In this document: positions 1 to 64,000 of the stretch, in pieces | Position numbering within the stretch: position 1 is the first letter of the stretch | Layout of the letters: the number at the start of each line of letters is the position of its first letter | NCBI RefSeq assembly: GCF_000153465.1 | Contig: NZ_CH672387.1 | Location: 2,519,903 to 2,583,902, forward strand | DNA length: 64,000 nt | Reading direction: 5' to 3' | DNA from: Aurantimonas manganoxydans SI85-9A1 | GTDB taxonomy: Bacteria; Pseudomonadota; Alphaproteobacteria; Rhizobiales; Rhizobiaceae | Program-made: the position numbers and the translations under genes | Notes under the pieces: model-generated | What the model saw: the letters and a program-made list of their open reading frames with translations, nothing else | Database searches by the model: none | What the model was told of the DNA's origin: nothing

Positions 1-2
1 CG

Positions 3-68
3 GCGCTCGAGGCAGAGAAATGGCTGGCCGTTCAGGCCGTGGAAGACAAGCGGCAGGCTGCCGAGTAG
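3..68 (+). CDS. trxB: C-terminal end of an upstream gene, probably thioredoxin reductase
   Basis: Only the last 21 codons lie in the window, ending at TAG. The tail reads ALEAEKWLAVQ followed by a charged stretch, which resembles the ALEAERxLAEQ tail of alphaproteobacterial thioredoxin-disulfide reductases (NADPH-dependent flavoenzymes that reduce thioredoxin in the cytoplasm). A LysR gene directly downstream is also the common neighbour of trxB in Rhizobiales. The fragment is too short to prove identity. Confidence 0.5.
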   Translation, partial: ALEAEKWLAVQAVEDKRQAAE

Positions 69-76
69 CTGATGCG

Positions 77-95
77 GGCAGGCATCGTGCCTGCC
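77..95 (+). terminator. Hairpin after the trxB-like gene
   Basis: Perfect 8-bp inverted repeat (GGCAGGCA / TGCCTGCC) with a 3-base loop, nine bases after the upstream stop codon and before the LysR gene. There is no T tract, so it may only be a weak terminator or an mRNA-stabilising hairpin. Confidence 0.45.
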
Positions 96-125
96 GGGCC
101 TCAGGCCGTCCGGGGATAACGACCT

Positions 126-1022
126 ATGGCTCTCGACTGGGATAAACTGCGGATCTTTCACGCCGCCGCCGAAGCGGGATCGTTTACCCATGCGGCGGAC
201 GTCCTGAATCTCAGCCAGTCGGCGATCAGCCGGCAGGTCGCGGCGCTGGAGCAGGAAGTCGGAACGCCCCTCTTCCACCGCCATGCCCGCGGCCTGGTCC
301 TGTCGGAACAGGGCGAACTGCTGTTCCACACCGCCAGCGATGTCCTGAAGCGTCTCGAGCAGGTGCGCATGCAGCTCACCGAGACGCGCGAGAAGCCGAC
401 CGGCAAGCTGCGGGTGACGACCACCGTCGGTCTCGGCTCCGGCTGGCTCACGGAACGCGCCAAGGAGTTCCTCGAGCTCTATCCCGAGCTCGAGCTGCAG
501 CTTGTCTTCGACAACGAGGAAATCGACCTCACCATGCGCAAGGCCGACGCGGCGATTCGCCTGCGCCAGCCGCAGCAGCCGGACCTGATCCAGCGCCGCC
601 TGTTCACGGTGCATCTGCATGTCTATGCGTCGCCGGCCTATCTGAACCGCTTCGGCACGCCGGAGACGGTCGAGGATCTCGACAACCACCGGATCATCAC
701 CTTCGGCGAGCCGGCTCCGAACTATCTGCGCAACCTGAACACGCTGGAGACGGTGGGCTTGCCCGACGGCAAGAGCCGCAGCCCGATCCTGCAGATCAAC
801 AATCTGATGGCGATCCGGTCGGCGATCGAAAGCGGCATCGGCCTGGCGCTTCTGCCGGACTACATGATCGACAAGCGGGTGAAGCTGGTACAGGTGCTGC
901 CGGAGATGGAGATGCCGACCTTCGACACCTATCTCTGCTATCCCGAGCAGATGCGGAACGCCGCCAAGCTCAAGGTGTTTCGCGACTTCCTGATTTCCAA
1001 GGCGCGCACCTGGGCCTTCTGA
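126..1022 (+). CDS. LysR family transcriptional regulator
   Basis: A 298-residue protein of normal LysR length. Residues 1-60 form the winged helix-turn-helix (SFTHAADVLNLSQSAISRQV), followed by the linker helix, and residues about 90-290 form the periplasmic-binding-protein-like effector domain. LysR proteins are cytoplasmic dimers or tetramers that respond to a small-molecule co-inducer and often control the adjacent divergent gene. Here the next gene is convergent and the previous gene is on the same strand, so the target cannot be read from context. ATG at 126 fits the start of the conserved DWDKLRIFHAAAEAGSF motif. Confidence 0.9.
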   Translation: MALDWDKLRIFHAAAEAGSFTHAADVLNLSQSAISRQVAALEQEVGTPLFHRHARGLVLSEQGELLFHTASDVLKRLEQVRMQLTETREKPTGKLRVTTTVGLGSGWLTERAKEFLELYPELELQLVFDNEEIDLTMRKADAAIRLRQPQQPDLIQRRLFTVHLHVYASPAYLNRFGTPETVEDLDNHRIITFGEPAPNYLRNLNTLETVGLPDGKSRSPILQINNLMAIRSAIESGIGLALLPDYMIDKRVKLVQVLPEMEMPTFDTYLCYPEQMRNAAKLKVFRDFLISKARTWAF

Positions 1023-1140
1023 GGGCCGGACTGCGCTGTCTTCTCCCGTAGCAAGGAGGCGCGACGTGCGTTGCTGGAAACCCACCGATCGGCACGGTGC
1101 GAGCGAACGCCCCGTGCCGCGCGGCGATCACCGCCGCGAA

Positions 1141-1164
1141 GGGGAACCGACCGGGTCGGTCCCC
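1141..1164. terminator. Hairpin between convergent genes
   Basis: GGGGAACCGAC pairs with GTCGGTCCCC across a 3-base loop, with one bulged A. It lies between the LysR gene (plus) and the SRPBCC gene (minus), where a shared terminator would be expected. No T run is present on either strand. Confidence 0.4.
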
Positions 1165-1172
1165 GCCGATTG

Positions 1173-1649
1173 CTACATTCCGGCCTTTTCGGTGATGCCC
1201 TTCAGCCCGGCGTCATAGATGCCGAGCATGACCTCTTCGGCCTCGGCATCGGTCGCGCCCTTGGCATCGAAGCTGCCGGTCCAACTGATCTGCGAGCCCT
1301 CGCCCGCTTCCGTCACCGTGATGGTCGATTCGTAATTGTCGACCGGCAGCGGGCCCTCCACGGCGGTGTAGGTGTAGCTCATGGCATCGTCGTCCCAGGC
1401 CACGAGTTCCTCGACGATCATGGCGCCGTCGCCGAGCGTCAGCGTGCGGCGGGTCTTGCCGTCGGCCTCGGCTTCCTCGCATTTGGCCACAGCCGGATGC
1501 CACGCGCCGATCCCGCAGAAATCACCGATCGCAGCCCAGACCGCGGCCGGCTTGGCGTCGACCTCGACCGTTCGGCCGATATCGAGCGCGTAGGCCGGCT
1601 CCGCCAGCATCATCGTCGCCGCGGCCACTCCCCAGGTCAGTTTGCGCAT
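1173..1649 (-). CDS. Secreted SRPBCC-family protein (polyketide cyclase/dehydrase type)
   Basis: About 158 residues. An N-terminal signal peptide (MRKLTWGVAAATMMLAEPAYA) is followed by a helix-grip START/SRPBCC fold seen in VEVDAKPAAVWAAIGDFCG and SQISWTGSFDAKG. The family binds hydrophobic ligands; this periplasmic subgroup has no assigned substrate. I chose ATG at 1649 because GGAGGAGA lies just upstream of it, whereas a longer frame (from 1676) adds an arginine-rich stretch before the signal peptide and lacks such a site. Single-gene unit facing the LysR gene. Confidence 0.8.
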   Translation of the reverse strand: MRKLTWGVAAATMMLAEPAYALDIGRTVEVDAKPAAVWAAIGDFCGIGAWHPAVAKCEEAEADGKTRRTLTLGDGAMIVEELVAWDDDAMSYTYTAVEGPLPVDNYESTITVTEAGEGSQISWTGSFDAKGATDAEAEEVMLGIYDAGLKGITEKAGM

Positions 1650-1807
1650 ATGTCGTCTCCTCCGCACGCACGGCACGGCCGCGCGTCATTGCAGTGCCCG
1701 TGACCCAAGCTAGTTCGAACCCCTGGAACTGGAAGGGCGCGACGGGTGATCGACGCGGCGGATGAGGCGGAGACGGCCCCTCCCCCGGTACAATCCGGCG
1801 AGCAGGC

Positions 1808-1835
1808 AAAAAAATGGGCGGCACTGAGGCCGCCC
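1808..1835 (-). terminator. Rho-independent terminator, minus strand
   Basis: 7-bp GC stem, 6-base loop and seven consecutive U residues in the transcript. It ends the candidate small RNA described for this interval. Confidence 0.7.
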
Positions 1836-1911
1836 GAAATTTGGCTGGAGTATCAGGCCATGAAAACCTGATGTCGTTCAAACGTGGCCGATACCGGATG
1901 GTTGCATCCGG
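1808..1911 (-). ncRNA. Candidate structured small RNA on the minus strand
   Basis: The 443-base gap between the SRPBCC gene and the SOUL gene has no convincing protein gene but holds three hairpins in a row on the minus strand: CCGGATG/CATCCGG (1894-1911, 4-base loop), ATCAGG/CCTGAT (1852-1872), and GGGCGGC/GCCGCCC (1816-1835) followed by a run of seven U (template A run at 1808-1814). The last is a textbook intrinsic terminator on the minus strand, yet no minus-strand protein gene precedes it. A trans-acting sRNA or a leader is the simplest reading. The 5' end is not defined. Confidence 0.4.
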
Positions 1912-2092
1912 GTCGTCGATTCCGTGGATCATGCGGTTTGCGGCCAAAGCGAAGGCGGAACTGTTCGCACCCGCAACCAATGCAGCACGGTGGCGTTAGG
2001 GGAGCGGGGCGCGATCTTACGACCGCAGGCGGGCAGTCGCCCGCCCAGTGGCAAGACGGCGCAGTCAAATTTCGACCTCAGGAGTCACATTC

Positions 2093-3100
2093 ATGTTTCG
2101 CGACAAGCCTACCGCCTACGATCGCCTGTCCGACGCACTCAGCGACATCGGCGAGCGTCTCGCGGAGATCGAGGAGCGTGCGGTCGAGACAGTCCGCCCG
2201 CGCCCGACGCGCACCGAGCGCCTTCGCCGTTCGTTCGATCGCGCCAACCCGTTCCATTCCGAGCCGACGGGCCTTGCCCGCTATCTGCCGGATTTCGCCA
2301 CGGGCTGGAGCCTGCCGAGCACCGACGAGGCCCGTCGCCATGCGCGCTCGCTGCGCGACAGCGCCGAGCACGGCGCCCATGACGCCCGCGGCTATTTCGA
2401 CGACGCGCGCAATTATCTCTCCAGCGTCCGCCTGCCGCGCTCCATCCGGCGCAGCGAGCCCGAGCGGGTTCTCGACAGCCTGCGGGCCCGGCCCGAACTG
2501 ACCGGCCTCCTCGTCGTCGGCGGCGCGATCGCCGTCGTCGGTGCGGCGTATTTCGTCACCAAGAAGGTGCAGGAGCACACCGAGGAGCCCGATTACGACG
2601 TCGTGCGTGACGATGGCGAGATCCAGATCCGCGACTATGACGGCATGGTCGTCGCCGAGACGATCAAGAGCGGCTACCACGAGAAGGCGCGCCGCAGCGG
2701 CTTCGAGACACTGTACGACTACATCGCGGCGAAGAGCCGGTCGGGCAAGAAGATCGCCATGACCAGCCCGGTGCTGCAGCAGCTCGCCGAGGGCGACGGC
2801 CACACCAAGGGCTGGGCCGTCCGCTTCATCATGCCGAAGAAGTACACGCGGGCCAGCCTGCCGGAGCCGACCAATACCGGCGTCACGCTGAAGGAAGTGC
2901 CGGCGCGCCGCATGGTGTCGATTTCGTTCTCCGGCAATTTCAACGCCACGCTGGCCAGCAAGCAGCTGATGAAGCTATACAATTATCTGGCAGACAACAA
3001 CCTGACCCAGAAGGGCGATCCGGAATACGCCTTCTACAACCCGCCCTGGACGCCGGGCTTCATGAAGCGCAACGAGATCCTCATCGAGATCATGCGCTAA
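2093..3100 (+). CDS. SOUL family heme-binding protein with N-terminal membrane anchor region
   Basis: 335 residues. Residues 1-130 are charged and helical, about 137-157 form one hydrophobic segment (TGLLVVGGAIAVVGAAYFV), and the C-terminal half is the SOUL/HBP fold (EIQIRDYDGMVVAET, IAMTSPVLQQ, RFIMPKKYT, ILIEIMR). SOUL proteins bind heme or other tetrapyrroles; their bacterial role is not settled. ATG at 2093 follows CAGGAG by a good spacing; a longer frame from 2048 has no ribosome site. A terminator follows at 3169. Confidence 0.85.
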   Translation: MFRDKPTAYDRLSDALSDIGERLAEIEERAVETVRPRPTRTERLRRSFDRANPFHSEPTGLARYLPDFATGWSLPSTDEARRHARSLRDSAEHGAHDARGYFDDARNYLSSVRLPRSIRRSEPERVLDSLRARPELTGLLVVGGAIAVVGAAYFVTKKVQEHTEEPDYDVVRDDGEIQIRDYDGMVVAETIKSGYHEKARRSGFETLYDYIAAKSRSGKKIAMTSPVLQQLAEGDGHTKGWAVRFIMPKKYTRASLPEPTNTGVTLKEVPARRMVSISFSGNFNATLASKQLMKLYNYLADNNLTQKGDPEYAFYNPPWTPGFMKRNEILIEIMR

Positions 3101-3168
3101 CAGCCCTTGCAGCGGTGTCCGGAACCCTACGGAACCCCGGTCGCCGCGCCGATCGTGACGAAGACCTG

Positions 3169-3191
3169 AAAGCCCGCCACGCGCGGGCTTT
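3169..3191 (+). terminator. Intrinsic terminator after the SOUL gene
   Basis: AAAGCCCGC pairs with GCGGGCTTT around a 5-base loop, 69 bases after the stop codon; the stem itself supplies the T-rich 3' side. Confidence 0.75.
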
Positions 3192-3333
3192 CTGCTGTCC
3201 GGCAGAAAATCCCTACAATTCGACACATTAACTAGAGATCGTCTTTCCGTTCAGGCTGTCACTGAACATGTTGCAATTTCTTCTGCGCTCGTCTTGACTG
3301 TTCTCATCTGAGCAATCGCTGGAGTGTATGAGT

Positions 3334-4056
3334 ATGAAGCGACTTGTTGCTTTGCTGACCGCGGGGAGCAGCCTGCTGCTCGCCGTCTCGCCATCCATGG
3401 CGGGCGGAAGCCGTGCCATCTCCTGCTACCAGCCGGTGCATGAGCCGGCGGAATACGCATCGGTTGCGGAAACCGTGATGGTGCGCCCTGCCGAGACCGT
3501 CTACGAGACGGTGCCGCCGGTCTATGGCACCGAGAAGCGCCACGTCCTCGTCGAGCCGGAGCGCGTCGTGCGCAGCGTCGTGCCCGCCCGCTACGAGACC
3601 GTCGCGCGCAAGGTTCTCATCCACCCGGCCCGGACCGTCCACCGCTCCTCCCCGCCCGTCTATCGCAAGGTCGCCGAAACGGTGATGGTGCATCCGGCGA
3701 CCGAGCGCTGGGAATGGCGGGTGATCAACGGACACCGGGTCTATTGCCGCGTCGCGGTGCCGGCGCGCTATGAGACCCGGTATCGCAAGGTCGTCGTCGA
3801 TCCCGGCGATAGCTGGACCGAGACGATCCCGGCCGAATACGGCGTCGAGCATGTGCGGGTGGAGGTCGAGCCGGCCCGGACCCGCGAGCATGTCGTTCCC
3901 GCGCGCTACGAGACGGTCCGCGAGACGGTGGTGCTGGAACCGGCGCGTTCGGTCGCACGCACCATTCCGGCCGAATACGATACCCGCCATCGCCGGGTGA
4001 AGGTGCGTGAAGGCCGCTCGGGCTGGCAGCAGGTGCATCTGCGCAACTCCTGCTGA
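3334..4056 (+). CDS. Secreted protein built of degenerate tandem repeats
   Basis: 240 residues: a signal peptide (KRLVALLTAGSSLLLAVSPSMA) then at least eight imperfect units of about 20-25 residues of the form V-P-A-R-Y-E-T-V-x-R-x-V-x-V-x-P-A-R, for example VPARYETVARKVLIHPART, VPARYETRYRKVVVDPG and VPARYETVRETVVLEPARS. Two cysteine-containing ends (ISCYQPV near the N-terminus, LRNSC at the C-terminus) could form a disulfide. A charged beta-rich periplasmic or surface protein is likely; function unknown. GGAG sits 9 bases before ATG 3334 but only 3 before ATG 3328, which decides the start. Confidence 0.75.
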   Translation: MKRLVALLTAGSSLLLAVSPSMAGGSRAISCYQPVHEPAEYASVAETVMVRPAETVYETVPPVYGTEKRHVLVEPERVVRSVVPARYETVARKVLIHPARTVHRSSPPVYRKVAETVMVHPATERWEWRVINGHRVYCRVAVPARYETRYRKVVVDPGDSWTETIPAEYGVEHVRVEVEPARTREHVVPARYETVRETVVLEPARSVARTIPAEYDTRHRRVKVREGRSGWQQVHLRNSC

Positions 4057-4092
4057 GGCAGGCCGGCTGCACGTATTCCATGAACAGAAGAG

Positions 4093-4120
4093 CTGGCCGG
4101 GCGCATCGCCCGGCCAGTTT
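4093..4120 (+). terminator. Strong intrinsic terminator
   Basis: Perfect 11-bp stem (CTGGCCGGGCG / CGCCCGGCCAG), 3-base loop, then TTTGTGTTT. Ends the repeat-protein transcript. Confidence 0.85.
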
Positions 4121-4272
4121 GTGTTTGCGGCAGATGCCGTCCGGGCAGTGGCGGACCGCCGGCATTCGCGAGTCCGGGCAAGGGCCTGGCCAACTGTCTT
4201 CAGGGATCGATTCAACGCCAGGCGACGGCGCGCGCGCCTTGCCCGCCGGCCGATCGGACTGCCGGAAACCGC

Positions 4273-4620
4273 TCAGACCTTGATGACGTAGTGCTTCTTG
4301 GTCGGCTCCACGACCTTCCAGCGTCCCTTGAAGCCGGGGCGGATGACGAAGCTGTCGCCGGCGACGAGCTTGACCGGCTCGCACCCGTCCTCGGTCAGGA
4401 CGGAGACGCCTTCCAGGATGTGGAAGAACTCCCACTCATCATAGTCGATGTCCCATTCGCCGGCGGAGGATTCCCAGATGCCGGCATAGAGACCGTCGCC
4501 GGTCTCCTCCATGTTCCAGGTCTTGTTGCTCGGGCGGCCGCTGCGGATCTTGTCCTTGTCGGGCGCGCCGGTCTCGACGGGCACCAGCGCCTTGTCGAAC
4601 CGGACGAAATGTTCGGTCAT
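4273..4620 (-). CDS. Cupin domain protein (DUF861 / EutQ-like)
   Basis: 115 residues covering a single small cupin barrel: GLYAGIWESSAGEWDIDYDEWEFFHILEGVSVLTEDG then VAGDSFVIRPGFKGRWKV. The family contains (S)-ureidoglycine aminohydrolase-like and EutQ-like members; usual metal-ligand histidines are largely replaced here, so catalysis is uncertain. AAGGAG lies upstream of ATG 4620. The cupin and the sulfhydrylase gene to its right run in the same direction but are separated by a terminator, so they are probably separate transcripts. Confidence 0.8.
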   Translation of the reverse strand: MTEHFVRFDKALVPVETGAPDKDKIRSGRPSNKTWNMEETGDGLYAGIWESSAGEWDIDYDEWEFFHILEGVSVLTEDGCEPVKLVAGDSFVIRPGFKGRWKVVEPTKKHYVIKV

Positions 4621-4692
4621 GTCGGTCTCCTTCGTCGATCAGCGACGGCCAGAAAGCGCGGCGCGCGCGAGGCGTTCCCGCCGTTGCAGAGA

Positions 4693-4725
4693 AAAGGGCC
4701 GGCCGCACGAAGCGACCGGCCCTTT
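4693..4725 (-). terminator. Intrinsic terminator after the sulfhydrylase gene
   Basis: 10-bp stem AAAGGGCCGG / CCGGCCCTTT with a 13-base loop, about 25 bases downstream of the minus-strand stop at 4749. Confidence 0.8.
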
Positions 4726-4748
4726 CCGGATGGCTCGAGTGGCGGCGA

Positions 4749-6026
4749 TCAGACCTTGGCGAGCGCCTGGTCCAGATCGGCGATGATGTCGTCGACATTC
4801 TCGATGCCGATCGACAGGCGCACCACGTCCGGGCCGGCGCCCGCCGCGATCCGCTGCTCGTCGGCGAGCTGCTTGTGGGTGGTCGATGCCGGGTGGATCA
4901 CCAGCGAGCGGGTGTCGCCGATATTGGCGAGATGCGAGAACAGCTCCAGCGCTTCGACGAAGGTGACACCGGCCTCGAAGCCGCCCTTCAGGCCGAAGGT
5001 GAAGACGGCGCCGGCGCCCTTGGGCGAATATTTCTGCATCATCGCGTGGTTCGGATGGTCCGGCAGGCCCGAATAGGACACCCAGCTCACCTTCTCGTGG
5101 CCCTCCAGATGCGCCGCGACGGCCTTGGCGTTGTCGCAGTGGCGCTGCATGCGCAGCGGCAGCGTCTCGATGCCGGTCAGAAGCATGAAGGCGTTGAAGG
5201 GCGAGATCGCCGGTCCGAGATCGCGCAGGCCGAGAACGCGGCAGGCGATGGCGAAGGCGAAATTGCCGAAGGTCTCGTGCAGCACGACGCCGTTATATTC
5301 CGGCCGCGGCTGCGACAGCATCGGGTAGCGGTCGTTCGCCGACCAGTCGAAGGTGCCGGCGTCGACGATGGCGCCGCCCATGGAATTGCCGTGGCCGCCC
5401 ATGAACTTGGTCAGCGAATGCACGACGATGTCGGCACCGTGCTCGATCGGCCGGCACAGATAAGGCGTCGCCATGGTGTTGTCGACGATCAGCGGAATGC
5501 CGTGCTTCTGGGCGATCGCCGAGATGCCGGCGATGTCGACGACGATGCCGCCGGGATTGGCGATCGACTCGATGAAGATCGCCTTGGTCTTGGGGGTGAC
5601 CGCCGCCTCGAAGCTGGCGAGGTCGTCCGGGTCGGCCCAGTTGACGGTCCAGCCGAACGACTTGAAGGCGTGGCCGAACTGGTTGATCGAACCGCCATAG
5701 AGCTTGCGCGAGGCGACGAATTCGTCGCCCGGCTGCATCATCGCCTGGAAGATGATGAGCTGCGCGGCATGGCCCGAGGCCACGGCCAGCGCCGCTGTGC
5801 CGCCCTCGAGCGCGGCGACGCGCTCTTCCAGCACCGCCTGGGTCGGGTTCATGATGCGGGTGTAGATGTTGCCGAACTGCTGGAGCCCGAACAGCGAGGC
5901 GGCGTGGTCGACATCCTCGAAGACGAAGGACGTGGTCTGGTAGATCGGCGTCGCCCGGGCGCCCGTCGCCGGATCCGGCTGGGCGCCGGCGTGGATCGCC
6001 AGGGTCTCGAAATTCGGTCCGCTCAT
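4749..6026 (-). CDS. metY: O-acetylhomoserine aminocarboxypropyltransferase (sulfhydrylase)
   Basis: 425 residues, the usual length for the Cys/Met-metabolism PLP family. It converts O-acetylhomoserine and sulfide to homocysteine in methionine synthesis. Visible signatures: [20 protein letters not shown] at the N-terminus, [20 protein letters not shown], the cofactor lysine in [14 protein letters not shown], and the C-terminal [17 protein letters not shown]. The start at 6026 has GGGGAGAG upstream and begins the conserved region; a frame extending to 6092 would add unconserved sequence. Monocistronic, with its own terminator. Confidence 0.9.
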
Positions 6027-6225
6027 CTGTCTCTCTCCCCTTCCATGATGCCGTTCCGGACAGCCCTTCCGGGGCCTTACGGTGCTCGGCACGCTCTAGC
6101 ATGCCGCGCCCGGGGCGGCGAGTTGCCGGCACGGATTTTCCAAATGTCGCAGGACCGGGGATGCAACCGCCGCGCATGCCAGCCATTCTGCGAGGATCGA
6201 ACGAACCACCAGGGGGACAGCACGC

Positions 6226-7332
6226 ATGCCGAATTCCAACGGACAGATCCGCTACGCCGTCGTCGGCGGCGGCTGGATCTCCCAGGGCGCCTTCATGCCG
6301 GGCGTCGGCCAGACGTCGAACTCGGTCATGACGGCGATCGTCACCGGCGATCCTGAGAAGGCCCGCGCGCTCGGCGAGCGCTACGACATCAGGCCCTATG
6401 GCTATGACAAATACGACGCGCTGCTGGCCAGCGGCGACATCGACGCGGTCTATGTGGCGACGCCGAATTTCCGCCACCGGGAATTCGCCGAGCCGGCGCT
6501 GAAGGCCGGCATTCACGTACTCCTGGAAAAGCCGATGGCCGGCAGCCTGGCCGACGCCGAGGCGATCGAGGCCTCGGCCCGCGCTTCCGGCGCCCGGCTG
6601 ATGCTGGCCTATCGCCTGCATTCCGAGCCCGGCACCCAGGCGATCCTGGCGGCGATCCGCGCCGGCGAGATCGGCACGCCGCGCTTCTTCACCGCGACCT
6701 TCGCGCAGAATGTCGATGCCGCGAACCACCGCGCGCAGAACGGCTTCTGGGCCGGGCCGATCCCGGACATGGGCGCCTATCCGATCAACGCGGTGCGCAA
6801 TTTCTTCGAGGCCGAGCCGATCTCGGTCACGGCCGTCGCGTCGAAGGTGCCCGAACGCGGACTCGGCTGCGCCGACACGGTCAGCGTCATACTCTCCTTC
6901 ACCGAGGGTCGCGCGGCCAGCTTCACCGTGAGCTATTCCGGCGACAGCGTCGACCGGCTGCATGTGGTCGGAAGCGAGGGAATCATCGAGGCCAACCCGG
7001 CCTTCGGCTTCGGCGAGGGCGTGTCCATCGACTTCCGGCTGACGCGGGGTGGCAAGACCGAGGAGCGGACCCATCCGGTGGTCGACCAGTTCGCCGGCGA
7101 AACGGCGTATTTCTCCGACTGCATCCTGGAGGACCGCGAGCCCGAGCCGAATGGCGAGGAAGGCGTGCTCGACATGATCGTCATCGAGGCGATCGAGCGA
7201 GCGCTGGAGACCGGTCAGCCGCAGGCGCTCGAGCCGCGCAATCGCCAGCGCCGGATGGGAAAGGACCAGGTGCGCGACTTCCCGCTCGCCGACGTGCCGG
7301 ACTTCGTCAACGCAGCGACGCCCACCGGGTAA
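6226..7332 (+). CDS. Gfo/Idh/MocA family NAD(P)-dependent oxidoreductase
   Basis: 368 residues. The N-terminal Rossmann fold carries YAVVGGGWIS and the family motif LLEKPMAG (EKP lysine, about residue 104); the C-terminal GFO/IDH/MocA domain holds the substrate site (GPIPDMGAYPINAVRNFF). Enzymes of this family oxidise or reduce sugars and cyclitols; the substrate cannot be read from the sequence. GGGGGA precedes ATG 6226. Divergent from metY with about 200 bases between them. Confidence 0.85.
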   Translation: MPNSNGQIRYAVVGGGWISQGAFMPGVGQTSNSVMTAIVTGDPEKARALGERYDIRPYGYDKYDALLASGDIDAVYVATPNFRHREFAEPALKAGIHVLLEKPMAGSLADAEAIEASARASGARLMLAYRLHSEPGTQAILAAIRAGEIGTPRFFTATFAQNVDAANHRAQNGFWAGPIPDMGAYPINAVRNFFEAEPISVTAVASKVPERGLGCADTVSVILSFTEGRAASFTVSYSGDSVDRLHVVGSEGIIEANPAFGFGEGVSIDFRLTRGGKTEERTHPVVDQFAGETAYFSDCILEDREPEPNGEEGVLDMIVIEAIERALETGQPQALEPRNRQRRMGKDQVRDFPLADVPDFVNAATPTG

Positions 7333-7339
7333 GGCCATC

Positions 7340-7368
7340 GGGGCATCACGCCGGGTGATGCCCCTTTT
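7340..7368 (+). terminator. Intrinsic terminator
   Basis: GGGGCATCAC / GTGATGCCCC stem with 5-base loop followed by TTTT, 7 bases after the oxidoreductase stop codon. Confidence 0.9.
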
Positions 7369-7426
7369 GCTGCGAGGGAAACCGGCGGTGACCGCGAGGA
7401 CACAAGGAACCGGTCGGAACGCCCGG

Positions 7427-8863
7427 TCACGCGTCCAGGGCGATCGTCGAGCCGGCCTCGCCGTTCAGGAGGCGCCTGAGGTGAAAGCTGCAAAGCTGGT
7501 CATCCGGCCGCTGCCCGACCTCGGCCGCGAATGCCGCGATCGCGCCCGGATCGCGCGCCACGAGCTTGTCGAAAGCGACGACATAGCCGGCCTGCGACGC
7601 GTCCGCCCCGCCGCCGGCCGGGAGCGGTTCGAGCACGCGGAGCGGTTCGTTCCGTCCCTTCAACACAAGGTCGCCCACCGGTCGCCAGCGAAACCCCGGC
7701 GCAGCATCGGCAACCCGCGCGCTGACGCAGATCCGCGTCCCGAGCGCCTTGTTGGCCGTTTCCAGACGCGCCGCGACGTTGATCGTGTCGCCATAAGCCG
7801 TGTAGTCGAAAAAGCGCTCGCCGCCGAAATTCCCGACGATCGCCGGACCGGAATGAACGCCGATTCGCGTCGCGCCGACGGCAATGCCCCTCTCCTGCCA
7901 GGCGGTTCGGAAGCGTTCGGCGAACTGGTCGAGTGCCACGGCGCAAGCAACGGCCCGTTCGGCATGATCCTCCTGTCGGTCCGGTGCGCCGAAGAGAATG
8001 TGCAGCGCATCGCCCACCACCTTGGCCAGTGTGCCCGCGTGGTCGAACACGATGGCCGTCATGCCTGCGAGATAGTCGTTCAGGAGCGCGCCGAGGACTT
8101 CCGGCTCCATCCTCTCGATCAGGCCGGTGAAATCCGTGATGTCCGTGAAAAGGACTGCGATCTCGCGCCGCTGCCCGGAGAGCTCGGCCATGCCGTTGCC
8201 GCTGGCCAGCCGCTCGGCCAGCCCGGGCGAGAAGTAACGCGATAGCACCTCGCGGTTGCGCGCTTCGAGCTCCGCGATCAGGCTGGTATTCTCGATCGCA
8301 ATGACCGCCTGATCAGCGAAGGTCTGGACCAGTGCCACCTGCCGATCGGTGAAAAGGCGCGCTTCCCGGCGCGACAACCCGATCACTCCGACGACGATGC
8401 CGTCGCGTTTCAGCGGTACGGCCAGACCGCCTCGATAGTCCCCGAGCTGGTGCCCCGAGAGCGACCGGAACCGCGGGTCTGCAGGGATATCGGCTATGTT
8501 GACGACCTCGCCTGTGAACGCCGCCAGCCCTGTGGTCGTCGCCGCATCGGCAGAGGGCCTCACGGCCAGCTCTTGTGCGAATGTCACCCATTCCGCCGGA
8601 TAGTTCAGCTGGGCCGCGAGACGGAGATTCTCCCCGCGCCTGAGCCACACGACGCCACGTGTCGCTTCGCACAGCACGATGGCCGAACGGATCAGGGTCG
8701 CCAGCACGGTATCGAGGTCGAAGCTGGAGCGACTGATCAATCTGAGAATGTCAGCCGTTGCCTGTTGCTGCATCAGGGCGTCGCCCAGCTCGGTCGCGTC
8801 GACCGTGGTGGCATCCGTGCCGGGTTCCTCCCGAGGTCCGGCGTCATCGCCCCGTATCTGCAT
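7427..8863 (-). CDS. GAF domain adenylate/guanylate cyclase (class III)
   Basis: 478 residues. After a short leader (ATADILRLISRSSFDLDTVLATL), residues about 50-205 form a GAF sensor domain, and about 235-415 the class III nucleotidyl cyclase domain: metal-binding Asp in VLFTDITDFTGL, second metal site in KVVGDALHILFGAP, and the nucleotide-binding DYTAYGDTINVAARLE. It should make cAMP (or cGMP) in response to a GAF ligand. A TTG-started frame reaches 8899, but ATG 8863 with AGGA upstream is more likely. The C-terminal 60 residues are not recognised. Confidence 0.85.
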   Translation of the reverse strand: MQIRGDDAGPREEPGTDATTVDATELGDALMQQQATADILRLISRSSFDLDTVLATLIRSAIVLCEATRGVVWLRRGENLRLAAQLNYPAEWVTFAQELAVRPSADAATTTGLAAFTGEVVNIADIPADPRFRSLSGHQLGDYRGGLAVPLKRDGIVVGVIGLSRREARLFTDRQVALVQTFADQAVIAIENTSLIAELEARNREVLSRYFSPGLAERLASGNGMAELSGQRREIAVLFTDITDFTGLIERMEPEVLGALLNDYLAGMTAIVFDHAGTLAKVVGDALHILFGAPDRQEDHAERAVACAVALDQFAERFRTAWQERGIAVGATRIGVHSGPAIVGNFGGERFFDYTAYGDTINVAARLETANKALGTRICVSARVADAAPGFRWRPVGDLVLKGRNEPLRVLEPLPAGGGADASQAGYVVAFDKLVARDPGAIAAFAAEVGQRPDDQLCSFHLRRLLNGEAGSTIALDA

Positions 8864-9029
8864 CACGCTTGTCCTGCTGGCGCGCAGCGGCGCTTCCAAG
8901 CCGATGAGAGTGTTCCTGGCCGCGCGGGAAGTCCAGCGGGACGCTCAGCGCTGCGGTCATGGCGAGCAAGCCCTCGCCCTATGGGCACTGTGAGGCGACA
9001 CTGGACGGCGAACCGGCAACACTTCTTCC

Positions 9030-9533
9030 ATGACCTACGACATCCGCCCGGAACGCTCTGGCGACGCCGCCGAGATCCTGCATCTCGTCACCGCAGCCTT
9101 TGCCGATGCGCCACACAGCGGCGGCACCGAGGCCGCCATCATCGATGCGCTGCGCGCCGATGACGCGCTGACGGTGTCGCTCGTCGCGGCCGCGGACGGG
9201 AAGATTGTCGGTCATGCCGCCATCTCGCCGGTGACGATCGACGGACGCGCTGTCGGCTGGTTCGGCCTCGGACCGGTGGCCGTCTTGCCCGATCGCCAGA
9301 GGCGGGGGATCGGCGGCGCCCTCGTGCGGACTGGTCTCGACCGCCTCCGGAACCAGGGAGCCAGGGGCTGCGTGGTGCTTGGCGGTCCCGGCTATTATCG
9401 CCGCTTCGGCTTTGCGGCCGATGCGCAGCTTCGCTACCCGGATGCGCCGGCGCCGTATTTCATGCGCCTTGCCTTCGGTCCCGACATCCCGGCGGGCCGC
9501 GTCGCCTACCATCCGGGCTTTGCCGCGCGATGA
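9030..9533 (+). CDS. GNAT family N-acetyltransferase
   Basis: 167 residues, a complete single GNAT fold: IRPERSGDAAEILHLVTAAF at the N-terminus, the acetyl-CoA pyrophosphate loop in VAVLPDRQRRGIGGALVRTGL, and LGGPGYYRRFGF. It resembles the YhbS-type subgroup of acetyltransferases. Substrate unknown. It is divergent from the cyclase gene and convergent with the CoA-binding gene. Confidence 0.85.
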   Translation: MTYDIRPERSGDAAEILHLVTAAFADAPHSGGTEAAIIDALRADDALTVSLVAAADGKIVGHAAISPVTIDGRAVGWFGLGPVAVLPDRQRRGIGGALVRTGLDRLRNQGARGCVVLGGPGYYRRFGFAADAQLRYPDAPAPYFMRLAFGPDIPAGRVAYHPGFAAR

Positions 9534-9572
9534 TCGGGTCGGCGCCCCGGTCGCGGAGCGAAGCGCCCTCGC

Positions 9573-10133
9573 CTATTTCGCCCGGTTCAGCCCGTAGCTC
9601 TGGAACCCCTTGCCCATGGCCGGCTTCTTCGACGAGAGGACGCGCGAATTGACGCCGTTCCAGCCGATCTCGCCGGACAGGCGCGCATATTCGATCTTCG
9701 GGCAGCGATCCATGACGACGGTGAGGCCTTCGGCCTCGGCCGTCCGCGCCGCCACGTCGTTGCGGATGCCGAGCTGCATCCAGATGACCGAGGGGCGCGG
9801 ATCCATCCCCAGCGCCTCTTCGACGATCCCCGGCACGGCATCGGCGGAGCGGAAGATGTCGACCATGTCGACCGGCTCGGGGATGCTGGCGAGGTCGGCA
9901 TGGCAGCGCTGGCCGAGGAGGTCCTGGCCGGCGAGGCCCGGATTGACCGGAATGACGCGGTAGCCCTTGGCCAGCAGGTATTTCAGGACGAAGTAGGAGG
10001 GGCGCACCGGCTTGGCGCTGGCGCCGACGAGGGCGATGGTCTTCACCCGGCCGAGCAGGCCGCGCATGGCGGCGTCGTCATAGACCAGCGGTGCCGGCGC
10101 GGCGGCACCCGGGGCGATCTCCGCCGGGCTCAT
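9573..10133 (-). CDS. CoA-binding domain protein (YccU type)
   Basis: About 186 residues with one Rossmann-like CoA-binding domain: TIALVGASAKPVRPSYFVLK, YRVIPVNPGLAGQDLLG, MDRCPKIEYARL. Proteins of this type bind CoA; no enzymatic reaction is established. ATG 10133 overlaps the TGA of the upstream enoyl-CoA hydratase gene (ATGA), implying translational coupling and a shared CoA-related role; I prefer it to the frame that begins 12 bases earlier. Confidence 0.85.
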   Translation of the reverse strand: MSPAEIAPGAAAPAPLVYDDAAMRGLLGRVKTIALVGASAKPVRPSYFVLKYLLAKGYRVIPVNPGLAGQDLLGQRCHADLASIPEPVDMVDIFRSADAVPGIVEEALGMDPRPSVIWMQLGIRNDVAARTAEAEGLTVVMDRCPKIEYARLSGEIGWNGVNSRVLSSKKPAMGKGFQSYGLNRAK

Positions 10134-10948
10134 TCGTGGGTCCATTCCGGCTTGCGCTTCTCCAGGAAGGCGCCGATGCCCTCTTCCGCGTCCTTGGCCA
10201 GCATGTTCTCGGTCATCACCGAGGCGGCATATTCATAGGCGTCCGACAGCCCCATCTCGGCCTGCCGGTAGAACGCCTCCTTGCCGGTCTTCACCGTCAT
10301 CGCCGACTTGGAGGCGATGGTGGTGGCGTATTTGCCGACGATGGTGCCGAGATATTCCGGCGGCACGACCCGGTTGACCAGACCGAACTCGCGGGCCGAG
10401 CGGGCGTCGATGGTCTCGCCCGTCAGCAGCATTTCCATGGCGTGCTTGCGGCTGAGATTGCGCGACAGCGCCACCATCGGCGTCGAGCAGAACAGGCCGA
10501 TATTGACGCCCGGCGTGCAGAACTGCGCTTCCTCGGAGGCGATGGCGAGATCGCAGGAGGCCACGAGCTGGCAGCCGGCGGCCGTGGCGAGGCCGTTCAC
10601 CTCGGCGATCACCGGCGCGGGATGGCGGACGATCGCCTGCATCACCTCGGAGCATTTGCGCATCGTCGCCGCGAAGAAGGCGCGGCCGCGATCGGCGTCG
10701 CTGCGATGGGCGGTCAGCTCCTTCAGGTCGTGGCCGGCCGAGAAGATCTTGCCGGCGCCGGCGATGACGACGACGCGGTTGTCGGTGTCGGCAGCCGCAT
10801 CGGCGAGCGCGGCGAGGATCGCGTCCATCATCGCCATCGACAGGGCGTTCGCCGGCGGGCTGGACAGGACGATCCGGGTCAGGCCCGTCGCGCGCTGGAT
10901 TTCGACGGGATGCTGGCCCGCATCGGCGATTTCAAAGATGTCTGCCAT
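10130..10948 (-). CDS. Enoyl-CoA hydratase/isomerase family protein
   Basis: 272 residues, crotonase fold. Oxyanion-hole segments: KIFSAGHDLKEL and AEVNGLATAAGCQLVASCDL; then FCTPGVNIGLFCSTPM. The pattern SAGHDLKEL and the ending IGAFLEKRKPEW are those of the ECHDC3-like subgroup. It probably hydrates or isomerises an acyl-CoA intermediate in the cytoplasm. ATG 10948 fits the domain start (MADIFEIAD). The downstream CoA-binding gene overlaps its stop codon, so the two form an operon. Confidence 0.85.
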   Translation of the reverse strand: MADIFEIADAGQHPVEIQRATGLTRIVLSSPPANALSMAMMDAILAALADAAADTDNRVVVIAGAGKIFSAGHDLKELTAHRSDADRGRAFFAATMRKCSEVMQAIVRHPAPVIAEVNGLATAAGCQLVASCDLAIASEEAQFCTPGVNIGLFCSTPMVALSRNLSRKHAMEMLLTGETIDARSAREFGLVNRVVPPEYLGTIVGKYATTIASKSAMTVKTGKEAFYRQAEMGLSDAYEYAASVMTENMLAKDAEEGIGAFLEKRKPEWTHE

Positions 10949-11153
10949 GATCGGTTCCGGTCGACTGAAGGAAGGCGTTACCGCCACCTTCAACAGAATC
11001 GCCCCGCCCTCCGCAAGATCGTCGGTGCGCTCCGGCTAATGCTCCCCGCGATATCGTCAGTCCGACTGGCCATAGCAGGGCCCCGAAGCTAGGACGGTGC
11101 AGGTCGGGAGGAGGCATCTGCCCGGCCCGGACAGGAGCGGGAGGAACGCGCGC

Positions 11154-11579
11154 GTGCAGCCGATCATGACGAAAGCCGAACTCGAAGCCTTTCTCGACAG
11201 CGACTTTCCGCAGCTCGGCGGACGCGAGGGGGGCTTTTCCATCGTTGATGTCGCACCCGGCTCGGCGACCATGCGGCTCGACGCCGGAGACCGGCATCTG
11301 CGACCAGGCGGCACCGTCTCCGGCCCCAGCCTCTTCGCGCTGGCCGATGTCGCTGCCTATGTCGCCATCCTCGCCCATATCGGGCCGGTGGCGCTGGCCG
11401 TCACCACCAATCTGTCGATCAACTTCCTGCGCAAGCCCGAGCCCGGCGGCATCCTTGGCGAGGCCCGGCTCCTGAAGCTCGGCAAGCGGCTGGCGGTCGT
11501 CGACATCTCCCTGACCAATGCCGCGGACGCGGCGCTGGTCGCCCATGCCGTGGCGACCTATTCGATCCCGCCCCGATGA
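11154..11579 (+). CDS. PaaI-type hotdog-fold thioesterase
   Basis: 141 residues. Hotdog-fold signature: LRPGGTVSGPSLFALADVAAYVAIL (general base region), LAVTTNLSINFLRKP, and the closing strand HAVATYSIPPR. Such enzymes hydrolyse acyl- or aryl-CoA thioesters. GGAGGA lies 8 bases before GTG 11154 but 20 before the in-frame ATG at 11166, so a GTG start is favoured. Divergent from the enoyl-CoA hydratase, so both sides of this promoter region encode CoA-ester enzymes. Confidence 0.85.
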   Translation: MQPIMTKAELEAFLDSDFPQLGGREGGFSIVDVAPGSATMRLDAGDRHLRPGGTVSGPSLFALADVAAYVAILAHIGPVALAVTTNLSINFLRKPEPGGILGEARLLKLGKRLAVVDISLTNAADAALVAHAVATYSIPPR

Positions 11580-11596
11580 GACGCGCGCGGCACTGC

Positions 11597-11610
11597 GGTA
11601 TCATGATACC
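11597..11610. promoter_or_regulatory. Perfect 14-bp palindrome, possible operator
   Basis: GGTATCATGATACC is self-complementary. It lies 18 bases after the thioesterase stop and 62 bases before the -35 box of the rplM promoter, a position compatible with an activator or repressor dimer site. No matching regulator can be named. Confidence 0.4.
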
Positions 11611-11623
11611 TTGACGCCGCGAT

Positions 11624-11640
11624 CCCCTGCATGACAGGGG
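11624..11640 (+). terminator. Small hairpin upstream of rplM
   Basis: CCCCTG / CAGGGG with a 5-base loop, no T tract; possibly a weak terminator for the thioesterase gene. Confidence 0.3.
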
Positions 11641-11671
11641 CTCGCGAAGGGTGCCGATACGTCTTTTGACG

Positions 11672-11700
11672 TTGACAGACGCGGTGCGGGCCCGTATGTC
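11672..11700 (+). promoter_or_regulatory. Housekeeping-type promoter for rplM-rpsI
   Basis: TTGACA (11672-11677), a 17-base spacer, then TATGTC (11695-11700). The consensus -35 and the spacing are near ideal for RpoD-type sigma factors. It leaves an untranslated leader of about 85 bases before rplM. Confidence 0.65.
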
Positions 11701-11791
11701 CCGCTCCACGAAGAGCCGGCTCGCGCCGCCTTCCCAAGATCGACGGCCACAGCGGCCGGCAACGATGCTCACGAACACCCAAGGGCAGAAT

Positions 11792-12256
11792 ATGAAAACC
11801 TTCTCGCAGAAGACCGAGACGGTGGAGAAGAAGTGGATCCTGATCGACGCCGAAGGGCTCGTCGTCGGCCGCCTCGCTTCCATCGTTGCGCTTCGCCTCC
11901 GCGGCAAGCACAAGCCGACCTTCACGCCGCATGTCGATGATGGCGACAACATCATCATCATCAATGCGGACAAGATCGTCCTGACCGGCAAGAAGTACGA
12001 GAACAAGACGTACTACTGGCACACCGGTTATGCCGGCGGCATCAAGGAGCGCAAGGCGCGCCACATCCTCGAGGGCCGCTTCCCGGAGCGCGTCGTCGAG
12101 AAGGCCATCGAGCGCATGCTGCCGCGCGGCCCGCTCGGCCGTCGCCAGCTCAAGAACCTCCGCGTCTACGCCGGTGCCGAGCACCCGCATGAGGCGCAGT
12201 CCCCCGAGACGCTCGACGTCCGGGCCATGAACTCCAAGAACTCGAGGGCCGCATAA
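11792..12256 (+). CDS. rplM: 50S ribosomal protein L13
   Basis: 154 residues, the usual length in alphaproteobacteria. Signatures: [59 protein letters not shown] and [13 protein letters not shown]-like [19 protein letters not shown]13 binds 23S rRNA early in large-subunit assembly. AAGGG precedes ATG 11792. Its TAA shares one base with the ATG of rpsI, so the pair is translationally coupled as in most bacteria. Confidence 0.97.
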
Positions 12257-12732
12257 TGTCCCAGCTCTCTTCGCTCGAAGAACTCGGCACGGCCGAAGTC
12301 ACCGCACAGCCGGAAGCCCCGGTGCATGTGCAGAAGCTCGACCAGTACGGTCGCGCCTATGCTACCGGCAAGCGCAAGGATGCGGTTGCCCGCGTCTGGG
12401 TGAAGCCGGGCACCGGCAAGATCACGATCAACGATCGCGATTTCACCGCGTATTTCGCACGTCCGGTCCTGCAGATGGTGCTGCGTCAGCCGATCGTCGC
12501 CGCGGCCCGTGACGGCCAGTTCGACGTCGTCGCCACGGTGGCCGGCGGTGGTCTGTCCGGCCAGGCCGGTGCGGTCCGCCACGGCATCTCCAAGGCGCTG
12601 ACCTATTACGAGCCGGGCCTGCGCGCGGTTCTCAAGAAGGGCGGCTTCCTGACGCGCGACTCGCGTACGGTCGAGCGCAAGAAGTACGGCAAGGCGAAGG
12701 CCCGCCGGTCCTTCCAGTTCTCCAAGCGCTGA
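12256..12732 (+). CDS. rpsI: 30S ribosomal protein S9
   Basis: 158 residues. The C-terminal half is the conserved S9 core ([55 protein letters not shown]) and the tail ends in [11 protein letters not shown], which reaches the P-site tRNA anticodon stem-loop. The 35-residue N-terminal extension is typical of alphaproteobacterial S9. Coupled to rplM by a one-base overlap and followed by a strong terminator. Confidence 0.97.
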
Positions 12733-12777
12733 TCGGCGCGGCGGCGTCTGCCGCCGCCCTTTCTCCCGCGAAGTTCT

Positions 12778-12808
12778 AAGCCGCCGGGTGGTCGCCCGGC
12801 GGCTTTTT
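12778..12808 (+). terminator. Intrinsic terminator of rplM-rpsI
   Basis: AAGCCGCCGGG / CCCGGCGGCTT stem with 6-base loop and TTTTT at the 3' side. Confidence 0.9.
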
Positions 12809-12910
12809 GCTTATGTGGGCGCGACAGGCTGGTCTGGCGCATCGGAGCTGCGCCCGGCCCCGGCCACCTTCGGCCCGCCGCCTCCCCGACGCTCCCTCGC
12901 GGAAGTGACC

Positions 12911-13873
12911 ATGCCCAGCACGTCCATCGACCATGCCTTCACCGCCGACAGCGCCCACGGCGCGGCGGGCGACCCGACCTATGCCGGCGCCCTCTCCTTC
13001 ATGCGGCGGCGCCAGACCAAGGCGGTCGACGGCACCGACGTTACGGTCTGGGGCATTCCGTTCGACGCCTCGGTCTCCAACCGCCCGGGCACGCGCTTCG
13101 GCCCGCAGGCGCTGCGCCGCGCCTCGGCGATCTTCGACAACGATCCGCAGTTTCCCTTCAATCAGGACCTCTTCGAGACCCTGAGCGTGGTCGATTACGG
13201 TGACTGCCTGCTCGACTACCGGCTGCCGGAGACGGCCCACGAGACCATCCGCGCGGAGGCGGCGGCCCTGATCGCCCGGACCGGCTTCCTGATGACGCTG
13301 GGCGGCGACCATTCGATCACCTTCCCGCTGCTGCAGGCGCATGTGGCGCGGCACGGCAGGCTGTCGCTGGTCCAGTTCGACGCCCATCAGGACACCTGGC
13401 CCGTCGCCACCGGCGGTGACGGCCAGTTCCGCGTCGATCACGGCTCCTTCGTCAAGGCGGCCGTGGATGCGGGCCTGGTCGATCCGGCGACCTCGATCCA
13501 GATCGGCATCCGCACCCACGCGCCGGAGGATTGCGGTCTGGCGATCGTCGACGGCGAGGCGGTGGAGGAGATGACCAGCGCGGCCATCGCCGAGGCGATC
13601 CTGTCGCGCACAAATGGCACACCGACCTATCTCAGCTTCGACATCGACTGCCTCGACGTCGCGTTCGCGCCGGGCACCGGCACGCCGGTCGCCGGCGGCC
13701 CGTCGAGCGCCAAGATGCTGGCGGTGCTGCGCCTGCTCGGCGATCTCCGGCTGGTCGGCGCGGACGTGGTCGAAGTCTCGCCGCCTTATGACCATAGCGA
13801 CATGACGGCGATCGCCGGCGCAACGGTTGCCATGTATGTGCTCGGCCTGCTGGCGCAGAAGCAGGCGGGATGA
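12911..13873 (+). CDS. speB: Agmatinase-type ureohydrolase
   Basis: 320 residues, ureohydrolase fold. Binuclear Mn site residues are visible in LGGDHSITFPLL (His), QFDAHQDTWP (DAHxD) and LSFDIDCLDVAFAPGTGTPV (DxD), and EVSPPYDHSDMTAIAGA closes the family signature. Agmatinases hydrolyse agmatine to putrescine and urea; guanidino-acid hydrolases share these motifs, so the exact substrate is uncertain. ATG 12911 follows GGAAGTGA; an open frame reaching back to 12788 crosses the rpsI terminator and is not used. Single gene. Confidence 0.85.
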   Translation: MPSTSIDHAFTADSAHGAAGDPTYAGALSFMRRRQTKAVDGTDVTVWGIPFDASVSNRPGTRFGPQALRRASAIFDNDPQFPFNQDLFETLSVVDYGDCLLDYRLPETAHETIRAEAAALIARTGFLMTLGGDHSITFPLLQAHVARHGRLSLVQFDAHQDTWPVATGGDGQFRVDHGSFVKAAVDAGLVDPATSIQIGIRTHAPEDCGLAIVDGEAVEEMTSAAIAEAILSRTNGTPTYLSFDIDCLDVAFAPGTGTPVAGGPSSAKMLAVLRLLGDLRLVGADVVEVSPPYDHSDMTAIAGATVAMYVLGLLAQKQAG

Positions 13874-14058
13874 TGCGGCCCGGCGCGCTGACAAAGTGAT
13901 TCAACACGCTGCCATCCTGATTCAGGACACGCGCCTAACCCGTTGAAACGACGCTCCGTAAGCAACTGATACGAATCTTGAGTAGCCGGACGCCGGCTTT
14001 TCGATCACCACGGCATCGCGCCTTTGCGGCGGCGATTCACCCGACCCAGACGAGCCCC

Positions 14059-15201
14059 ATGACCCAGAACATCCCCTTCATCGACCTCGCCACCCAGCGT
14101 GACCGGATCCGCGACAAGGTGGATCACCGCATCGCGACCGTGCTGGACCATGGCGCCTTCGTCATGGGCCCGGAGATCCGCGAGCTGGAAGCTGCGCTCG
14201 GCGCATTCGGCCAGATGCCCTACACCCTGTCCTGCGCCTCGGGCACCGACGCGCTGGCACTGCCGCTGATGGCGTGGGGTATCAAGCCCGGCGACGTGGT
14301 GTTCTGTCCGAGCTTCACCTTCGCCTCGACCGCGGAAGTCGTCGCCTGGCTCGGCGCGACGCCGTATTTCGTCGATGTCGATGCCGACACCTTCAACATG
14401 GACCCAGCGCATCTGGAAGCCGCGATCGCCGAGGTTGCAAGCAAGGACAGGCTGACGCCGCGGGCGATCATCGCCGTCGACCTGTTCGGCCAGCCGGCGG
14501 ACTATCCGGCGCTGCGCCGCGTCGCCGACGCGCACGGGCTGAAGCTCATCTCCGACGCCGCACAGGGTTATGGCGGAACCATCGACGGCGAACTGTCCAG
14601 CAAATGGTCGCATGTCGTGTCGACCAGCTTCTTTCCGGCCAAGCCGCTGGGCTGCTACGGCGATGGCGGCGCGGTCCAGACCGACGACGTCGAGCTCAAC
14701 GAGATCATGGCGTCGCTGCGCGTCCACGGCCAGAATGCCGAGGACAAGTACGACAACATCCGCATCGGCATGAATGGCCGCATGGACACGCTGCAGGCCG
14801 CCATCCTGATGGAAAAGCTGGCGATCTTCCCGGACGAGATCGTTGCACGCGGCCGCATCGCCGCACGCTATTCGGAGATGCTCGCCGGGATCGTGACGCC
14901 GCAGAAGCTCCTGCGCGACGCCGTCTCGACCTGGGCGCAATATACGATCCGCCTGCCGGAGGGCACCGACCGCAACGCCTTCGCGGCCAGCCTGCGCGAG
15001 GCCGGCGTGCCGACGGCGATCTATTATCCCAAGCCCCTGCACCGGCAGACCGCCTATCGCCACTTCCCGGTGACGGGCGGCGAACTGCCGGTCTCCGACG
15101 CCCTGTCCCGCGACGTCATCAGCCTGCCGATGCACGCCTATCTGGACGAGGCGACGCAGGACCGCATCGTGGCGGCCGTGAGAGCAGCACTGCAGGCCTG
15201 A
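14059..15201 (+). CDS. DegT/DnrJ/EryC1/StrS family PLP aminotransferase
   Basis: 380 residues. Features: IPFIDLATQRDRIRDKVD, GPEIRELEAALGAF, SGTDALALPLMAWGIKPGD, the cofactor-binding Asp in LISDAAQGYGG and the Schiff-base lysine in SFFPAKPLGCYGDGGA, then MNGRMDTLQAAIL. The sequence type matches WbpE-like enzymes that aminate a nucleotide-linked 3-keto or 4-keto sugar for surface polysaccharide. No other nucleotide-sugar gene is adjacent. ATG 14059 directly precedes the conserved start. Confidence 0.85.
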   Translation: MTQNIPFIDLATQRDRIRDKVDHRIATVLDHGAFVMGPEIRELEAALGAFGQMPYTLSCASGTDALALPLMAWGIKPGDVVFCPSFTFASTAEVVAWLGATPYFVDVDADTFNMDPAHLEAAIAEVASKDRLTPRAIIAVDLFGQPADYPALRRVADAHGLKLISDAAQGYGGTIDGELSSKWSHVVSTSFFPAKPLGCYGDGGAVQTDDVELNEIMASLRVHGQNAEDKYDNIRIGMNGRMDTLQAAILMEKLAIFPDEIVARGRIAARYSEMLAGIVTPQKLLRDAVSTWAQYTIRLPEGTDRNAFAASLREAGVPTAIYYPKPLHRQTAYRHFPVTGGELPVSDALSRDVISLPMHAYLDEATQDRIVAAVRAALQA

Positions 15202-15319
15202 CATCGGTCGCGGCGCGACACCCCGGTCTGGACGTCGCGCCAGATTTCGATAAACCCCGGCGATGACAGGGGCGCCGCGCGAGGTCGCTGCGGGCCCAAA
15301 CCCATGCGAGGAGATGGCG

Positions 15320-16371
15320 ATGGCCGACAAGATCAGGATAGGTGTGCTCGGAGCCAGCGGCTATACCGGCGCGGATCTCGTCCGTCTCGCCGCCCGTCAC
15401 CCGAACATGGAGATCGCCGTCCTCACGGCGAACAGCCACGCCGGCAAGCCGATGCGGCAGGTCTTCCGCCACCTGTCCCATATCGACCTGCCGGATCTGG
15501 TGACCATCGAGGAAGCGCCCTGGAGCGACGTCGACGCGGTGTTCTGCGGCCTGCCGCACGGCACGACGCAGGCGATCACCAAGGAGATCTTCGAGACCTA
15601 TCCGCAGACCAAGATCATCGACATGTCGGCCGATTTTCGCTTGCGGGACCCGGCCGCCTACAAGGAATGGTACGGGCTCGACCATGTCGCGACCGAGTTG
15701 CAGGGGGAGGCCGTCTACGGCCTGACCGAGCTCAACCGCGAGGCCATCCGCGACGCGCGGCTGATCGCCTGCCCCGGCTGCTATCCGACGGCCGCGCTGC
15801 TGTCGCTGGTACCGCTGACCAGTGCATCGCTGATCGATGCCACCGACATCGTCATCGACGCCAAGTCCGCGTGTCGGCGCAGGGCGCGGGCTGAAGGAGA
15901 ACACCTGTTCTGCGAGCCGGCGAAGGCCTGTCGCCCTATGCGGTCGGCAAGCACCGGCATTCGGCCGAAATCGAGCAGGAAATCGGCAAGGCCGCCGGAA
16001 TCGACGATCTGAGGGTCAACTTCACCCCGCATCTCATTCCGATGAGCCGCGGCGAACTCTGCACCAGCTATGTACGGCTCGCCGCCGGCAAGACCGCGGC
16101 CGATCTGCGCCAGCACCTGATCGAGACCTATCAGGGCGACCCGTTCATCACCATTCCGGACGAAGACGTCCTGCCCCAGACCCAGATGGTCCGCGGTTCG
16201 AACTATGTGGTGATCAACGTCGTGCCCGACCGCATCCCCGGCCGCGCCATCGTCATCTCGACGCTCGACAATCTGGTGAAGGGATCGGCTGGCCAGGCCA
16301 TCCAGAACTTCAACGTCGCCTATGGCCTCGAGGAAACCACCGGCATCGCCCAGCTGCCGCTGTTCCCCTAA
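15320..16371 (+). pseudogene. argC: N-acetyl-gamma-glutamyl-phosphate reductase, frameshifted
   Basis: ArgC reduces N-acetylglutamyl phosphate in arginine synthesis. The N-terminal part (IRIGVLGASGYTGADLVRL; catalytic Cys in ACPGCYPTA) reads in one frame from ATG 15320 (GAGGAGA upstream) to about 15868; the C-terminal part (GEGLSPYAVGKHRHSAEIE, NFTPHLIPMSRGELCT, VKGSAGQAIQNFN) reads in another to TAA 16371. Four single-base losses, each in a GG or CC doublet, near 15868, 15876, 15904 and 15916 account exactly for the shift. The rest of the gene is well conserved. Either a very recent pseudogene or a local consensus error. Confidence 0.9.
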
Positions 16372-16395
16372 GCTGAGGCAAGCGACCGCGCGGCG

Positions 16396-17766
16396 TCAGG
16401 CGGCGGCGCGGTCGATGCTCTCGATCGCCGCTTCCAGGGCGGCGAAGCAGCGCGCGTCGATCGCCGTTCCCACATCGGCCCGCATAATCGCCAGCGCCTT
16501 CGAAACCGGCATCGCGGCGCGATACGGCCGCTCGGCGGTGAGCGCGTCGAAGATGTCGGCCGTGGTGATGATGCGCGTGTCGAAGCAGATGTCATCACCC
16601 GCCAGTCCGTTCGGATAGCCGCGACCATCCAGCCGCTCGTGATGGGCGCCGGCAATCCGCGCCAAGTCGGCAAAGATGCTGATGCGCGACAGGATCGCCT
16701 CGCTGAAGCCGGGATGGCCCTTGATCACTGCCCATTCGTCGGCGTCCAGCTTGCCCGGCTTGTCGAGGATCTGGTTGGAGACGCTGAGCTTGCCGATGTC
16801 GTGCAGCAGCGCGACGCGCTTCAGGAAGCGGCGGTGCTCGTCGCTCAGGCCCAGCTTCTCGGCGATCAGGTCGGTGAACAGCGCCACGCGTTCGCTGTGA
16901 CCACCCGTATAGGGGCTCTTGGAATCGACGACCTGCGCGAAAGCCTCGGCGAGGCAGTCGAGGAACTCCTCGTCGGCGAGCTCGGCATTGTTGTGGGGGG
17001 CAAGGCCGATCACCGTTGCGGCAAGGTCCGGTGCACTGAGCGTCGTCCAGACCGCAGGGTCGGCGGCCACCGTCGTGAAGGCGTCGATCAGGGCCGGGTC
17101 GAACCAGCTGCCGCTGCGCGCCGTCACTTCGCGGAGGGCGAAGTCGGCGTCCGCGCTGGAGTGGAAGACGTCGACCACCTGGGCCAGCAGCGCGATGCGG
17201 CCGAACAGGGCGATCGCCTCCCCCTTCAGCGCCTGGGGCTGTCCCTTGCCGTTCCAGTGTTCGTCGAGATCGAGAATGCCGGCGGCCACGGTCTCGGGAA
17301 AGCGCATCTGGCGGACGATGTCGGCGCCGCGATGGCAGCGCGTCTCGATCAGCTCGCGGGAGATCGTGTCGCCCTTGGCCAGCGCCACCACCATGGCGCG
17401 GAAGCGTTCGGCGAGACTGGCCTTCAGCCCGGTGTGCTTGAGGACGAAATGCAGAACGTGCGGAAGGCTGTCGCTGACGGTCTTGATATCGCGCTTGAAG
17501 GCGATATCGTCGGTCAGGAAGAGCTGGCAGATGCGCGCCGCGTTCGAGCTGCAGCCGATGTCCTTGAGAAGCAGCGTGTAGTAAAGGTCGGCCATTTCCG
17601 GTTCGGACAGGCCGATGGCCCGGCCGACATTCATGCCGATCCAGCAGCAGCGCAGGCCGTGACCGTCGGGCTGGCCTTCGGTAAGGTCCAGCGCGTAGCT
17701 GAGGGCGCTGACGAGCTCGGCCTTGGACACCGCCTGCCGTCGTTCCTCCCTGGTGTTCACACTCAT
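16396..17766 (-). CDS. HD-GYP domain protein, putative cyclic-di-GMP phosphodiesterase
   Basis: 456 residues with two HD-type regions. The first (residues about 25-190) is degenerate: LLLKDIGCSSNA where HDIG is expected. The second (about 280-430) is complete: SGGHSERV-type GGHSERVALFTDL, LLHDIGKLSV, AGAHHERLDGRGYP and IITTADIFDALTAERPYR, which are the metal ligands and the GYP loop of cyclic-di-GMP phosphodiesterases. No transmembrane segment is seen, so a cytoplasmic enzyme. Start ATG 17766. Confidence 0.88.
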   Translation of the reverse strand: MSVNTREERRQAVSKAELVSALSYALDLTEGQPDGHGLRCCWIGMNVGRAIGLSEPEMADLYYTLLLKDIGCSSNAARICQLFLTDDIAFKRDIKTVSDSLPHVLHFVLKHTGLKASLAERFRAMVVALAKGDTISRELIETRCHRGADIVRQMRFPETVAAGILDLDEHWNGKGQPQALKGEAIALFGRIALLAQVVDVFHSSADADFALREVTARSGSWFDPALIDAFTTVAADPAVWTTLSAPDLAATVIGLAPHNNAELADEEFLDCLAEAFAQVVDSKSPYTGGHSERVALFTDLIAEKLGLSDEHRRFLKRVALLHDIGKLSVSNQILDKPGKLDADEWAVIKGHPGFSEAILSRISIFADLARIAGAHHERLDGRGYPNGLAGDDICFDTRIITTADIFDALTAERPYRAAMPVSKALAIMRADVGTAIDARCFAALEAAIESIDRAAA

Positions 17767-17853
17767 CGCGCGCCCCGGCCCTTGGTCCCGTTGGCGGGGA
17801 TCATCGCAGCCCCAGGTTAACGGACCGACGAAGGCGGCGCGCGACGAAACGGC

Positions 17854-18954
17854 TCAGGCGACCGGCGCCGGCTCGGGATATTCGCCCTTCAGCGCGCGGG
17901 CATGGGTGACCGCCAGCCCCAGGACGATGACGCCGCCGGCCTGATGGGCCAGCGCCCAGTCGATGGGCACGGCCAGAAGCAGGGTCGTGATGCCGATCAG
18001 CGCCTGCACGAAAACGGCGGCGAAGAGCAGGATGGCGCGCTTCGTATGGACGCTGCCCGCCGCCTGCAGCAGGGACGCGACCGCGTGGATCGCGACCACC
18101 GCGAACAGCACATAGGCGCCGATCCGGTGCATGAACTGCACCGTCATGACGTTCTCGAAGAAGTTCCGCCAGGCCGGGTCCATGACGAACAGGCCGCCGG
18201 GGATCAGGGCGCCGTCCATCAGCGGCCATGTGTTGAAGGTCAGGCCGGCATTCAGGCCGGCGACCAGGCCGCCCATGTAGATTTGCGCGAGCGCCAGCAG
18301 CGCGATCAGCGCCGCAACGCTCGCCGAGCCGCGCGACGGCGGCATGTCGAAGCGTTTCGGCGCCAGCCCCCGCGCCACCCAGATGATCGCGGCGAAGATC
18401 ACGCAGGCGATCGTCAGATGCGTCGCCAGCCGGTACTGGCTGACATCGGTGCGCTCGGTGAGGCCCGAGGCGACCATCCACCAGCCGACGGCGCCCTGCA
18501 GGCCGCCAAGGGCGAGAATGCCGACGAGACGGGGTTTCAGGAACGGCTCGATGCGGCCGGTCAGCCAGAAGAAGGCCAGCGGGATCGCGAAGACGAAGCC
18601 GATCGCGCGGGCCAGGAAGCGATGCGCCCACTCCCACCAGAAAATCGTCTTGAACTCGTCGAGGCTCATGCCGAGGTTGAGCTGCTGGTATTGCGGAATG
18701 TGCTTGTAGAGCTCGAATTCCTCGTCCCATTCGGCCGCCGAAAGCGGCGGGACGATGCCGTGGATCGGCTTCCATTCGGTGATCGACAGGCCGGACTCGG
18801 TCAGCCGGGTGGCGCCGCCGACGAGCACCAGCGCGAAGATCAACAGCGCGGTGACATAGAGCCACCAGCGGATCGCGGCGCGGTCGCGCAGACGGGGAGA
18901 CCGGGCCACGGGGCCGGCGGCGGAATGGGAGATCGTCGTCATGTCGCGTGCCAT
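17854..18954 (-). CDS. ctaA: Heme A synthase
   Basis: About 366 residues with eight hydrophobic segments. CtaA hydroxylates the C8 methyl of heme O to give heme A for cytochrome oxidase, in the inner membrane. Conserved: GGATRLTESGLSITEWKPI, FWWEWAHRFLARAIG (heme-ligand His), TDVSQYRLATHLTIA (His), NTWPLMDGALIP, QFMHRIGAYVLF (His) and ALAHQAGGVIV (His). Two ATG codons (18954, 18942) are possible; neither has a clear ribosome site. The frame that extends to 19230 adds unconserved sequence. Confidence 0.93.
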   Translation of the reverse strand: MARDMTTISHSAAGPVARSPRLRDRAAIRWWLYVTALLIFALVLVGGATRLTESGLSITEWKPIHGIVPPLSAAEWDEEFELYKHIPQYQQLNLGMSLDEFKTIFWWEWAHRFLARAIGFVFAIPLAFFWLTGRIEPFLKPRLVGILALGGLQGAVGWWMVASGLTERTDVSQYRLATHLTIACVIFAAIIWVARGLAPKRFDMPPSRGSASVAALIALLALAQIYMGGLVAGLNAGLTFNTWPLMDGALIPGGLFVMDPAWRNFFENVMTVQFMHRIGAYVLFAVVAIHAVASLLQAAGSVHTKRAILLFAAVFVQALIGITTLLLAVPIDWALAHQAGGVIVLGLAVTHARALKGEYPEPAPVA

Positions 18955-19107
18955 GTGCACCGAAAGCGGCAGGCGATCAAGCGCAGGAAAGTCGCAGGGG
19001 CGAGGCTGGCATTGGCGGCCCGGCCGGCCTAGAGGTCGGGCACGGCGACGGCGATGCGGGACGACACCCTGCCTTCGGCGCAAAGGCGCGAACAGGAGAG
19101 GCGGATC

Positions 19108-19347
19108 ATGCCGGTCAGAACCAGAAAGCTCATCGGCGCGGTCGTGCTGATCGTCCTCGTCATCGTCTATGCCGTCGTCGCGACGGCGATGGCGACGCTC
19201 TATCTGCCCACCGCCAGCGGCTGGGTGCATCTGGCGTATTTCTTCTTCACCGGAATTCTCTGGGTGGTGCCGGCGATGTTCATCATCGCCTGGATGGAGC
19301 GGGTGCCGCGCAAGGACCGGGCGGGCGGCAACGAGACGCGCCGCTGA
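19108..19347 (+). CDS. DUF2842 family small membrane protein
   Basis: 79 residues with two hydrophobic helices (GAVVLIVLVIVYAVVATAMA and VHLAYFFFTGILWVVPAMFI) and a basic tail, the usual arrangement of DUF2842, a family found in alphaproteobacteria often near the cytochrome oxidase assembly genes. Function unknown. AGGAG is 9 bases upstream of ATG 19108. Divergent from ctaA. Confidence 0.8.
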   Translation: MPVRTRKLIGAVVLIVLVIVYAVVATAMATLYLPTASGWVHLAYFFFTGILWVVPAMFIIAWMERVPRKDRAGGNETRR

Positions 19348-19356
19348 ACTTTCGGC

Positions 19357-20118
19357 TCAGTCCGGCTGATCCGGGGCGCGACGCCCCGCCCGCCGCGTGG
19401 CCGCGCACTGCATGAAGATCAGATCGTCGACGCCCAGCGACCTGAGTTCACCGGCGACGGTCGCGTAGCCGTCCGGCGTTGCCGCCTGTCCGGCCACCAC
19501 GATCGCGGTTTCCTCGTCGAGGAGTGACGGCAGGCTATCCATGCGCCGCGCATCGAGCGCGACGATGGTGCAGTCATAGGCCTCGGCGCAGGCGGCCAGC
19601 ACCAGCGTGACGTCGGGCGAATCCGGCTGCGGCGCGGCGCCCGTCGCCAGCACCACATGGCAAGCGCCTCGACTGTCGCGATGGATGATCTCGCCGAGCG
19701 GCGCCAGATTCTCGGCAAATTCGTGCAGGCCGGGACTGCCCGGCGCAATTCCCGTCTCCGCGGCGATCCGCTCCTCGCCGGTAAGATCGATCAGGATGCA
19801 GGACATGCCGGCGCGTGCGATGGCGCGGCCGAGCTCGACACCGCCGAGCCCTCCCTCCCCGCCATCGGCCGACAGCATCACCAGGCGGCCGATGGCGCTG
19901 CGATGCAGGGCCATGACGAGTTCGCGGCTGGTGACCACCTCGTCGCCATGGCGCGGCGCGGCGGGAGCGTCGGCAGGGATATCGTGCGGCATGAGCGCAG
20001 CCCTCGCTGTGCGTGATGGGACCGTCCGGTTCGCGAACCGCGCCGACGGGCGGCCGAGGCCGCGGGCGACGAAATCGCCGAGCGAGGCGCCGAGGGCGTG
20101 AATGCCGGGCCCCATCAT
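19357..20118 (-). CDS. Degenerate tyrosine-kinase / ParA-like protein of the polysaccharide locus
   Basis: About 253 residues. The segment LVMLSADGGEGGLGGVELGRAIA lies where BY-kinases and MinD-like ATPases have the Walker A loop (SxxGGEGKTT), but the invariant Lys-Ser/Thr is missing; CILIDLTGEERIAAETGI corresponds to the strand with the A' motif (normally DxD), and GLHEFAEN matches GLxDVLxG of CpsD/Wzc proteins. No C-terminal tyrosine cluster. It may be a non-catalytic regulator of polysaccharide export. Starts at ATG 20118 or 19992 are both possible, each with GAGGG upstream. Confidence 0.6.
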   Translation of the reverse strand: MMGPGIHALGASLGDFVARGLGRPSARFANRTVPSRTARAALMPHDIPADAPAAPRHGDEVVTSRELVMALHRSAIGRLVMLSADGGEGGLGGVELGRAIARAGMSCILIDLTGEERIAAETGIAPGSPGLHEFAENLAPLGEIIHRDSRGACHVVLATGAAPQPDSPDVTLVLAACAEAYDCTIVALDARRMDSLPSLLDEETAIVVAGQAATPDGYATVAGELRSLGVDDLIFMQCAATRRAGRRAPDQPD

Positions 20119-20412
20119 CGCCGGGCCCTCGCACCGGGGCAACGGCAGCCGGGCCGCATCGCGGCCGGCATGCCGCGGCGCGGCGAAAGAAGGATTGTCT
20201 GGAAACAGGGCGACATGCGCACTCCGGTGCCTGAGCTTCGCCTGCAGCCTGCCATCGACCGGTAACTGTGCCGTTAAGCGACAGTTCGGCAGCGCTCGCC
20301 AATTCCCGCTCCCGGCGCCCCGGCATTTTACGGTCGATTAACCCTAACCGTCTATCAACGGGTCATGACGGTGCGATGCCAATTCGGCCGAAGTGCCACG
20401 GGAACCTTGACC

Positions 20413-20973
20413 ATGAAGCCGAGACTGGCCTTCATCCTCGCGATCGTGATCAGCGCCCTCGCCGGCTGCGCGTCCTACAAGCCGGTGTCGCCGGCGTTCC
20501 ACGCGGCGCTCAACCAGTCCTATCGCCTGGACAGTGGCGACGTCCTGCGTGTCACCGTCTTCGAACAGGCCGGGCTCACCAATGCCTATCCGGTGGACAA
20601 GGCCGGCTATGTCTCCTTCCCGCTGGTCGGCTCGGTCCCGGCCCGCGGCCGTACCACCACCCAGCTCGAAGCCGAGATCGCCAATCGCCTGCGCGACGGC
20701 TATCTCAACGATCCCGACGTCACCGTGCAGGTCGAGACCTACCGGCCCTTCTTCATCATGGGCGAAGTCGCGACCGGCGGGCAGTACGCCTATTTCCCCG
20801 GGATGACGGTCCAGAAAGCGATCGCGGTCGCCGGCGGCTTCAGCCCCCGGGCCGAACAGGGCACCGTCGACATAACCCGCCAGGTCGGCAAGCGAATCCT
20901 GACCGGCCGGGTGCTGGTCTCCGATCCGATCCTGCCCGGCGACACGGTCTATGTCCGGGAGCGCTGGTTCTGA
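20413..20973 (+). CDS. Polysaccharide export lipoprotein (Wza/ExoF-like, short form)
   Basis: 186 residues. A lipoprotein signal with lipobox LAGC (ALAGCASYKPV), then the polysaccharide biosynthesis/export domain (YRLDSGDVLRVTVFEQAGL, YPVDKAGYVSFPLVGSVPA) and a SLBB-type domain (FFIMGEVATGGQYAYFPGMT, ILPGDTVYVRERWF). It should form or line the outer-membrane exit for an exopolysaccharide. Divergent from the kinase-like gene and followed by the initiating transferase, so these three genes are a small polysaccharide locus. Confidence 0.88.
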   Translation: MKPRLAFILAIVISALAGCASYKPVSPAFHAALNQSYRLDSGDVLRVTVFEQAGLTNAYPVDKAGYVSFPLVGSVPARGRTTTQLEAEIANRLRDGYLNDPDVTVQVETYRPFFIMGEVATGGQYAYFPGMTVQKAIAVAGGFSPRAEQGTVDITRQVGKRILTGRVLVSDPILPGDTVYVRERWF

Positions 20974-21270
20974 CACGACCCGACTGCGCCGCTGCGGGAC
21001 GACCCCGCACCGGTCCGGTGAGGCGAATGACGGTCGTCGTTCGCGGGTCACACATGCGAAACCGAGGCATCGGTTTCAGCGCGAGAAGCGGGATCAGGTA
21101 TTGCGTCCCCGCCCCTTGCCGCATTTCCAGGCAGGGCTCAAGCATATCTTAGCCCTTTGCCTCCATTCTGCGCGGTCGAGAGATCAGACGCGGCCCGCAA
21201 AGGTGGGCGCGTCGGCCACCGACCTTGCGGTCGCGGCCCGAACTGCTGGCGGAATGGGAGTCGACCAGAC

Positions 21271-22800
21271 ATGGCGAAGATCGAATCCAGCCTGCCTTTG
21301 AACGACGTGACGGTCGTCAGCTTCCCCGAGCCCGACGCGCCGGTCGAGCTGAACGCCTTCGCGGCGCGGGCGGCGGCCCAGTACAAGGACGATTTCATCA
21401 CCCCGCGGATGCTGTCGGGCATCTGGCGCGGTGTCGAGTTCGTGCTGCTGACGCTGCTCGGGCTGGCTCTCTTCGTCGGCTATGTCGGCGTTTCGACGCA
21501 TCTGTGGGAATCCTACGTCGTCCTGTCGCTGGTCGGCGCGGCGCTCGGCGTCCTCGCGATCAATCTGGCCGACGGCTACGAGATCTCGGTTCTGAAGGGT
21601 CGGGCCGCCCAGCTCTGGCGGATCGCCATCGCCTGGGGCCTGACGCTCTGCTTCCTCACGGTGGGCCTGTTCTTCCTGTTCAACGACGCGGCCTATTCGC
21701 GGTTCTGGATGGGCAGCTGGTTCGTCGGCGGCGTCGTGTTCCTGTCGATCGGCCGCCTGGCGCTGCGCGCCAAGATCCGCCGCTGGCTGCGCAACGGCCG
21801 CATGGAGCGCCGCGCGATCATCGTCGGCGGTGGTCGCGGCGCGGAAAGCCTGATCCGCAGCCTCGAGGGCCAGCCCGACAGCGACATCCGCATCTGCGGC
21901 ATCTTCGACGACCGCGACGACCGGCGTTCGCCGCCCATCGTCGCCGGCTACCCCAAGCTCGGCAATATCAGCGAGCTGGTGGAATTCGCCCGGCGCACCC
22001 GCATCGACATGCTCATCGTCACCCTGCCGCTGTCGGCCGAGCAGCGCGTCCTGTCCCTTCTGAAGCGCTTGTGGGTGCTGCCGCTGGACATCCGGCTGTC
22101 GGCGCATTCGGCCGAGCTGCGGTTTCGCCCGCGCACCTATTCCTTCGTCGGCGACGTGCCGCTGATCGACGTCTTCGACCGGCCTCTGGCGGACTGGGAC
22201 TGGATCGCCAAGCGGGTCTTCGACCTGGTCTTCGCCAGCCTCGCCATCGTCCTTCTGTCGCCGGTCTTCCTTTTGACCGCCCTCGCCGTGAAGCTGGACT
22301 CCAAGGGTCCGGTGATCTTCCGCCAGAAGCGGCACGGCTTCAACAATCACATCGTCGACGTGTTCAAGTTCCGCTCGCTCTATGCCGAGATGTCGGATCC
22401 GCTGGCCCGGCAGATCGTGACGAAGGGCGACAAACGCGTCACCCGCGTCGGCCGCTTCATCCGCAAGACCTCGCTCGACGAGTTGCCGCAGCTCTTCAAC
22501 GTGTTGCGCGGCGACCTGTCGCTGGTCGGCCCACGCCCCCATGCCGTCCACGCCATTTCCAGCGGCAACGAGGCGTTCGTGGCCATCGTCGACGGCTATT
22601 TCGGTCGTCACAAGGTCAAGCCGGGCGTCACCGGCTGGGCGCAGATCAAGGGCTGGCGCGGCGAGATCGACCAGCCCGACAAGCTGCAGAAGCGCTTCGA
22701 GCACGATCTCTACTACATCGAGAACTGGTCGCTGCTGCTCGACCTCTATATCCTCGCCATGACGCCGATCAGCCTGTTGCGGACGAAATCGGCCTACTGA
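21271..22800 (+). CDS. Undecaprenyl-phosphate glucose phosphotransferase (WbaP/ExoY-like)
   Basis: 509 residues. Four N-terminal membrane segments (about 60-170), a central Rossmann-like region (AIIVGGGRGAESLIRSLEGQ), and a C-terminal bacterial sugar transferase domain (KRVFDLVFASLAIVLLSPVF, GPVIFRQKRHGFNNH, KTSLDELPQLFNVLRGDLSL, GPRPHA, VKPGVTGWAQIKGWRGE). It transfers a hexose-1-phosphate to undecaprenyl phosphate, the first step of exopolysaccharide repeat assembly. GGGAG precedes ATG 21271. Its stop overlaps the 3' end of cysQ by 7 bases, tail to tail. Confidence 0.9.
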   Translation: MAKIESSLPLNDVTVVSFPEPDAPVELNAFAARAAAQYKDDFITPRMLSGIWRGVEFVLLTLLGLALFVGYVGVSTHLWESYVVLSLVGAALGVLAINLADGYEISVLKGRAAQLWRIAIAWGLTLCFLTVGLFFLFNDAAYSRFWMGSWFVGGVVFLSIGRLALRAKIRRWLRNGRMERRAIIVGGGRGAESLIRSLEGQPDSDIRICGIFDDRDDRRSPPIVAGYPKLGNISELVEFARRTRIDMLIVTLPLSAEQRVLSLLKRLWVLPLDIRLSAHSAELRFRPRTYSFVGDVPLIDVFDRPLADWDWIAKRVFDLVFASLAIVLLSPVFLLTALAVKLDSKGPVIFRQKRHGFNNHIVDVFKFRSLYAEMSDPLARQIVTKGDKRVTRVGRFIRKTSLDELPQLFNVLRGDLSLVGPRPHAVHAISSGNEAFVAIVDGYFGRHKVKPGVTGWAQIKGWRGEIDQPDKLQKRFEHDLYYIENWSLLLDLYILAMTPISLLRTKSAY

Positions 22801-23612
22801 CGCCCGGACGGCCGCGGCACGATCCCCGGCCGATCGAGCAGGTCGCGATCGCCGAGCGCGATGAAATGGGGATTGCCGAAGACGTCCTCGTCCGGCGCGT
22901 GGGTGCGGCCATAGGCCAGGGGTGTCCCGTCCATGGTGATGGTCAGGCCGCCGGCCGCGCGGAGCACTGCGTCGCCGGCCGCCGTATCCCACTGCATCGT
23001 CCGGCCGAAGCGCGGATACAGGTCGGCCTCGGCTTCGGCCAGAAGGCAGAATTTCAGCGAGGAACCGACCGACTTGCGCTCGGCCACGTCGAGGCGGCCG
23101 ATATAGTCGCGGGTCGGATCGTCGAGATGGTTGCGGCTTGCAACGACATCGAGGGTGGCGCCCGCCCTGCGGCAGGCCAGCGGCGTCGCGGTGCCGTCGC
23201 GCTCGACCATGGCCGGCGTTCCGGCCCCGCCATGATAGATCGTCCCGGTCTCGGGAATGCCGACACACCCGAAGACCGGAGCCCCGTCCTCGATCACCGC
23301 GACATTGACGGTGTAGTCGGGCGTGCCGGCGATATAGCTTTTGGTACCGTCCAGCGGATCGACCAGCAGGAAGCGCCGGCCGACGGTCGGGATGTCGCCG
23401 TCCGAGAAGGCTTCTTCGGCAACAATCGGCAGGGTGCAGCCGCCGCCCTGGATGACCGCGACGATGGCCCGTTCGGCGGCCTTGTCGGCGTCGGTTACCG
23501 GAGACCGGTCGGATTTGTAGTCGACGCCGCTGCCGGTCTGGGCGCGGATCGCCGCCATGCCGGCGCGGACCGCCTCGATCATCAGCGCCGTGTCGATCCT
23601 GTCGTCGCTCAT
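22794..23612 (-). CDS. cysQ: 3'(2'),5'-bisphosphate nucleotidase
   Basis: 272 residues, inositol-monophosphatase fold. Metal-binding motifs are complete: IVAEEAFSDGD (Glu), LLVDPLDGTKSYIAGTPDYT (DPLDGT) and MQWDTAAGDAVLRAAGG (WDxAAGxA). CysQ removes the 3' phosphate of PAP formed in sulfate assimilation and polysaccharide sulfation. It is the closest family match; a general inositol phosphatase is the alternative. Start ATG 23612. Confidence 0.87.
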   Translation of the reverse strand: MSDDRIDTALMIEAVRAGMAAIRAQTGSGVDYKSDRSPVTDADKAAERAIVAVIQGGGCTLPIVAEEAFSDGDIPTVGRRFLLVDPLDGTKSYIAGTPDYTVNVAVIEDGAPVFGCVGIPETGTIYHGGAGTPAMVERDGTATPLACRRAGATLDVVASRNHLDDPTRDYIGRLDVAERKSVGSSLKFCLLAEAEADLYPRFGRTMQWDTAAGDAVLRAAGGLTITMDGTPLAYGRTHAPDEDVFGNPHFIALGDRDLLDRPGIVPRPSGRQ

Positions 23613-23776
23613 CGCGTTTCGTCCCTTCCGTGCTTGGCGCCCCGACCGGGCTAATCCGGTTCGGCCGCCCGCCGCAAGGCCCCGAAGTTCGGCCTGCGGT
23701 CACCTTTGGCTAACCGTTCGGGCGGATAGGCTCATTTGGCGCGACTTTCCTGAGGGAAAAGTAACCCCCGCGGGCG

Positions 23777-24385
23777 ATGATGCCGGCTTGCGAACCAATT
23801 CGGGGACACAAGATCACCGTGCCGTTTCGACCCGCCAGTCCGAAGAAGAGCCCGCGCAAGTCCTTCGGTCGCGACACGTCCGGCGCGACCGCGGTGGAAT
23901 TCGCCATGGTCGCCGCCCCGCTCTTCATGCTGATCTTCGCCATCGTCGAGACCTTCGTCATCTCGGCCGCCGGCATCCTGCTCGACACCGCCGTCGACGA
24001 CGTCGCCCGGCAGGTCTTCACCGGTCAGATCCAGCAGTCCGACATCAAGCCATCGGTGTTCCGCGAGAAGATCTGCGACAAGGTCGATTTCCTCTTGAGC
24101 TGCGACAAGGTGAAACTCGACCTGCGCACCATCCCGGCCTTCGCCGATATCCCCACCGACGTGCCGATGAAGCTGAAGCAGGTGGACGACAGCCAGTTCT
24201 GTTTCGACCCCGGCGCAGCCAATTCGATCACCGTGCTGCGCGCCTATTACGAATGGCCGTGGACGGCATCCTTCCTGCACAAGCTGGCCGCCGAAACCGA
24301 CGGCAACAGCGTCATGTTCTCCATCGCCGCCTTCATGAACGAGCCCTTCGGGGATCGTCTGAACAGCAATTCCAACTGCGCCTGA
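23777..24385 (+). CDS. TadE-like pilus assembly protein
   Basis: About 202 residues. After a basic leader comes the TadE motif GRDTSGATAVEFAMVAAPLFMLIFAIVETF (charged residues, then a Glu-containing hydrophobic helix processed like a prepilin), followed by a soluble domain with three cysteines. TadE/F pseudopilins belong to the Flp/Tad pilus. ATG 23777 is given but an internal GTG at 23819 is possible. The next gene, of the same family, starts 8 bases after its stop. No other tad genes are in the window. Confidence 0.8.
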   Translation: MMPACEPIRGHKITVPFRPASPKKSPRKSFGRDTSGATAVEFAMVAAPLFMLIFAIVETFVISAAGILLDTAVDDVARQVFTGQIQQSDIKPSVFREKICDKVDFLLSCDKVKLDLRTIPAFADIPTDVPMKLKQVDDSQFCFDPGAANSITVLRAYYEWPWTASFLHKLAAETDGNSVMFSIAAFMNEPFGDRLNSNSNCA

Positions 24386-24392
24386 GGGATCG

Positions 24393-24962
24393 ATGACCGC
24401 CAAATTCTTCGGCCCGCTCCGCCGCGCACGCGCCGCCCTCGCTGCCTTCGGTGGCGATCGCGGCGGCGTCGCCGCGCTGGAATTCGCCATCATCCTGCCC
24501 GGCCTGCTGCTGATCTATCTCGGCGGCTTCGAAGCCTCGAAGGCGCTGGAGGCGAGCCGGAAGGTGGAATCGACGGCGGAAACGGTCGGCAATCTCATAG
24601 CGCGCAACCGCACGATGACCGAGACGGGCCTCGAGAACATCTACAACATCTCCTCGGCGATCATGGTCCCCTTCTCCACCGACGGGCTGAAGATCGTCGT
24701 CACCACGGTGAGCGTCGACGACAAGGGCAAGGGCACAGTCGACTGGTCGCAGGCCAATACCGGCCCGGCGCTCGACAAGGGCGACCGCTACGACGTCCCC
24801 TCCGAGCTGGTCTTCGGCACCGAGACCTATCTCGTCGTGGTCAGCGTCAGCTACCCCTACAAGCCGGTCATGGATTATGGCGGGTTCTTCTCGGGCACCA
24901 CCATGGCCAAGGAATACACCTTCCGGCCGCGCATCAGCAAAAGCATCGTCTGGGAAGGCTGA
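24393..24962 (+). CDS. TadE-like pilus assembly protein
   Basis: 189 residues with the TadE helix GDRGGVAALEFAIILPGLLLIYLGGFEASKA near the N-terminus (residues about 20-50) and a C-terminal soluble domain (VVVSVSYPYKPVMDYGGFF). Operon partner of the preceding gene: an orphan two-gene tadE-type unit. ATG 24393 lies in GGATCGATG. Confidence 0.8.
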   Translation: MTAKFFGPLRRARAALAAFGGDRGGVAALEFAIILPGLLLIYLGGFEASKALEASRKVESTAETVGNLIARNRTMTETGLENIYNISSAIMVPFSTDGLKIVVTTVSVDDKGKGTVDWSQANTGPALDKGDRYDVPSELVFGTETYLVVVSVSYPYKPVMDYGGFFSGTTMAKEYTFRPRISKSIVWEG

Positions 24963-24977
24963 GCCGGCTCCTCCCGG

Positions 24978-25844
24978 TCAGCGGCGGGTGCGGTTCTCGC
25001 GCCACCAGATCGTCAGCCCACTGGCGATCAGGATCGCCGCGCCGGCCAGGAAGTTCCAGCTGAGCGGATCGCCGAGCAGCGTCACGCTGTAGATGCTGGC
25101 GAAGAAGACCTGCGCGTAGAGGAACGGCGAAAGCGCCGAGGCCGAGGCGTAGGCAAAGCCCTGCACGATGCAGAAATGACCCAGCGCCCCCAGCGTCCCG
25201 ATCGTCACCATCATGGCGAAGACCGGCCAGGTCGGCGTTTCCCAGACGAAAGGCACGGCGATGGTCAAAAGCACCGCGCCGACCGCCGTCGTGTTGAACA
25301 GGGTGGCGGCGTTCTCCTGCGGGCCCGACAGGGCGCGGGTCATCAGAAAATAGCCCGACAGGATCACCGCCGACAGAAGCGGCAACAGGAGATACGGGCT
25401 GGTGTCGGCAAAGCCCGGCCGCACGATCAGGAGCACGCCGACGAAGCCGGCGAGAACGGCCGCGATGCGCGGCACGCCGATCCGCTCGCCGAGAAAGATC
25501 ACCGACAGCACCGTGACGAGCACCGGTGCGAAGAACTGCACCGCCGTCGCGTCGGCCAGCGGCACATGCGCGAAGGACACGTACATCAGCGTCGTCGCGC
25601 ACAGCAGCGCCGCACCGCGCGCGAGCTGCAGTCCCGGGCGCTTGCTGTGCAGGAAGGACGTGCCACGCGTCCGGGCGAGCCACGCCGTCATCAGGATCGC
25701 GTGGAAGAAATACCGGGCCCAGACGATCTCGAGCACCGGCAGTTCGCCGGTGAGATACTTGCCGAACGTATCCATGGTGGCGAGCAGCAGCCCGGACAGG
25801 ATCGTCAGCAGGATGCCGGCCAGAACGCCGCTCGGCCGGGTCAT
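24978..25844 (-). CDS. DMT superfamily (EamA) transporter
   Basis: 288 residues with ten hydrophobic segments in two EamA repeats (first: LLLATMDTFGKYLTGELPVLEIVWARYFFHA; second: SGYFLMTRALSGPQENAATLFN). Such inner-membrane carriers export metabolites or amino acids; the substrate is not predictable. Convergent with the TadE-like pair. Another EamA gene is at 35619. Confidence 0.85.
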   Translation of the reverse strand: MTRPSGVLAGILLTILSGLLLATMDTFGKYLTGELPVLEIVWARYFFHAILMTAWLARTRGTSFLHSKRPGLQLARGAALLCATTLMYVSFAHVPLADATAVQFFAPVLVTVLSVIFLGERIGVPRIAAVLAGFVGVLLIVRPGFADTSPYLLLPLLSAVILSGYFLMTRALSGPQENAATLFNTTAVGAVLLTIAVPFVWETPTWPVFAMMVTIGTLGALGHFCIVQGFAYASASALSPFLYAQVFFASIYSVTLLGDPLSWNFLAGAAILIASGLTIWWRENRTRR

Positions 25845-26019
25845 CGAAGGCTGTGCGATAAGTGATGCATACGATCACTTCTGCCTTGCCGGCGGCGCGA
25901 AAGCGAGCCCGCGGGCATCAGGCCCACCGGTTTGTCCCCCGGCCGATCCGTCCCGCCATGTCCCGAAGCCTTGCCGGCGACGGGACTGGCGGGCGGGGCC
26001 GAGGAAGCAAGGACGGCGA

Positions 26020-26781
26020 TCAGATCGATCCGGCTTCGACCATGTAGTTGTTGGCGCTGCACATGGCGGCGTCGTCGGAGGCCAGGAACAGCACCACCCG
26101 CGCCACATAGACCGGCTCGATCAGGTCTGGCAGGCACTGGCGCGCCTTGTGCTTGTCGAGCGCTTCCGGATTGGCCCAGAGCTGCTTCTGGCGCTCGGTC
26201 ATGATCCAGCCCGGCACGACGGTGTTGACGCGAATCCGGTGAGGGCCGAGATCGCGGGCAAACGAGCGGGTCATGCCGTGCACCGCCGACTTGGCGGTGG
26301 TGTAGGCGGGCATGTTGCCGGCCGCCTCCCACCATGAGTTCGACCCCATGTTGATGATCGAGCCCTTGCCGGCCGCGATCATGCCCGGAGCGGCTGCCTG
26401 GATGGCGAAGAACATGTGGCGCAGATTGGTGGCGATCCGCTCGTCGAAATAGTCCGGCGTCACGTCTTCCCAGCCGTGGCGATCGTCGCGGGCGGCATTG
26501 TTGACGAGCACGGTGGCCGGTCCGTTGGCCTCGGCCAGGGCCGCGAAGGCGCGCTTCAGATCGTCGATGTCGCGCAGGTCGCAGGCCTCGAAGCGTACCT
26601 GCCGCCCGGCGCCCGTTAGTTCCCCGGCCAGCGCCGTACCGGCGTCGCGGTCGAGATCGACGAAACCGACGCGGGCGCCCTGTTCGGCGAACGCCCGGAC
26701 CGTGTCGGCGCCGATGCCCGACGCGCCGCCGGTGACGATGACGCTGGCGTTTTCGAGACTGGGATAGCTGGCAAAGCGCAT
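26020..26781 (-). CDS. SDR family sugar dehydrogenase (D-xylose 1-dehydrogenase-like)
   Basis: 253 residues, classical short-chain dehydrogenase: NAD site VTGGASGIGADTV, NNAARDDRH, Ser in INMGSNSWWEAAG and the catalytic YTTAK. Several stretches (YPSL start, ARDDRHGWEDVTPDYFDERI, NLRHMFFAIQAAAPGM, VLFLASDDAAMCSANNY) are those of Caulobacter XylB-type sugar 1-dehydrogenases, which oxidise xylose, arabinose or galactose to the lactone. AGGGGA precedes ATG 26781. No other sugar-oxidation genes are adjacent. Confidence 0.82.
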   Translation of the reverse strand: MRFASYPSLENASVIVTGGASGIGADTVRAFAEQGARVGFVDLDRDAGTALAGELTGAGRQVRFEACDLRDIDDLKRAFAALAEANGPATVLVNNAARDDRHGWEDVTPDYFDERIATNLRHMFFAIQAAAPGMIAAGKGSIINMGSNSWWEAAGNMPAYTTAKSAVHGMTRSFARDLGPHRIRVNTVVPGWIMTERQKQLWANPEALDKHKARQCLPDLIEPVYVARVVLFLASDDAAMCSANNYMVEAGSI

Positions 26782-27157
26782 GGATCGTCCCCTCTAAATC
26801 CTGTTGTAGCTCGATAGTGAACTGTTGCGGGGGCTGGTAGCATGCCGGCCATGACCGGGCGAGCCCGCCGGCCCCGCGCATCTATTGCAGCGCCAGCCCC
26901 CCGCCCCGATTGCGCAGAGCAGCCAGTTTCAGCCGTGCAACCCTTGTATCCACAAGTATTGACCGCAGCAGGCGTGGTCACGGATCGCGGCGGTCACCAC
27001 GATCCAAAGCGTAGCCATCCCTTCATGTTGCAGTGCTCACTCGACTTTCGGACTATTGCGCGATCGCAAGCCTTGCTTAGGTTTAGGCAGACTCATCGTA
27101 TGAGATAACGAGGTCATTCGGGCCAAAGCATCGCCCGCTGCACAGGCTCGCTACTTC
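26782..27157. other. Intergenic regulatory region without a gene
   Basis: 376 bases between divergent genes (the sugar dehydrogenase and the MocR regulator), less GC-rich than its surroundings. It contains dyads CTTGT/ACAAG around 26944-26957 and TTGCG/CGCAA at 27056-27069 (4-base spacer). MocR regulators usually bind direct or inverted repeats in the divergent promoter, so these are candidate sites. No RNA gene recognised. Confidence 0.5.
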
Positions 27158-28522
27158 ATGTGGAACTCGCAATACGAATACGGTCTGGACGACGTCGCCA
27201 GTATCGTCGAGCGGATCGCGCAGGACATCGAAGCCGGCGTGCTGCGTCCCGGCGACCGGCTGCCGCCCCAGCGCGAGCTGGCGAACGGGCTTGGCGTCAA
27301 GCTGTCCACGATCAGTCGCGCCTATCGCGAGGCGGCGCAGCGGCGCCTGATCGGCGGCGAGATCGGTCGCGGCACCTATGTCCTGGCATCCAGCTCTGAT
27401 TCGCGGCTCTTCGCTCCCGACGTGTCTGCCGAGCGACTTGTGGACCTGTCCACCAACGTGCCCGTCGCCATGCCGGACGACACGGCGCTGGCCTTGCTGA
27501 TCGACCGCTTCAGTCCCGCCGAGCGGACGCAGATGACCGGCTATCCCGGCTGTGCACTCGTCCATCGTGCCGCGGAGGCGGTCGGCGACTGGATGGTCTG
27601 GCGCGGCATGACCCGCAGACCGGCGACGGTCGTGCCCTGCGCCGGCGCCCATGCGGCGCTGCAGGCGCTGCTGGTCCATGCGACCCGCGAGGGCGACGCG
27701 ATCCTTGTGGAATCTCTGACTTTCCCGGGCCTGAAGGCGCTGGCGCGGCAGTTGCGGCTGCGCCTGATCCCGGTGGAACTGGACGGCGAAGGCGTCACGC
27801 CGGAGGGCCTCGACGCCGCCGCGCGCAGTTCCACAGCCAGGCTGGCCGTGCTGATGCCCAACCTCCAGAACCCGACCGGCGCGGTCATGGGCGACGACCG
27901 GCGCCGGGCGATCGCCGGGATCGCCGAACGCCGCGACCTGACGATCATCGAGGACGATGCCTACGGGTCGCTGTCCGGCCGGCCGCCGCTGGCGGAGGAT
28001 CTGGGTCCGCGCGGCATCGTGGTCTCCAGCCTGTCGATGACGGTCATGCCGGGACTGCGCTTCGGCTTCGTCGCCGGCGACCATCCGATGCTGGCCGCCC
28101 TCAAGCGCAACCTGCATCTCACCTCCTGGATGATGACGCCGCTCTCCCTCTTGGCCGGATCGGCCTGGATCGAGGACGGCACAGCCGCCGCGCGCACCGC
28201 CTGGCAGGCCGACGCGGTCCGCGAGCGCTGGCGTCAGATGGGGCAGCATCTGGGCCCATCCGACGCGGTGGCCGCACCCCATGTCTGGCTCGGGGTCGAC
28301 GGCGATGCCGAGGAGGCCGCGACGCGGCTGCGCCAGTGCGGCGTCGCCGTGGTGCCGGCTGAAACCTTCGCCTCGGGACGCACCTTCCATTCGCGCGTGC
28401 GCGCCTCGCTGACGGCGGCCCCCACGCGTGCCGACCTCGACACGGCGCTGGCGATTCTCGCAGATTTCGGCGCGCGCCCCGCCGCGCTGCCCCGGGCCGG
28501 CGGTTCCACCCCCGCAAGATAG
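27158..28522 (+). CDS. MocR-type GntR/aminotransferase regulator lacking the cofactor lysine
   Basis: 454 residues. Residues 10-80 are a GntR winged helix (GVLRPGDRLPPQRELANGLGV, LSTISRAYREAAQRRLIGG); residues about 105-450 are a fold-type I aminotransferase-like domain with NLQNPTGAVM and IIEDDAYGSL (Asn and Asp/Tyr that hold PLP). The Schiff-base Lys of the SxxK motif is replaced by Met294 in SSLSMTVMPGLRFGF. It cannot form the usual internal aldimine. The divergent sugar dehydrogenase is the natural regulatory target. Confidence 0.85.
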   Translation: MWNSQYEYGLDDVASIVERIAQDIEAGVLRPGDRLPPQRELANGLGVKLSTISRAYREAAQRRLIGGEIGRGTYVLASSSDSRLFAPDVSAERLVDLSTNVPVAMPDDTALALLIDRFSPAERTQMTGYPGCALVHRAAEAVGDWMVWRGMTRRPATVVPCAGAHAALQALLVHATREGDAILVESLTFPGLKALARQLRLRLIPVELDGEGVTPEGLDAAARSSTARLAVLMPNLQNPTGAVMGDDRRRAIAGIAERRDLTIIEDDAYGSLSGRPPLAEDLGPRGIVVSSLSMTVMPGLRFGFVAGDHPMLAALKRNLHLTSWMMTPLSLLAGSAWIEDGTAAARTAWQADAVRERWRQMGQHLGPSDAVAAPHVWLGVDGDAEEAATRLRQCGVAVVPAETFASGRTFHSRVRASLTAAPTRADLDTALAILADFGARPAALPRAGGSTPAR

Positions 28523-28661
28523 ACGCCGCCTGCCCGATTGGGCGGCAGTCGCGGCGGCAGATTGCACAAACGCGCGTCAATCGACGGTCGCGGCCTGCGA
28601 GACCCTTGATTTTCCCGCCTGTCGCTTTCTCTTACTCAGAAGACAGGTCTGGAGGGTGCAG

Positions 28662-30074
28662 GTGACGGCGTTCGACGAAATGCTTCTCGATGACGACAAT
28701 GTCCGGGAACCCTATGCGCGCTTCAACGAGTGGTTCCGGCAGCAGAACATCGAGGAACTGGCCGCCAAGACCAACGAGGCCGAGGATTTCTTCCGGCGCA
28801 CGGGCATCACCTTCAACGTCTATGGCGAGGCCGAGGCGGCCGAGCGGCTGATCCCGTTCGATCTCGTGCCGCGGATTATGGCCAAGGCCGAATGGGAGCT
28901 TCTCGCCGAGGGCATCGAGCAGCGGGTCCAGGCCCTCAACGCGTTTCTCTACGACATTTACCACGACCAGGAGATCGTGAAGGCGGGCAAGGTGCCCGAG
29001 CGCCTGATCGTCGGCAACGAGGCCTATCTGCCGCAGATGGAAGGCTTCCGGCCGCCCGGCGGGGTCTACACCCACATCATCGGCACCGACATCGTGCGGT
29101 GCGGCGAGAACGAGTTCTACGTCCTCGAAGACAATGCCCGCACACCGTCCGGCGTCTCGTACATGATCGAGAACCGGGAAACGATGATGCAGATGTTTCC
29201 CGAGCTGTTCGCGCAGAATCGCGTGCGGCCGGTCGAGACCTACCCGCATCACCTGCGCCGCTCGCTCGCCGCGGTCGCGCCGCCCGCCTGCGACGGTCCG
29301 CCGACCATCGCGGTGCTCACGCCCGGCATCCACAATTCCGCCTTCTACGAGCACGCCTTCCTCGCCGACCAGATGGGTGTCGAGCTGATCGAGGGCGCCG
29401 ACGCCAAGGTGATCGACGGCCGCATCCAGATGCGGACCACCGAGGGCTACAGGCCGATCGACGTCCTCTATCGCCGGGTCGACGACGAATATCTCGATCC
29501 CGAGGCGTTCAAGCCCGATTCCATGCTCGGCATTCCCGGGATCATGGAGGTCTACAAGAACGGCGGGATCACCATCGCCAACGCCCCCGGCACGGGCATC
29601 GCCGACGACAAGGCGATCTATTCCTACATGCCGGAAATCGTCGAGTTCTATACCGGCAAGCCGGCCCTTCTGCAGAACGTGCCGACTTGGCGCTGCGCCG
29701 AGGAAGACAGCCTCGCCTACGTCCTCGACAATCTGAAGGACCTCGTCGTCAAGGAAGTGCACGGCTCGGGCGGTTACGGCATGCTGGTCGGACCGGCGGC
29801 ATCGACGGCCGAACGCGAGGCCTTCGCGGAGAAGCTGCGGGCCAGGCCGCGCAACTACATCGCCCAGCCGACGCTGGCGCTGTCGACCGTGCCGATCCTG
29901 TCGGACCAGGGTCTCGCCCCGCGCCATGTCGATCTTCGCCCCTTCGTCCTCGTCTCCGACAAGGTCCGGATCATACCCGGCGGACTGACGCGCGTGGCTC
30001 TCAAGGAGGGCTCGCTCGTGGTCAATTCCAGCCAGGGCGGCGGCACCAAGGACACCTGGGTACTGAGGGACTGA
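28662..30074 (+). CDS. Circularly permuted ATP-grasp protein of the Anbu cluster
   Basis: 470 residues, COG2308 type. Recognisable parts: FDEMLLDDDNVREPYARFNEW, GTDIVRCGENEFYVLEDNARTPSGVSY, NAPGTGIADDKAIYSYMPEIV, VVKEVHGSGGYGMLVGP and LRPFVLVSDKVRIIPGGLTRVAL. ATP-grasp enzymes of this set are predicted amide-bond ligases acting on peptides or an unknown metabolite. GGAGGG stands 5 bases before GTG 28662, which fits the family start; longer frames run back into the MocR gene. Ten bases separate it from the alpha-E gene: an operon. Confidence 0.92.
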   Translation: MTAFDEMLLDDDNVREPYARFNEWFRQQNIEELAAKTNEAEDFFRRTGITFNVYGEAEAAERLIPFDLVPRIMAKAEWELLAEGIEQRVQALNAFLYDIYHDQEIVKAGKVPERLIVGNEAYLPQMEGFRPPGGVYTHIIGTDIVRCGENEFYVLEDNARTPSGVSYMIENRETMMQMFPELFAQNRVRPVETYPHHLRRSLAAVAPPACDGPPTIAVLTPGIHNSAFYEHAFLADQMGVELIEGADAKVIDGRIQMRTTEGYRPIDVLYRRVDDEYLDPEAFKPDSMLGIPGIMEVYKNGGITIANAPGTGIADDKAIYSYMPEIVEFYTGKPALLQNVPTWRCAEEDSLAYVLDNLKDLVVKEVHGSGGYGMLVGPAASTAEREAFAEKLRARPRNYIAQPTLALSTVPILSDQGLAPRHVDLRPFVLVSDKVRIIPGGLTRVALKEGSLVVNSSQGGGTKDTWVLRD

Positions 30075-30084
30075 AGCGAAGCAC

Positions 30085-31035
30085 ATGGCACTACTCGGAC
30101 GCACCGCCAACGGCCTGTTCTGGATGTCCCGCTATATCGAGCGGGCCGAGAACATGGCCCGCCTCGTCGACGCCGGACAGCGGCTGTCGATGACCAACCT
30201 CTCCTCGGACGAACCCGACGAATGGCAGTCGGTACTGGTCTCGGCCGGTGTCGAGGCCGCCTATCTGGCCAAATACACCGAATACGACACCGCCTCGATC
30301 ATCGACTTCCTGCTGCGCGACCGGGACAATCCGTCGAGCGTGCGCTCGTCGATCGACACGGCACGGATGAACGGGCGGATGGTGCGGACCGCCCTCACCC
30401 GCGACCTGTGGGAAACGATCAACGAGAGCTGGCTGATCATCAAGAGCCGGCTCGACAAGCCGCTGAACCCGGTCGAACTGACAGCCATCCTGGAACTGGT
30501 CAAACGCCAGACGGCGCTGATCCGGGGCGTCTTCCACGGCACGATGCTGCGCAACGAGATCTTCGACTTCTGCAATCTCGGCGCCTTCATCGAGCGGGCC
30601 GACAACACGGCCCGCATCCTCGACGTGAAATACTGGGTGCTTCTGCCCGAGCATTCCTCCGTCGGCTCGTCGCTCGACAATTTCCAGTGGGCATCGATCC
30701 TGCGCTCGGTCTCGGCGCATCGCGCCTATGCCTGGGAATATGACGGCGAATACCGCGCGATGGACATCATCGACTTCCTGATGCTGAACCGCAGGCTGCC
30801 GCGCTCGCTGGCCTATTGCTACCTCTGCATCGAGGAAAGCCTGAAATATCTGAACCGGAACTACGAGACGCAGCACAAATGCTCCCGCACGGCCAGCGAT
30901 CTCACACGCAGGCTGTCGAATGCGTCGGTGAAGGAGATCATCGACGGCGGCATGCACGAGTTCCTCGAGAACTTCATCATCGAGAACAACCGGGTGGCCA
31001 GGGAAATCGCCGAGAGCTACCGCTTCTACGCCTGA
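30085..31035 (+). CDS. Alpha-E domain protein (DUF403)
   Basis: 316 residues, almost entirely helical, with the family start LLGRTANGLFWMSRYIERAENMARLVDA and the repeated acidic-basic core (LGAFIERADNTARILDVKYW, SLAYCYLCIEESLKYLN). COG2307 proteins are always linked to ATP-grasp and transglutaminase genes of the Anbu-type cluster; their biochemical role is unknown. Forms an operon with the preceding ATP-grasp gene. Confidence 0.92.
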   Translation: MALLGRTANGLFWMSRYIERAENMARLVDAGQRLSMTNLSSDEPDEWQSVLVSAGVEAAYLAKYTEYDTASIIDFLLRDRDNPSSVRSSIDTARMNGRMVRTALTRDLWETINESWLIIKSRLDKPLNPVELTAILELVKRQTALIRGVFHGTMLRNEIFDFCNLGAFIERADNTARILDVKYWVLLPEHSSVGSSLDNFQWASILRSVSAHRAYAWEYDGEYRAMDIIDFLMLNRRLPRSLAYCYLCIEESLKYLNRNYETQHKCSRTASDLTRRLSNASVKEIIDGGMHEFLENFIIENNRVAREIAESYRFYA

Positions 31036-31100
31036 TAGTGGCAACTCGGCTTCGCTGTCCGACGAACCGTACCCCTCACGGTCGAAAATTATTGCGGAAG

Positions 31101-31133
31101 GCGCGCGGCCTGCACAAAGATGCAGCCGCGCGC
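31101..31133 (+). promoter_or_regulatory. Large hairpin between the alpha-E gene and the Anbu gene
   Basis: GCGCGCGGCCTGCA pairs with TGCAGCCGCGCGC around a 6-7 base loop, with one bulged C. It lies 66 bases after the alpha-E stop and 44 bases before the Anbu start. There is no U tract, so it may be an mRNA-processing or translation-control hairpin rather than a terminator. Confidence 0.5.
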
Positions 31134-31176
31134 GGGCAGCTGATTCGCCCTGCGCCCCAGAGGGATGTCAGCCAAG

Positions 31177-31908
31177 ATGACCTATTGCGTGGGGCTCCTC
31201 GTCGATCGTGGCCTCGTCTTCATGTCGGATACCCGCACCAATGCGGGCATCGACAACATTTCCGTCGTCTCGAAGATGAAGACCTGGGAGGTGCCGGGCG
31301 AGCGCTTCCTGTGCCTGCTCAGCGCCGGCAATCTCGCCACCACCCAGTCGACGGTGTCGCTTCTGGAAGAGCGTCTGCTTGCCCCGGCAGAGCGCCAGCC
31401 GGCGATCCTGACGCAGCCGTCGATGTTCCAGACCGCCAAGCTCGTCGGCGAGACGATCAAGGAGGTCATCTCCTACACGACGCCGGCCGGCCAGTCGGCC
31501 GATGCGCTGTTCTCGGGCACCTTCATCCTCGGCGGCCAGATCAAGGGCGGGCGTCCACGCCTGTTCCTGATCTATCCGGAAGGCAATTTCATCGAGGCCG
31601 GGCCCGACAATCCGTTCTTCCAGATCGGCGAGCACAAATACGGCCGGCCGATCATCATCCGCACCTATGATCCGCAGATGAGCCTGGAAGACTGCGCCAA
31701 GCTGTTGCTGGTCTCCTTTGATTCGACCATCCGCTCGAACCTGTCGGTCGGGGCGCCGATCGACATGCAGTTCTACGAGACCGACACGATGGTGGCCGGC
31801 TACAAGCGCCGCTTCGAATTGTCGGACGAGTATTACCAGCAGATATCGGGCGGCTGGTCCGATGCGCTCAAGGATGCCTTCGATTGTCTGCCGCCCTTCC
31901 AGCGTTAG
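31177..31908 (+). CDS. Anbu, bacterial proteasome-like peptidase
   Basis: 243 residues, COG3484. Removal of the initiator Met from MTYCVGLL exposes Thr1, the proteasome-type nucleophile; Asp in FMSDTRTNAG and Lys in VSKMKTWEV are the partner residues. Anbu subunits assemble into open ring or lock-washer structures; the physiological substrate is unknown. An upstream in-frame ATG (31165) touches GAGGG directly, while ATG 31177 lies 12 bases from it, and only the latter gives the Met-Thr start needed for catalysis, so I use it. The usual cluster transglutaminase is missing. Confidence 0.93.
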   Translation: MTYCVGLLVDRGLVFMSDTRTNAGIDNISVVSKMKTWEVPGERFLCLLSAGNLATTQSTVSLLEERLLAPAERQPAILTQPSMFQTAKLVGETIKEVISYTTPAGQSADALFSGTFILGGQIKGGRPRLFLIYPEGNFIEAGPDNPFFQIGEHKYGRPIIIRTYDPQMSLEDCAKLLLVSFDSTIRSNLSVGAPIDMQFYETDTMVAGYKRRFELSDEYYQQISGGWSDALKDAFDCLPPFQR

Positions 31909-32002
31909 GGTGATACAAAACAAGACACGTGCCGCGCATCGGCATTAATCTTGCGGAAAAGATTGTTCGCAATACTGACGGAACACAGGAAACTGTTTCG
32001 GC

Positions 32003-32792
32003 ATGACGCGAACACTCACCCACCAGCCCTTGACGAGACGCGGATTCTGGAAGCTGGCAGGCATCACGCTGTGCGGGGTCCTGTCGTGCATGGCGGTGGC
32101 GCTTGCCTACAACGCGGCGCTGTTCCGCAATGCCGATCCCGAGGCCTTCCGGCTGGCGATGATCTGCGCCGTGGTCGTCCCCACCATTCTCGGAGGGCCG
32201 CTCTTCGTCTTCCTGTCGCTGAAGCTGCGCGAGCTGCGCATCCTGAACCGCCAGCTCGCGATCGTCGCCGCCCATGACGGCCTGACGACGCTGCTCAACC
32301 GGCGGGCCTTCACCGAGCGTGTCGAGGCGCGGCTGGAATCCATGGCCACGGATGGCCTGGCCGGCGCGCTGTTCCTCATCGACGCGGATTTCTTCAAGGC
32401 GATCAACGACCGATACGGCCACGCCACCGGCGACCGGGCGCTCAAGGCGATCGCCCTGCGGCTGCAGGATTCGGTCCGCAAGGGCGACGTCATCGGTCGT
32501 CTGGGCGGCGAGGAATTCGGCGTGCTGCTCGTTGACGTGGCCCCTGGCGAAGGAGATCGCCGAACGGATGCGCGAGGCCGTGGCGACGATGGAATTGTCG
32601 TCGCCGGAGGGCAAGCCGGTGCCGGTATCGGTCAGTATCGGCGGCGTCATCTTCGACCGGCCGGTCGGCTACAGCTATCTCTACCAAGAGGCGGACAACC
32701 GGCTCTACGAGGCCAAGGCCCGCGGACGGAACCGCGTGGTCGTGCGCAACACGGCCCCCGTCGCCGCCGAGCCGGATCGGGTCAGCGCCTGA
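32003..32792 (+). pseudogene. Diguanylate cyclase (GGDEF), frameshifted
   Basis: The N-terminus has two membrane helices (GITLCGVLSCMAVALAYNAAL; LAMICAVVVPTILGGPLFVF), then a GGDEF domain with LFLIDADFFKAINDRYGHATGD and the active site GGEEF. Directly after GVLLVDVA the frame breaks: four C at 32541-32544 where three would keep the frame. The remaining domain (AKEIAERMREAVATMEL, VSVSIGGVIF, YLYQEADNRLYEAKARGRNR) continues in the next frame to the stop at 32792. As given, the product is a truncated cyclase with an unrelated tail. A one-base insertion or a sequence error explains it. Confidence 0.88.
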
Positions 32793-32810
32793 GGCCGGCG
32801 CTGGCCTGCC

Positions 32811-33176
32811 TCAGCGTTCGCGGCGCAGACCCTTGGCGTCAAGCTCGGCCAGATAGGCCTGCCAGCGCGTGTCCTTCTCGCGGAACAGCTCCGCAAGGTA
32901 GCTCCAGCTGAAGATGCCGGTATCGTGACCGTCGTCGAAGCCGATGCGCACGGCATAATTTCCGACCGGCGCCACAGAGGCGATGGCCACGTCGATCTTG
33001 CCGCCGACGGTCTTGCGCTGGTCCGGCGAATGGCCCTGAACCTCCGCAGACGGCGACATCACCCGCAGCATTTCGGCCGACAGATCCTGGCGAGCGCCGC
33101 CGGCCTGGACGAGCATCAGCGTGCGCCGGTCGGGCGTGACGCGAATTTCCTGTGGCGGCGCGACGGTGTCGGTCAT
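32811..33176 (-). CDS. DUF971 domain protein
   Basis: 121 residues. DUF971 (gamma-butyrobetaine hydroxylase-like N-terminal fold) is seen in [36 protein letters not shown] and [19 protein letters not shown]. It occurs beside Fe-S or molybdenum cofactor genes; here it is divergent from moaA with 140 bases between the starts. Conserved function unknown. ATG 33176 has GGGAGG upstream. Confidence 0.85.
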
Positions 33177-33316
33177 GGCAGTTTCGCCTCCCGGGCGTGT
33201 TTCAATTTGTCTGGCAATGGTTTGTTCGATGCGTTGCGCTTGACCCGCACGCACCGCGCTTCCACATTCGCGGGCATGGACATCCACATCACCCTCGCCT
33301 GCGAGGCCGCAATCTC

Positions 33317-34375
33317 ATGAGTCTCGTCCCCGACATCAAGACCGCGGTCTCCGAAGGCCGGTTGCGAACCGACGCGTTTCCGGAGATGATCGACCCGTTC
33401 GGCCGGGCAGTAACCTATCTGCGCGTGTCGGTCACGGACCGCTGCGATTTTCGCTGTGTCTACTGCATGGCCGAGGACATGACGTTCCTGCCCAAGCGCG
33501 ACCTGCTGACGCTGGAAGAGCTCGACCGGCTGTCCAGCGCCTTCATCGCCAAGGGCGTGCGCAAGTTGCGTTTGACCGGCGGCGAGCCGCTGGTGCGCAA
33601 GAACATCATGCATCTGGTGCGCTCGCTGTCGCGGCATCTGGAATCGGGCGCGCTCGAAGAGTTGACCCTGACCACCAACGGCTCGCAGCTCGCCCGCTTC
33701 GCCGACGAACTGGCCGATTGCGGCGTGAAGCGCCTCAACGTCTCGCTGGACACGCTCGATCCCGACAAGTTCAAGCAGATCACCCGCTGGGGCGAACTCG
33801 ACCGGGTGATGGGCGGCATTCGCGCCGCGCAGGCCGCCGGCATAAAGATCAAGCTCAATGCGGTCGCCCTGAAGGGCTTCAACGAGGACGAGATCCCCGG
33901 CATGATCGAGTGGGCCCATGGCCAGGGCATCGACTTCACGCTGATCGAGACGATGCCGCTGGGCGAGATCGACGAGGACCGCACCGACCAGTATCTGCCG
34001 CTCAGCCAGGTCCGCCGCGATCTGTCGCAGCGCTGGACGCTGAACGACATCCCCTACAAGACCGGCGGTCCGGCGCGTTACGTGGAAGTGGCCGAGACCG
34101 GCGGCCGGCTGGGTTTCATCACGCCGATGACCCACAATTTCTGCGAAAGCTGCAACCGCGTCCGCGTCACCTGCACCGGCACCCTCTTCATGTGCCTCGG
34201 CCAGGAAGATGCCGCGGATCTCCGGGCGCCGCTACGCGCCTCGGAGGGCGACGAATTGCTGTCGAACGCCATCGACGAGGCGATCGGCCGCAAGCCGAAG
34301 GGGCATGACTTCATCATCGACCGCGACACGAGCAAGCCCTCGGTGTCGCGGCACATGAGCATGACCGGAGGATAA
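33317..34375 (+). CDS. moaA: GTP 3',8-cyclase, molybdenum cofactor synthesis
   Basis: 352 residues, radical SAM enzyme for the first step of molybdopterin synthesis. N-terminal cluster Cys motif [19 protein letters not shown] binds SAM; the C-terminal cluster cysteines are in [20 protein letters not shown]. The protein ends in Gly-Gly (SMTGG), the pair that is required for activity. ATG 33317 is the start of the aligned region; the longer frame has no site. The next gene overlaps its stop region, so they are cotranscribed. Confidence 0.95.
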
Positions 34376-34377
34376 TG

Positions 34378-34857
34378 ATGCGCCTTGAAGGATTGTCCGT
34401 CGCCGCGCTGGCCCTGGCGGCGGCGCTGACCTCTGTCGCGCCGGCCAACGCCGACGACGTCACCTATCGCAACGAACGTTTCGGCACGACGGCGAGCTTT
34501 CCCGCCGAAGCCTTTCCGAACCAGCTGCCGGCGCCCACCAATGGCGACGGTCTCGGCTGGAGTTCGCCGGAGGGCGCGGAAATCTTCATCTATGCCCGGC
34601 CGCGCGCACCCGGCGAAACGCCGCAGGCGGTGGTCGGGCAGCGCGCAGATACGGACGAGGTTACCTATGACCGGTCCGGCAAGCGCTGGGCCGTCGTCTC
34701 GGGCTATCGCGACGGCCGGATCTTCTACGAGCGCTACATCTTCCGCGGCGATCTCGTGCATTCGGTCTCGATCCGCTACCCGGAATCGGAGCGCGCGACC
34801 TATGACAAGCTGGTCGGCCCGATCACCATGACGCTGGACGGTCCCGCGGGCAACTGA
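34378..34857 (+). CDS. Secreted hypothetical protein cotranscribed with moaA
   Basis: 159 residues: signal peptide (LSVAALALAAALTSVAPANA) and a small domain (DVTYRNERFGTTASFPAEAF, GLGWSSPEGAEIFIYARPR, FYERYIFRGDLVHSVSIRYP). It is a family of periplasmic proteins I cannot name. GGAGGA is 5 bases before ATG 34378 but only 2 before ATG 34375 (which overlaps the moaA stop), favouring 34378. Confidence 0.75.
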   Translation: MRLEGLSVAALALAAALTSVAPANADDVTYRNERFGTTASFPAEAFPNQLPAPTNGDGLGWSSPEGAEIFIYARPRAPGETPQAVVGQRADTDEVTYDRSGKRWAVVSGYRDGRIFYERYIFRGDLVHSVSIRYPESERATYDKLVGPITMTLDGPAGN

Positions 34858-34869
34858 GCTGAAAAGGGA

Positions 34870-34889
34870 GGCGCCCGTCGCCGGGCGCC
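34870..34889. terminator. Hairpin between convergent genes
   Basis: GGCGCCCG / CGGGCGCC with loop TCGC, between the moaA-linked gene (plus) and the Ser/Ala-rich gene (minus). A-rich upstream bases (GAAAAGGG) give a weak T-tract on the minus strand only. Confidence 0.5.
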
Positions 34890-34894
34890 CGCAA

Positions 34895-35419
34895 TCAGGC
34901 CCGTTCGCTTTCGCGATAGGCGTCCTTGACGGTCTCGACCACGGCCTGCGGCGCCTGCTGCGTGGCCTCGCCGACCGGCTCGTCTTCGGTCAGCAGCGTC
35001 TTCTGCGTCGCGGACGTCCCCAGATCGTCGATCATGCTCTGCGTGCGCATGGCCTCGAGATTGGCCATCGCGGCTTCGCGCAACTGGTCGATCGCCGCGG
35101 CAGTCCGCGGCGCGACGACCAGCGCCCGTGTCGCAGCCGCACCGGTCACCGGCGCGCTGTCGCGGCTCGCCGTGCCCGAAGCCGCTGCATTGCTGGACGA
35201 TGCGCCCGCGCCGGATGACGAGGACGACGTGCCGGCGGTCCCGGCATTCGCCGACGCCGACTGGGTCTCGTTCGACGAGGTGCCGTTGGCGGGCGGTGCC
35301 GAAGCGCCCGAACCGCTGTTCGCTTCAGCCGGCGGCGGCGTCTGCTCGCTTGGCTGTGGCTGGCTGCTGGGCGGCGACGACTGCCGACTGCCGGGTGAGA
35401 CGATGTCGATCAATGCCAT
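34895..35419 (-). CDS. Ser/Ala/Pro-rich low-complexity protein
   Basis: 174 residues. The first 100 residues are almost only Ser, Ala, Pro, Gly, Thr and Gln (a disordered segment); the last 75 form a plausible helical domain (TAAAIDQLREAAMANLEAMR, TQKTLLTEDEPVGEATQQA). No signal peptide. AGGAG lies 9 bases before ATG 35419, which supports a real gene. Not recognised. Confidence 0.65.
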   Translation of the reverse strand: MALIDIVSPGSRQSSPPSSQPQPSEQTPPPAEANSGSGASAPPANGTSSNETQSASANAGTAGTSSSSSGAGASSSNAAASGTASRDSAPVTGAAATRALVVAPRTAAAIDQLREAAMANLEAMRTQSMIDDLGTSATQKTLLTEDEPVGEATQQAPQAVVETVKDAYRESERA

Positions 35420-35618
35420 AGGTTACGCTCCTGGATACAAAGAGCCGGAGCCTTAGGCCTGAAGGACTTTCCACGGTTTTGCCGGAATCGTTAAAGTTGC
35501 AATCACAACGACGTGACGGCGTGTTGCTGGCGGGGATGACGCTTTTCGTGTCGCGCCGTCGCCGCCAAAGCGCTAAGGCTGCCTGACACTTCTCCAGCAA
35601 CCGATCCGGCGGCTCCCC

Positions 35619-36512
35619 TTGCTCAGCGACAATGCCCGCGCCGCGCTCTTCATGCTCGTTTCCATGGCGGGCTTCGTCGTCAACGACACCTTCGTGAAGC
35701 TGGCGGCCGACCACATTTCGCCACCCCAGATCATGGCCGTGCGCGGCGTCGTCGCCTCGCTGCTGCTGTTCCTCCTGGCCTGGCGGATGGGCGCGCTGCG
35801 CCCGCTCGCCATGGCGATGAAGCCGCGGCTGCTGGTGCGCACCATCGCCGACATCACCGCGACCCTGTCCTACATCACGGCCCTCTCCCACATGCCCATC
35901 GCCAACGCCTCGGCGATCTTCCAGGCGCTGCCGCTGACCGTCACGCTGGGCGCGGCGCTGTTTCTCGGCGAGCCCGTCGGCTGGCGGCGGTGGGCGGCGA
36001 TCGCCGTCGGCTTCGTCGGGGTCCTCGTCATCGTGCGGCCAGGTACCGACGGCTTCACCATCTACTCCCTCGCCGTGCTGGCGTCGGTCGCCGCATCGGC
36101 GGTTCGCGACCTGACGACCCGGCGCATGGACCCGAAGGTGCCGTCGCTGTTCATCGCCATGATCACCGCGATCGCCGTCTCGCTGCTCGGCTGGCTGCTG
36201 ATCCCGCTGGCGGGCGGCTGGCGGCCGATGCCGGCCTTGACGCTGGTCCATCTGAGCTGCGCGGCGGCGTCCATCGCCGTCGGCTACATCTTCATCGTCC
36301 AGGCGATGCGGATCGGCGACATGGGCTTCGTCGCGCCCTTCCGCTATGCCGTCCTCGTCTTCGCCCTGATCCTCGGGCTGGTCGTCTTCGGCGACCTGCC
36401 CTCGCCGCTGACGCTGCTGGGCGCGGCCATCGTGGTGGCGAGCGGACTTTACACCCTATATCGGGAACGGGTCCGGGGCGTCGCCGCGCCAATCAAGACA
36501 CAGGTGCACTGA
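35619..36512 (+). CDS. DMT superfamily (EamA) transporter
   Basis: About 297 residues, ten membrane segments in two EamA repeats (FVVNDTFVKLAADHISPPQ; ASAVRDLTTRRMDPKVPSLF). Start at TTG 35619 is the longest choice; ATG 35652 is inside the first helix, so a non-ATG start is likely. Its TGA shares one base with the ATG of the following MFS gene, so the two transporters are translationally coupled. Confidence 0.82.
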   Translation: MLSDNARAALFMLVSMAGFVVNDTFVKLAADHISPPQIMAVRGVVASLLLFLLAWRMGALRPLAMAMKPRLLVRTIADITATLSYITALSHMPIANASAIFQALPLTVTLGAALFLGEPVGWRRWAAIAVGFVGVLVIVRPGTDGFTIYSLAVLASVAASAVRDLTTRRMDPKVPSLFIAMITAIAVSLLGWLLIPLAGGWRPMPALTLVHLSCAAASIAVGYIFIVQAMRIGDMGFVAPFRYAVLVFALILGLVVFGDLPSPLTLLGAAIVVASGLYTLYRERVRGVAAPIKTQVH

Positions 36513-37777
36513 TGCTGAGGGATACTCCCGGTCACGACGCCGAGCCGACGGTCCTGCCGACGGCCGGAACGCCTCCCGCCGCCGCAGCGGTCACGGGCGC
36601 CGCCGCGCGCCGCCCGATGCTGGTCACGCTGATGATCGCCTCGGCGCTGTCGCCGCTTGCCATCAACATCTTCATTCCGTCGATGGCCTCGATCGCCGCC
36701 GATCTGTCCGCCGACGGCGCGACGGTCGGCCTCGGCCTGTCGCTCTATCTGGTGGCGACGGCGCTGATCCAGCTCGTCGCCGGACCGCTCTCCGACCGCT
36801 ATGGCCGGCGGCCGATCATTCTCGGCGGCATGGTGCTGTTCCTCGTCGGCACGCTGCTCTGCCTGATGGCCGACGACGTGGCGCTGTTCCTCGTCGGCCG
36901 CGTCGTGCAGGCCGCGAGCGCCACAGGCATCGCCCTGTCGCGGGCCATCGTGCGCGACGTCTACAGCCGCGAGCGGGCGGCCGCGATGATCGGCTACGTC
37001 ACCATGGGGCTTGCCGTCGCGCCGATGATCGGTCCGCTGATCGGCGGCGTCCTCGACACCGCCTTCGGCTGGCGCAGTGTCTTCTGGCTGCTGACCGGCA
37101 TCGGCATCGTGACGATCGTGCTTCTGGCCTTCGACCTGTCGGAAACCAACAGCGAGACCGGCCGGCCGATCCTGCCGCAGCTGCGCGCCTATGGCGAACT
37201 CGCCGGCTCCTCGGCCTTCTGGATCTATGTCGGCACCTCGTCGCTGACCTCGGCGGTGTTCTTCGGCTTCCTCGGCGGCGCGCCCTTCATCGCCATGACC
37301 GTGCTGGGCATGACGCCGGCCGGCTACAGCGTCTGGTTCGCGCTCTGCGCCATCGGCTACATGCTCGGCAATTTCGCCACCGCGCGGCTGTCGGAACGCT
37401 TCCGCATCAAGACCATGATGGTCACCGGGGCGGCGATCTCGCTGGCCGCGACCAGCCTGTCGCTGGCGCTGATCGCTGGCGGGCTCCTGTCGCCGCTGAC
37501 GCTGTTCGCGCCGATGCTCTTCGTCGGCTTCGGCAACGGGCTGGTGCTTCCGACGGCGACCGCCGGCGGCGTCAGCGTCATGCCGCAGGCCGCCGGGGCC
37601 GCCGCGGGCATGCTCGGCGCCTGCCAGATCGGCGTCGGGGCCCTCAGCTCGATCCTCGCGGCGCTTCTGGCCACCGGCAGCGGCGGCGCCGTCGGCCTGC
37701 TCCTGCTGATGACCGGCATCGCCATTGCCGGCCTCGGCGTGGCGCTGTCGGCCAGGCGCGTGAACGCCGCCGGCTGA
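36512..37777 (+). CDS. Bcr/CflA family multidrug efflux MFS transporter
   Basis: 421 residues with twelve membrane segments. Family signatures: ALSPLAINIFIPSMASIAADL in helix 1, GPLSDRYGRRPIILGG (motif A), VVQAASATGIALSRAIVRDVY and GLAVAPMIGPLIGGVLD (motif C of drug exporters). It likely expels drugs or metabolites by proton antiport. Coupled to the preceding EamA gene. Confidence 0.87.
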   Translation: MLRDTPGHDAEPTVLPTAGTPPAAAAVTGAAARRPMLVTLMIASALSPLAINIFIPSMASIAADLSADGATVGLGLSLYLVATALIQLVAGPLSDRYGRRPIILGGMVLFLVGTLLCLMADDVALFLVGRVVQAASATGIALSRAIVRDVYSRERAAAMIGYVTMGLAVAPMIGPLIGGVLDTAFGWRSVFWLLTGIGIVTIVLLAFDLSETNSETGRPILPQLRAYGELAGSSAFWIYVGTSSLTSAVFFGFLGGAPFIAMTVLGMTPAGYSVWFALCAIGYMLGNFATARLSERFRIKTMMVTGAAISLAATSLSLALIAGGLLSPLTLFAPMLFVGFGNGLVLPTATAGGVSVMPQAAGAAAGMLGACQIGVGALSSILAALLATGSGGAVGLLLLMTGIAIAGLGVALSARRVNAAG

Positions 37778-37915
37778 CGCCAATGATGGTTTCATCCGAA
37801 AGCGCTTGACGGTTGCCTCCCCCGGCAAAAATTGCCAGCATTGGCGCCATAACAGGCATGCCTTCCTGACAGGCCACACCGGTCCGGGCATGCCGTCCAC
37901 CCACAAGAGGTTTTC

Positions 37916-38713
37916 ATGCGTCTCACCCGAACTCTCGCCCTTGCCGCCACCGTTGCCGCCCTCGCCCTCGGGCACGCCCAGGCGCAGGAGAGCGACGCCG
38001 ACAAGGACTGGTCGAAGGTCGTCATCGGCACCGAAGGCGCATATCCGCCGTTCAACTTCCTCGACGCCTCCGGCGAACTTCAGGGCTTCGACGTCGACAT
38101 CGCCAAGGCGCTGTGCGCCGAGATGAAGGTCGAGTGCAGCTTCGTCACCCAGGATTGGGACGGCATCATCCCGGCGCTGCAGAACGGCAATTTCGACGCG
38201 CTCGTCGCGTCGATGTCGATCACGCCGGAGCGTGAGGAGCAGATCGCCTTCACCAACAAATATTACCAGACCCCGCCGGCCATCGCCGTGCCGAAGGATT
38301 CCGACATCACCGAAGCCACCGCCGAGGCACTGGCCGGCAAGGCGATCGGCGCGCAGACCTCGACCACCCATGCCCGCGCCGCGGAGAGCTACTTCCCCGA
38401 CGCCGAAGTCCGCCAGTACCCGACCGCCGAGGAATACAAGCTCGACATCGAGAGCGGCCGCGTCGACGCGGTGGTCGACGACGTGGTGGTGCTGGACGAG
38501 TGGCTGAAGAGCGACGCCGGCGCCTGCTGCAAGCTGCTCGACACGCTGAAGGCCGATCCGGCGATCTACGGCAAGGGCATCGGCATCGGCCTGCGCCAGG
38601 GCAGCGACAAGCTGGCCGGCATGTTCAACGACGCCATCGCCGCGATCCGCGAGAACGGCACCTATGACGAGGTGCAGAAGAAGTATTTCGAGTTCGACGT
38701 CTACGGCGAGTAA
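37916..38713 (+). CDS. Periplasmic amino-acid binding protein (ArgT/HisJ type)
   Basis: 265 residues: signal peptide (RLTRTLALAATVAALALGHAQA) and the class II solute-binding fold (VVIGTEGAYPPFNFLDASGE, DWDGIIPALQNGNFDALVAS, MSITPEREEQIAFTNKYYQT, IGIGLRQGSDKLAGMF). The pattern is that of basic or polar amino acid uptake. The two matching permease genes lie at 39875-41388, separated from it by an opposite-strand hydrolase gene. Confidence 0.88.
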   Translation: MRLTRTLALAATVAALALGHAQAQESDADKDWSKVVIGTEGAYPPFNFLDASGELQGFDVDIAKALCAEMKVECSFVTQDWDGIIPALQNGNFDALVASMSITPEREEQIAFTNKYYQTPPAIAVPKDSDITEATAEALAGKAIGAQTSTTHARAAESYFPDAEVRQYPTAEEYKLDIESGRVDAVVDDVVVLDEWLKSDAGACCKLLDTLKADPAIYGKGIGIGLRQGSDKLAGMFNDAIAAIRENGTYDEVQKKYFEFDVYGE

Positions 38714-38733
38714 GCCCGGACCCGAGACATGCG

Positions 38734-38766
38734 AAGCCGCGGCGGGGCGACCCGCCGCGGCTTTTT
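38734..38766 (+). terminator. Intrinsic terminator after the binding-protein gene
   Basis: AAGCCGCGGCGGG / CCCGCCGCGGCTT, 13-bp stem with a GCGA tetraloop and a TTTTT run. It separates the binding-protein transcript from the permeases. Confidence 0.9.
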
Positions 38767-38788
38767 CATGCGCGATCGACCGCGGCGG

Positions 38789-39757
38789 TCAGCCGAGATC
38801 GTATTGCCATTCGGACGGCCGGAAGGCGTAGGCGGCGTCGCCCGAACCCTCGACCACATGGCCGATGCTGGGAAACGCGATGTGCATGCCGGCGATGCGC
38901 GTGCGATTGGCGGCGACATCCGCCAGCAGCGCCTCGCGCGTGGCGATCGCCACCTGCGGATCGCCGTCGAAGGCGATGCCGACATCCGGCCGGGCGAACT
39001 GGATCGCGCCGGCATGGACGACGTCGCCCCAGACCAGGAGGCCATCTGCGCCCTCGCCGATCATGTAGCCGCAATGGCCGGGCGTGTGGCCGAAGAGCTC
39101 GCGCGCGGCAATGCCCGGTACCACCTCGCCGGCCGCCGCGAAGGTCTTTACCTTGTCGCCGGCGACCTCCATGGCGGTGCGGGCCGCGTCGAAGAAGCCC
39201 TTGACCGAATCCGGCGCCGCATCGCGGTTCTCGATGCTGGTCCAGAAATCGTATTCGGCCTTGTGGACATGGACCGTGGCATTCGGGAAGGCGAGCTTCC
39301 CGTCGAGCACCAGGCCGCCGACATGGTCGGGATGCAGGTGGGTCAGTAGCACCGCGTCGATGTCCTCGGGCGGGATGCCGGCCGCCGTCAGGCGATCCTG
39401 CAGCTTGCCCATCTGCGGGAAGGCGCCGGCGCCGCCGGTGTCGATCAGCACCGTCTGCTCGGGCAGATGCACGACATAGGCGTTGACGCCGGTGGTCACC
39501 GGCGGGGCGCCCTTGAAGGCCTCGTCCAGCAGGCGTTCGGCCTCGGACGCCTCGATGTTGGACAGAAGCGCGATGTCGAGGTCGAGATAGCCGTCGGAGA
39601 CCGCGGTGACGATCGCCTCGCCGACGCGAATCTGCTGGACCGGCAGCACCTGGCTCGTCGGCGTGGGCGCCTTGGCGGCGGCCGGCAGCGCGCCGAAGCG
39701 CATGAGGATGGGGGCGCTCAGCGCGCCGGCAACGAAGTGGCGGCGGGAAACGGGCAT
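38789..39757 (-). CDS. Exported MBL-fold metallo-hydrolase
   Basis: 322 residues. The start MPVSRRHFVAGALSAPIL is a twin-arginine (SRRHF) signal. The metallo-beta-lactamase core has LLTHLHPDHVGGLVLDGKL (HxHxDH), FGHTPGHCGYMIGEG (His) and LVWGDVVHAGAIQF (Asp), enough for a di-zinc site. Substrate unknown; lactonase or quinol-type hydrolase are possible. AAGGAG is 7 bases before ATG 39757. It stands inside the amino-acid transporter locus on the opposite strand. Confidence 0.87.
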   Translation of the reverse strand: MPVSRRHFVAGALSAPILMRFGALPAAAKAPTPTSQVLPVQQIRVGEAIVTAVSDGYLDLDIALLSNIEASEAERLLDEAFKGAPPVTTGVNAYVVHLPEQTVLIDTGGAGAFPQMGKLQDRLTAAGIPPEDIDAVLLTHLHPDHVGGLVLDGKLAFPNATVHVHKAEYDFWTSIENRDAAPDSVKGFFDAARTAMEVAGDKVKTFAAAGEVVPGIAARELFGHTPGHCGYMIGEGADGLLVWGDVVHAGAIQFARPDVGIAFDGDPQVAIATREALLADVAANRTRIAGMHIAFPSIGHVVEGSGDAAYAFRPSEWQYDLG

Positions 39758-39874
39758 GGGCAGGCTCCTTGAGGTTGCAGAGCGTGGAAATATCGCCGCG
39801 TCCGGCCAATGCAATGAAACGGTGTGTCTGCCCGGCTTGATGATCCCGCCGGTGGCGGCTAACCATGGATTTTG

Positions 39875-40585
39875 ATGGATCATTACTGGACGCTCATCGG
39901 CTTTGGCCCCACGGGATGGGGAGACGACATCGCCTGGGGCGCCCTCGTCACCGTTTCGCTCGCCCTCGCGACCCTGCCGATCGGCCTCGTCTTTGGCTTC
40001 CTCCTGTCGCTCGCGAAACAGTCCGACGACCGCTATCTGAGCCTGTCGGCCAACATCTACACCACGATCTTCCGGGGCCTGCCGGAACTCTTGACGCTGT
40101 TCGTGGTGTATTTCGGCGCCAACGGCCTCCTGCGCTCCATCACCCAGTCCACCGGCCTGCCGGACATCGCCTTGTCGAGCTTCGTGTCCGGCATGATCGC
40201 GCTGGGCTTCGTCTTCTCGGCCTTCGCCAGCGAGGTCTTCCTGTCGGCCTTCCGGGCGATTCCCCACGGCCAGCGCGAGGGCGCCGCGGCGCTCGGCCTC
40301 GGTCCGGCGCGGATCATGATTCTCGTCATCCTGCCGCAGATCATCCGCATCGCCCTGCCGGGCCTCGCCAATCTGTGGATGAACCTCCTGAAGGACACGG
40401 CGCTGGTCTCGGTCATCGGGCTCGCGGACATCATGCGCCAGACCGGCATCGCGGCGCGCGTCACGCGTGAGCCGTTCTACTTCTTCGGCGTGGCGATCGT
40501 GCTCTATCTGGTACTCACCATGCTGTCCTCGATTGCCATCGGCGGCATCGACCGCTGGACCAGGCGCGGAGACGTGGCGAAATGA
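39875..40585 (+). CDS. Amino-acid ABC transporter permease (HisQ type)
   Basis: 236 residues, five membrane segments. The loop that contacts the ATPase is EGAAALGLGPARIMILVILPQ (EAAxxxG motif), preceded by YTTIFRGLPELLTLFVVYF. ATG 39875 is used, directly following a TTG. Its end overlaps the next permease by ATGA, so the pair is coupled. No ATP-binding subunit follows. Confidence 0.88.
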   Translation: MDHYWTLIGFGPTGWGDDIAWGALVTVSLALATLPIGLVFGFLLSLAKQSDDRYLSLSANIYTTIFRGLPELLTLFVVYFGANGLLRSITQSTGLPDIALSSFVSGMIALGFVFSAFASEVFLSAFRAIPHGQREGAAALGLGPARIMILVILPQIIRIALPGLANLWMNLLKDTALVSVIGLADIMRQTGIAARVTREPFYFFGVAIVLYLVLTMLSSIAIGGIDRWTRRGDVAK

Positions 40586-41388
40586 GCGATGCCGCAATGG
40601 CCGCGCCGCCGGTGGTCAAGCCGAAGCCGAAGATCGGCGGCCTGATCGCGATTGGCATCTGGATCGCCATCTCCATCGGCCTGGCGATCTACATCATCCG
40701 CGGCTTCGATCCGACCTTGTTCACACGCTTCGGCCCGTCCTACCTGTCGGGCCTGTGGATCACCATCACGCTGGTCGTCGGCTCCTTCGTCTGCGGCGCC
40801 GTCGTATCCCTGCCGGTGGCGCTCGGCCGCATGTCGGCCAACCCGGTGGCGCGCACCCTCGCCTTCGTCTTCGTCTATTTCTTCCGCGGCACGCCGCTGA
40901 TCGCCCAGATCTTCCTCGTCTATTACGGCTTCGGCCAGTTCCGCGGCGCCTTCGAGACGGTGGGCCTGTGGTGGTTCTTCCGCGAGGCCTGGTACTGCGC
41001 GCTGTTCTCGCTGACGCTCAACACGGCGGCCTATCAGGCCGAGATCCTGCGCGGCGCCATCCAGAGCGTGCCGACCGGCCAGTGGGAGGGCGCCCGGTCG
41101 CTGGGCATGCCGCGGGTGGTGATCTTCTTCAAGGTCATTCTGCCCCAGGCGATGATCGTGGCGCTCAGGCCCTATGCCAACGAGATCATCCTGATGATCA
41201 AGGCCTCGGCCATCGTGGCGATCATCACCGTCTACGATCTTTTCGGCGAGACGCGGCAGGCCTATTCGCGCACCTTCGACTTCCAGACCTATGTCTGGGC
41301 GGCGGTGCTGTATCTCGCCATCGTCGAGGGGCTGAGACACGCGACCAACTTCATCGAGCGGCGGCTGACCCGGCATCTGAAGCGTTAG
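40582..41388 (+). CDS. Amino-acid ABC transporter permease (HisM type)
   Basis: 268 residues with an extra N-terminal helix (GLIAIGIWIAISIGLAIYII) and the permease core (GLWITITLVVGSFVCGAVVS, YFFRGTPLIAQIFLVYYGFG, coupling loop EGARSLGMPRVVIFFKVILPQ). ATG 40582 overlaps the TGA of the preceding gene. Together with the previous gene it would form a heterodimeric channel for an amino acid. Confidence 0.88.
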   Translation: MSDAAMAAPPVVKPKPKIGGLIAIGIWIAISIGLAIYIIRGFDPTLFTRFGPSYLSGLWITITLVVGSFVCGAVVSLPVALGRMSANPVARTLAFVFVYFFRGTPLIAQIFLVYYGFGQFRGAFETVGLWWFFREAWYCALFSLTLNTAAYQAEILRGAIQSVPTGQWEGARSLGMPRVVIFFKVILPQAMIVALRPYANEIILMIKASAIVAIITVYDLFGETRQAYSRTFDFQTYVWAAVLYLAIVEGLRHATNFIERRLTRHLKR

Positions 41389-41478
41389 CTTGAGAGCCGG
41401 ACGGCCACCGGATTGAAACGCGAGGCGACCGCGCAAGGTCACTCGCATCGCAGAACGACATATTGGGGGAGTGAGAAC

Positions 41479-42348
41479 ATGGCGAAAGTTGCATTCATCG
41501 GTCTCGGCGTCATGGGATATCCGATGGCCGGACATCTCAAGGCAAAGGGCGGCCACGACGTGACCGTCTTCAACCGGTCCGCCGCCAAGGCGCAGAAATG
41601 GGTCGACGCGCATGGCGGCGCCCATGCCGCGACGCCGCGCGAAGCGGCCAAGGACGCCGATTTCGTGTTCTGCTGCGTCGGCAATGACGACGACGTGCGC
41701 TCGGTGACCTACGGCGACGACGGCGCCTTTGCCGGCATGAAACCCGGCGCCATGCTGATCGACAACACCACCGCTTCGGCCGAGCTCGCCCGCGAGCTGG
41801 CGGAAGCGGCCAGCGCCAAGGGCTTCAAGTTCATCGACGCCCCCGTCTCGGGCGGCCAGGCCGGCGCGGAGAACGGCGCCCTCACCGTGATGTGCGGCGG
41901 CGAACAGGGCGATTTCGACGCCGCAAAGCCGGTCATCGACGCCTATGCCAAAATGGTCGGCCTGATGGGCCCGGCCGGCGCCGGGCAGCTCACCAAGATG
42001 ATGAACCAGATCTGCATCGCCGGTCTCGTCCAGGGCCTGTCCGAGGCGATCGCCTTCGGCAAGAAGTCCGGCCTCGACATCGAGAACGTCGTCAGCGTCA
42101 TCTCCAAGGGCGCCGCCGGCTCCTGGCAGATGGAGAACCGCCACAAGACCATGGATGCCGGCCAGTACGAGCACGGCTTCGCCATCGAATGGATGCGCAA
42201 GGATCTCGGCATCTGCCTCGCCGAGGCCAAGCGCAACGGCGCCACCCTGCCGGTCACCGCGCTGGTCGACCAGTTCTATGCCGAGGTCGAGGCGATGGGC
42301 GGCAAGCGCTGGGACACCTCGGCACTGCTCGCCCGCCTGGAGCGCTGA
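41479..42348 (+). CDS. NAD(P)-dependent beta-hydroxyacid dehydrogenase (3-hydroxyisobutyrate type)
   Basis: 289 residues. N-terminal Rossmann domain (VAFIGLGVMGYPMAGHLKAK), substrate motif DAPVSGGQAGAENGALTVMCGG, catalytic Lys in GPAGAGQLTKMMNQICIAG and cofactor loop KRNGATLPVTALVDQFY. The family oxidises 3-hydroxyisobutyrate or reduces tartronate semialdehyde. Separate ribosome site (GGGGGA). It could form part of a valine or glyoxylate route linked to the uptake system upstream. Confidence 0.87.
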   Translation: MAKVAFIGLGVMGYPMAGHLKAKGGHDVTVFNRSAAKAQKWVDAHGGAHAATPREAAKDADFVFCCVGNDDDVRSVTYGDDGAFAGMKPGAMLIDNTTASAELARELAEAASAKGFKFIDAPVSGGQAGAENGALTVMCGGEQGDFDAAKPVIDAYAKMVGLMGPAGAGQLTKMMNQICIAGLVQGLSEAIAFGKKSGLDIENVVSVISKGAAGSWQMENRHKTMDAGQYEHGFAIEWMRKDLGICLAEAKRNGATLPVTALVDQFYAEVEAMGGKRWDTSALLARLER

Positions 42349-42372
42349 GCGCGCTTCACACATTGCATGAAG

Positions 42373-42404
42373 TGGCGGCCAGATCGATTCCGGTCTGGCC
42401 GCCA
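42373..42404. terminator. Shared terminator between convergent genes
   Basis: TGGCGGCCAGA / TCTGGCCGCCA, an 11-bp stem with a 10-base loop, between the dehydrogenase (plus) and the Lrp gene (minus). Confidence 0.75.
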
Positions 42405-42434
42405 AGCAACTGATATCGCGCGCCGATCGCCGGC

Positions 42435-42920
42435 TCAGGTCTCGCGCGGTTCCTTGTCGAGGACCATGTAATCCAACGGCATCTGCGTCGTGTACTTGAT
42501 CTGCTCCATGGCGAAGGACGAGGACACGTCGCGGATCTCGATCTTCGAGATCATGCGCTGGTAGAAGGCGTCATAGGCGGCGATGTCCGGCACGACGACG
42601 CGCAGCAGGTAATCCACGTCGCCGCTCATGCGGTAGAATTCCATCACCTCGGGAAACTCGCCGATCACCTCGGAGAAGCGCTTCAGCCATTCGTTGGAAT
42701 GCGAATTGGTGCGGATCGAGACGAAGACGGTGACGCGGGCATTGACCTTGACCGGGTCGAGGATCGCAACGCGGCGGCGGATCACCCCCTCCTCCTCCAG
42801 CTTCTGGATGCGGCGCCAGCACGGCGTGGTCGACAGGCCGACACGCTTGGCGACGTCGGCTACCGCCAGCGTCGCGTCTTCCTGCAGCAGTCTCAGTATC
42901 TTCTTGTCCAGCCGGTCCAT
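42435..42920 (-). CDS. Lrp/AsnC family transcriptional regulator
   Basis: 161 residues. N-terminal helix-turn-helix (LDKKILRLLQEDATLAVADV, VGLSTTPCWRRIQKLEEEG) and C-terminal ligand-binding RAM domain (VTVFVSIRTNSHSNEWLKRF, YRMSGDVDYLLRVVVPD). These proteins bind amino acids; neighbouring amino-acid genes make local control plausible. ATG 42920 with AGGAG upstream starts the conserved DRLDKKILRLL region. Confidence 0.92.
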   Translation of the reverse strand: MDRLDKKILRLLQEDATLAVADVAKRVGLSTTPCWRRIQKLEEEGVIRRRVAILDPVKVNARVTVFVSIRTNSHSNEWLKRFSEVIGEFPEVMEFYRMSGDVDYLLRVVVPDIAAYDAFYQRMISKIEIRDVSSSFAMEQIKYTTQMPLDYMVLDKEPRET

Positions 42921-43000
42921 CGACGTGTCACTCCTGTCCTTGCGCCCGAGGATTACAGGAGCCGGCGGCAAATCGGTAGGGTGGCCGATCAATCGCCCGC

Positions 43001-43690
43001 TCAGACAAGCTCCCCGACGCGCCGGCGCAGTTCCGGCAGCAATTCCTCGCCGAACCAGGGATGACGCTTCAGCCAGCCGCTGTTGCGCCAGGAGGGATGC
43101 GGCAGCGGCAGCACCGGAGCGAAGCGTCCGCCCTCGGCGAGGATCGTCCGCCAGTTCGTCACCGTTTCGGTCAGGCTCCGTCCGGCACCGGACGCGATGT
43201 GGAAACGCTGGGCATGCTGGCCGATCGCCAGGATCAGCTCGATCTGCGGCATCGCCGCCATCGCCCGGTCGTGCCATGCGGCGCGGCATTCGATGCGCGG
43301 CGGCCGGTCGCCGCCCATTGGATCGGTGCCGGGAAAGCAGAAGCCCATGGGCAGGATCGCCACCCGCGCCGAATCGTAGAAGACCTCCGGCGACAGCCCC
43401 AGCCAGTCGCGCAGGCGGACGCCCGACGGATCGTTGAACGGCGTCGTCGAGCGGTCGGCGAGGTTGCCAGGGGCCTGGCCGGCGATCAGCAGCCGGGCCG
43501 TGCCGGAGAGGGCCAGCACCGGATTGGGCGTGACCGGCAGCGGCGGCCCGACCGGCGCGTCGCGGCAGATCCGGCAGGCGCGGATCGTGTCGTAGAGCGC
43601 TGCCGGATCCTCGGCCGCTGCCGATGCCAAGGGGACGTCAGGCCTTCGCGCTGGGCCGTGCCGAGGTCTCGGCGTACCAGCGCGCGACAT
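43001..43690 (-). CDS. Uracil-DNA glycosylase family protein (Fe-S type)
   Basis: Up to 229 residues. Signatures: LLIAGQAPGNLADRS (motif 1), the uracil-pocket and HPSWRNSGWLKRHPWF (motif 2 with HPS). Four cysteines, CRIC near residue 40 and C-x16-C in FCFPGTDPMGGDRPPRIEC, match the 4Fe-4S ligands of family 4/5 enzymes that remove uracil from DNA. The ATG at 43690 overlaps the GST gene by 53 bases; a shorter non-ATG start is likely. Confidence 0.82.
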   Translation of the reverse strand: MSRAGTPRPRHGPARRPDVPLASAAAEDPAALYDTIRACRICRDAPVGPPLPVTPNPVLALSGTARLLIAGQAPGNLADRSTTPFNDPSGVRLRDWLGLSPEVFYDSARVAILPMGFCFPGTDPMGGDRPPRIECRAAWHDRAMAAMPQIELILAIGQHAQRFHIASGAGRSLTETVTNWRTILAEGGRFAPVLPLPHPSWRNSGWLKRHPWFGEELLPELRRRVGELV

Positions 43691-44249
43691 TGGAGAGGTT
43701 GTCCGGCAGGTCGATCTTCGCCGGCTTCATGAAGTCCATGGCCACGAGGCCGGTGATGTCGGCGATGCTGTAGTCGGCGCCGGCGGCGAAGCGGTGGTCG
43801 GCCAGATGCTGGTCGAGAAGGGCCAGGAAGTCGAGCGCCTTGGGACGGTTCGCCGCGCCCCATTCGGCGATCTGCGGCACTTCCCATTCGGCCATCGCCG
43901 GATGGGTGTGGCGGAAGGCGGCGGCGACGCAGGCGTAGAAGCCGAGCTCGATGCGGCGGTTCCACATCTCGACCAGGGCGCGGCCGAGAGCGCCCGTGCC
44001 GAACAGCGCCGGCTCGGGATGCAGTTCCTCGAAATAGCGGCAGATGGCGACGGATTCGGTCAGGATCGTGCCGTCGTCGAGTTCCAGGACGGGAAGCCGC
44101 TGCAGCGGGTTGCGACTGCTGATCTCCTCCGACCGATGGCCGAGCTTGGCCATATCCACCGCTTCGGTCGGCACCGACAGGCCCTTCTCGGCCAGGAAGA
44201 TCCGCACCCGGCGCGGATTGGGCGCGCGGCCACCATCGAACAGCTTCAT
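43638..44249 (-). CDS. Glutathione S-transferase family protein
   Basis: 203 residues. Thioredoxin-like N-terminal domain (LFDGGRAPNPRRVRIFLAEK, PLQRLPVLELDDGTILTESV) and all-helical C-terminal domain (FAAGADYSIADITGLVAMDF). It conjugates or reduces with glutathione in the cytoplasm. GGAGGACC lies before ATG 44249. The downstream glycosylase overlaps, so they are cotranscribed. Confidence 0.88.
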   Translation of the reverse strand: MKLFDGGRAPNPRRVRIFLAEKGLSVPTEAVDMAKLGHRSEEISSRNPLQRLPVLELDDGTILTESVAICRYFEELHPEPALFGTGALGRALVEMWNRRIELGFYACVAAAFRHTHPAMAEWEVPQIAEWGAANRPKALDFLALLDQHLADHRFAAGADYSIADITGLVAMDFMKPAKIDLPDNLSNVARWYAETSARPSAKA

Positions 44250-44435
44250 CGCAAGGTCCTCCCACTCTTTTTTCACTCCGAGCATTAGGCACGCGCCCCT
44301 CCGGCGGCAAGCCCGCATCCGCCGCCATGGGGGCGCCGGCGCCGTGCGGCATCGGGTTCGCGACGGCGCTTTTCCCCAGAGAAACTCGACATTTCGCGAT
44401 TCCTTAAGAGAGTTTCTTAATCTCCTCGAAACATC

Positions 44436-45983
44436 ATGGGCACTCCGGCAAGCGTATGCAGGCGATCGATCGCGTTCATGACAATCGCAGCTCCCCATTC
44501 CTACGACCACACGGTCATCGCCAGACGACGGGCCACCCGCAATGGCGACCTGACCCGGACGCTGAAAGCCGCGCGGGAACGTCTGTCGGCGCGTGGCGGG
44601 CTGCAGCCGAACTTCGAACGCGAGCTCCTGGTCCAGCATGCCGCGGCGATCCAGGCGGCGGCGATCGTCCTGCCCCTGCCGGTCATTCTCACCGGGTTCG
44701 GCCTGTCGATCTTCACCGGGCCGCTGCCGGCGATCCTGTGGACCGGCTTCGCCCTGCTCGGCCATTTCGCCCTCGTCGTCGTGTCGCGGCGGTTTCCGGC
44801 CGACAATCTGACCCGTGCCGGCATCACCCGCTGGTCGCGGATCTTCCTCGCCGGCCATGTGGCGGCCGGCCTGTCCTGGGCGTATCTGGCGACGCTGGCC
44901 TGCGCCGAATGCCAGCCGCTGCGCTTCGAGCTCTTCCAGTTCACGGTGATCTTCCTCGCCATCGCGATGATCGCCATGGTCTCCTCGACGCTGCGCGCCG
45001 TCGTCCCGCTCACCTTCCTGCCGACCATCCTGGTGCTCGGCTATGGCATCGTCACCACCGCCCAGCCCATGGCGTCGGCGATGTACGGGGTCCTGATCGG
45101 CGCCGTGCCGTTCTTCGCCTTCGTCGCCGAGATGCTGCGCCGCGCCAGCATCGCCCGGCTGAAGCACCAGAGCGAGAAGGACGAGCTGATCGCCGAGCTG
45201 GAAATGGCGAAGATCATGTCCGACGAGGCCCGCAGCCGGGCCGAAGAGGCCAACCTCGCCAAGTCGCGATTCCTGGCCACGATGAGCCACGAGCTGCGCA
45301 CGCCGCTGAACGCCATCCTCGGCTTCTCCGAAGTGATGAGCAACGAGATCCTCGGCCCCATCGGCAACGAATCCTACAAGGACTACATCGCCGACATCCA
45401 TGCCTCGGGGCAGCATCTGCTCGGCCTGATCAACGAGATCCTCGATCTGTCGCGGGTCGAGGCTGGGCGCTACGCGCTGAGCGAGGAAGCCGTCGACATC
45501 GTCGCCATCGCCCGCGACTGCCTCGGCTATGTCCGGGTGAAGGCGGAGGCCAAGGATCTGGTGATCGGCGCGGAGTTCGAGGCGGACTTGCCGGCCATGT
45601 GGGCCGACGAGCGCTCGCTGCGCCAGATCATCCTCAACCTGCTGTCGAACGCGGTGAAGTTCACCCCGCGCGGCGGCGAGATCACCCTGCGCGTCGGCTG
45701 GACCGCCGGCGGCGGCCAGTATCTGGCGGTCAAGGACAACGGTCCGGGCATCCCCGAGGAGGAGATCCCGATCGTCCTGTCCTCCTTCGGCCAGGGCTCC
45801 ATCGCCATCAAGAGCGCCGAACAGGGCACCGGCCTCGGCCTGCCGATCGTCCAGGCGCTGATGAAGATGCATGACGGCTCGTTCGAGCTGCGCTCGCGGC
45901 TGCGCGAGGGCACCGAGGCGATCGCGATCTTCCCCAATTCCCGCGTCCTGGAAGTCATGCCGGCCCTCGACGAATACGCCTGA
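44436..45983 (+). CDS. Membrane sensor histidine kinase
   Basis: Up to 515 residues. Six membrane segments at residues about 70-230, a short coiled region, a HisKA dimerisation helix with the phospho-acceptor His in ATMSHELRTPLNAILGF, and an HATPase domain (LRQIILNLLSNAVKFTPRGG, VKDNGPGIPEEEI, SAEQGTGLGLPIVQALMKMH). No response regulator is adjacent. ATG 44436 and ATG 44478 are both possible starts. The membrane sensor region is of the type common in Rhizobiales PAS-less kinases. Confidence 0.88.
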   Translation: MGTPASVCRRSIAFMTIAAPHSYDHTVIARRRATRNGDLTRTLKAARERLSARGGLQPNFERELLVQHAAAIQAAAIVLPLPVILTGFGLSIFTGPLPAILWTGFALLGHFALVVVSRRFPADNLTRAGITRWSRIFLAGHVAAGLSWAYLATLACAECQPLRFELFQFTVIFLAIAMIAMVSSTLRAVVPLTFLPTILVLGYGIVTTAQPMASAMYGVLIGAVPFFAFVAEMLRRASIARLKHQSEKDELIAELEMAKIMSDEARSRAEEANLAKSRFLATMSHELRTPLNAILGFSEVMSNEILGPIGNESYKDYIADIHASGQHLLGLINEILDLSRVEAGRYALSEEAVDIVAIARDCLGYVRVKAEAKDLVIGAEFEADLPAMWADERSLRQIILNLLSNAVKFTPRGGEITLRVGWTAGGGQYLAVKDNGPGIPEEEIPIVLSSFGQGSIAIKSAEQGTGLGLPIVQALMKMHDGSFELRSRLREGTEAIAIFPNSRVLEVMPALDEYA

Positions 45984-46131
45984 GGCCTGTCCACCGTGGC
46001 GGCTCCTTAGCCGGACGCGAGGACGCGGCGCGCTTGTACGTCACGGCCCCAGAGGCCATATCCGGATGACGACACGCGGTGCGACGACGCCCGCCGACGC
46101 CCCGATTGTGACACCGACGCGCCGCGGACCC

Positions 46132-46377
46132 ATGAGCATCGAAAGCCCCTGCATCTCCCTGTGCGCGATCGATCCGCGGTCCGGCTTTTGCTTCGGCTGC
46201 GGCCGCACGGGCGAGGAGATCGGCGCGTGGATCGCCTTCTCGCCGGAACAGCGCCGCGCCGTGATGGACACCCTGCCGGCGCGCATGGCGACGATCGAGC
46301 GCCCGGCCCGGCGCGAGACCAAGCGCCGGCGGCTGGAACGCGAGCGGGCCGAAGCGCAGGGAGCGGACGATGCGTAG
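46132..46377 (+). CDS. DUF1289 domain protein
   Basis: 81 residues: SPCISLCAIDPRSGFCFGCGRTGEEIGAW with the four family cysteines (possible metal site), then SPEQRRAVMDTLPARMA and a basic tail. Function unknown. ATG 46132 starts the domain; an in-frame ATG at 46066 would add 22 residues. It overlaps the following gene by 8 bases, suggesting coupling. Confidence 0.8.
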   Translation: MSIESPCISLCAIDPRSGFCFGCGRTGEEIGAWIAFSPEQRRAVMDTLPARMATIERPARRETKRRRLERERAEAQGADDA

Positions 46378-47080
46378 AGGCAGCCTCCTCTGGATCATCC
46401 TCGCCGTTCTCGGCGCGGCGTGCCTGGCCCTCGTCCTCAACCAGGATGGCACCATCGCCGGCCTGCCGGACAACCAGTTCGCCAGCCTCGCCTATTACGG
46501 CGTCTGGGGGCTGGCGCTGGCTTCCGGCGCGATCCTGTTCCTGCGGACGAATCTCGCCGGCGCGCTGAAGGGCGCGGCGATCTGGGGCCTCGCCTTCCTC
46601 GTGCTGATCGCCGCCTATGGCTTTGCGCCGGAACTCTCGGCGCTGAAGGACCGAGTCGTTGCCGTTCTCGTGCCCGGCACGCTGGTTTCGGTCGGCGACG
46701 GCACTGAAGGCAGCCGCTTCATGTCGCTGCGCGGCGCCGACGACCATTTCCACCTCGACGGCGAGATCGACGGCAAGCCCATCTCCTTCATGGTCGACAC
46801 CGGCGCCTCGATGATCGCGCTCGACCGCACGACGGCCGAATCCGTCGGCATCGACACGTCCCAGCTGCGCTATTCGCAACAGGTGATGACGGCCAACGGC
46901 GTCGTCGGCGCGGCGCCGGTGCGGCTCGACGAGGTGCGGGTCGGCGACATCGTGCGGCGCGGTGTGGCGGCGGCGGTGACGGAGAGCGACGGTCTCGGCG
47001 TTGCGTTGCTTGGCATGAGCTTCCTCAACACCCTCACCTCCTTCGACTTTCGCGGCGACCGGCTGATCCTGACCGACTGA
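46370..47080 (+). CDS. Retropepsin-like aspartic protease (TIGR02281)
   Basis: 236 residues. Three membrane helices at the N-terminus, then a clan AA domain with DTGAS (SFMVDTGASMIALDRTTAE) and GMSFLNTLTSFDFRGDRLIL. Relatives include PerP of Caulobacter, which clips a polar membrane protein; the periplasmic domain placement fits this. Overlaps the upstream DUF1289 gene. Confidence 0.85.
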   Translation: MRRGSLLWIILAVLGAACLALVLNQDGTIAGLPDNQFASLAYYGVWGLALASGAILFLRTNLAGALKGAAIWGLAFLVLIAAYGFAPELSALKDRVVAVLVPGTLVSVGDGTEGSRFMSLRGADDHFHLDGEIDGKPISFMVDTGASMIALDRTTAESVGIDTSQLRYSQQVMTANGVVGAAPVRLDEVRVGDIVRRGVAAAVTESDGLGVALLGMSFLNTLTSFDFRGDRLILTD

Positions 47081-47089
47081 ACGATCGTC

Positions 47090-47914
47090 TCAGAGGAGCG
47101 AATAGGCGAAGCGCGCGGCGACGATCAGCAGGAAGGCGCCGAAGCCGAGCTCGAGCTGGCGGCGGGTCAGCCGATGCGCCAGCGCGGCCCCCAGCGGCAC
47201 TGCCAGAATCGAGGCCGGCGCGATCAGCAGCACTGCCGCGAGACTGACGAAGCCGATGCTGTAGGCCGGCAGCAGCGGGTCGCCCCAGCCGCCGATGGCG
47301 TAGGAAAGCAGGCCGGGAACCGAGATCAGCACGCCGACGCCGGCGCTGGTCGCCACCGCCTCGATCATCGGCCGGTTGTAGAGCGTCATGAAGGTGTTGT
47401 TCAGGACACCGCCGCCGATCCCCATCAGCGAGGACAACAGGCCGATCAGGAAGCCGGCGACCGAGCGGCCGGCAAGGCCGGGCAGCTGCTTGCCGAAGGA
47501 CATCGGCACCTTGCCGAAGACCAGCTTCAGCCCGAGCACCAGGGCCAGCGCCGCGAAGATGCCGCGCAATTCGCCCGACGAGGCCGCCGCGGCGACCATG
47601 GCCCCCGCGATCGCTCCCAGCGGGATCGCCACCACCCATTCCTTCAGGAGCCGCCAGTCGACGACGCCGCGCCGCCAGTGCGAGACCAGCGAACGGATCG
47701 AGGTGGGTACGATGATCGCCAGGGACGAGCCGATCGCCAGATGCATCGAGACCTCGTGGCTGACGCCGAGTTCCTCGAAGGTCTGGTAGAGCACCGGCAC
47801 GAAGATCGCGCCGCCGCCGATGCCGAACAGGCCGGCGAGGAAGCCCGCGGCGGCAGCCGCTCCGAAGAGCGGCAGAAGGTAGGGAATCAGCGCGGACGCT
47901 TCGATCGGCTGCAT
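47090..47914 (-). CDS. TauE/SafE family sulfite-exporter-like permease
   Basis: 274 residues with eight hydrophobic segments and the internal repeat GFLAGLFGIGGGAIFVPVLY / GFLIGLLSSLMGIGGGVLNN typical of the family. It transports sulfur-containing anions across the inner membrane; substrate not fixed. ATG 47914. Confidence 0.87.
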   Translation of the reverse strand: MQPIEASALIPYLLPLFGAAAAAGFLAGLFGIGGGAIFVPVLYQTFEELGVSHEVSMHLAIGSSLAIIVPTSIRSLVSHWRRGVVDWRLLKEWVVAIPLGAIAGAMVAAAASSGELRGIFAALALVLGLKLVFGKVPMSFGKQLPGLAGRSVAGFLIGLLSSLMGIGGGVLNNTFMTLYNRPMIEAVATSAGVGVLISVPGLLSYAIGGWGDPLLPAYSIGFVSLAAVLLIAPASILAVPLGAALAHRLTRRQLELGFGAFLLIVAARFAYSLL

Positions 47915-48116
47915 GGTTCCTCATAGGGCGGAACAGTCGCGAATGCATCCGTTATGTTGCACCGCGCAAAAGCCGGCGCGTGGGCGCTGCGATTCTGTCG
48001 ATGGTCAGCTCCGCAGCATCCCGGCGGGCAGCGCATGATTTGCAGCCAGGCATGGCAGTTATTCCCACGAACCGTTATACTGGCCGTTCTATCTTCTGAC
48101 AAACCGATGGAACGCC

Positions 48117-48299
48117 ATGACGAAAATCGAGTTTCGAGCCGCCTTGAAGTCTCTTGGCCTGTCCCAGAGCAAGTTCTCCGAGCGCATGGGCGTCAGGCCA
48201 AATACCGTCTCGACGTGGGCAAGCGTTGCGGCTGCCGTTCCCGGGCCTGTCCGCGCCTATCTTGAACTGGCGTTGGCCGTTCGGTCGCTACCGGTCTAG
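48117..48299 (+). CDS. Small helix-turn-helix protein
   Basis: 60 residues, almost entirely a Cro/CI-type HTH (LGLSQSKFSERMGVRPNTVS then TWAS). Too short to carry an effector domain; such proteins control phage, plasmid or toxin modules. It marks the left border of the accessory segment. A TATACT box at 48076-48081 is a possible -10, without a clear -35. Confidence 0.6.
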   Translation: MTKIEFRAALKSLGLSQSKFSERMGVRPNTVSTWASVAAAVPGPVRAYLELALAVRSLPV

Positions 48300-48817
48300 C
48301 GATTGACGCATCCCGAGGGAATCGTGCACCGTTCATGCACCCGCTCGGAAATGGTGAAACGGCGAAACGGATAGAGGTGGGATCATCCGATTGGATGATC
48401 ACCACGACCTATCCCATTGTCGTGCATCGCGCCGTCGGCGCCAGTCGAACGGAGTTCCGCGGCCGCTACAGCGTTCTCGGCGCGATGTATATCGAGGCGG
48501 ATCCGTTCGATCTCATCGACAACGAGCGTGCCAGCGCACGTAATAACCTTTTGACTTACTCTGAATGGCCGCGCAGCTTGAGAGCGTAGCAGGAGGCCCG
48601 CCGGCTTGGTGTCGACGGGGACTCTCGTCAAATGGCCGAAGCCGCTAACATCGCCGGTGGGAGGAGCGGAGGCTGCGGCCGGCGGTCTGGCTATCTGCGT
48701 TCCACCGGCTTTAAGACGCTTCGTTGCTTCTCGGGGCGGCGAATTATCAGACCAAAGTCCGTCGACAGCATACGCGGTGCAGGTCCACACAAGATCATAT
48801 CCAGCGGGGAGGTCACT
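48300..48817. other. 518-base stretch without a supported gene
   Basis: Short open frames exist on both strands, but none has a recognised domain, a good ribosome site or a neighbour that argues for it. Base composition is mixed and less GC-rich than the core regions. Probably remnant DNA. Confidence 0.4.
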
Positions 48818-49279
48818 ATGCGTCGCATTGCCCTTTGCAGCTTCGTAACTCTCGGCCTGCTTGTAGGCGGCGCCTTGGCGCAGGGGTCGATAGCACCTGA
48901 AATCGATCCAATCGAAGCGCGCCAAGCTATCATGTCCAACAATGGTGCTGCCGCAAAGCTCGGTGGCCAGATGGTGAAAGGCGAAACTCCTTTCGATGCG
49001 GCTGCCGCCGGAGTTGCCCTGCGAACATTGTATTCAGGATCTCTCGGCTTTGGGCACTATTTCCCAGAAGGTTCGGAGACTGGCGGTGACACTGAGGCCG
49101 CCCCGGCAATCTGGGAAAAGCCGGACGAATTTCGGGCGGCCCTCGCCAAATTCCAGAATGATGCGGCCGCCGCGATCGAAGCGAAACCAGAGAACGTAGA
49201 CGCCTTCAAGCAGGCGTTTAGCTCGGTGACGACAAATTGCAAAAGTTGTCACGATGAATTTCGCGTAGAGAAGAACTAG
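48818..49279 (+). CDS. Cytochrome c class II (c-556 / c' type)
   Basis: 153 residues: signal peptide (RRIALCSFVTLGLLVGGALA) then a four-helix bundle with the heme attachment site CKSCH near the C-terminus (TTNCKSCHDEFR) and Met-containing segment AIMSNNGAAAKLGGQMV. It is a periplasmic electron carrier or NO-binding protein. GGGGAGG is 5 bases before ATG 48818. Base use is less GC-rich than the core genes and mobile DNA follows, so it may have been acquired. Confidence 0.88.
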   Translation: MRRIALCSFVTLGLLVGGALAQGSIAPEIDPIEARQAIMSNNGAAAKLGGQMVKGETPFDAAAAGVALRTLYSGSLGFGHYFPEGSETGGDTEAAPAIWEKPDEFRAALAKFQNDAAAAIEAKPENVDAFKQAFSSVTTNCKSCHDEFRVEKN

Positions 49280-49310
49280 AATTTCGCTGTCATCGCTCAT
49301 CCCGGCCGGG

Positions 49311-49773
49311 TGTTGATTTCCACGCGGAACTGACTCGGGTTTTCCATCGAGAAGCGACCCGGCTTCGAGTTAAGTTGAGATGGTCATGTCTGGGTCAAGG
49401 TATGTTCGATTTTCTTCCTTTTGCGGTTCATGGTTGCGGTGTTCGCCCTGAAGCGGAAGCTGTCATTTCCGGTTTCCAAGTTGTGGCAGCAATGGGTGAG
49501 CCGATCGAGTAGAGCGGTGGTCATCTTGGCATCGCCGAAGACGGTGGCCCACTCGCTGAAGCCCAGATTGGTCGTGATGACAACGCTGGTGCGCTCGTAG
49601 AGCTTCCTCAGCAGATGGAAGAGCAGTGCGCCGCCGGAGGCACTGAACGGCAGGTGTTCAAGCTCGTCCACGGTCACGAGGTCGAGACGGGCAAGGGTCT
49701 CGGACAATTGGCCGGCCTTTCCCTTGGCCTTCTCTTGTTGGAGCGTGTTGACGAGAGAGGTGGCTCGGTTTGT
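49311..49773 (-). mobile_element. IS21 family remnant (right end)
   Basis: Starts with the terminal sequence TGTTGATTTCCACGCGGAAC typical of IS21 ends and contains the 3' part of istB. The left part of the element, istA and the N-terminus of istB are absent; the break is close to 49773, where an IS3 fragment begins upstream. Confidence 0.7.
49384..49773 (-). pseudogene. IstB helper ATPase, N-terminally truncated
   Basis: About 130 residues of an IS21 IstB protein: [20 protein letters not shown] (Walker B and sensor region), [37 protein letters not shown]. The DNA-binding domain and the Walker A loop are missing, so it cannot support transposition. The open frame continues upstream through unrelated bases to 49953. 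Confidence 0.85.
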
Positions 49774-49816
49774 CTGAACAGGCTCGTCGGCCTGGTAAGT
49801 GGATTGGCTGCCGGGT

Positions 49817-49980
49817 TTAGGCCGCTGCGAGAAGCGGCCGGTTGAAGTAGGCGCGGTCCGGTGTTTTCCGACCCAAGCTCGAATGCGGACGTCGTCCGTT
49901 GTAAAATGCCAGGTATCTGGCGATCGATGCGCGGGCATGGCTGACGGTCTCATAGGCTCGGAGGTAGACCTCGTCGATTT
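49817..49980 (-). pseudogene. IS3 family transposase C-terminal fragment
   Basis: About 54 residues that match the end of IS3 orfB integrases: [20 protein letters not shown] then [19 protein letters not shown]. The catalytic DDE core is missing. It abuts the IS21 remnant and is a relic of an earlier insertion. Confidence 0.8.
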
Positions 49981-50299
49981 GGGTCGGCCCCCACCGAGTG
50001 GTCCAGGGCAAATCTCAGTTTATGAGCGGTCTTTGCGCCAAGGCTGGTGTGGCCAGCGAAGCTGGTCCGGATGGCGAAGCCGGACCGGGTTGGCTTCGAG
50101 AGTGGCAAGATGTCCGGCTGGCTCTGGCATGAGCTCGGTCGCTTGGGCCTCCCGGTTGTCTGCGTCGATGCCAGGCACGCTCATGCCGTCCTCTCAACGA
50201 GTGTCGTCTAACGCCAGAGGTCAACTTCTCCTGGCGCAGGGGGCAACCATAGTGACCGCCGACATGTCGGGTGATCGTCACCGGCGCGGCCGAACCGCG
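49981..50299. other. Non-coding stretch between the IS3 fragment and dusA
   Basis: Contains two neighbouring dyads (CCAGC GAA GCTGG at 50053-50065 and GGTCCGG ... CCGGACC at 50064-50086) that could fold alternatively; no gene, tRNA or clear att repeat recognised. Confidence 0.4.
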
Positions 50300-51319
50300 T
50301 CATGCCGCGTGGCGCTTGTCGCCATCCAGCCGCACGGCGGCGAAGGCCTCGCGCAGGAGCTGCGGCCCGGCGTTCGGGCGCACTGCGCCGTCCGATAGGA
50401 TCTGGCGCCAGCGCCGCGCGCCGGGCATGCCGTTGAACAGGCCGAGCATGTGCCGAGTCACCTGCCCCAGCCGGCCGCCGCGTTCCAGATGCCGCGCCGC
50501 GTAGTCCGCCATGGTGTCGATCAACGCAGCGTAATCCACCGGCCGGGGCGCGGCGCCGAAGACGCGGGCGTCGACCTCGGCCAGGCGGTCCGGCGTCTGG
50601 TAGGCCGCGCGGCCCATCATCACCCCGTCGACGCGGTCGAGCTCCTCGACGGCCGCATCCAGCGTCGTCAGCCCGCCATTGAGGCCGACGAACGCCTCCG
50701 GCAATCGCTGTTTCAGGCGGTGGACGCGGTCGTAGTCGAGCGGTGGGATGTCCCGGTTTTCCTTCGGGCTCAGCCCCTGCAGCCAGGCTTTTCGCGCATG
50801 CACCCAGATCGTGGTGACGCCGGCGGCGATCGCCGCATCGGCCAGATCGTCCAGCGCCGGCTCCGGGTCCTGCTCGTCGACTCCGATCCGGCACTTCACC
50901 GTCACCGGCACGTCACTCGCTTCGGCCATGGCCGCGAGGCAACGGCCGACCAAGTCGGGCTCGCGCATCAGGCAGGCGCCGAACGCCCCGGACTGCACCC
51001 GGTCGGACGGGCAGCCGACATTCAGATTGATCTCGTCATAGCCGAAATCTGCTGCGATCCGGCAGGCTTCCGCCAGTTTCTGCGGCTCCGAGCCGCCGAT
51101 CTGCAGTGCTAGCGGGCTCTCGACCGCGTCATGGCCAAGCAACCGGTCCCGGTCGCCATGGAGGATCGCGTCGGCGACGACCATCTCGGTATAGAGCAGC
51201 GCATGCCAGGTGAGCTGCCGATGGAAGAATCGGCAATGCCGGTCGGTCCAGTCGATCATCGGCGCGATCGCGAACGCAGAACCCTTTGTTGTGCTAGTTT
51301 TTGACGCTGATTCAGTCAC
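50300..51319 (-). CDS. dusA: tRNA-dihydrouridine synthase A
   Basis: About 339 residues, DusA type. Flavin barrel signatures: FAIAPMIDWTDRHCRFFHRQ, LQIGGSEPQKLAEACRI, EINLNVGCPSDRVQSGAFGA (catalytic Cys), VKCRIGVDEQD, IWVHARKAWLQGLSPKENRD and GVMMGRAAYQTP. It reduces uridine 20/20a in tRNA D-loops. No ATG is available; GTG 51319 (or TTG 51355) starts the frame, so the first codons may have been remade by an integration event. An integrase remnant lies just beyond its 5' end. Confidence 0.93.
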   Translation of the reverse strand: MTESASKTSTTKGSAFAIAPMIDWTDRHCRFFHRQLTWHALLYTEMVVADAILHGDRDRLLGHDAVESPLALQIGGSEPQKLAEACRIAADFGYDEINLNVGCPSDRVQSGAFGACLMREPDLVGRCLAAMAEASDVPVTVKCRIGVDEQDPEPALDDLADAAIAAGVTTIWVHARKAWLQGLSPKENRDIPPLDYDRVHRLKQRLPEAFVGLNGGLTTLDAAVEELDRVDGVMMGRAAYQTPDRLAEVDARVFGAAPRPVDYAALIDTMADYAARHLERGGRLGQVTRHMLGLFNGMPGARRWRQILSDGAVRPNAGPQLLREAFAAVRLDGDKRHAA

Positions 51320-51422
51320 TTGACCGGACTGCACTGATCTAATGTTCTCGACCAAACTCGGCCTTTTCCGACTGTCTTATAGCTATTGCTACGTCGTAGC
51401 GACCTCAGAGGCGCGTAGCAAC

Positions 51423-51536
51423 TTGGGAGCCATCAACGCACGCAGACGGGCCGACGGATCGTCAACGTATACCGCACAAATTCGCATCCCGAGAGCCGAA
51501 GCGCTCGTTCACGGATGGCCGATTTGCCCTTCTTGA
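51423..51536 (+). pseudogene. N-terminal remnant of a site-specific integrase
   Basis: The translation LGAINARRRADGSSTYTAQIRI is the arm-type DNA-binding start of tyrosine recombinases (pattern GxIxxRxRxDGxxxYxAQIRI). After about 25 residues similarity is lost and the frame ends at 51536. It is divergent from dusA, about 100 bases from its start, which is where dusA-targeting islands place their integrase. Confidence 0.6.
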
Positions 51537-51664
51537 TTGAGTAGAGGTTGCACGTAGAGGCAGAAGAGCACGCCGTGCGGATTCCCGTCGAGAAGCATCT
51601 AAGATGTGTCGTTCCCGCAACCATAGGATTGCGACGCTGAGGTAACTAGCGACTTCAAACAAGG

Positions 51665-51826
51665 ATGGTCACCGAGATGCAAAGCCAGCCCGAACAAGCG
51701 CAAAACGCCAGTCAAAAACCGCCACTGGATTCAGAGGATCAGCATGATCCTTTCGTGAGCAGACGGTCGCGCTCGAACGACGACTACAGCTGGGATCGCT
51801 GGGAAACTGGAGACGTGCGAGGATAA
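51665..51826 (+). CDS. Small hypothetical protein with its own terminator
   Basis: 53 codons, ATG 51665 to TAA 51826, rich in Gln, Ser, Asp and Arg; ends in DDYSWDRWETGDVRG. An intrinsic terminator begins 37 bases after the stop, which supports expression. The ribosome site (AAGG) is very close to ATG 51665; ATG 51677 is an alternative. Not recognised. Confidence 0.4.
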   Translation: MVTEMQSQPEQAQNASQKPPLDSEDQHDPFVSRRSRSNDDYSWDRWETGDVRG

Positions 51827-51862
51827 GTCCTCCCTTCCGCGCAACCTGATCACTGAAAACGA

Positions 51863-51894
51863 AAGCCGTCGCACGCCAGGGGATGCGACGGCTT
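51863..51894 (+). terminator. Terminator after the small gene
   Basis: AAGCCGTCGCA / TGCGACGGCTT, 11-bp stem, 10-base loop. A related hairpin with a similar 3' flank is at 56736. Confidence 0.7.
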
Positions 51895-52051
51895 CGCCAA
51901 ATGGTTCGCTCGCAAGGTCCACCCGGATGACTACTTCACTAGGATAAGATACTCACTCAAGCGATTCGCTAGGGTCGATACCCATTCATCCTATTGAAGC
52001 TTCGAAGCAAATCAGATTCCCTCGTGCGCAAAGGAGCCAAGGGAGGATCGG

Positions 52052-52312
52052 ATGGCACGACTGTTCTGGCTGAACGACGAGGCGTGGGCCGCTATCGAGC
52101 CGCATCTGCCAAAGAACCAGCCGGGGGCGCGTCGCGTAGATGATCGCCGGGTCATCAGCGGCATCCTGCACGTTCTCAAGACCGGCAGCCGTTGGCAGGA
52201 CTGCCCGAGCGAATACGGACCTGCAACGACGATCTATAACCGCTTCAACCGCTGGTCCCGACGGCAAATCTGGACCAGCATTCTGGAGCACTGGTCGCAA
52301 CAGGTGTGCTAG
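52052..52312 (+). pseudogene. Transposase of the outer IS5 element, N-terminal part
   Basis: 86 codons: LNDEAWAAIEPHLPKNQPGA, RRVDDRRVISGILHVLKTGS, CPSEYGPATTIYNRFNRW. GGAGGA precedes ATG 52052. After TSILE the frame is wrong by one base: a lost base near 52287 turns the expected ALVATGVLSRSAS into another frame, so it was broken before the second element entered at 52312. The C-terminal part is at 54481. Confidence 0.85.
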
Positions 52313-52324
52313 GGAGCGGACTCA

Positions 52325-52738
52325 TTAGGCATTGATCCAGATGCGGACGGCAGCCAGCTTGAGAGCGGCGGCGAAGTTGTCGGCGCGCCGGTCGTAGCGC
52401 GTGGCAAGGCCCCGCATCTGCTTGATGCGATTGGAGAAGCGCTCGACGAGGTTGCGCTGGCGGTAGACCCATCGACTGAAGGCGAAGGTGCCCTTGCGGA
52501 TAGAGCGCGGCGGGATGTTCGCCCAGGCATTGCGGCTGGCGACGAAGGAGCGGATGCCGTCCGTGTCATAAGCTTTGTCGGCGATGACGGTCGCTCCGGG
52601 CGCGACGGCGTCGAGCAGCTTGGTCGCCATCGGCGCGTCGCCGGCCTGTCCGGCCGTCAGCTCAAGGCGCACAGGGCGCCCTTCGGCGTCAACGAGAGCA
52701 TGGATCTTGGTGGTCAGGCCGCCACGGGAATGTCCCAT
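52325..52738 (-). CDS. Transposase orfB of the middle IS5 element
   Basis: About 137 residues with the DDE core: HSRGGLTTKIHALVDAEGRP, VIADKAYDTDGIRSFV and the closing RNLVERFSNRIKQMRGLATR. It is read as a fusion with orfA through a -1 frameshift at GAAAAAG (52759-52765). Because orfA is interrupted, no active protein is expected now. Confidence 0.85.
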   Translation of the reverse strand: MGHSRGGLTTKIHALVDAEGRPVRLELTAGQAGDAPMATKLLDAVAPGATVIADKAYDTDGIRSFVASRNAWANIPPRSIRKGTFAFSRWVYRQRNLVERFSNRIKQMRGLATRYDRRADNFAAALKLAAVRIWINA

Positions 52739-53047
52739 GCAAGGATCGGCAGATCCCCCTTTTTCGCGCCGGCACCATGCTGGTGGACGCGAACGCAGGA
52801 GCTGTCGATCATGACGATGTCGCCGTCATAAGCCTTCGATACCGCTGCCAGGAGGCGATCCCACACACCGGCGGTCAGCCAGCGCGTGAAGCGGTTGTAG
52901 AGCGTGGTCCGAGGACCGTAACGCTCCAGGACATCGCGCCAGGATGAGCCGGTGCGGAACCGCCAGAGGATGCCGTTGATCACCCGCCGGTCGTCGACCC
53001 GGGCGACGCCGCGGCTGTTTTGCGGCAGCAGCGGCTCGATGACAGCC
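52714..53047 (-). pseudogene. Transposase orfA of the middle IS5 element, 5' end separated
   Basis: Contains VIEPLLPQNSRGVARVDDRR, RTGSSWRDVLERYGPRTTLY and DGDIVMIDSSCVRVHQHGAG. The first eleven codons (MRRDELSDQEW) lie on the other side of the IS256 element, from ATG 54408 to 54377; joining them through the duplicated CATTCCTG restores the frame exactly. GAAAAAG near the end is a probable slippery site for -1 frameshifting into orfB. Confidence 0.85.
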
Positions 53048-53055
53048 CATTCCTG

Positions 53056-54376
53056 GGGACTGTCAGGAATTCCGTGTGTGGGCGGGCGGTTGAACAATTT
53101 CAGGCCATGGCCTGTGTGAAGCGCTCACCGTAGAGGATGGCGAACTGCGCTTTGGCCATTGCCCACTCACGAGGCGGCATTTTCCACTCCTTCTCCGATT
53201 GATTCAAGACCAGGAAGAGAAGCTTCATCGCAGCGTCGTCGGTCGGGAAGTGGCCTCGAGCCCGGACAGCCCTGCGCAGTTTTGAGTTCAAAGCCTCAAT
53301 AGCGTTGGTCGTATAGACCATTCTGCGGACCTCCTCGGGGAAGCCATAGAACGGAACGACCTCGGCCCAGGCCCGGCGCCAGCTCTGCCCAATGGCTGCG
53401 TATCGGTGGCCCCATTCGCCTTCCTCAAAGGCCGTCAGGGCCTTCTCGGCTGCCACCGCGTCGGCCGCTCGGTAAATGTCCTTTAGCGCGGCCGCGACGG
53501 CCTTGCGGTCCTTGTAGGACGTGAAGTCGAGGCTGTGGCGCAGGAGATGGACAATACAGGTCTGGACGGTGGCTTCAGGGAAGACGGCGACGATGGCCTC
53601 AGGAAAGCCCTTCAGCCCGTCGACGATGGCAAGCAGGACGTCCTCAACGCCGCGGTGCTTCATCTCGTTCATGACCCGCAGCCAGAACTTGGCGCCCTCG
53701 TTCTGCTCGAGCCAGAGGCCGAGGATCTCCTTGGTGCCGTCGGCGCGCACGCCAAGGGCGATGTGGACCGCCTTGTTTCTGACGAAGCCTTCGTCGCGGA
53801 TCTTCACACGCAGAGCATCGAAGAACACGATCGGATAGACCGCCTCCAGTGGCCTGGCCTGCCAGGCGGCGACCTCTTCCAGAACGGCGTCCGTGACCAC
53901 CGAAATCAGGTCCGCAGAAACATCGACGCCGTAGAGATCGTGAAGGTGCCCAACAATCTCCCGATTGCTCATTCCCCGGGCATACATCGAGATGATCTTC
54001 TCGTCGAAGCCCGGGAACCGCCGCTGATATTTGGCAATGAGCTGCGGGTCGAAGCTGCCCTGCCGATCCCGCGGCACGGCAAGATTGAACTTGCCGCTGT
54101 CCGTCGTCACGGTCTTGCGGCCGTAGCCATTACGGCCGTTTCCGGCGCCGTTCTCGCCGGCCAGATGGTGATCCATCTCGGCGTTCAGGGCACGCTCGGC
54201 GAATGCCTTCTTCAGGCCGTCGAGCAAACCGCCCGGGTCGAAGGCAGTCTTCGGATCGGCGCCAGACAGAAGCTGGTCGAGAAGCGCGTCAGGAATGCTG
54301 GGTTCTTTGCGGCGGGCCATGGGTCTCTCCTTCGGTCCCATTATGCCCGCTCACACACGGAATTCCTGACAGTCCC
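53056..54376 (-). mobile_element. Inner IS256-family element, apparently intact
   Basis: 1321 bp with terminal inverted repeats of about 32 bases and one mismatch, beginning GGGACTGTCAGGAATTCCGT at each end. CATTCCTG is directly repeated at 53048-53055 and 54377-54384, the 8-bp target duplication expected for IS256. The transposase is full length, so this is the youngest layer of the nest and may still be mobile. Confidence 0.93.
53100..54320 (-). CDS. IS256 family transposase
   Basis: 406 residues. Mutator-type DDE domain with Asp in VFFDALRVKIRDEGF, Asp in VLLAIVDGLKGFPEAI and Glu in VYTTNAIEALNSKLRRAVRA; also CIVHLLRHSLDFTSYKDRK. AAGGAGAG precedes ATG 54320 at good spacing; a further ATG at 54341 lacks that. 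It cuts and copies its element through a circular intermediate in relatives. Confidence 0.93.
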   Translation of the reverse strand: MARRKEPSIPDALLDQLLSGADPKTAFDPGGLLDGLKKAFAERALNAEMDHHLAGENGAGNGRNGYGRKTVTTDSGKFNLAVPRDRQGSFDPQLIAKYQRRFPGFDEKIISMYARGMSNREIVGHLHDLYGVDVSADLISVVTDAVLEEVAAWQARPLEAVYPIVFFDALRVKIRDEGFVRNKAVHIALGVRADGTKEILGLWLEQNEGAKFWLRVMNEMKHRGVEDVLLAIVDGLKGFPEAIVAVFPEATVQTCIVHLLRHSLDFTSYKDRKAVAAALKDIYRAADAVAAEKALTAFEEGEWGHRYAAIGQSWRRAWAEVVPFYGFPEEVRRMVYTTNAIEALNSKLRRAVRARGHFPTDDAAMKLLFLVLNQSEKEWKMPPREWAMAKAQFAILYGERFTQAMA

Positions 54377-54480
54377 CATTCCTGATCTGACAGTTCATCG
54401 CGACGCATGGCAATCTCCCTTCCAGGAGATTGAATCAGATTACGCCACCTCGCTGAACCCGTTTATGGGGACGCTCTCTA

Positions 54481-54974
54481 AGCCGCTCAGCCTCGATCGA
54501 CTCCACCTACGTGAAAGCACACCGATCTGCTCATGGAGGAAAAGGGGGGGGCGAAGGCGGAGACTATCGGCCCTTCTCAAGGTGGGCAGACAACAAAGAT
54601 CCATGCCATCACCGACTGCCTCGGCCGCCCGGCGATCCTCCGGCTGACACCCGGCAATATCAGCGACGTGGGTGCTGCAAATGACCTGCTGGATGCTGCG
54701 GGACCGGTGCGCTGGTTCACCGCTGACAAGGCTATGATGCTGATGCTCTGCGGCAGCGGCTTCGCAATGTCGGCGGGGGCCCGTGATCCCAGGCAGATCA
54801 AGCCGGAAGACCCCAGTCGTATACGACAAACGACGCTACCGCGAGCGTTCGCGGATCGAAGCTGCCTTCTGCCGCCTCAAGGACTTTCGACGCATCGCAA
54901 CCCGCTACGACAAGCTCGCCGCGAACTTCCTGTCCGCCGTCGCCCTAGTGACCATCATCGCTTTCCGGGTTTGA
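54481..54974 (+). pseudogene. Transposase of the outer IS5 element, C-terminal part
   Basis: Continuation of the gene at 52052: ASIDSTYVKAHRSAHGGKGG, then in another frame IGPSQGGQTTKIHAITDCLG and RLTPGNISDVGAANDLLD, and in a third RRYRERSRIEAAFCRLKDFR. At least two more frame changes (one where DKGYDADALR is expected, near 54730) show long decay. Confidence 0.85.
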
Positions 54975-54987
54975 TCGAGTCTCGACC

Positions 54988-55192
54988 CTAGATATCGTTC
55001 CGCCCTGCGGCCCAATCATCCACTTGCCGGTGAGCTTCATCTTTCACGACCCCGTAGGCTTCCTGGATTCGCCCAGCGAGCATGTCCTTGTTCCCCTCGA
55101 CGCGATCAAGGTCGTCGTCAGTCAGCCTCCTCCACTGTTCCTTCGCGCTGCCCTTGAAGGGCTTTCACTTTCCTTCGATCTGATCCCAGGCA
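54988..55192 (-). pseudogene. CsbD family stress protein, broken
   Basis: The minus strand reads WDQIEGK[15 protein letters not shown], [38 protein letters not shown] and ends at TAG inside the CTAG target of the outer IS5 element. This is the whole CsbD fold (a small general-stress protein) except that the conserved Trp of GKWKxFKG is a TGA (55165-55167) and the initiator region is cut off by the truncated IS256 copy. Confidence 0.85.
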
Positions 55193-55968
55193 AGGTAAAA
55201 GCCTTTCTGGAGCGGCCGATCGAAGGCGACTGGCCCTATCTCTGGATCGACGCCACCTACCTCAAGGTCCGCCGCGGCGGCCGCATCGTCTCGGTTGCCG
55301 TGATCATCGCCGTCGGCGTCAACGCCGATGGCCGGCGTGAGGTTCTCGGCATGGAGATCGGCACCTCGGAAGCCGAGCCGATCTGGACCGAGTTCCTGAG
55401 AAAGCTGACCCGACGCGGCCTTCGCGGCGTGAAGCTCGTCGTGTCCGACGCTCACGAGGGCATCAAAGCCGCGGTCACCAAGGTGCTAACGGCGACATGG
55501 CAGCGCTGCCGCGTGCACTTCATGCGCAACGTCCTGGCCCATGCTGGCAAGAGCGGCCGTCGTGTCGTCTCCGCCTTCATCGCCACCGCCTTTGCCCAAG
55601 AGACGCCAGAGGCCGCCAGCCAGCAATGGCGCTCCGTCGCCGACCAGATCCGGCCAAAGGTGCCGAAGCTCGCTGCCATCCTCGACGAGGCCGAGCCCGA
55701 CGTGCTGGCCTACATGACCTTCCCTAGGGAGCATCGGGCCAAATTGCACAGCACGAATCCGATCGAGCGGCTGAACGGCGAGATCAAGCGGCGCACCGAC
55801 GTCGTCGGCATCTTTCCCAACGATGAGGCCATCCAGCGCCTCGTCGGCGCGCTGCTGCTCGAGCAAAATGATGAGTGGGCGGTTCAGCGGGCCAGGTACA
55901 TGACACTGGAATCCGTCGCTCCCCTGAGCGATGATCCGTTCGTTAGCCTGCCAGCCGTGGCACGCTGA
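55193..55968 (+). pseudogene. IS256 family transposase, N-terminally truncated
   Basis: About 258 residues including the DDE core: [20 protein letters not shown] (Asp), [19 protein letters not shown] (Asp), [20 protein letters not shown] (Glu), and the tail [16 protein letters not shown]. The N-terminal DNA-binding domain is gone. The open frame continues to 55024 but through antisense csbD sequence. Confidence 0.85.
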
Positions 55969-56034
55969 TCAATCCGGCTTGGCCGGAACCGCACGGCCAT
56001 CGCCGTCAGCTACACCACATGGTGGGACACTATC
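55193..56034 (+). mobile_element. Truncated IS256-family element
   Basis: The right end is present: inverted-repeat-like sequence GATAGTGTCCCACCATG (minus strand) ends at 56034. The left end and the first third of the transposase are missing, replaced by the csbD remnant. Different from the intact IS256 copy at 53056. Confidence 0.75.
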
Positions 56035-56142
56035 TGATCACCTTGGTCTGCGCCTCCGCTGCCGCGGTCTGATCGGTGATTTCTCCTGACAACGACCGCG
56101 CTATCCACGAGCGCGCAGGTCATCTCGACGGTGTGGCTATAC
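56035..56142. repeat. Duplicated segment, copy 1
   Basis: Begins with 31 bases identical to 57400-57430 (start TGATCACCTTGGTCTGCGCC), then diverged but alignable sequence including CACGAGCGCGC and GACGGTGTGGC. Copy 2 is interrupted by the IS481 element. Origin unknown; the first base follows the end of the truncated IS256. Confidence 0.75.
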
Positions 56143-56265
56143 CGTTGCGGACCACCGGCGCGGAATGGTCAGGGAACACACCCGGCAACACTTGGAGGTT
56201 GCCCATGCTGTTCCGTCTGCGCAGGTAAACTGTCAGATATCCGTCTTGGCGACGGGTGATTATTA

Positions 56266-56692
56266 GAGCGTCGGACACTTAATCAGACGCATATCCCGCG
56301 GCCTTGAGGTAGTTCCAGCACTCTTCTGGTTCAAAGAGGCCGCAGATATCGCCGATGGCCTTCCAGAGATCGTCGAATGTCCTGGCGGCAGCCTTGCTGC
56401 AGATGTGCCTTCAGCTTTGAGAACGCCATCTCAATCGGGTTCAGATCCGGCGAATAGTGTGGCAGGAATAGGAACCAGGCGCCTCTTCGTCCAGCTTGAT
56501 CGCAAAGCTCTCGCTAACGCTAAAGTGGCGAGCCGCCGCCCGACAAGACTGACCCTTGTCGATGAAGCCGGCGACCCGTTCACGCAGATCAATCGAATAG
56601 CTTTTGCTCATGATCCACCTCCAACACGAGGGAATCACGGTGAAGGCTTAAAGGGAAGCGGGCCGGGGATTCTGGGAGTCAGTCCGACGCTC
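56266..56692 (-). mobile_element. IS630-family internally deleted element
   Basis: 427 bp with terminal repeats GAGCGTCGGAC at both ends and a TA duplication (56264-56265 and 56693-56694). It joins the N-terminal HTH of an IS630 transposase directly to its C-terminal segment. It is non-autonomous and could only move with a helper enzyme. Confidence 0.8.
56279..56611 (-). pseudogene. IS630 transposase deletion product
   Basis: From ATG 56611: MSKSYSIDLRERVAGFIDKG and [18 protein letters not shown] (HTH), then after the deletion [19 protein letters not shown] and, with a frame change, [18 protein letters not shown]. The first two catalytic Asp residues are in the deleted part. Confidence 0.8.
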
Positions 56693-57399
56693 TAGCGGTT
56701 GCACATGCTGCGGGATACAGGCGTCACCAAAGAGAAAGCCGCCGCACTACGCTTCAACGAGTGCGGCGGCTTAGCCAATGGGTGGTCCTGCATGATTCAT
56801 CCAGATGGCACAGTCGAACAATAGCACAGATGTGCAGTACACGGAATACGGAAAATGGCGCGCTCCCCGCCAGGACGGGCCGGTGACGCCGCTTATGTAA
56901 TGGCTGACATCAGGTGTGCTGCTGTGCCTCACTTTCCGCGTCATGAATATAGATGTCCGCAGCATCTTGTAGGGCGTGTAAAGCGGATTTCGTTGGTGAT
57001 ACAAAGGTATTCCCGTAAACAGGCGTTGGAGAATCCAGCGCGGATCAGTCCACCGAATGCCTCCCCCAAGAATGCCCTCGATAGCTTTGGTTACCATCGA
57101 GCTCGACGTAGATATCTTCCGCCTGCAGTGCCAGAGTCAGGAGTGCTTGAGGAAATTCTTCCCAGCTGAAATCACCACCGTCGCTGTACGGGCCGCCTGG
57201 GCGGCGGCCCGCAATCTCCTTGGCCAGCCGGATTACGAAACCGGGCGCGGGAGGATAGGAGCGTATTTACAGCCTGAACCTATGTTTTTTCTTGCCCCGC
57301 GAGTTGCAGCATTCCGGGGCCCTTCGCGATTTCAGTGACGCGTCCCTAACGGGCTTGATGCCTGATCGTTCACAGAGGCTTTCGTCAGAGACGCTCCCC
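56693..57399. other. About 700 bases without a recognised gene
   Basis: Several open frames of 60-108 codons on both strands, none with a domain or ribosome site I can support. It contains the hairpin at 56736-56772. Composition is lower in GC than the chromosome around it. Probably decayed island DNA. Confidence 0.45.
56736..56772 (+). terminator. Strong hairpin resembling the one at 51863
   Basis: AAGCCGCCGCACT / AGTGCGGCGGCTT, 13-bp stem, 11-base loop. Like the hairpin at 51863 it is preceded by GAAAGCCG and followed by GCCAA(A)TGG and a CATCCAGATG / CACCCGGATG segment, so both derive from a common element. Confidence 0.55.
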
Positions 57400-57522
57400 T
57401 GATCACCTTGGTCTGCGCCTCCGCTGCCGCATCATGATTGGTGATGGCAATCGCCTCACCGGTAATCTCTCGGGACCACTGCCGCACGGCCACGCTAAAC
57501 ACGAGCGCGCGGATCACCTAGG
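57400..57522. repeat. Duplicated segment, copy 2 (left part)
   Basis: Matches copy 1 at 56035. The right part of the copy (GACGGTGTGGC, 58529 on) lies beyond the IS481 element; deleting the element recreates a continuous match to copy 1, which proves the insertion point. Confidence 0.75.
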
Positions 57523-58467
57523 TGTTTGGTCCCGGCATGTCATGGCTTGGCCGACGAATGAATCGTTCCGGCTTTTCGAGGCTGATCGATTTGAGAGCCT
57601 CGAGTGGCGCTTTGAAGCGTAGTGCCTTGAGCTGCTTGGGGTAGTTGTAGGCGAGCAGCCATTCCCGGACGTGGCGTCGCAGGTTGTCGATCGAAGCGTA
57701 GTAGAATGCGCGGACGGTTGCCTCCTTGATCGTGCGGACCATCCGCTCGGCTTGGCCGTTGGTCCACGGGTGGTAAGGCTTGGTGAGCCGATGCTCGACG
57801 CCACGCTCGTTGCAGACCCTTCCGAAGACATGTGCGACGGACCGCCCTCGGCTCGTTTGTCAGGCTGGACGAACTGAACGCCGTTGTCGGTCAACACTGT
57901 GGGGATCCGGTAAGGAACCGCCCTGAGCAGAGCCTTGAGGAAGCCCGCAGCGACGAGCTTCGTCGCCTTCCTGTAAATCCTGGCGAAGACCAGCTTGGAG
58001 GCGCGGTCCACGGGCACGAACAGATAGGCCTTGCCGCCTTCGTAGCGCAACTCTGCGATGTCGATGTGAATGTAGCCGATCTCGTAAACCTTGAACCGCT
58101 TCGGCTTCTCGCGATCGGCCTTCGGCAGGCGGGAGATACCATGACGTTGCAGGCAGCGATGCAGCGACGAGGGCGTCAGATGGGGGATGACGTCCCTCAG
58201 CGTGACGAAGACGTCATCAAGCGGCAGGCGGGCCTGAACGCGTAGCGCCACGATCGCGGCCTCCTCAGTTGCTGAAAGGACGGAACTACGTCGCTCCTTT
58301 GGGCCCATTGGCTCGTCCTCGACCAACGCGCGTGATCGCCAGTTTCTCACGGTCTTCTGGTTGATCCCGAAGCGCCTCGCGAGCTCCGCAGAAGAAGCTT
58401 GCGATCGCTGTAGCTCCGCTCGAACGGCGTGCGTGGTCTTGGCGCTCCCGTGAAGAACCGGGCCCAT
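57518..58467 (-). pseudogene. IS481 family transposase, frameshifted
   Basis: From ATG 58467: HTH (SSAELARRFGINQKTVRNWR), then the integrase core with Asp in YIHIDIAELRYEGGKAYLFV and Asp in VLTDNGVQFVQPDKRAEGG. Near 57826 one base is missing; the rest (GRVCNERGVEHRLTKPYHPW, NGQAERMVRTIKEATVRAFY with the catalytic Glu) is in another frame to 57518. Confidence 0.88.
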
Positions 58468-58523
58468 AATGCGTTCCTCTCTGAACGAGATAACGATACG
58501 CCATTACACCGTGGGACTAAACA
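57523..58523 (-). mobile_element. IS481-family element
   Basis: 1001 bp. Ends TGTTTGGTCCCGGCATGTCA (left) and TGTTTAGTCCCACGGTGTAA (right, read inward) are imperfect inverted repeats. CCTAG is duplicated on both sides (57517-57521 and 58524-58528). The single transposase gene is frameshifted. Confidence 0.85.
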
Positions 58524-58730
58524 CCTAGACGGTGTGGCCATCATGATAGCCCTGAGGGAGGTGCTAGGTGCCGGCGGCCTCTCCGACGTAGACGGTAACA
58601 TGCCCGGAGATGCCATTCCGCGAGCCATGCCAGAACACCATCACCGCGCCGAGGCGGGCATGGTTTCGACACCGAACCAGAATCAGTTGCGGGCCAAGTG
58701 AGGATTGCCCGGGATCAAGCCGGTCGAGCT

Positions 58731-59207
58731 CTACTGGCCGAAGGCGCGGTCCAGGCCGTCGAGGCCGCGTTCCAGCCCGTCGCGCTCCTCGACGGTCAGC
58801 AGCGCCAGCACGTTGCTCTCGGCCTTTTCCACCTTGGGCATCAGCTCAGCGTAGACTCTCGAGCCCTCTACCGTCAGGGCGAGATATTCGAAGCGCCGGT
58901 CGGCGGTCGCACGGGTACGATGTAGCCAGCCCCGCTCATCGAGGGCGGAGACAGCGCGGCTAACCTTGGTCTTGTCCATCTCGGTGGCCTCGACGATATG
59001 CGAGGACGTCACTGTCTCGCCGTCAGCACTGCCGAGGATGACGAGGACACTGAATTCGGGGGCCGACAGCCGGTGCTCCCTTTTGTGGACCTGTGCGGCG
59101 ACACGGCCCAGAACCGTGGCGGCACGGATCAGGCGACTGGTCAGGAGCAGGTCGGACCGGCGGTCGGCCGACCGGGATTTTCTTGCCGTGATCTGGCGCG
59201 CAGTCAT
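58731..59207 (-). CDS. MarR family transcriptional regulator
   Basis: 158 residues. Winged helix: RLSAPEFSVLVILGSADGET, SHIVEATEMDKTKVSRAVSA, LDERGWLHRTRATADRRFEY. MarR dimers respond to phenolic or oxidative signals. ATG 59207 begins just before the first helix; longer frames add unconserved sequence. It is divergent from acpXL with about 310 bases between the starts. Confidence 0.9.
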   Translation of the reverse strand: MTARQITARKSRSADRRSDLLLTSRLIRAATVLGRVAAQVHKREHRLSAPEFSVLVILGSADGETVTSSHIVEATEMDKTKVSRAVSALDERGWLHRTRATADRRFEYLALTVEGSRVYAELMPKVEKAESNVLALLTVEERDGLERGLDGLDRAFGQ

Positions 59208-59519
59208 CGTTCTTGTTCCCGGTGGCCGGAGGGGTCGCGGGGAAACAGCCGTGGCGATTGCCGTGCCGACACTTGCACCGCCAATCGTTGGAAACTGATC
59301 CGGTCTTGTCCTGTGAACGTCACATGAGCGCCGTGCGTTCCCGACCACCAACCGCTATTCGCCATGCCTTTGCCACAGGAAGGCGCCACGAGGGCCGCCG
59401 GCAACGCGCCGCAAGCGCGCCGGCCAAGGCATCACCACAGTCCTCGCTTTGCTTTTTCGGGCGAATTCCCTATAGCTTCGCGCCCAAATCGCTCTTCCAG
59501 ACATGACAAGGATAATTCA

Positions 59520-59801
59520 TTGTCTTCTACCTTCGACCGGGTCGCGGATATCATCGCCGAGACCAGCGAGATCGACCGCGCCGAGATCACGCCGGAAAGC
59601 CACACGATCGACGATCTGGGCATCGATTCGCTCGACTTCCTCGACATCGTCTTCGCGATCGACAAGGAATTCGGGATCAAGATCCCGCTCGAGAAATGGA
59701 CCCAGGCGGTCAATGACGGCGAGGCGCCGACCGAGGAATACTTCGTCCTGAAGAACCTCTGCGCCAAGATCGACGAACTGCGCGCCGCCAAGGCCGGCTG
59801 A
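59520..59801 (+). CDS. acpXL: Acyl carrier protein for very-long-chain lipid A acyl groups
   Basis: 93 residues, the AcpXL type: [40 protein letters not shown] (Ser carries the phosphopantetheine), [35 protein letters not shown]. It carries the C26-C30 hydroxy acyl chain to LpxXL. The start is TTG 59520 with AAGGA 7 bases upstream, no ATG being available near it. First gene of the lipid A cluster. The expected fabZXL does not follow. Confidence 0.95.
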
Positions 59802-59896
59802 CACAGCGGAACGGCGCCCGGCGCCGTTCGCCAGCGGGAGGCCCTCGGGAACCGATCGCCGGGCGGGACGGACGATTGGGATAGTGGAACGATTGC

Positions 59897-61108
59897 ATGA
59901 CACAGAATGCCAGAGACGTGGTGATCACCGGGATCGGGCTGGTGTCCTCGCTCGGCGAGGGCATCGCCACCCATCTCGACGCCATGGGCCGCGCGCCGGC
60001 ACCGCAGCCGCGGATCGATGCCGAGACCTACGCGCCCTATTTCGTGCACCCGTTGCCGCCGATCGACTGGTCCAGCCAGATCCCCAAGCGGGGTGACCAG
60101 CGGCAGATGGAGACCTGGCAGAAGCTGGGCACCTATGCGGCCGGACTGGCGCTCGCGGATGCCGGCATTCCCGCCGACGAGGCCGTGCGCGCCAAGATCG
60201 ACATGGTCGTGGCCGCCGGCGGCGGCGAACGCGACACCGCCGTCGACGCACTGGTCATGGACAAGGCGCGCGGCGCCAACGACCGCGACCGGATCGTCAA
60301 CGAGACGCTGGGCAGCGAATTGCGCCCGACGCTGTTCCTGGCGCAGCTCTCCAACCTTCTCGCCGGCAACATCTCCATCGTCCACAAGGTGACGGGCTCC
60401 TCGCGCACCTTCATGGGCGAGGAAGCGGCCGGCATCTCGGCCATCGCCTCGGCGCGGGCACGGATCGCCGCCGGCCAGAGCGACATCTGCCTCGTCGGCG
60501 GCTCGTTCTCGGCCGAGCGCAAGGACCTGATCCTGAACTTCGACCTCGCCGGCCTGATGCTGCGCGACGACTGGCGGCCAGTGTCTTCGCGCACCGAGGG
60601 CCATGACGGCATCACCGTCGGCAGCGTCGGGGCGTTCCTCATCCTGGAATCGGCCGAACACGCGGCGGCCCGTTCAGCCCTCGCCTATGCGCGGCTGGTC
60701 AGCGCCTCCGGCGATCGCGGCAAGCGCGACGCCGAGCGCACGGCCGCGCGTTTCGAGGCGCTGCTGCCGCAGGGCGGATCGGCGAGCGACGAGACGCTGA
60801 TCCTCAGCGGCGCCGCCGGCATCAAGCCGTTGCTGGATATGGAACGCAGCGTCCTGAACAAACGGTTTCCCGATGCCCCGGTCAGAGCGTATGGGACGAT
60901 GCTCGGCCATGCCTTCGAGGCGCAGGTCCCGGCCGGCGTGGCGCTGGCCGCCGGCGCGCTGTCTCGCGGTGCGGTGATCCCGCCCTTCGATTTCGGCGAG
61001 GAACGCCCGGCTTCAGCGGCCCCGCGGCGCGCCATCGTGACCGCGATCGGTCACCTTCATGCAGAGGGTGCCTGCGAACTGGAAGCCGTGGACGGACGCA
61101 GACTGTAA
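59897..61108 (+). CDS. fabF2XL: Ketoacyl-ACP synthase-like protein without the catalytic cysteine
   Basis: 403 residues, thiolase-fold KAS protein (DVVITGIGLVSSLGEGIATH, YGTMLGHAFEAQVPAGVALA). At the position of the nucleophilic Cys (TACASG in the partner) it has VTGSSRTFMGEEAAG, with Ser168, and the HGTxT histidine is replaced (ILSGAAGIKP). It should be the non-catalytic subunit of a heterodimer with the next gene product, comparable to a chain-length factor. This matches the FabF2XL position in rhizobial clusters. Confidence 0.88.
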   Translation: MTQNARDVVITGIGLVSSLGEGIATHLDAMGRAPAPQPRIDAETYAPYFVHPLPPIDWSSQIPKRGDQRQMETWQKLGTYAAGLALADAGIPADEAVRAKIDMVVAAGGGERDTAVDALVMDKARGANDRDRIVNETLGSELRPTLFLAQLSNLLAGNISIVHKVTGSSRTFMGEEAAGISAIASARARIAAGQSDICLVGGSFSAERKDLILNFDLAGLMLRDDWRPVSSRTEGHDGITVGSVGAFLILESAEHAAARSALAYARLVSASGDRGKRDAERTAARFEALLPQGGSASDETLILSGAAGIKPLLDMERSVLNKRFPDAPVRAYGTMLGHAFEAQVPAGVALAAGALSRGAVIPPFDFGEERPASAAPRRAIVTAIGHLHAEGACELEAVDGRRL

Positions 61109-61118
61109 GGATCGGATG

Positions 61119-62417
61119 ATGAGCGCGAACGGCAACACCGCAGAGCTGGACTTTCTCGGGCGCCCGGTGATCGCGATCACCGGGCTCGGCCTCGTCTCGT
61201 CGCTGGGCCGCGGCGTCGACGACAATTGGGACGCCCTGTCCTCGGGCCGCTCGGGCATCCACCGGATCGAGCGCTTCTCGACCGACAGCCTGCGCACCAC
61301 GATCTCCGGCTCGGTGGACTTCATGGGTCCCGGCTCGGAGACCTCGACGGGTCTCTCCTACATGATGGCGGAAGCCGCCGGCTCGGAAGCCGTGCGCATG
61401 GCCGGCCTCGCCGACGACGATTTCGGCGGTCCGCTGTTCCTCGCCGCCCCGCCGGTGGAGATGGAGTGGCAGCATCGCCTCGCCCTCGACGCGATGGACG
61501 GCGCGACCATCGAGGAGGCCGGCTACGACCGGCTGCTGCAGATTGCCCACAGCCGTCCCGACAAGGCGATCTACAACCTGACCCAGTGCAGCCGCATCTC
61601 CGAGCTTCTGGCCGACCGGCTGGGCACGCGCGGCCTGCCGATCACCCTGTCGACCGCCTGCGCATCCGGCGCCTCGGCAATCCAGCTCGGCGTCGAGGCG
61701 ATCCGCCGCGGCGAGACCGACCGCGCCATCGCCATCGGCACCGACGGCTCGATCACCCAGGAATCGCTGATCCGCTTCTCGCTGCTGTCGGCCCTGTCGA
61801 CCAACAACGAGTATCCGGAAAAGGCCTCCAAGCCCTTCTCCAAGGATCGCGAAGGCTTCGTCATGGCCGAGGGCGCCGGCGCGCTGGTGCTGGAATCGCT
61901 GAGCGCGGCCAAGGCGCGCGGCGCCAGGATCCTCGGCGTCATCCATGGTTGCGGCGAGCGCGCCGACGACTTCCACCGCACCCGCTCCAAGCCGGACGGC
62001 TCGCCGATCATCGCGACCATCGCGGCCGGCATCGCCGACGCCGGCATGGAGCCGTCGGACATCGACTACATCAACGCCCATGGCACCTCGACGCCGGAGA
62101 ACGACCGCATGGAGGCAACCGGCCTTGCCGCGGTGTTCGGCGAGGCGCTGAAGACGACGCCGATCTCCTCGAACAAGTCGATGATCGGCCATACGCTGAC
62201 GGCGGCCGGCGCGATCGAGGCGGTGTTCTCGGTGCTGTCGATCCAGAACGGCCTGCTGCCGCCGACGATCAATTACGAAGTGCCGGACCCGGCGATCGAG
62301 CTGGACACCGTGCCGAACAAGGCCCGTCCGGCCGAGATCGCCACGGTGCTGTCGAACTCCTTCGGCTTCGGCGGGCAGAACGCCTGCCTCGTCATCGGGC
62401 GCGAACCGCGCCACTGA
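61119..62417 (+). CDS. fabF1XL: 3-oxoacyl-ACP synthase II for very-long-chain acids
   Basis: 432 residues with the complete Cys-His-His site: Cys181 in LSTACASGASAIQLGVEA, His in NAHGTSTPENDRMEATG and His in NKSMIGHTLTAAGAIEAV. It elongates the AcpXL-bound chain by condensing malonyl units. AAGGA lies 7 bases before ATG 61119 and 4 before ATG 61116; I use 61119. Ten bases after the previous stop, so one operon. Confidence 0.93.
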   Translation: MSANGNTAELDFLGRPVIAITGLGLVSSLGRGVDDNWDALSSGRSGIHRIERFSTDSLRTTISGSVDFMGPGSETSTGLSYMMAEAAGSEAVRMAGLADDDFGGPLFLAAPPVEMEWQHRLALDAMDGATIEEAGYDRLLQIAHSRPDKAIYNLTQCSRISELLADRLGTRGLPITLSTACASGASAIQLGVEAIRRGETDRAIAIGTDGSITQESLIRFSLLSALSTNNEYPEKASKPFSKDREGFVMAEGAGALVLESLSAAKARGARILGVIHGCGERADDFHRTRSKPDGSPIIATIAAGIADAGMEPSDIDYINAHGTSTPENDRMEATGLAAVFGEALKTTPISSNKSMIGHTLTAAGAIEAVFSVLSIQNGLLPPTINYEVPDPAIELDTVPNKARPAEIATVLSNSFGFGGQNACLVIGREPRH

Positions 62418-62521
62418 ATGCCAGGGCCGCGGCGGGATCGACCCGCCCGGCCGGCCATCGGCGTCGCCGCGGCCGCAAGGCTGCCTCGCAGCGCGTCACT
62501 ATCCAGTCTGAGGATCTTCCC

Positions 62522-63589
62522 ATGCGGGCATTGCAACTCGTCGGCGACCGCGAACTCAAGCAGGTGGACCTGCCGCCTCCGCCGCCGCCCGGCCCCGGCG
62601 AGGTGACCGTCGACATTGCCGCGGTCGCGCTGAACCATATCGACGTCTGGGGCTGGCGTGGCATGGCCTTCGCCAAGCGCAAGATGCCGCTGGTCATCGG
62701 CGCCGAAGCGTCGGGCGTCGTCTCGGCCATCGGACCCGGCGTCGCTTCGGTGCTGCCCGGCCAGCTGGTGGCGATCTACGGTGCGCAGACCTGCGGCCTG
62801 TGCCGCCCCTGCCGCGAAGGCCGCGACAATCTCTGCGAACACGTTTCGGGCGTGCACGGCTTCCATCTCGACGGCTTCGCCCAGGAAAAGGTCAATCTGC
62901 CGGCGCGCCTCTTGGTCCCCGCCCCTCCCGGCTGCGACGCCATCGGCGCGGCGCTGGCGCCGGTGACCTTCGGCACGGTCGAGCACATGCTGTTCGACAA
63001 TGCCAAGCTCGAACCGGGCGAGACCATCCTCGTCCATGCCGGCGGGTCCGGCATCGGCTCGGCCGCGATCCAGCTCGCCAAGCGGCACGGCGCGACGGTG
63101 ATCACCACGGTCGGTTCCGACGACAAGGCCGAGCGCGCCCGGGTACTGGGTGCCGACCACGTCATCAACTACCGCGTCGACCGCTTCGAGGGCGTCACCC
63201 GCAAGCTGACCAAGAAGAAGGGCGTCGACGTCGTCTTCGAGCATGTCGGCGCCGACACCTGGGCCGGCTCCATGCTGTGCATGAAGCGCGGCGGCCGGCT
63301 GGTCACCTGCGGCTCGACCTCCGGCGTGTCCACCCAGATGAACCTGATGCAGCTCTTCCAGCAGCAGCTGAAGCTGTTCGGCTCCTTCGGCTGCCGCATG
63401 GAGAACATGCGCGACGCCATGCAGAAGATGGCCCGCGGCATCGTCCATCCGGTGATCGACACGGAGATCGGCTTCGACCAGATCGACATCGCGCTGAAGC
63501 GGATGGAGGCGCGCGAGGTGTTCGGCAAGATCGTGCTGCGCGTCGCCGACGAGGCCGGCACCGAATGCGCAAAACCGCGCGCGGCATGA
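62522..63589 (+). CDS. Zinc-type alcohol dehydrogenase of the lipid A cluster
   Basis: 355 residues, medium-chain dehydrogenase. Structural zinc cysteines in CGLCRPCREGRDNLC; Rossmann motif ILVHAGGSGIGSAAIQLAKR; VFEHVGADTWAGSM. Corresponds to adh2XL of Rhizobium, whose reaction is not proven but could be the enoyl reduction or an oxidation of the chain. Its TGA overlaps the ATG of the next gene (ATGA). Confidence 0.88.
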   Translation: MRALQLVGDRELKQVDLPPPPPPGPGEVTVDIAAVALNHIDVWGWRGMAFAKRKMPLVIGAEASGVVSAIGPGVASVLPGQLVAIYGAQTCGLCRPCREGRDNLCEHVSGVHGFHLDGFAQEKVNLPARLLVPAPPGCDAIGAALAPVTFGTVEHMLFDNAKLEPGETILVHAGGSGIGSAAIQLAKRHGATVITTVGSDDKAERARVLGADHVINYRVDRFEGVTRKLTKKKGVDVVFEHVGADTWAGSMLCMKRGGRLVTCGSTSGVSTQMNLMQLFQQQLKLFGSFGCRMENMRDAMQKMARGIVHPVIDTEIGFDQIDIALKRMEAREVFGKIVLRVADEAGTECAKPRAA

Positions 63590-64000
63590 ACCTCTTCGTC
63601 GCGCGCTATGCGCTGCGGGCCAAGCGCGCCGCGGACTTCGTCATTGCCCAGGTGCTGTTCGCCGCGCTGCGGACCATCCGGCTGCTACCGGCTGATGTCG
63701 GCCTGTCCTTCGCCGACCGCACGGCGCGGCTGCTCGGCCCGCGGACGAGCCGCCACCGGCTGGCCGTCGACAATCTGCAGCTGGCCTATCCGGAAAAGGA
63801 CGCGGCCTGGGTCGAGCAAGTCGCGCGGGACAATTGGGGCCAGATGGGCCGGCTCGCCGCCGAGTTCGTGTTCCTCGACGATCTCTTCGATTTCGACCCC
63901 GAGAACCCCGAGGCCGGGCGCATTGAGGTCGAGGGCGCCGAGATCTTCGCCGAACTGCGCAAGCGCAAGGGGCCGTTCATCTTCTTCACCGGCCACCTCG
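63586..64000 (+). CDS. lpxXL: Lipid A very-long-chain acyltransferase, 5' part
   Basis: The first 138 residues are in the window; the gene runs off the end. LpxL/HtrB-type start (FADRTARLLGPRTSRHRLAV, DNLQLAYPEKDAAWVEQVAR, NWGQMGRLAAEFVFLDDLFD), and the window ends at FFTGHL, the beginning of the HxxxxE/D active site. It attaches the AcpXL-bound C28 chain to lipid A in the inner membrane. ATG 63586 (ATGA overlap) or in-frame ATG 63565 start it. Confidence 0.9.
   Translation, partial: MNLFVARYALRAKRAADFVIAQVLFAALRTIRLLPADVGLSFADRTARLLGPRTSRHRLAVDNLQLAYPEKDAAWVEQVARDNWGQMGRLAAEFVFLDDLFDFDPENPEAGRIEVEGAEIFAELRKRKGPFIFFTGHL

Follow-up and report, generated by a model that had tools for sequence, protein, structure and literature searches.

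The Anbu peptidases assemble into open dodecamers or helices and have been proposed to represent an early form of the proteasome subunit, and we know of no substrate for them. Transglutaminases (TG) are Cys-dependent enzymes that act as amide hydrolases or transferases. Iyer 2009 and Valas and Bourne 2008 are reportedly the works cited for the Anbu operon. In its canonical order, as given in the accessible part of PMC6376114, the operon comprises genes for an ATP-grasp protein, an alpha-E protein, a TG and Anbu. As far as the same part of PMC6376114 extends, Anbu displayed no peptidase activity on proteasome substrates in published tests, and the Yersinia bercovieri proteins encoded by the operon showed no specific interaction with one another. 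A related cluster in Burkholderia cenocepacia H111, I35_5080-83, is NtrC-dependent, and PMC5491218 tabulates its genes for the ntrC mutant at values between -6.0 and -9.4. Its likeness lies in the DUF404/DUF407, DUF403 and transglutaminase-like genes, while it differs in carrying two transglutaminase-like genes and in that no Anbu is named in the available portion of that source.

The window considered here, i.e. the whole analysed stretch of 64,000 nucleotides from Aurantimonas manganoxydans SI85-9A1, harbors intact genes for an ATP-grasp protein, an alpha-E protein and Anbu in succession (Table 1); their succession had been described in an earlier note on this DNA. The same note held that known clusters carry a TG, usually between alpha-E and Anbu, which agrees with both the Y. 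bercovieri operon (PMC6376114, in its accessible part) and 34 named loci. Compared with these, the window cluster encodes the same three families in the same order and on the same strand, with ATP-grasp first, alpha-E second and Anbu last, but it lacks the transglutaminase-like gene between alpha-E and Anbu, as had been observed, and has a longer spacer before Anbu.

Table 1. Features of the three-gene locus (window positions) and the second cluster of the same genome (contig positions)
Feature	Position	Strand	Length	Start, evidence or content
Circularly permuted type 2 ATP-grasp protein	28662..30074	+	470 aa	GTG start inferred; PF14403 4.9e-161, PF04174 4.2e-142
Alpha-E helical protein	30085..31035	+	316 aa	PF04168 1.5e-88
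Gap between alpha-E and Anbu	31036..31176			Site of the operon transglutaminase in 34 named loci outside the Aurantimonadaceae type
Anbu (proteasome-type Ntn hydrolase)	31177..31908	+	243 aa	From MTYC; PF00227; solved Anbu relatives
Second cluster, same genome	G000:C1 about 3481780-3489400			TG-DUF2126 fusion, fused ATP-grasp/alpha-E, TG

Pfam comparison matched the first reading frame to CP_ATPgrasp_2 (536 bits), the second to Alpha-E (298 bits) and the third to the Proteasome domain (28.8 bits; cut-off: 22.4). The ATP-grasp protein, which we take to be COG2308-like, has 3n6x as its solved relative (PDB sequence search; E 6e-193), and its residue 1 coincides with the alignment start for many relatives. 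The alpha-E protein, presumably COG2307-like, is modelled by AlphaFold with a mean pLDDT of 91 and consists of helices only. No convincing solved relative of it was found by sequence (best E 0.92), and the fold relatives returned by Foldseek (best E 0.23; TM about 0.2) were set aside as not meaningful. For Anbu, the solved relatives 5loy, 5nyj, 5nyf, 5nyw and 5lox were retrieved in the PDB sequence search, the closest being 5loy (E 4e-88). An alternative ATG at 31165 would reduce the gap before Anbu to 129 bases; relatives, however, align from the second ATG (MTYC...), making 31177 the likely start, and the previously reported gap of 141 bases stands. Thr1, Asp17 and Lys32, named as the catalytic residues of Anbu in the accessible part of PMC6376114, are invariant in 10 aligned rows, and the predicted protein, whose Thr1 would be exposed by Met removal, is by its sequence a member of the Anbu family.

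Comparison of the gene order in related genomes, as the earlier note had advised, showed that the three-gene state is not specific to this genome. Among the nearest 80 of 281 Anbu loci, which constitute the named set, a TG precedes Anbu in 0/46 loci of the Aurantimonadaceae type versus 34/34 others; the state is family-wide in the sampled loci and recurs in other families. On the Anbu tree, which excludes loci outside the three- and four-gene classes (5/50 in the relatives, 16/55 in the class set), the 11 three-gene rows of the Aurantimonadaceae group form one clade (SH-aLRT 100), and TG-less clusters also arose elsewhere in the Alphaproteobacteria, with at least seven state changes, five of them forced. 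The spacer before Anbu, taken between profile-match ends, has a median of 189 bases in three-gene loci versus 35.5 after a TG. A profile search, also advised earlier, identified no operon-type TG in any of the 13 Aurantimonadaceae-type genomes searched (best 118.7 bits), nor elsewhere in the A. manganoxydans assembly, and all nine four-gene genomes score at least 375 bits. In the TG tree, which like the Anbu tree is a quick tree with SH-aLRT support only and which carries long-branch warnings, the operon TGs constitute one clade (SH-aLRT 99) with no Aurantimonadaceae-type row inside, and each main class of the remaining TGs groups with, or beside, paralogues from four-gene genomes. Judged by this placement, the TGs remaining in TG-less genomes are separate paralogues. 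No description of TG-less Anbu clusters was found in the open-licence literature searched.

The suggestion that the missing enzyme may have been replaced finds no support inside the cluster, where the window gap contains no gene and the family's gaps no clear TG remnant, and a substitute gene at the position of the TG was rejected. Unrelated genes or long frames, named by eye from translations, are found in the gaps of five other loci (L051, L052, L055, L056 and L065) and are not common between loci, with the exception of TadE-like frames in two Jiella loci. A GC hairpin, previously described as strong, is indeed present at 31101-31133, but the folding of the 141-base gap is only slightly better than that of shuffled sequences (z -1.3; 21/200 shuffles equally good). 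The genome contains a single instance of the hairpin pattern, and among 14 gap sequences read by eye (45 measured) the hairpin is visible only in that of A. coralicida (L041). Seen in no other gap that was read than that of the sister strain, and unexceptional in its folding, the hairpin was discarded as a regulatory element and looks incidental. Sigma-54 sites with up to two mismatches number 10 in the window against 10.3 expected. One of these, on the minus strand, directly follows Anbu; the closest match upstream of the ATP-grasp gene (27741) falls within the preceding gene.

No shift in the rate of one partner after TG loss is visible in the rate ratios of the remaining genes: the slope of alpha-E against ATP-grasp is 1.88 in three-gene and 2.03 in four-gene loci, i.e. 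about the same proportion, with three of the 80 named loci lacking a full ATP-grasp gene and one a full alpha-E gene. For each of the three genes, the uncorrected median dN/dS is higher in the three-gene loci (0.18/0.30/0.21) than in the four-gene loci (0.10/0.20/0.18), which may reflect mild relaxation or a saturation artefact. Residue P225 of alpha-E was considered as a signature of TG loss when found in 60/60 of a first four-gene set; it occurs in only 93/98 of a larger set and is kept by 6/9 other three-gene rows, and was therefore dropped as a lineage trait.

Across 240 sampled genomes, alpha-E is present in 62/63 genomes with Anbu versus 21/177 others, and in 40/41 genomes with the operon TG versus 43/199 others, these counts being uncorrected for kinship. 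With an operon-TG threshold of E 1e-45, by which three genomes with divergent TGs near Anbu (G104, G236 and G120) are scored as lacking it, Anbu occurs without the operon TG in 28/63 genomes and the operon TG without Anbu in 6/41. A 20-bit second Anbu match of G014 and the G154 locus were left out before counting. Among alpha-E genomes, the operon TG is weakly tied to Anbu (34/62 versus 6/21; p 0.046). By this comparison of predicted genes, Anbu and the TG each co-occur with alpha-E. Twelve low-scoring (Anbu-2-like) loci were also fetched, none of which has an alpha-E within about 4 kb. The single Anbu genome without alpha-E (G226) has its locus at a contig end.

The window locus holds the sole Anbu match of the genome, and the second cluster is without Anbu. 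Both clusters have ligase and alpha-E modules, while the second combines these with transglutaminases and the putative amidoligase DUF2126, and the window cluster (28662-31908) has no TG gene. The Anbu cluster and a second, fused copy of the ligase and alpha-E hub are both kept in 10 of the 13 Aurantimonadaceae-type genomes searched. In a further genome, G246, one alpha-E lies beside the operon TG and another beside Anbu, which looks like a second case of split hubs. As a tentative reading, ATP-grasp and alpha-E may form a general amide-making hub, of which Anbu and the TG would be interchangeable or parallel output enzymes; part of this reading is a possible division of labour in most of the Aurantimonadaceae genomes searched, one hub copy serving Anbu alone and the fused second copy the TG alone.

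A misassembly, or decay of the TG gene in a single strain, can be given next to no weight. The earlier doubt over positions 31036-31164 is met by the same alpha-E/Anbu junction in the separately assembled sister strain A. coralicida DSM 14790, the TG is absent from 46/46 loci of the same type among the nearest 80 of 281, and tblastn of the Aurantimonadaceae-type gaps yielded no TG remnant clearly above control (84 matches, best 25.4 bits; reversed-sequence control 70, best 22.7 bits). Another explanation is that the TG is still required and is supplied in trans by the TGs of the second cluster (TG2 and TG-DUF2126), its loss being tolerated only where that cluster is present. In a PF01841 scan, each of 12 genomes with a TG-less cluster proved to retain one or more TG domains, and a TG could therefore serve in trans; furthermore, a second alpha-E is found in 9/10 three-gene rows versus 6/30 four-gene rows of the class sample (Fisher p 1.5e-4), and the tenth three-gene row, G170, has a TG in a 1160-aa frame adjoining its cluster. 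On the tree, however, only five independent pairs are available (about 2 supporting, 0.1 opposing and 3 showing no difference), and the association is not significant; with at least six informative pairs needed, the kinship-corrected test of whether TG loss goes with the second cluster is underpowered. For this comparison, presence of the second cluster was read from a second alpha-E in genomes of the class sample (a short frame in G144) and from paralogous TGs for nine relatives, with 25/84 tree rows having no second-cluster data. TG2 is about 40% identical to the operon TG over the core and groups apart from it on the TG tree, and three congeneric genomes (G002, G005 and G006) lack both a second alpha-E and TG2, having only a long TG fusion frame. 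Supply in trans is considered rather unlikely.

It is also improbable that Anbu serves as a general protease when nitrogen is scarce and is linked to the ligase genes by mere co-regulation, in which case the TG loss would be uninformative on a shared pathway. Fuchs et al., in the available part of PMC5666114, argue for protein degradation and regard a peptide-synthesis role of Anbu as less likely, and Anbu has moved off alpha-E in some loci of the family, the gap between them exceeding 1 kb in 5/45 Aurantimonadaceae-type loci and a 12.7-kb locus (L044) containing Anbu without alpha-E in view. Alpha-E nevertheless accompanies Anbu in all but one of the 63 Anbu genomes of the class sample, and the exception is cut at a contig end.

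The reading that we favor, with some reserve, is that the TG gene disappeared a single time, in the ancestor of the Aurantimonadaceae, and was not replaced in the cluster, that the remaining three genes still form a unit, and that the TG is accessory. Comparison of the loci and searched assemblies shows the loss, places it in a single clade of the family, and finds no orthologue of the TG elsewhere in these assemblies and the other three genes conserved. In this reading, the ATP-grasp protein, with alpha-E as its near-obligate helical partner, would form an amide or peptide bond; the ligase product, or proteins bearing it, would then be acted on by Anbu as a Thr-dependent Ntn hydrolase. The TG would likewise act on this product, as an accessory second enzyme that lineages may keep, drop or house in a separate ligase cluster. 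We infer that Anbu and the TG share the ligase product as their substrate, and the best reading is one in which ligase and alpha-E constitute the hub and the TG and Anbu would be separable enzymes acting on its product. The three-gene cluster in the sampled family still looks intact without the TG, suggesting that the latter is an optional extra; the case does, as anticipated, bear on which part is dispensable.

The TG-less clade points to ATP-grasp, alpha-E and Anbu as the minimal set for reconstitution, while in strains with split clusters the two branches, TG and Anbu, could be knocked out one at a time. It may be, as the near-constant presence of alpha-E in Anbu genomes (62/63) further suggests, that the real substrate of Anbu was missing from assays in which it was tested alone on proteasome peptides.

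The three genes of the Anbu cluster, encoding an ATP-grasp protein, an alpha-E protein and Anbu, are all intact in the window and contain the expected domains. In PMC6376114, the canonical operon is described as four genes in a fixed order, with Thr1, Asp17 and Lys32 as the catalytic residues of Anbu; these residues do not vary across ten aligned rows, and the window Anbu starts with MTYC, as in its relatives. The closest named relative at the Anbu gene, among the best 80 of 281 loci, is Aurantimonas coralicida DSM 14790 (98%). A search of the A. manganoxydans genome (G000; 4.33 Mb, 22 contigs) with the transglutaminase (TG) domain PF01841 recovered three proteins above the cut-off and one weak match, none of which is of the type usually found between alpha-E and Anbu (operon TG). 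The claim of the earlier note that this is a three-gene cluster without its TG is confirmed. The gene directly downstream of Anbu, whose GGDEF (diguanylate cyclase-like) domain was named by eye, is broken over two frames, and its A. coralicida copy (L041:6839-7417) also stops early, at a different point, suggesting that the gene may be decaying in both.

Anbu cluster of the window and TG and ligase genes elsewhere in the genome (G000)
Feature	Location	Strand	Remarks
Window	G000:C1:2519903-2583902
ATP-grasp	window 28662-30074	+
alpha-E	window 30085-31035	+
Anbu	window 31177-31908	+
GGDEF gene	window 32003-32911 and 32319-32792	+
Stand-alone TG, 269 aa	near C1:745.7 kb		PF01841
Second ligase cluster	L008:5779-13404 = G000:C1:3481778-3489403		no Anbu
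Second cluster, TG-DUF2126 fusion	near C1:3.48 Mb		PF01841
Second cluster, ion-channel-like gene		opposite strand	named by eye
Second cluster, fused ATP-grasp/alpha-E			between its two TG genes
Second cluster, stand-alone TG (TG2), 298 aa	near C1:3.48 Mb		PF01841

An operon-TG profile, built from 13 rows, scored at least 375 bits in 9/9 four-gene genomes, while its top score was at most 118.7 bits in 13/13 genomes with Aurantimonadaceae-type Anbu, picked at an Anbu identity of at least 75%. Five of the nine four-gene genomes (G020, G022, G028, G037 and G043) add a short TG paralogue (~92-105 bits) and a long-frame one (~69-98 bits), neither of which was seen in the remaining four. A quick tree of 69 TG rows joins the operon TGs in a single clade (SH-aLRT 99) that holds no row from the Aurantimonadaceae-type group; the tree carries a long-branch warning, so its deeper joins are unreliable. 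In the named set, which is the best 80 of 281 loci, Anbu without a preceding TG occurs in 46/46 of the Aurantimonadaceae type, titled Aurantimonas, Jiella, Aureimonas, Fulvimarina, Mangrovicella, Consotaella and Antarcticirhabdus, together with an Aurantimonadaceae MAG and a Rhizobiaceae-titled MAG (L057), and in 0/34 others (Phyllobacterium, Hoeflea, Nitratireductor, Mesorhizobium, a Devosia MAG and others), where a TG always precedes Anbu. Fifty loci from 80 related genomes comprise 34 four-gene, 11 three-gene and five other arrangements, and the 11 three-gene rows form one clade in the Anbu tree (SH-aLRT 100). Spacer lengths, taken between the ends of the profile matches, are 112-3835 bases from alpha-E to Anbu in TG-less named loci (median 189, n=45) and 33-169 bases from TG to Anbu in TG-bearing loci (median 35.5, n=34), with gaps above 1 kb in 5/45 versus 0/34 (Fisher p 0.067). 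In locus L044 alpha-E is out of view, lying on another contig of its genome (G034, matched by position). The ATP-grasp gene of Jiella pelagia (L107:3416-4824) is split into two pieces that almost abut, perhaps through a frameshift or an error in sequencing.

In a class-wide sample of 240 Alphaproteobacteria genomes, 55 higher-scoring Anbu loci (own locus excluded) include 30 four-gene and nine three-gene clusters, two with a TG ~1.1 kb upstream and alpha-E beyond the short view, and 14 orphan or rearranged loci. Nine genomes have the three-gene state; G136, G161, G170, G174, G207, G261, G276 and G282 show no operon TG (best 120 bits), while in the ninth, G246, it adjoins a different alpha-E. 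The G246 operon is split in two, with TG and alpha-E at C1:598258-599999 and ATP-grasp/alpha-E/Anbu without TG at L232. At least seven state changes are required on an Anbu tree of 84 rows, five of them forced by starred branches. The three-gene cluster is a variant of the known operon, family-wide and recurring elsewhere. An operon TG fragment with two stops lies near an Anbu without alpha-E in view in G264 (L288; G264:C100:26623-26817), where TG loss is apparently in progress in another family. The three-gene cluster of G170 (L242) has as its divergent neighbour a TG that lies in a 1160-aa frame and may be of the DUF2126 fusion type.

It is possible that TG function is supplied in trans in three-gene genomes. 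A second alpha-E accompanies the three-gene state in the class sample (9/10 rows versus 6/30 four-gene; p 1.5e-4), although kinship-independent pairs number only five, and some TG domain is kept in 12/12 scanned genomes with a TG-less cluster (one, G246, has the operon TG). A necessity of such help is, however, countered by G002, G005 and G006, where the second alpha-E and TG2 are both missing and the only TG seen is one in a long frame.

Judged by conservation, the three-gene set is probably still functional. In ATP-grasp, alpha-E and Anbu, respectively, 158, 44 and 47 columns hold one residue in at least 97% of four-gene rows and the same residue in at least 90% of the Aurantimonadaceae-type family, while two, four and two are conserved for different residues (85% in each group). 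Distance slopes against ATP-grasp are 1.88 (three-gene) versus 2.03 (four-gene) for alpha-E and 1.31 versus 1.59 for Anbu. Median dN/dS (ATP-grasp/alpha-E/Anbu) is 0.18/0.30/0.21 versus 0.10/0.20/0.18, both well under 1, the higher three-gene values being inseparable from saturation in GC-rich genomes.

In raw counts ignoring kinship, alpha-E occurs in 83 of the 240 genomes (E 1e-15), Anbu in 63 (E 1e-20) and the operon TG in 41 (E 1e-45). Alpha-E is present in 62/63 Anbu genomes versus 21/177 without Anbu, and in 40/41 operon-TG genomes versus 43/199 without; the sole exception to both is G226, whose TG begins at base 45 of a contig. Anbu lacks the operon TG in 28/63 genomes and the operon TG lacks Anbu in 6/41, while 15 alpha-E genomes have neither; among alpha-E genomes the two are weakly associated (34/62 versus 6/21, p 0.046). 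The ligase/alpha-E pair thus looks like a hub to which Anbu and TG are each bound, the two being only loosely bound to each other. In twelve low-scoring Anbu loci (L257-L268, 96-121 bits), which may be of the Anbu-2 type described in PMC5666114, neither ATP-grasp nor alpha-E nor an operon TG lies within ~4 kb; their genomes do carry alpha-E. The alpha-E AlphaFold model (pLDDT 91) is all helical and gave no convincing match to a solved fold, and from the fusion in the second cluster and the co-occurrence we infer that alpha-E is a partner of ATP-grasp.

Published work touches on nitrogen: an ntrC-mutant table for Burkholderia cenocepacia H111 lists a cluster of DUF404/DUF407, DUF403 and two TG-like genes at -6.0 to -9.4 (PMC5491218), correlations across marine metagenomes group these domains with urea metabolism (PMC3597751), and Anbu upregulation is reported in nitrogen-limited P. 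putida (PMC5666114). A nitrogen-related amide product would fit; sigma-54-like matches in the 64-kb window are no more than chance. The three-gene cluster alone does not tell what the substrate is, and it makes the need for TG directly testable.
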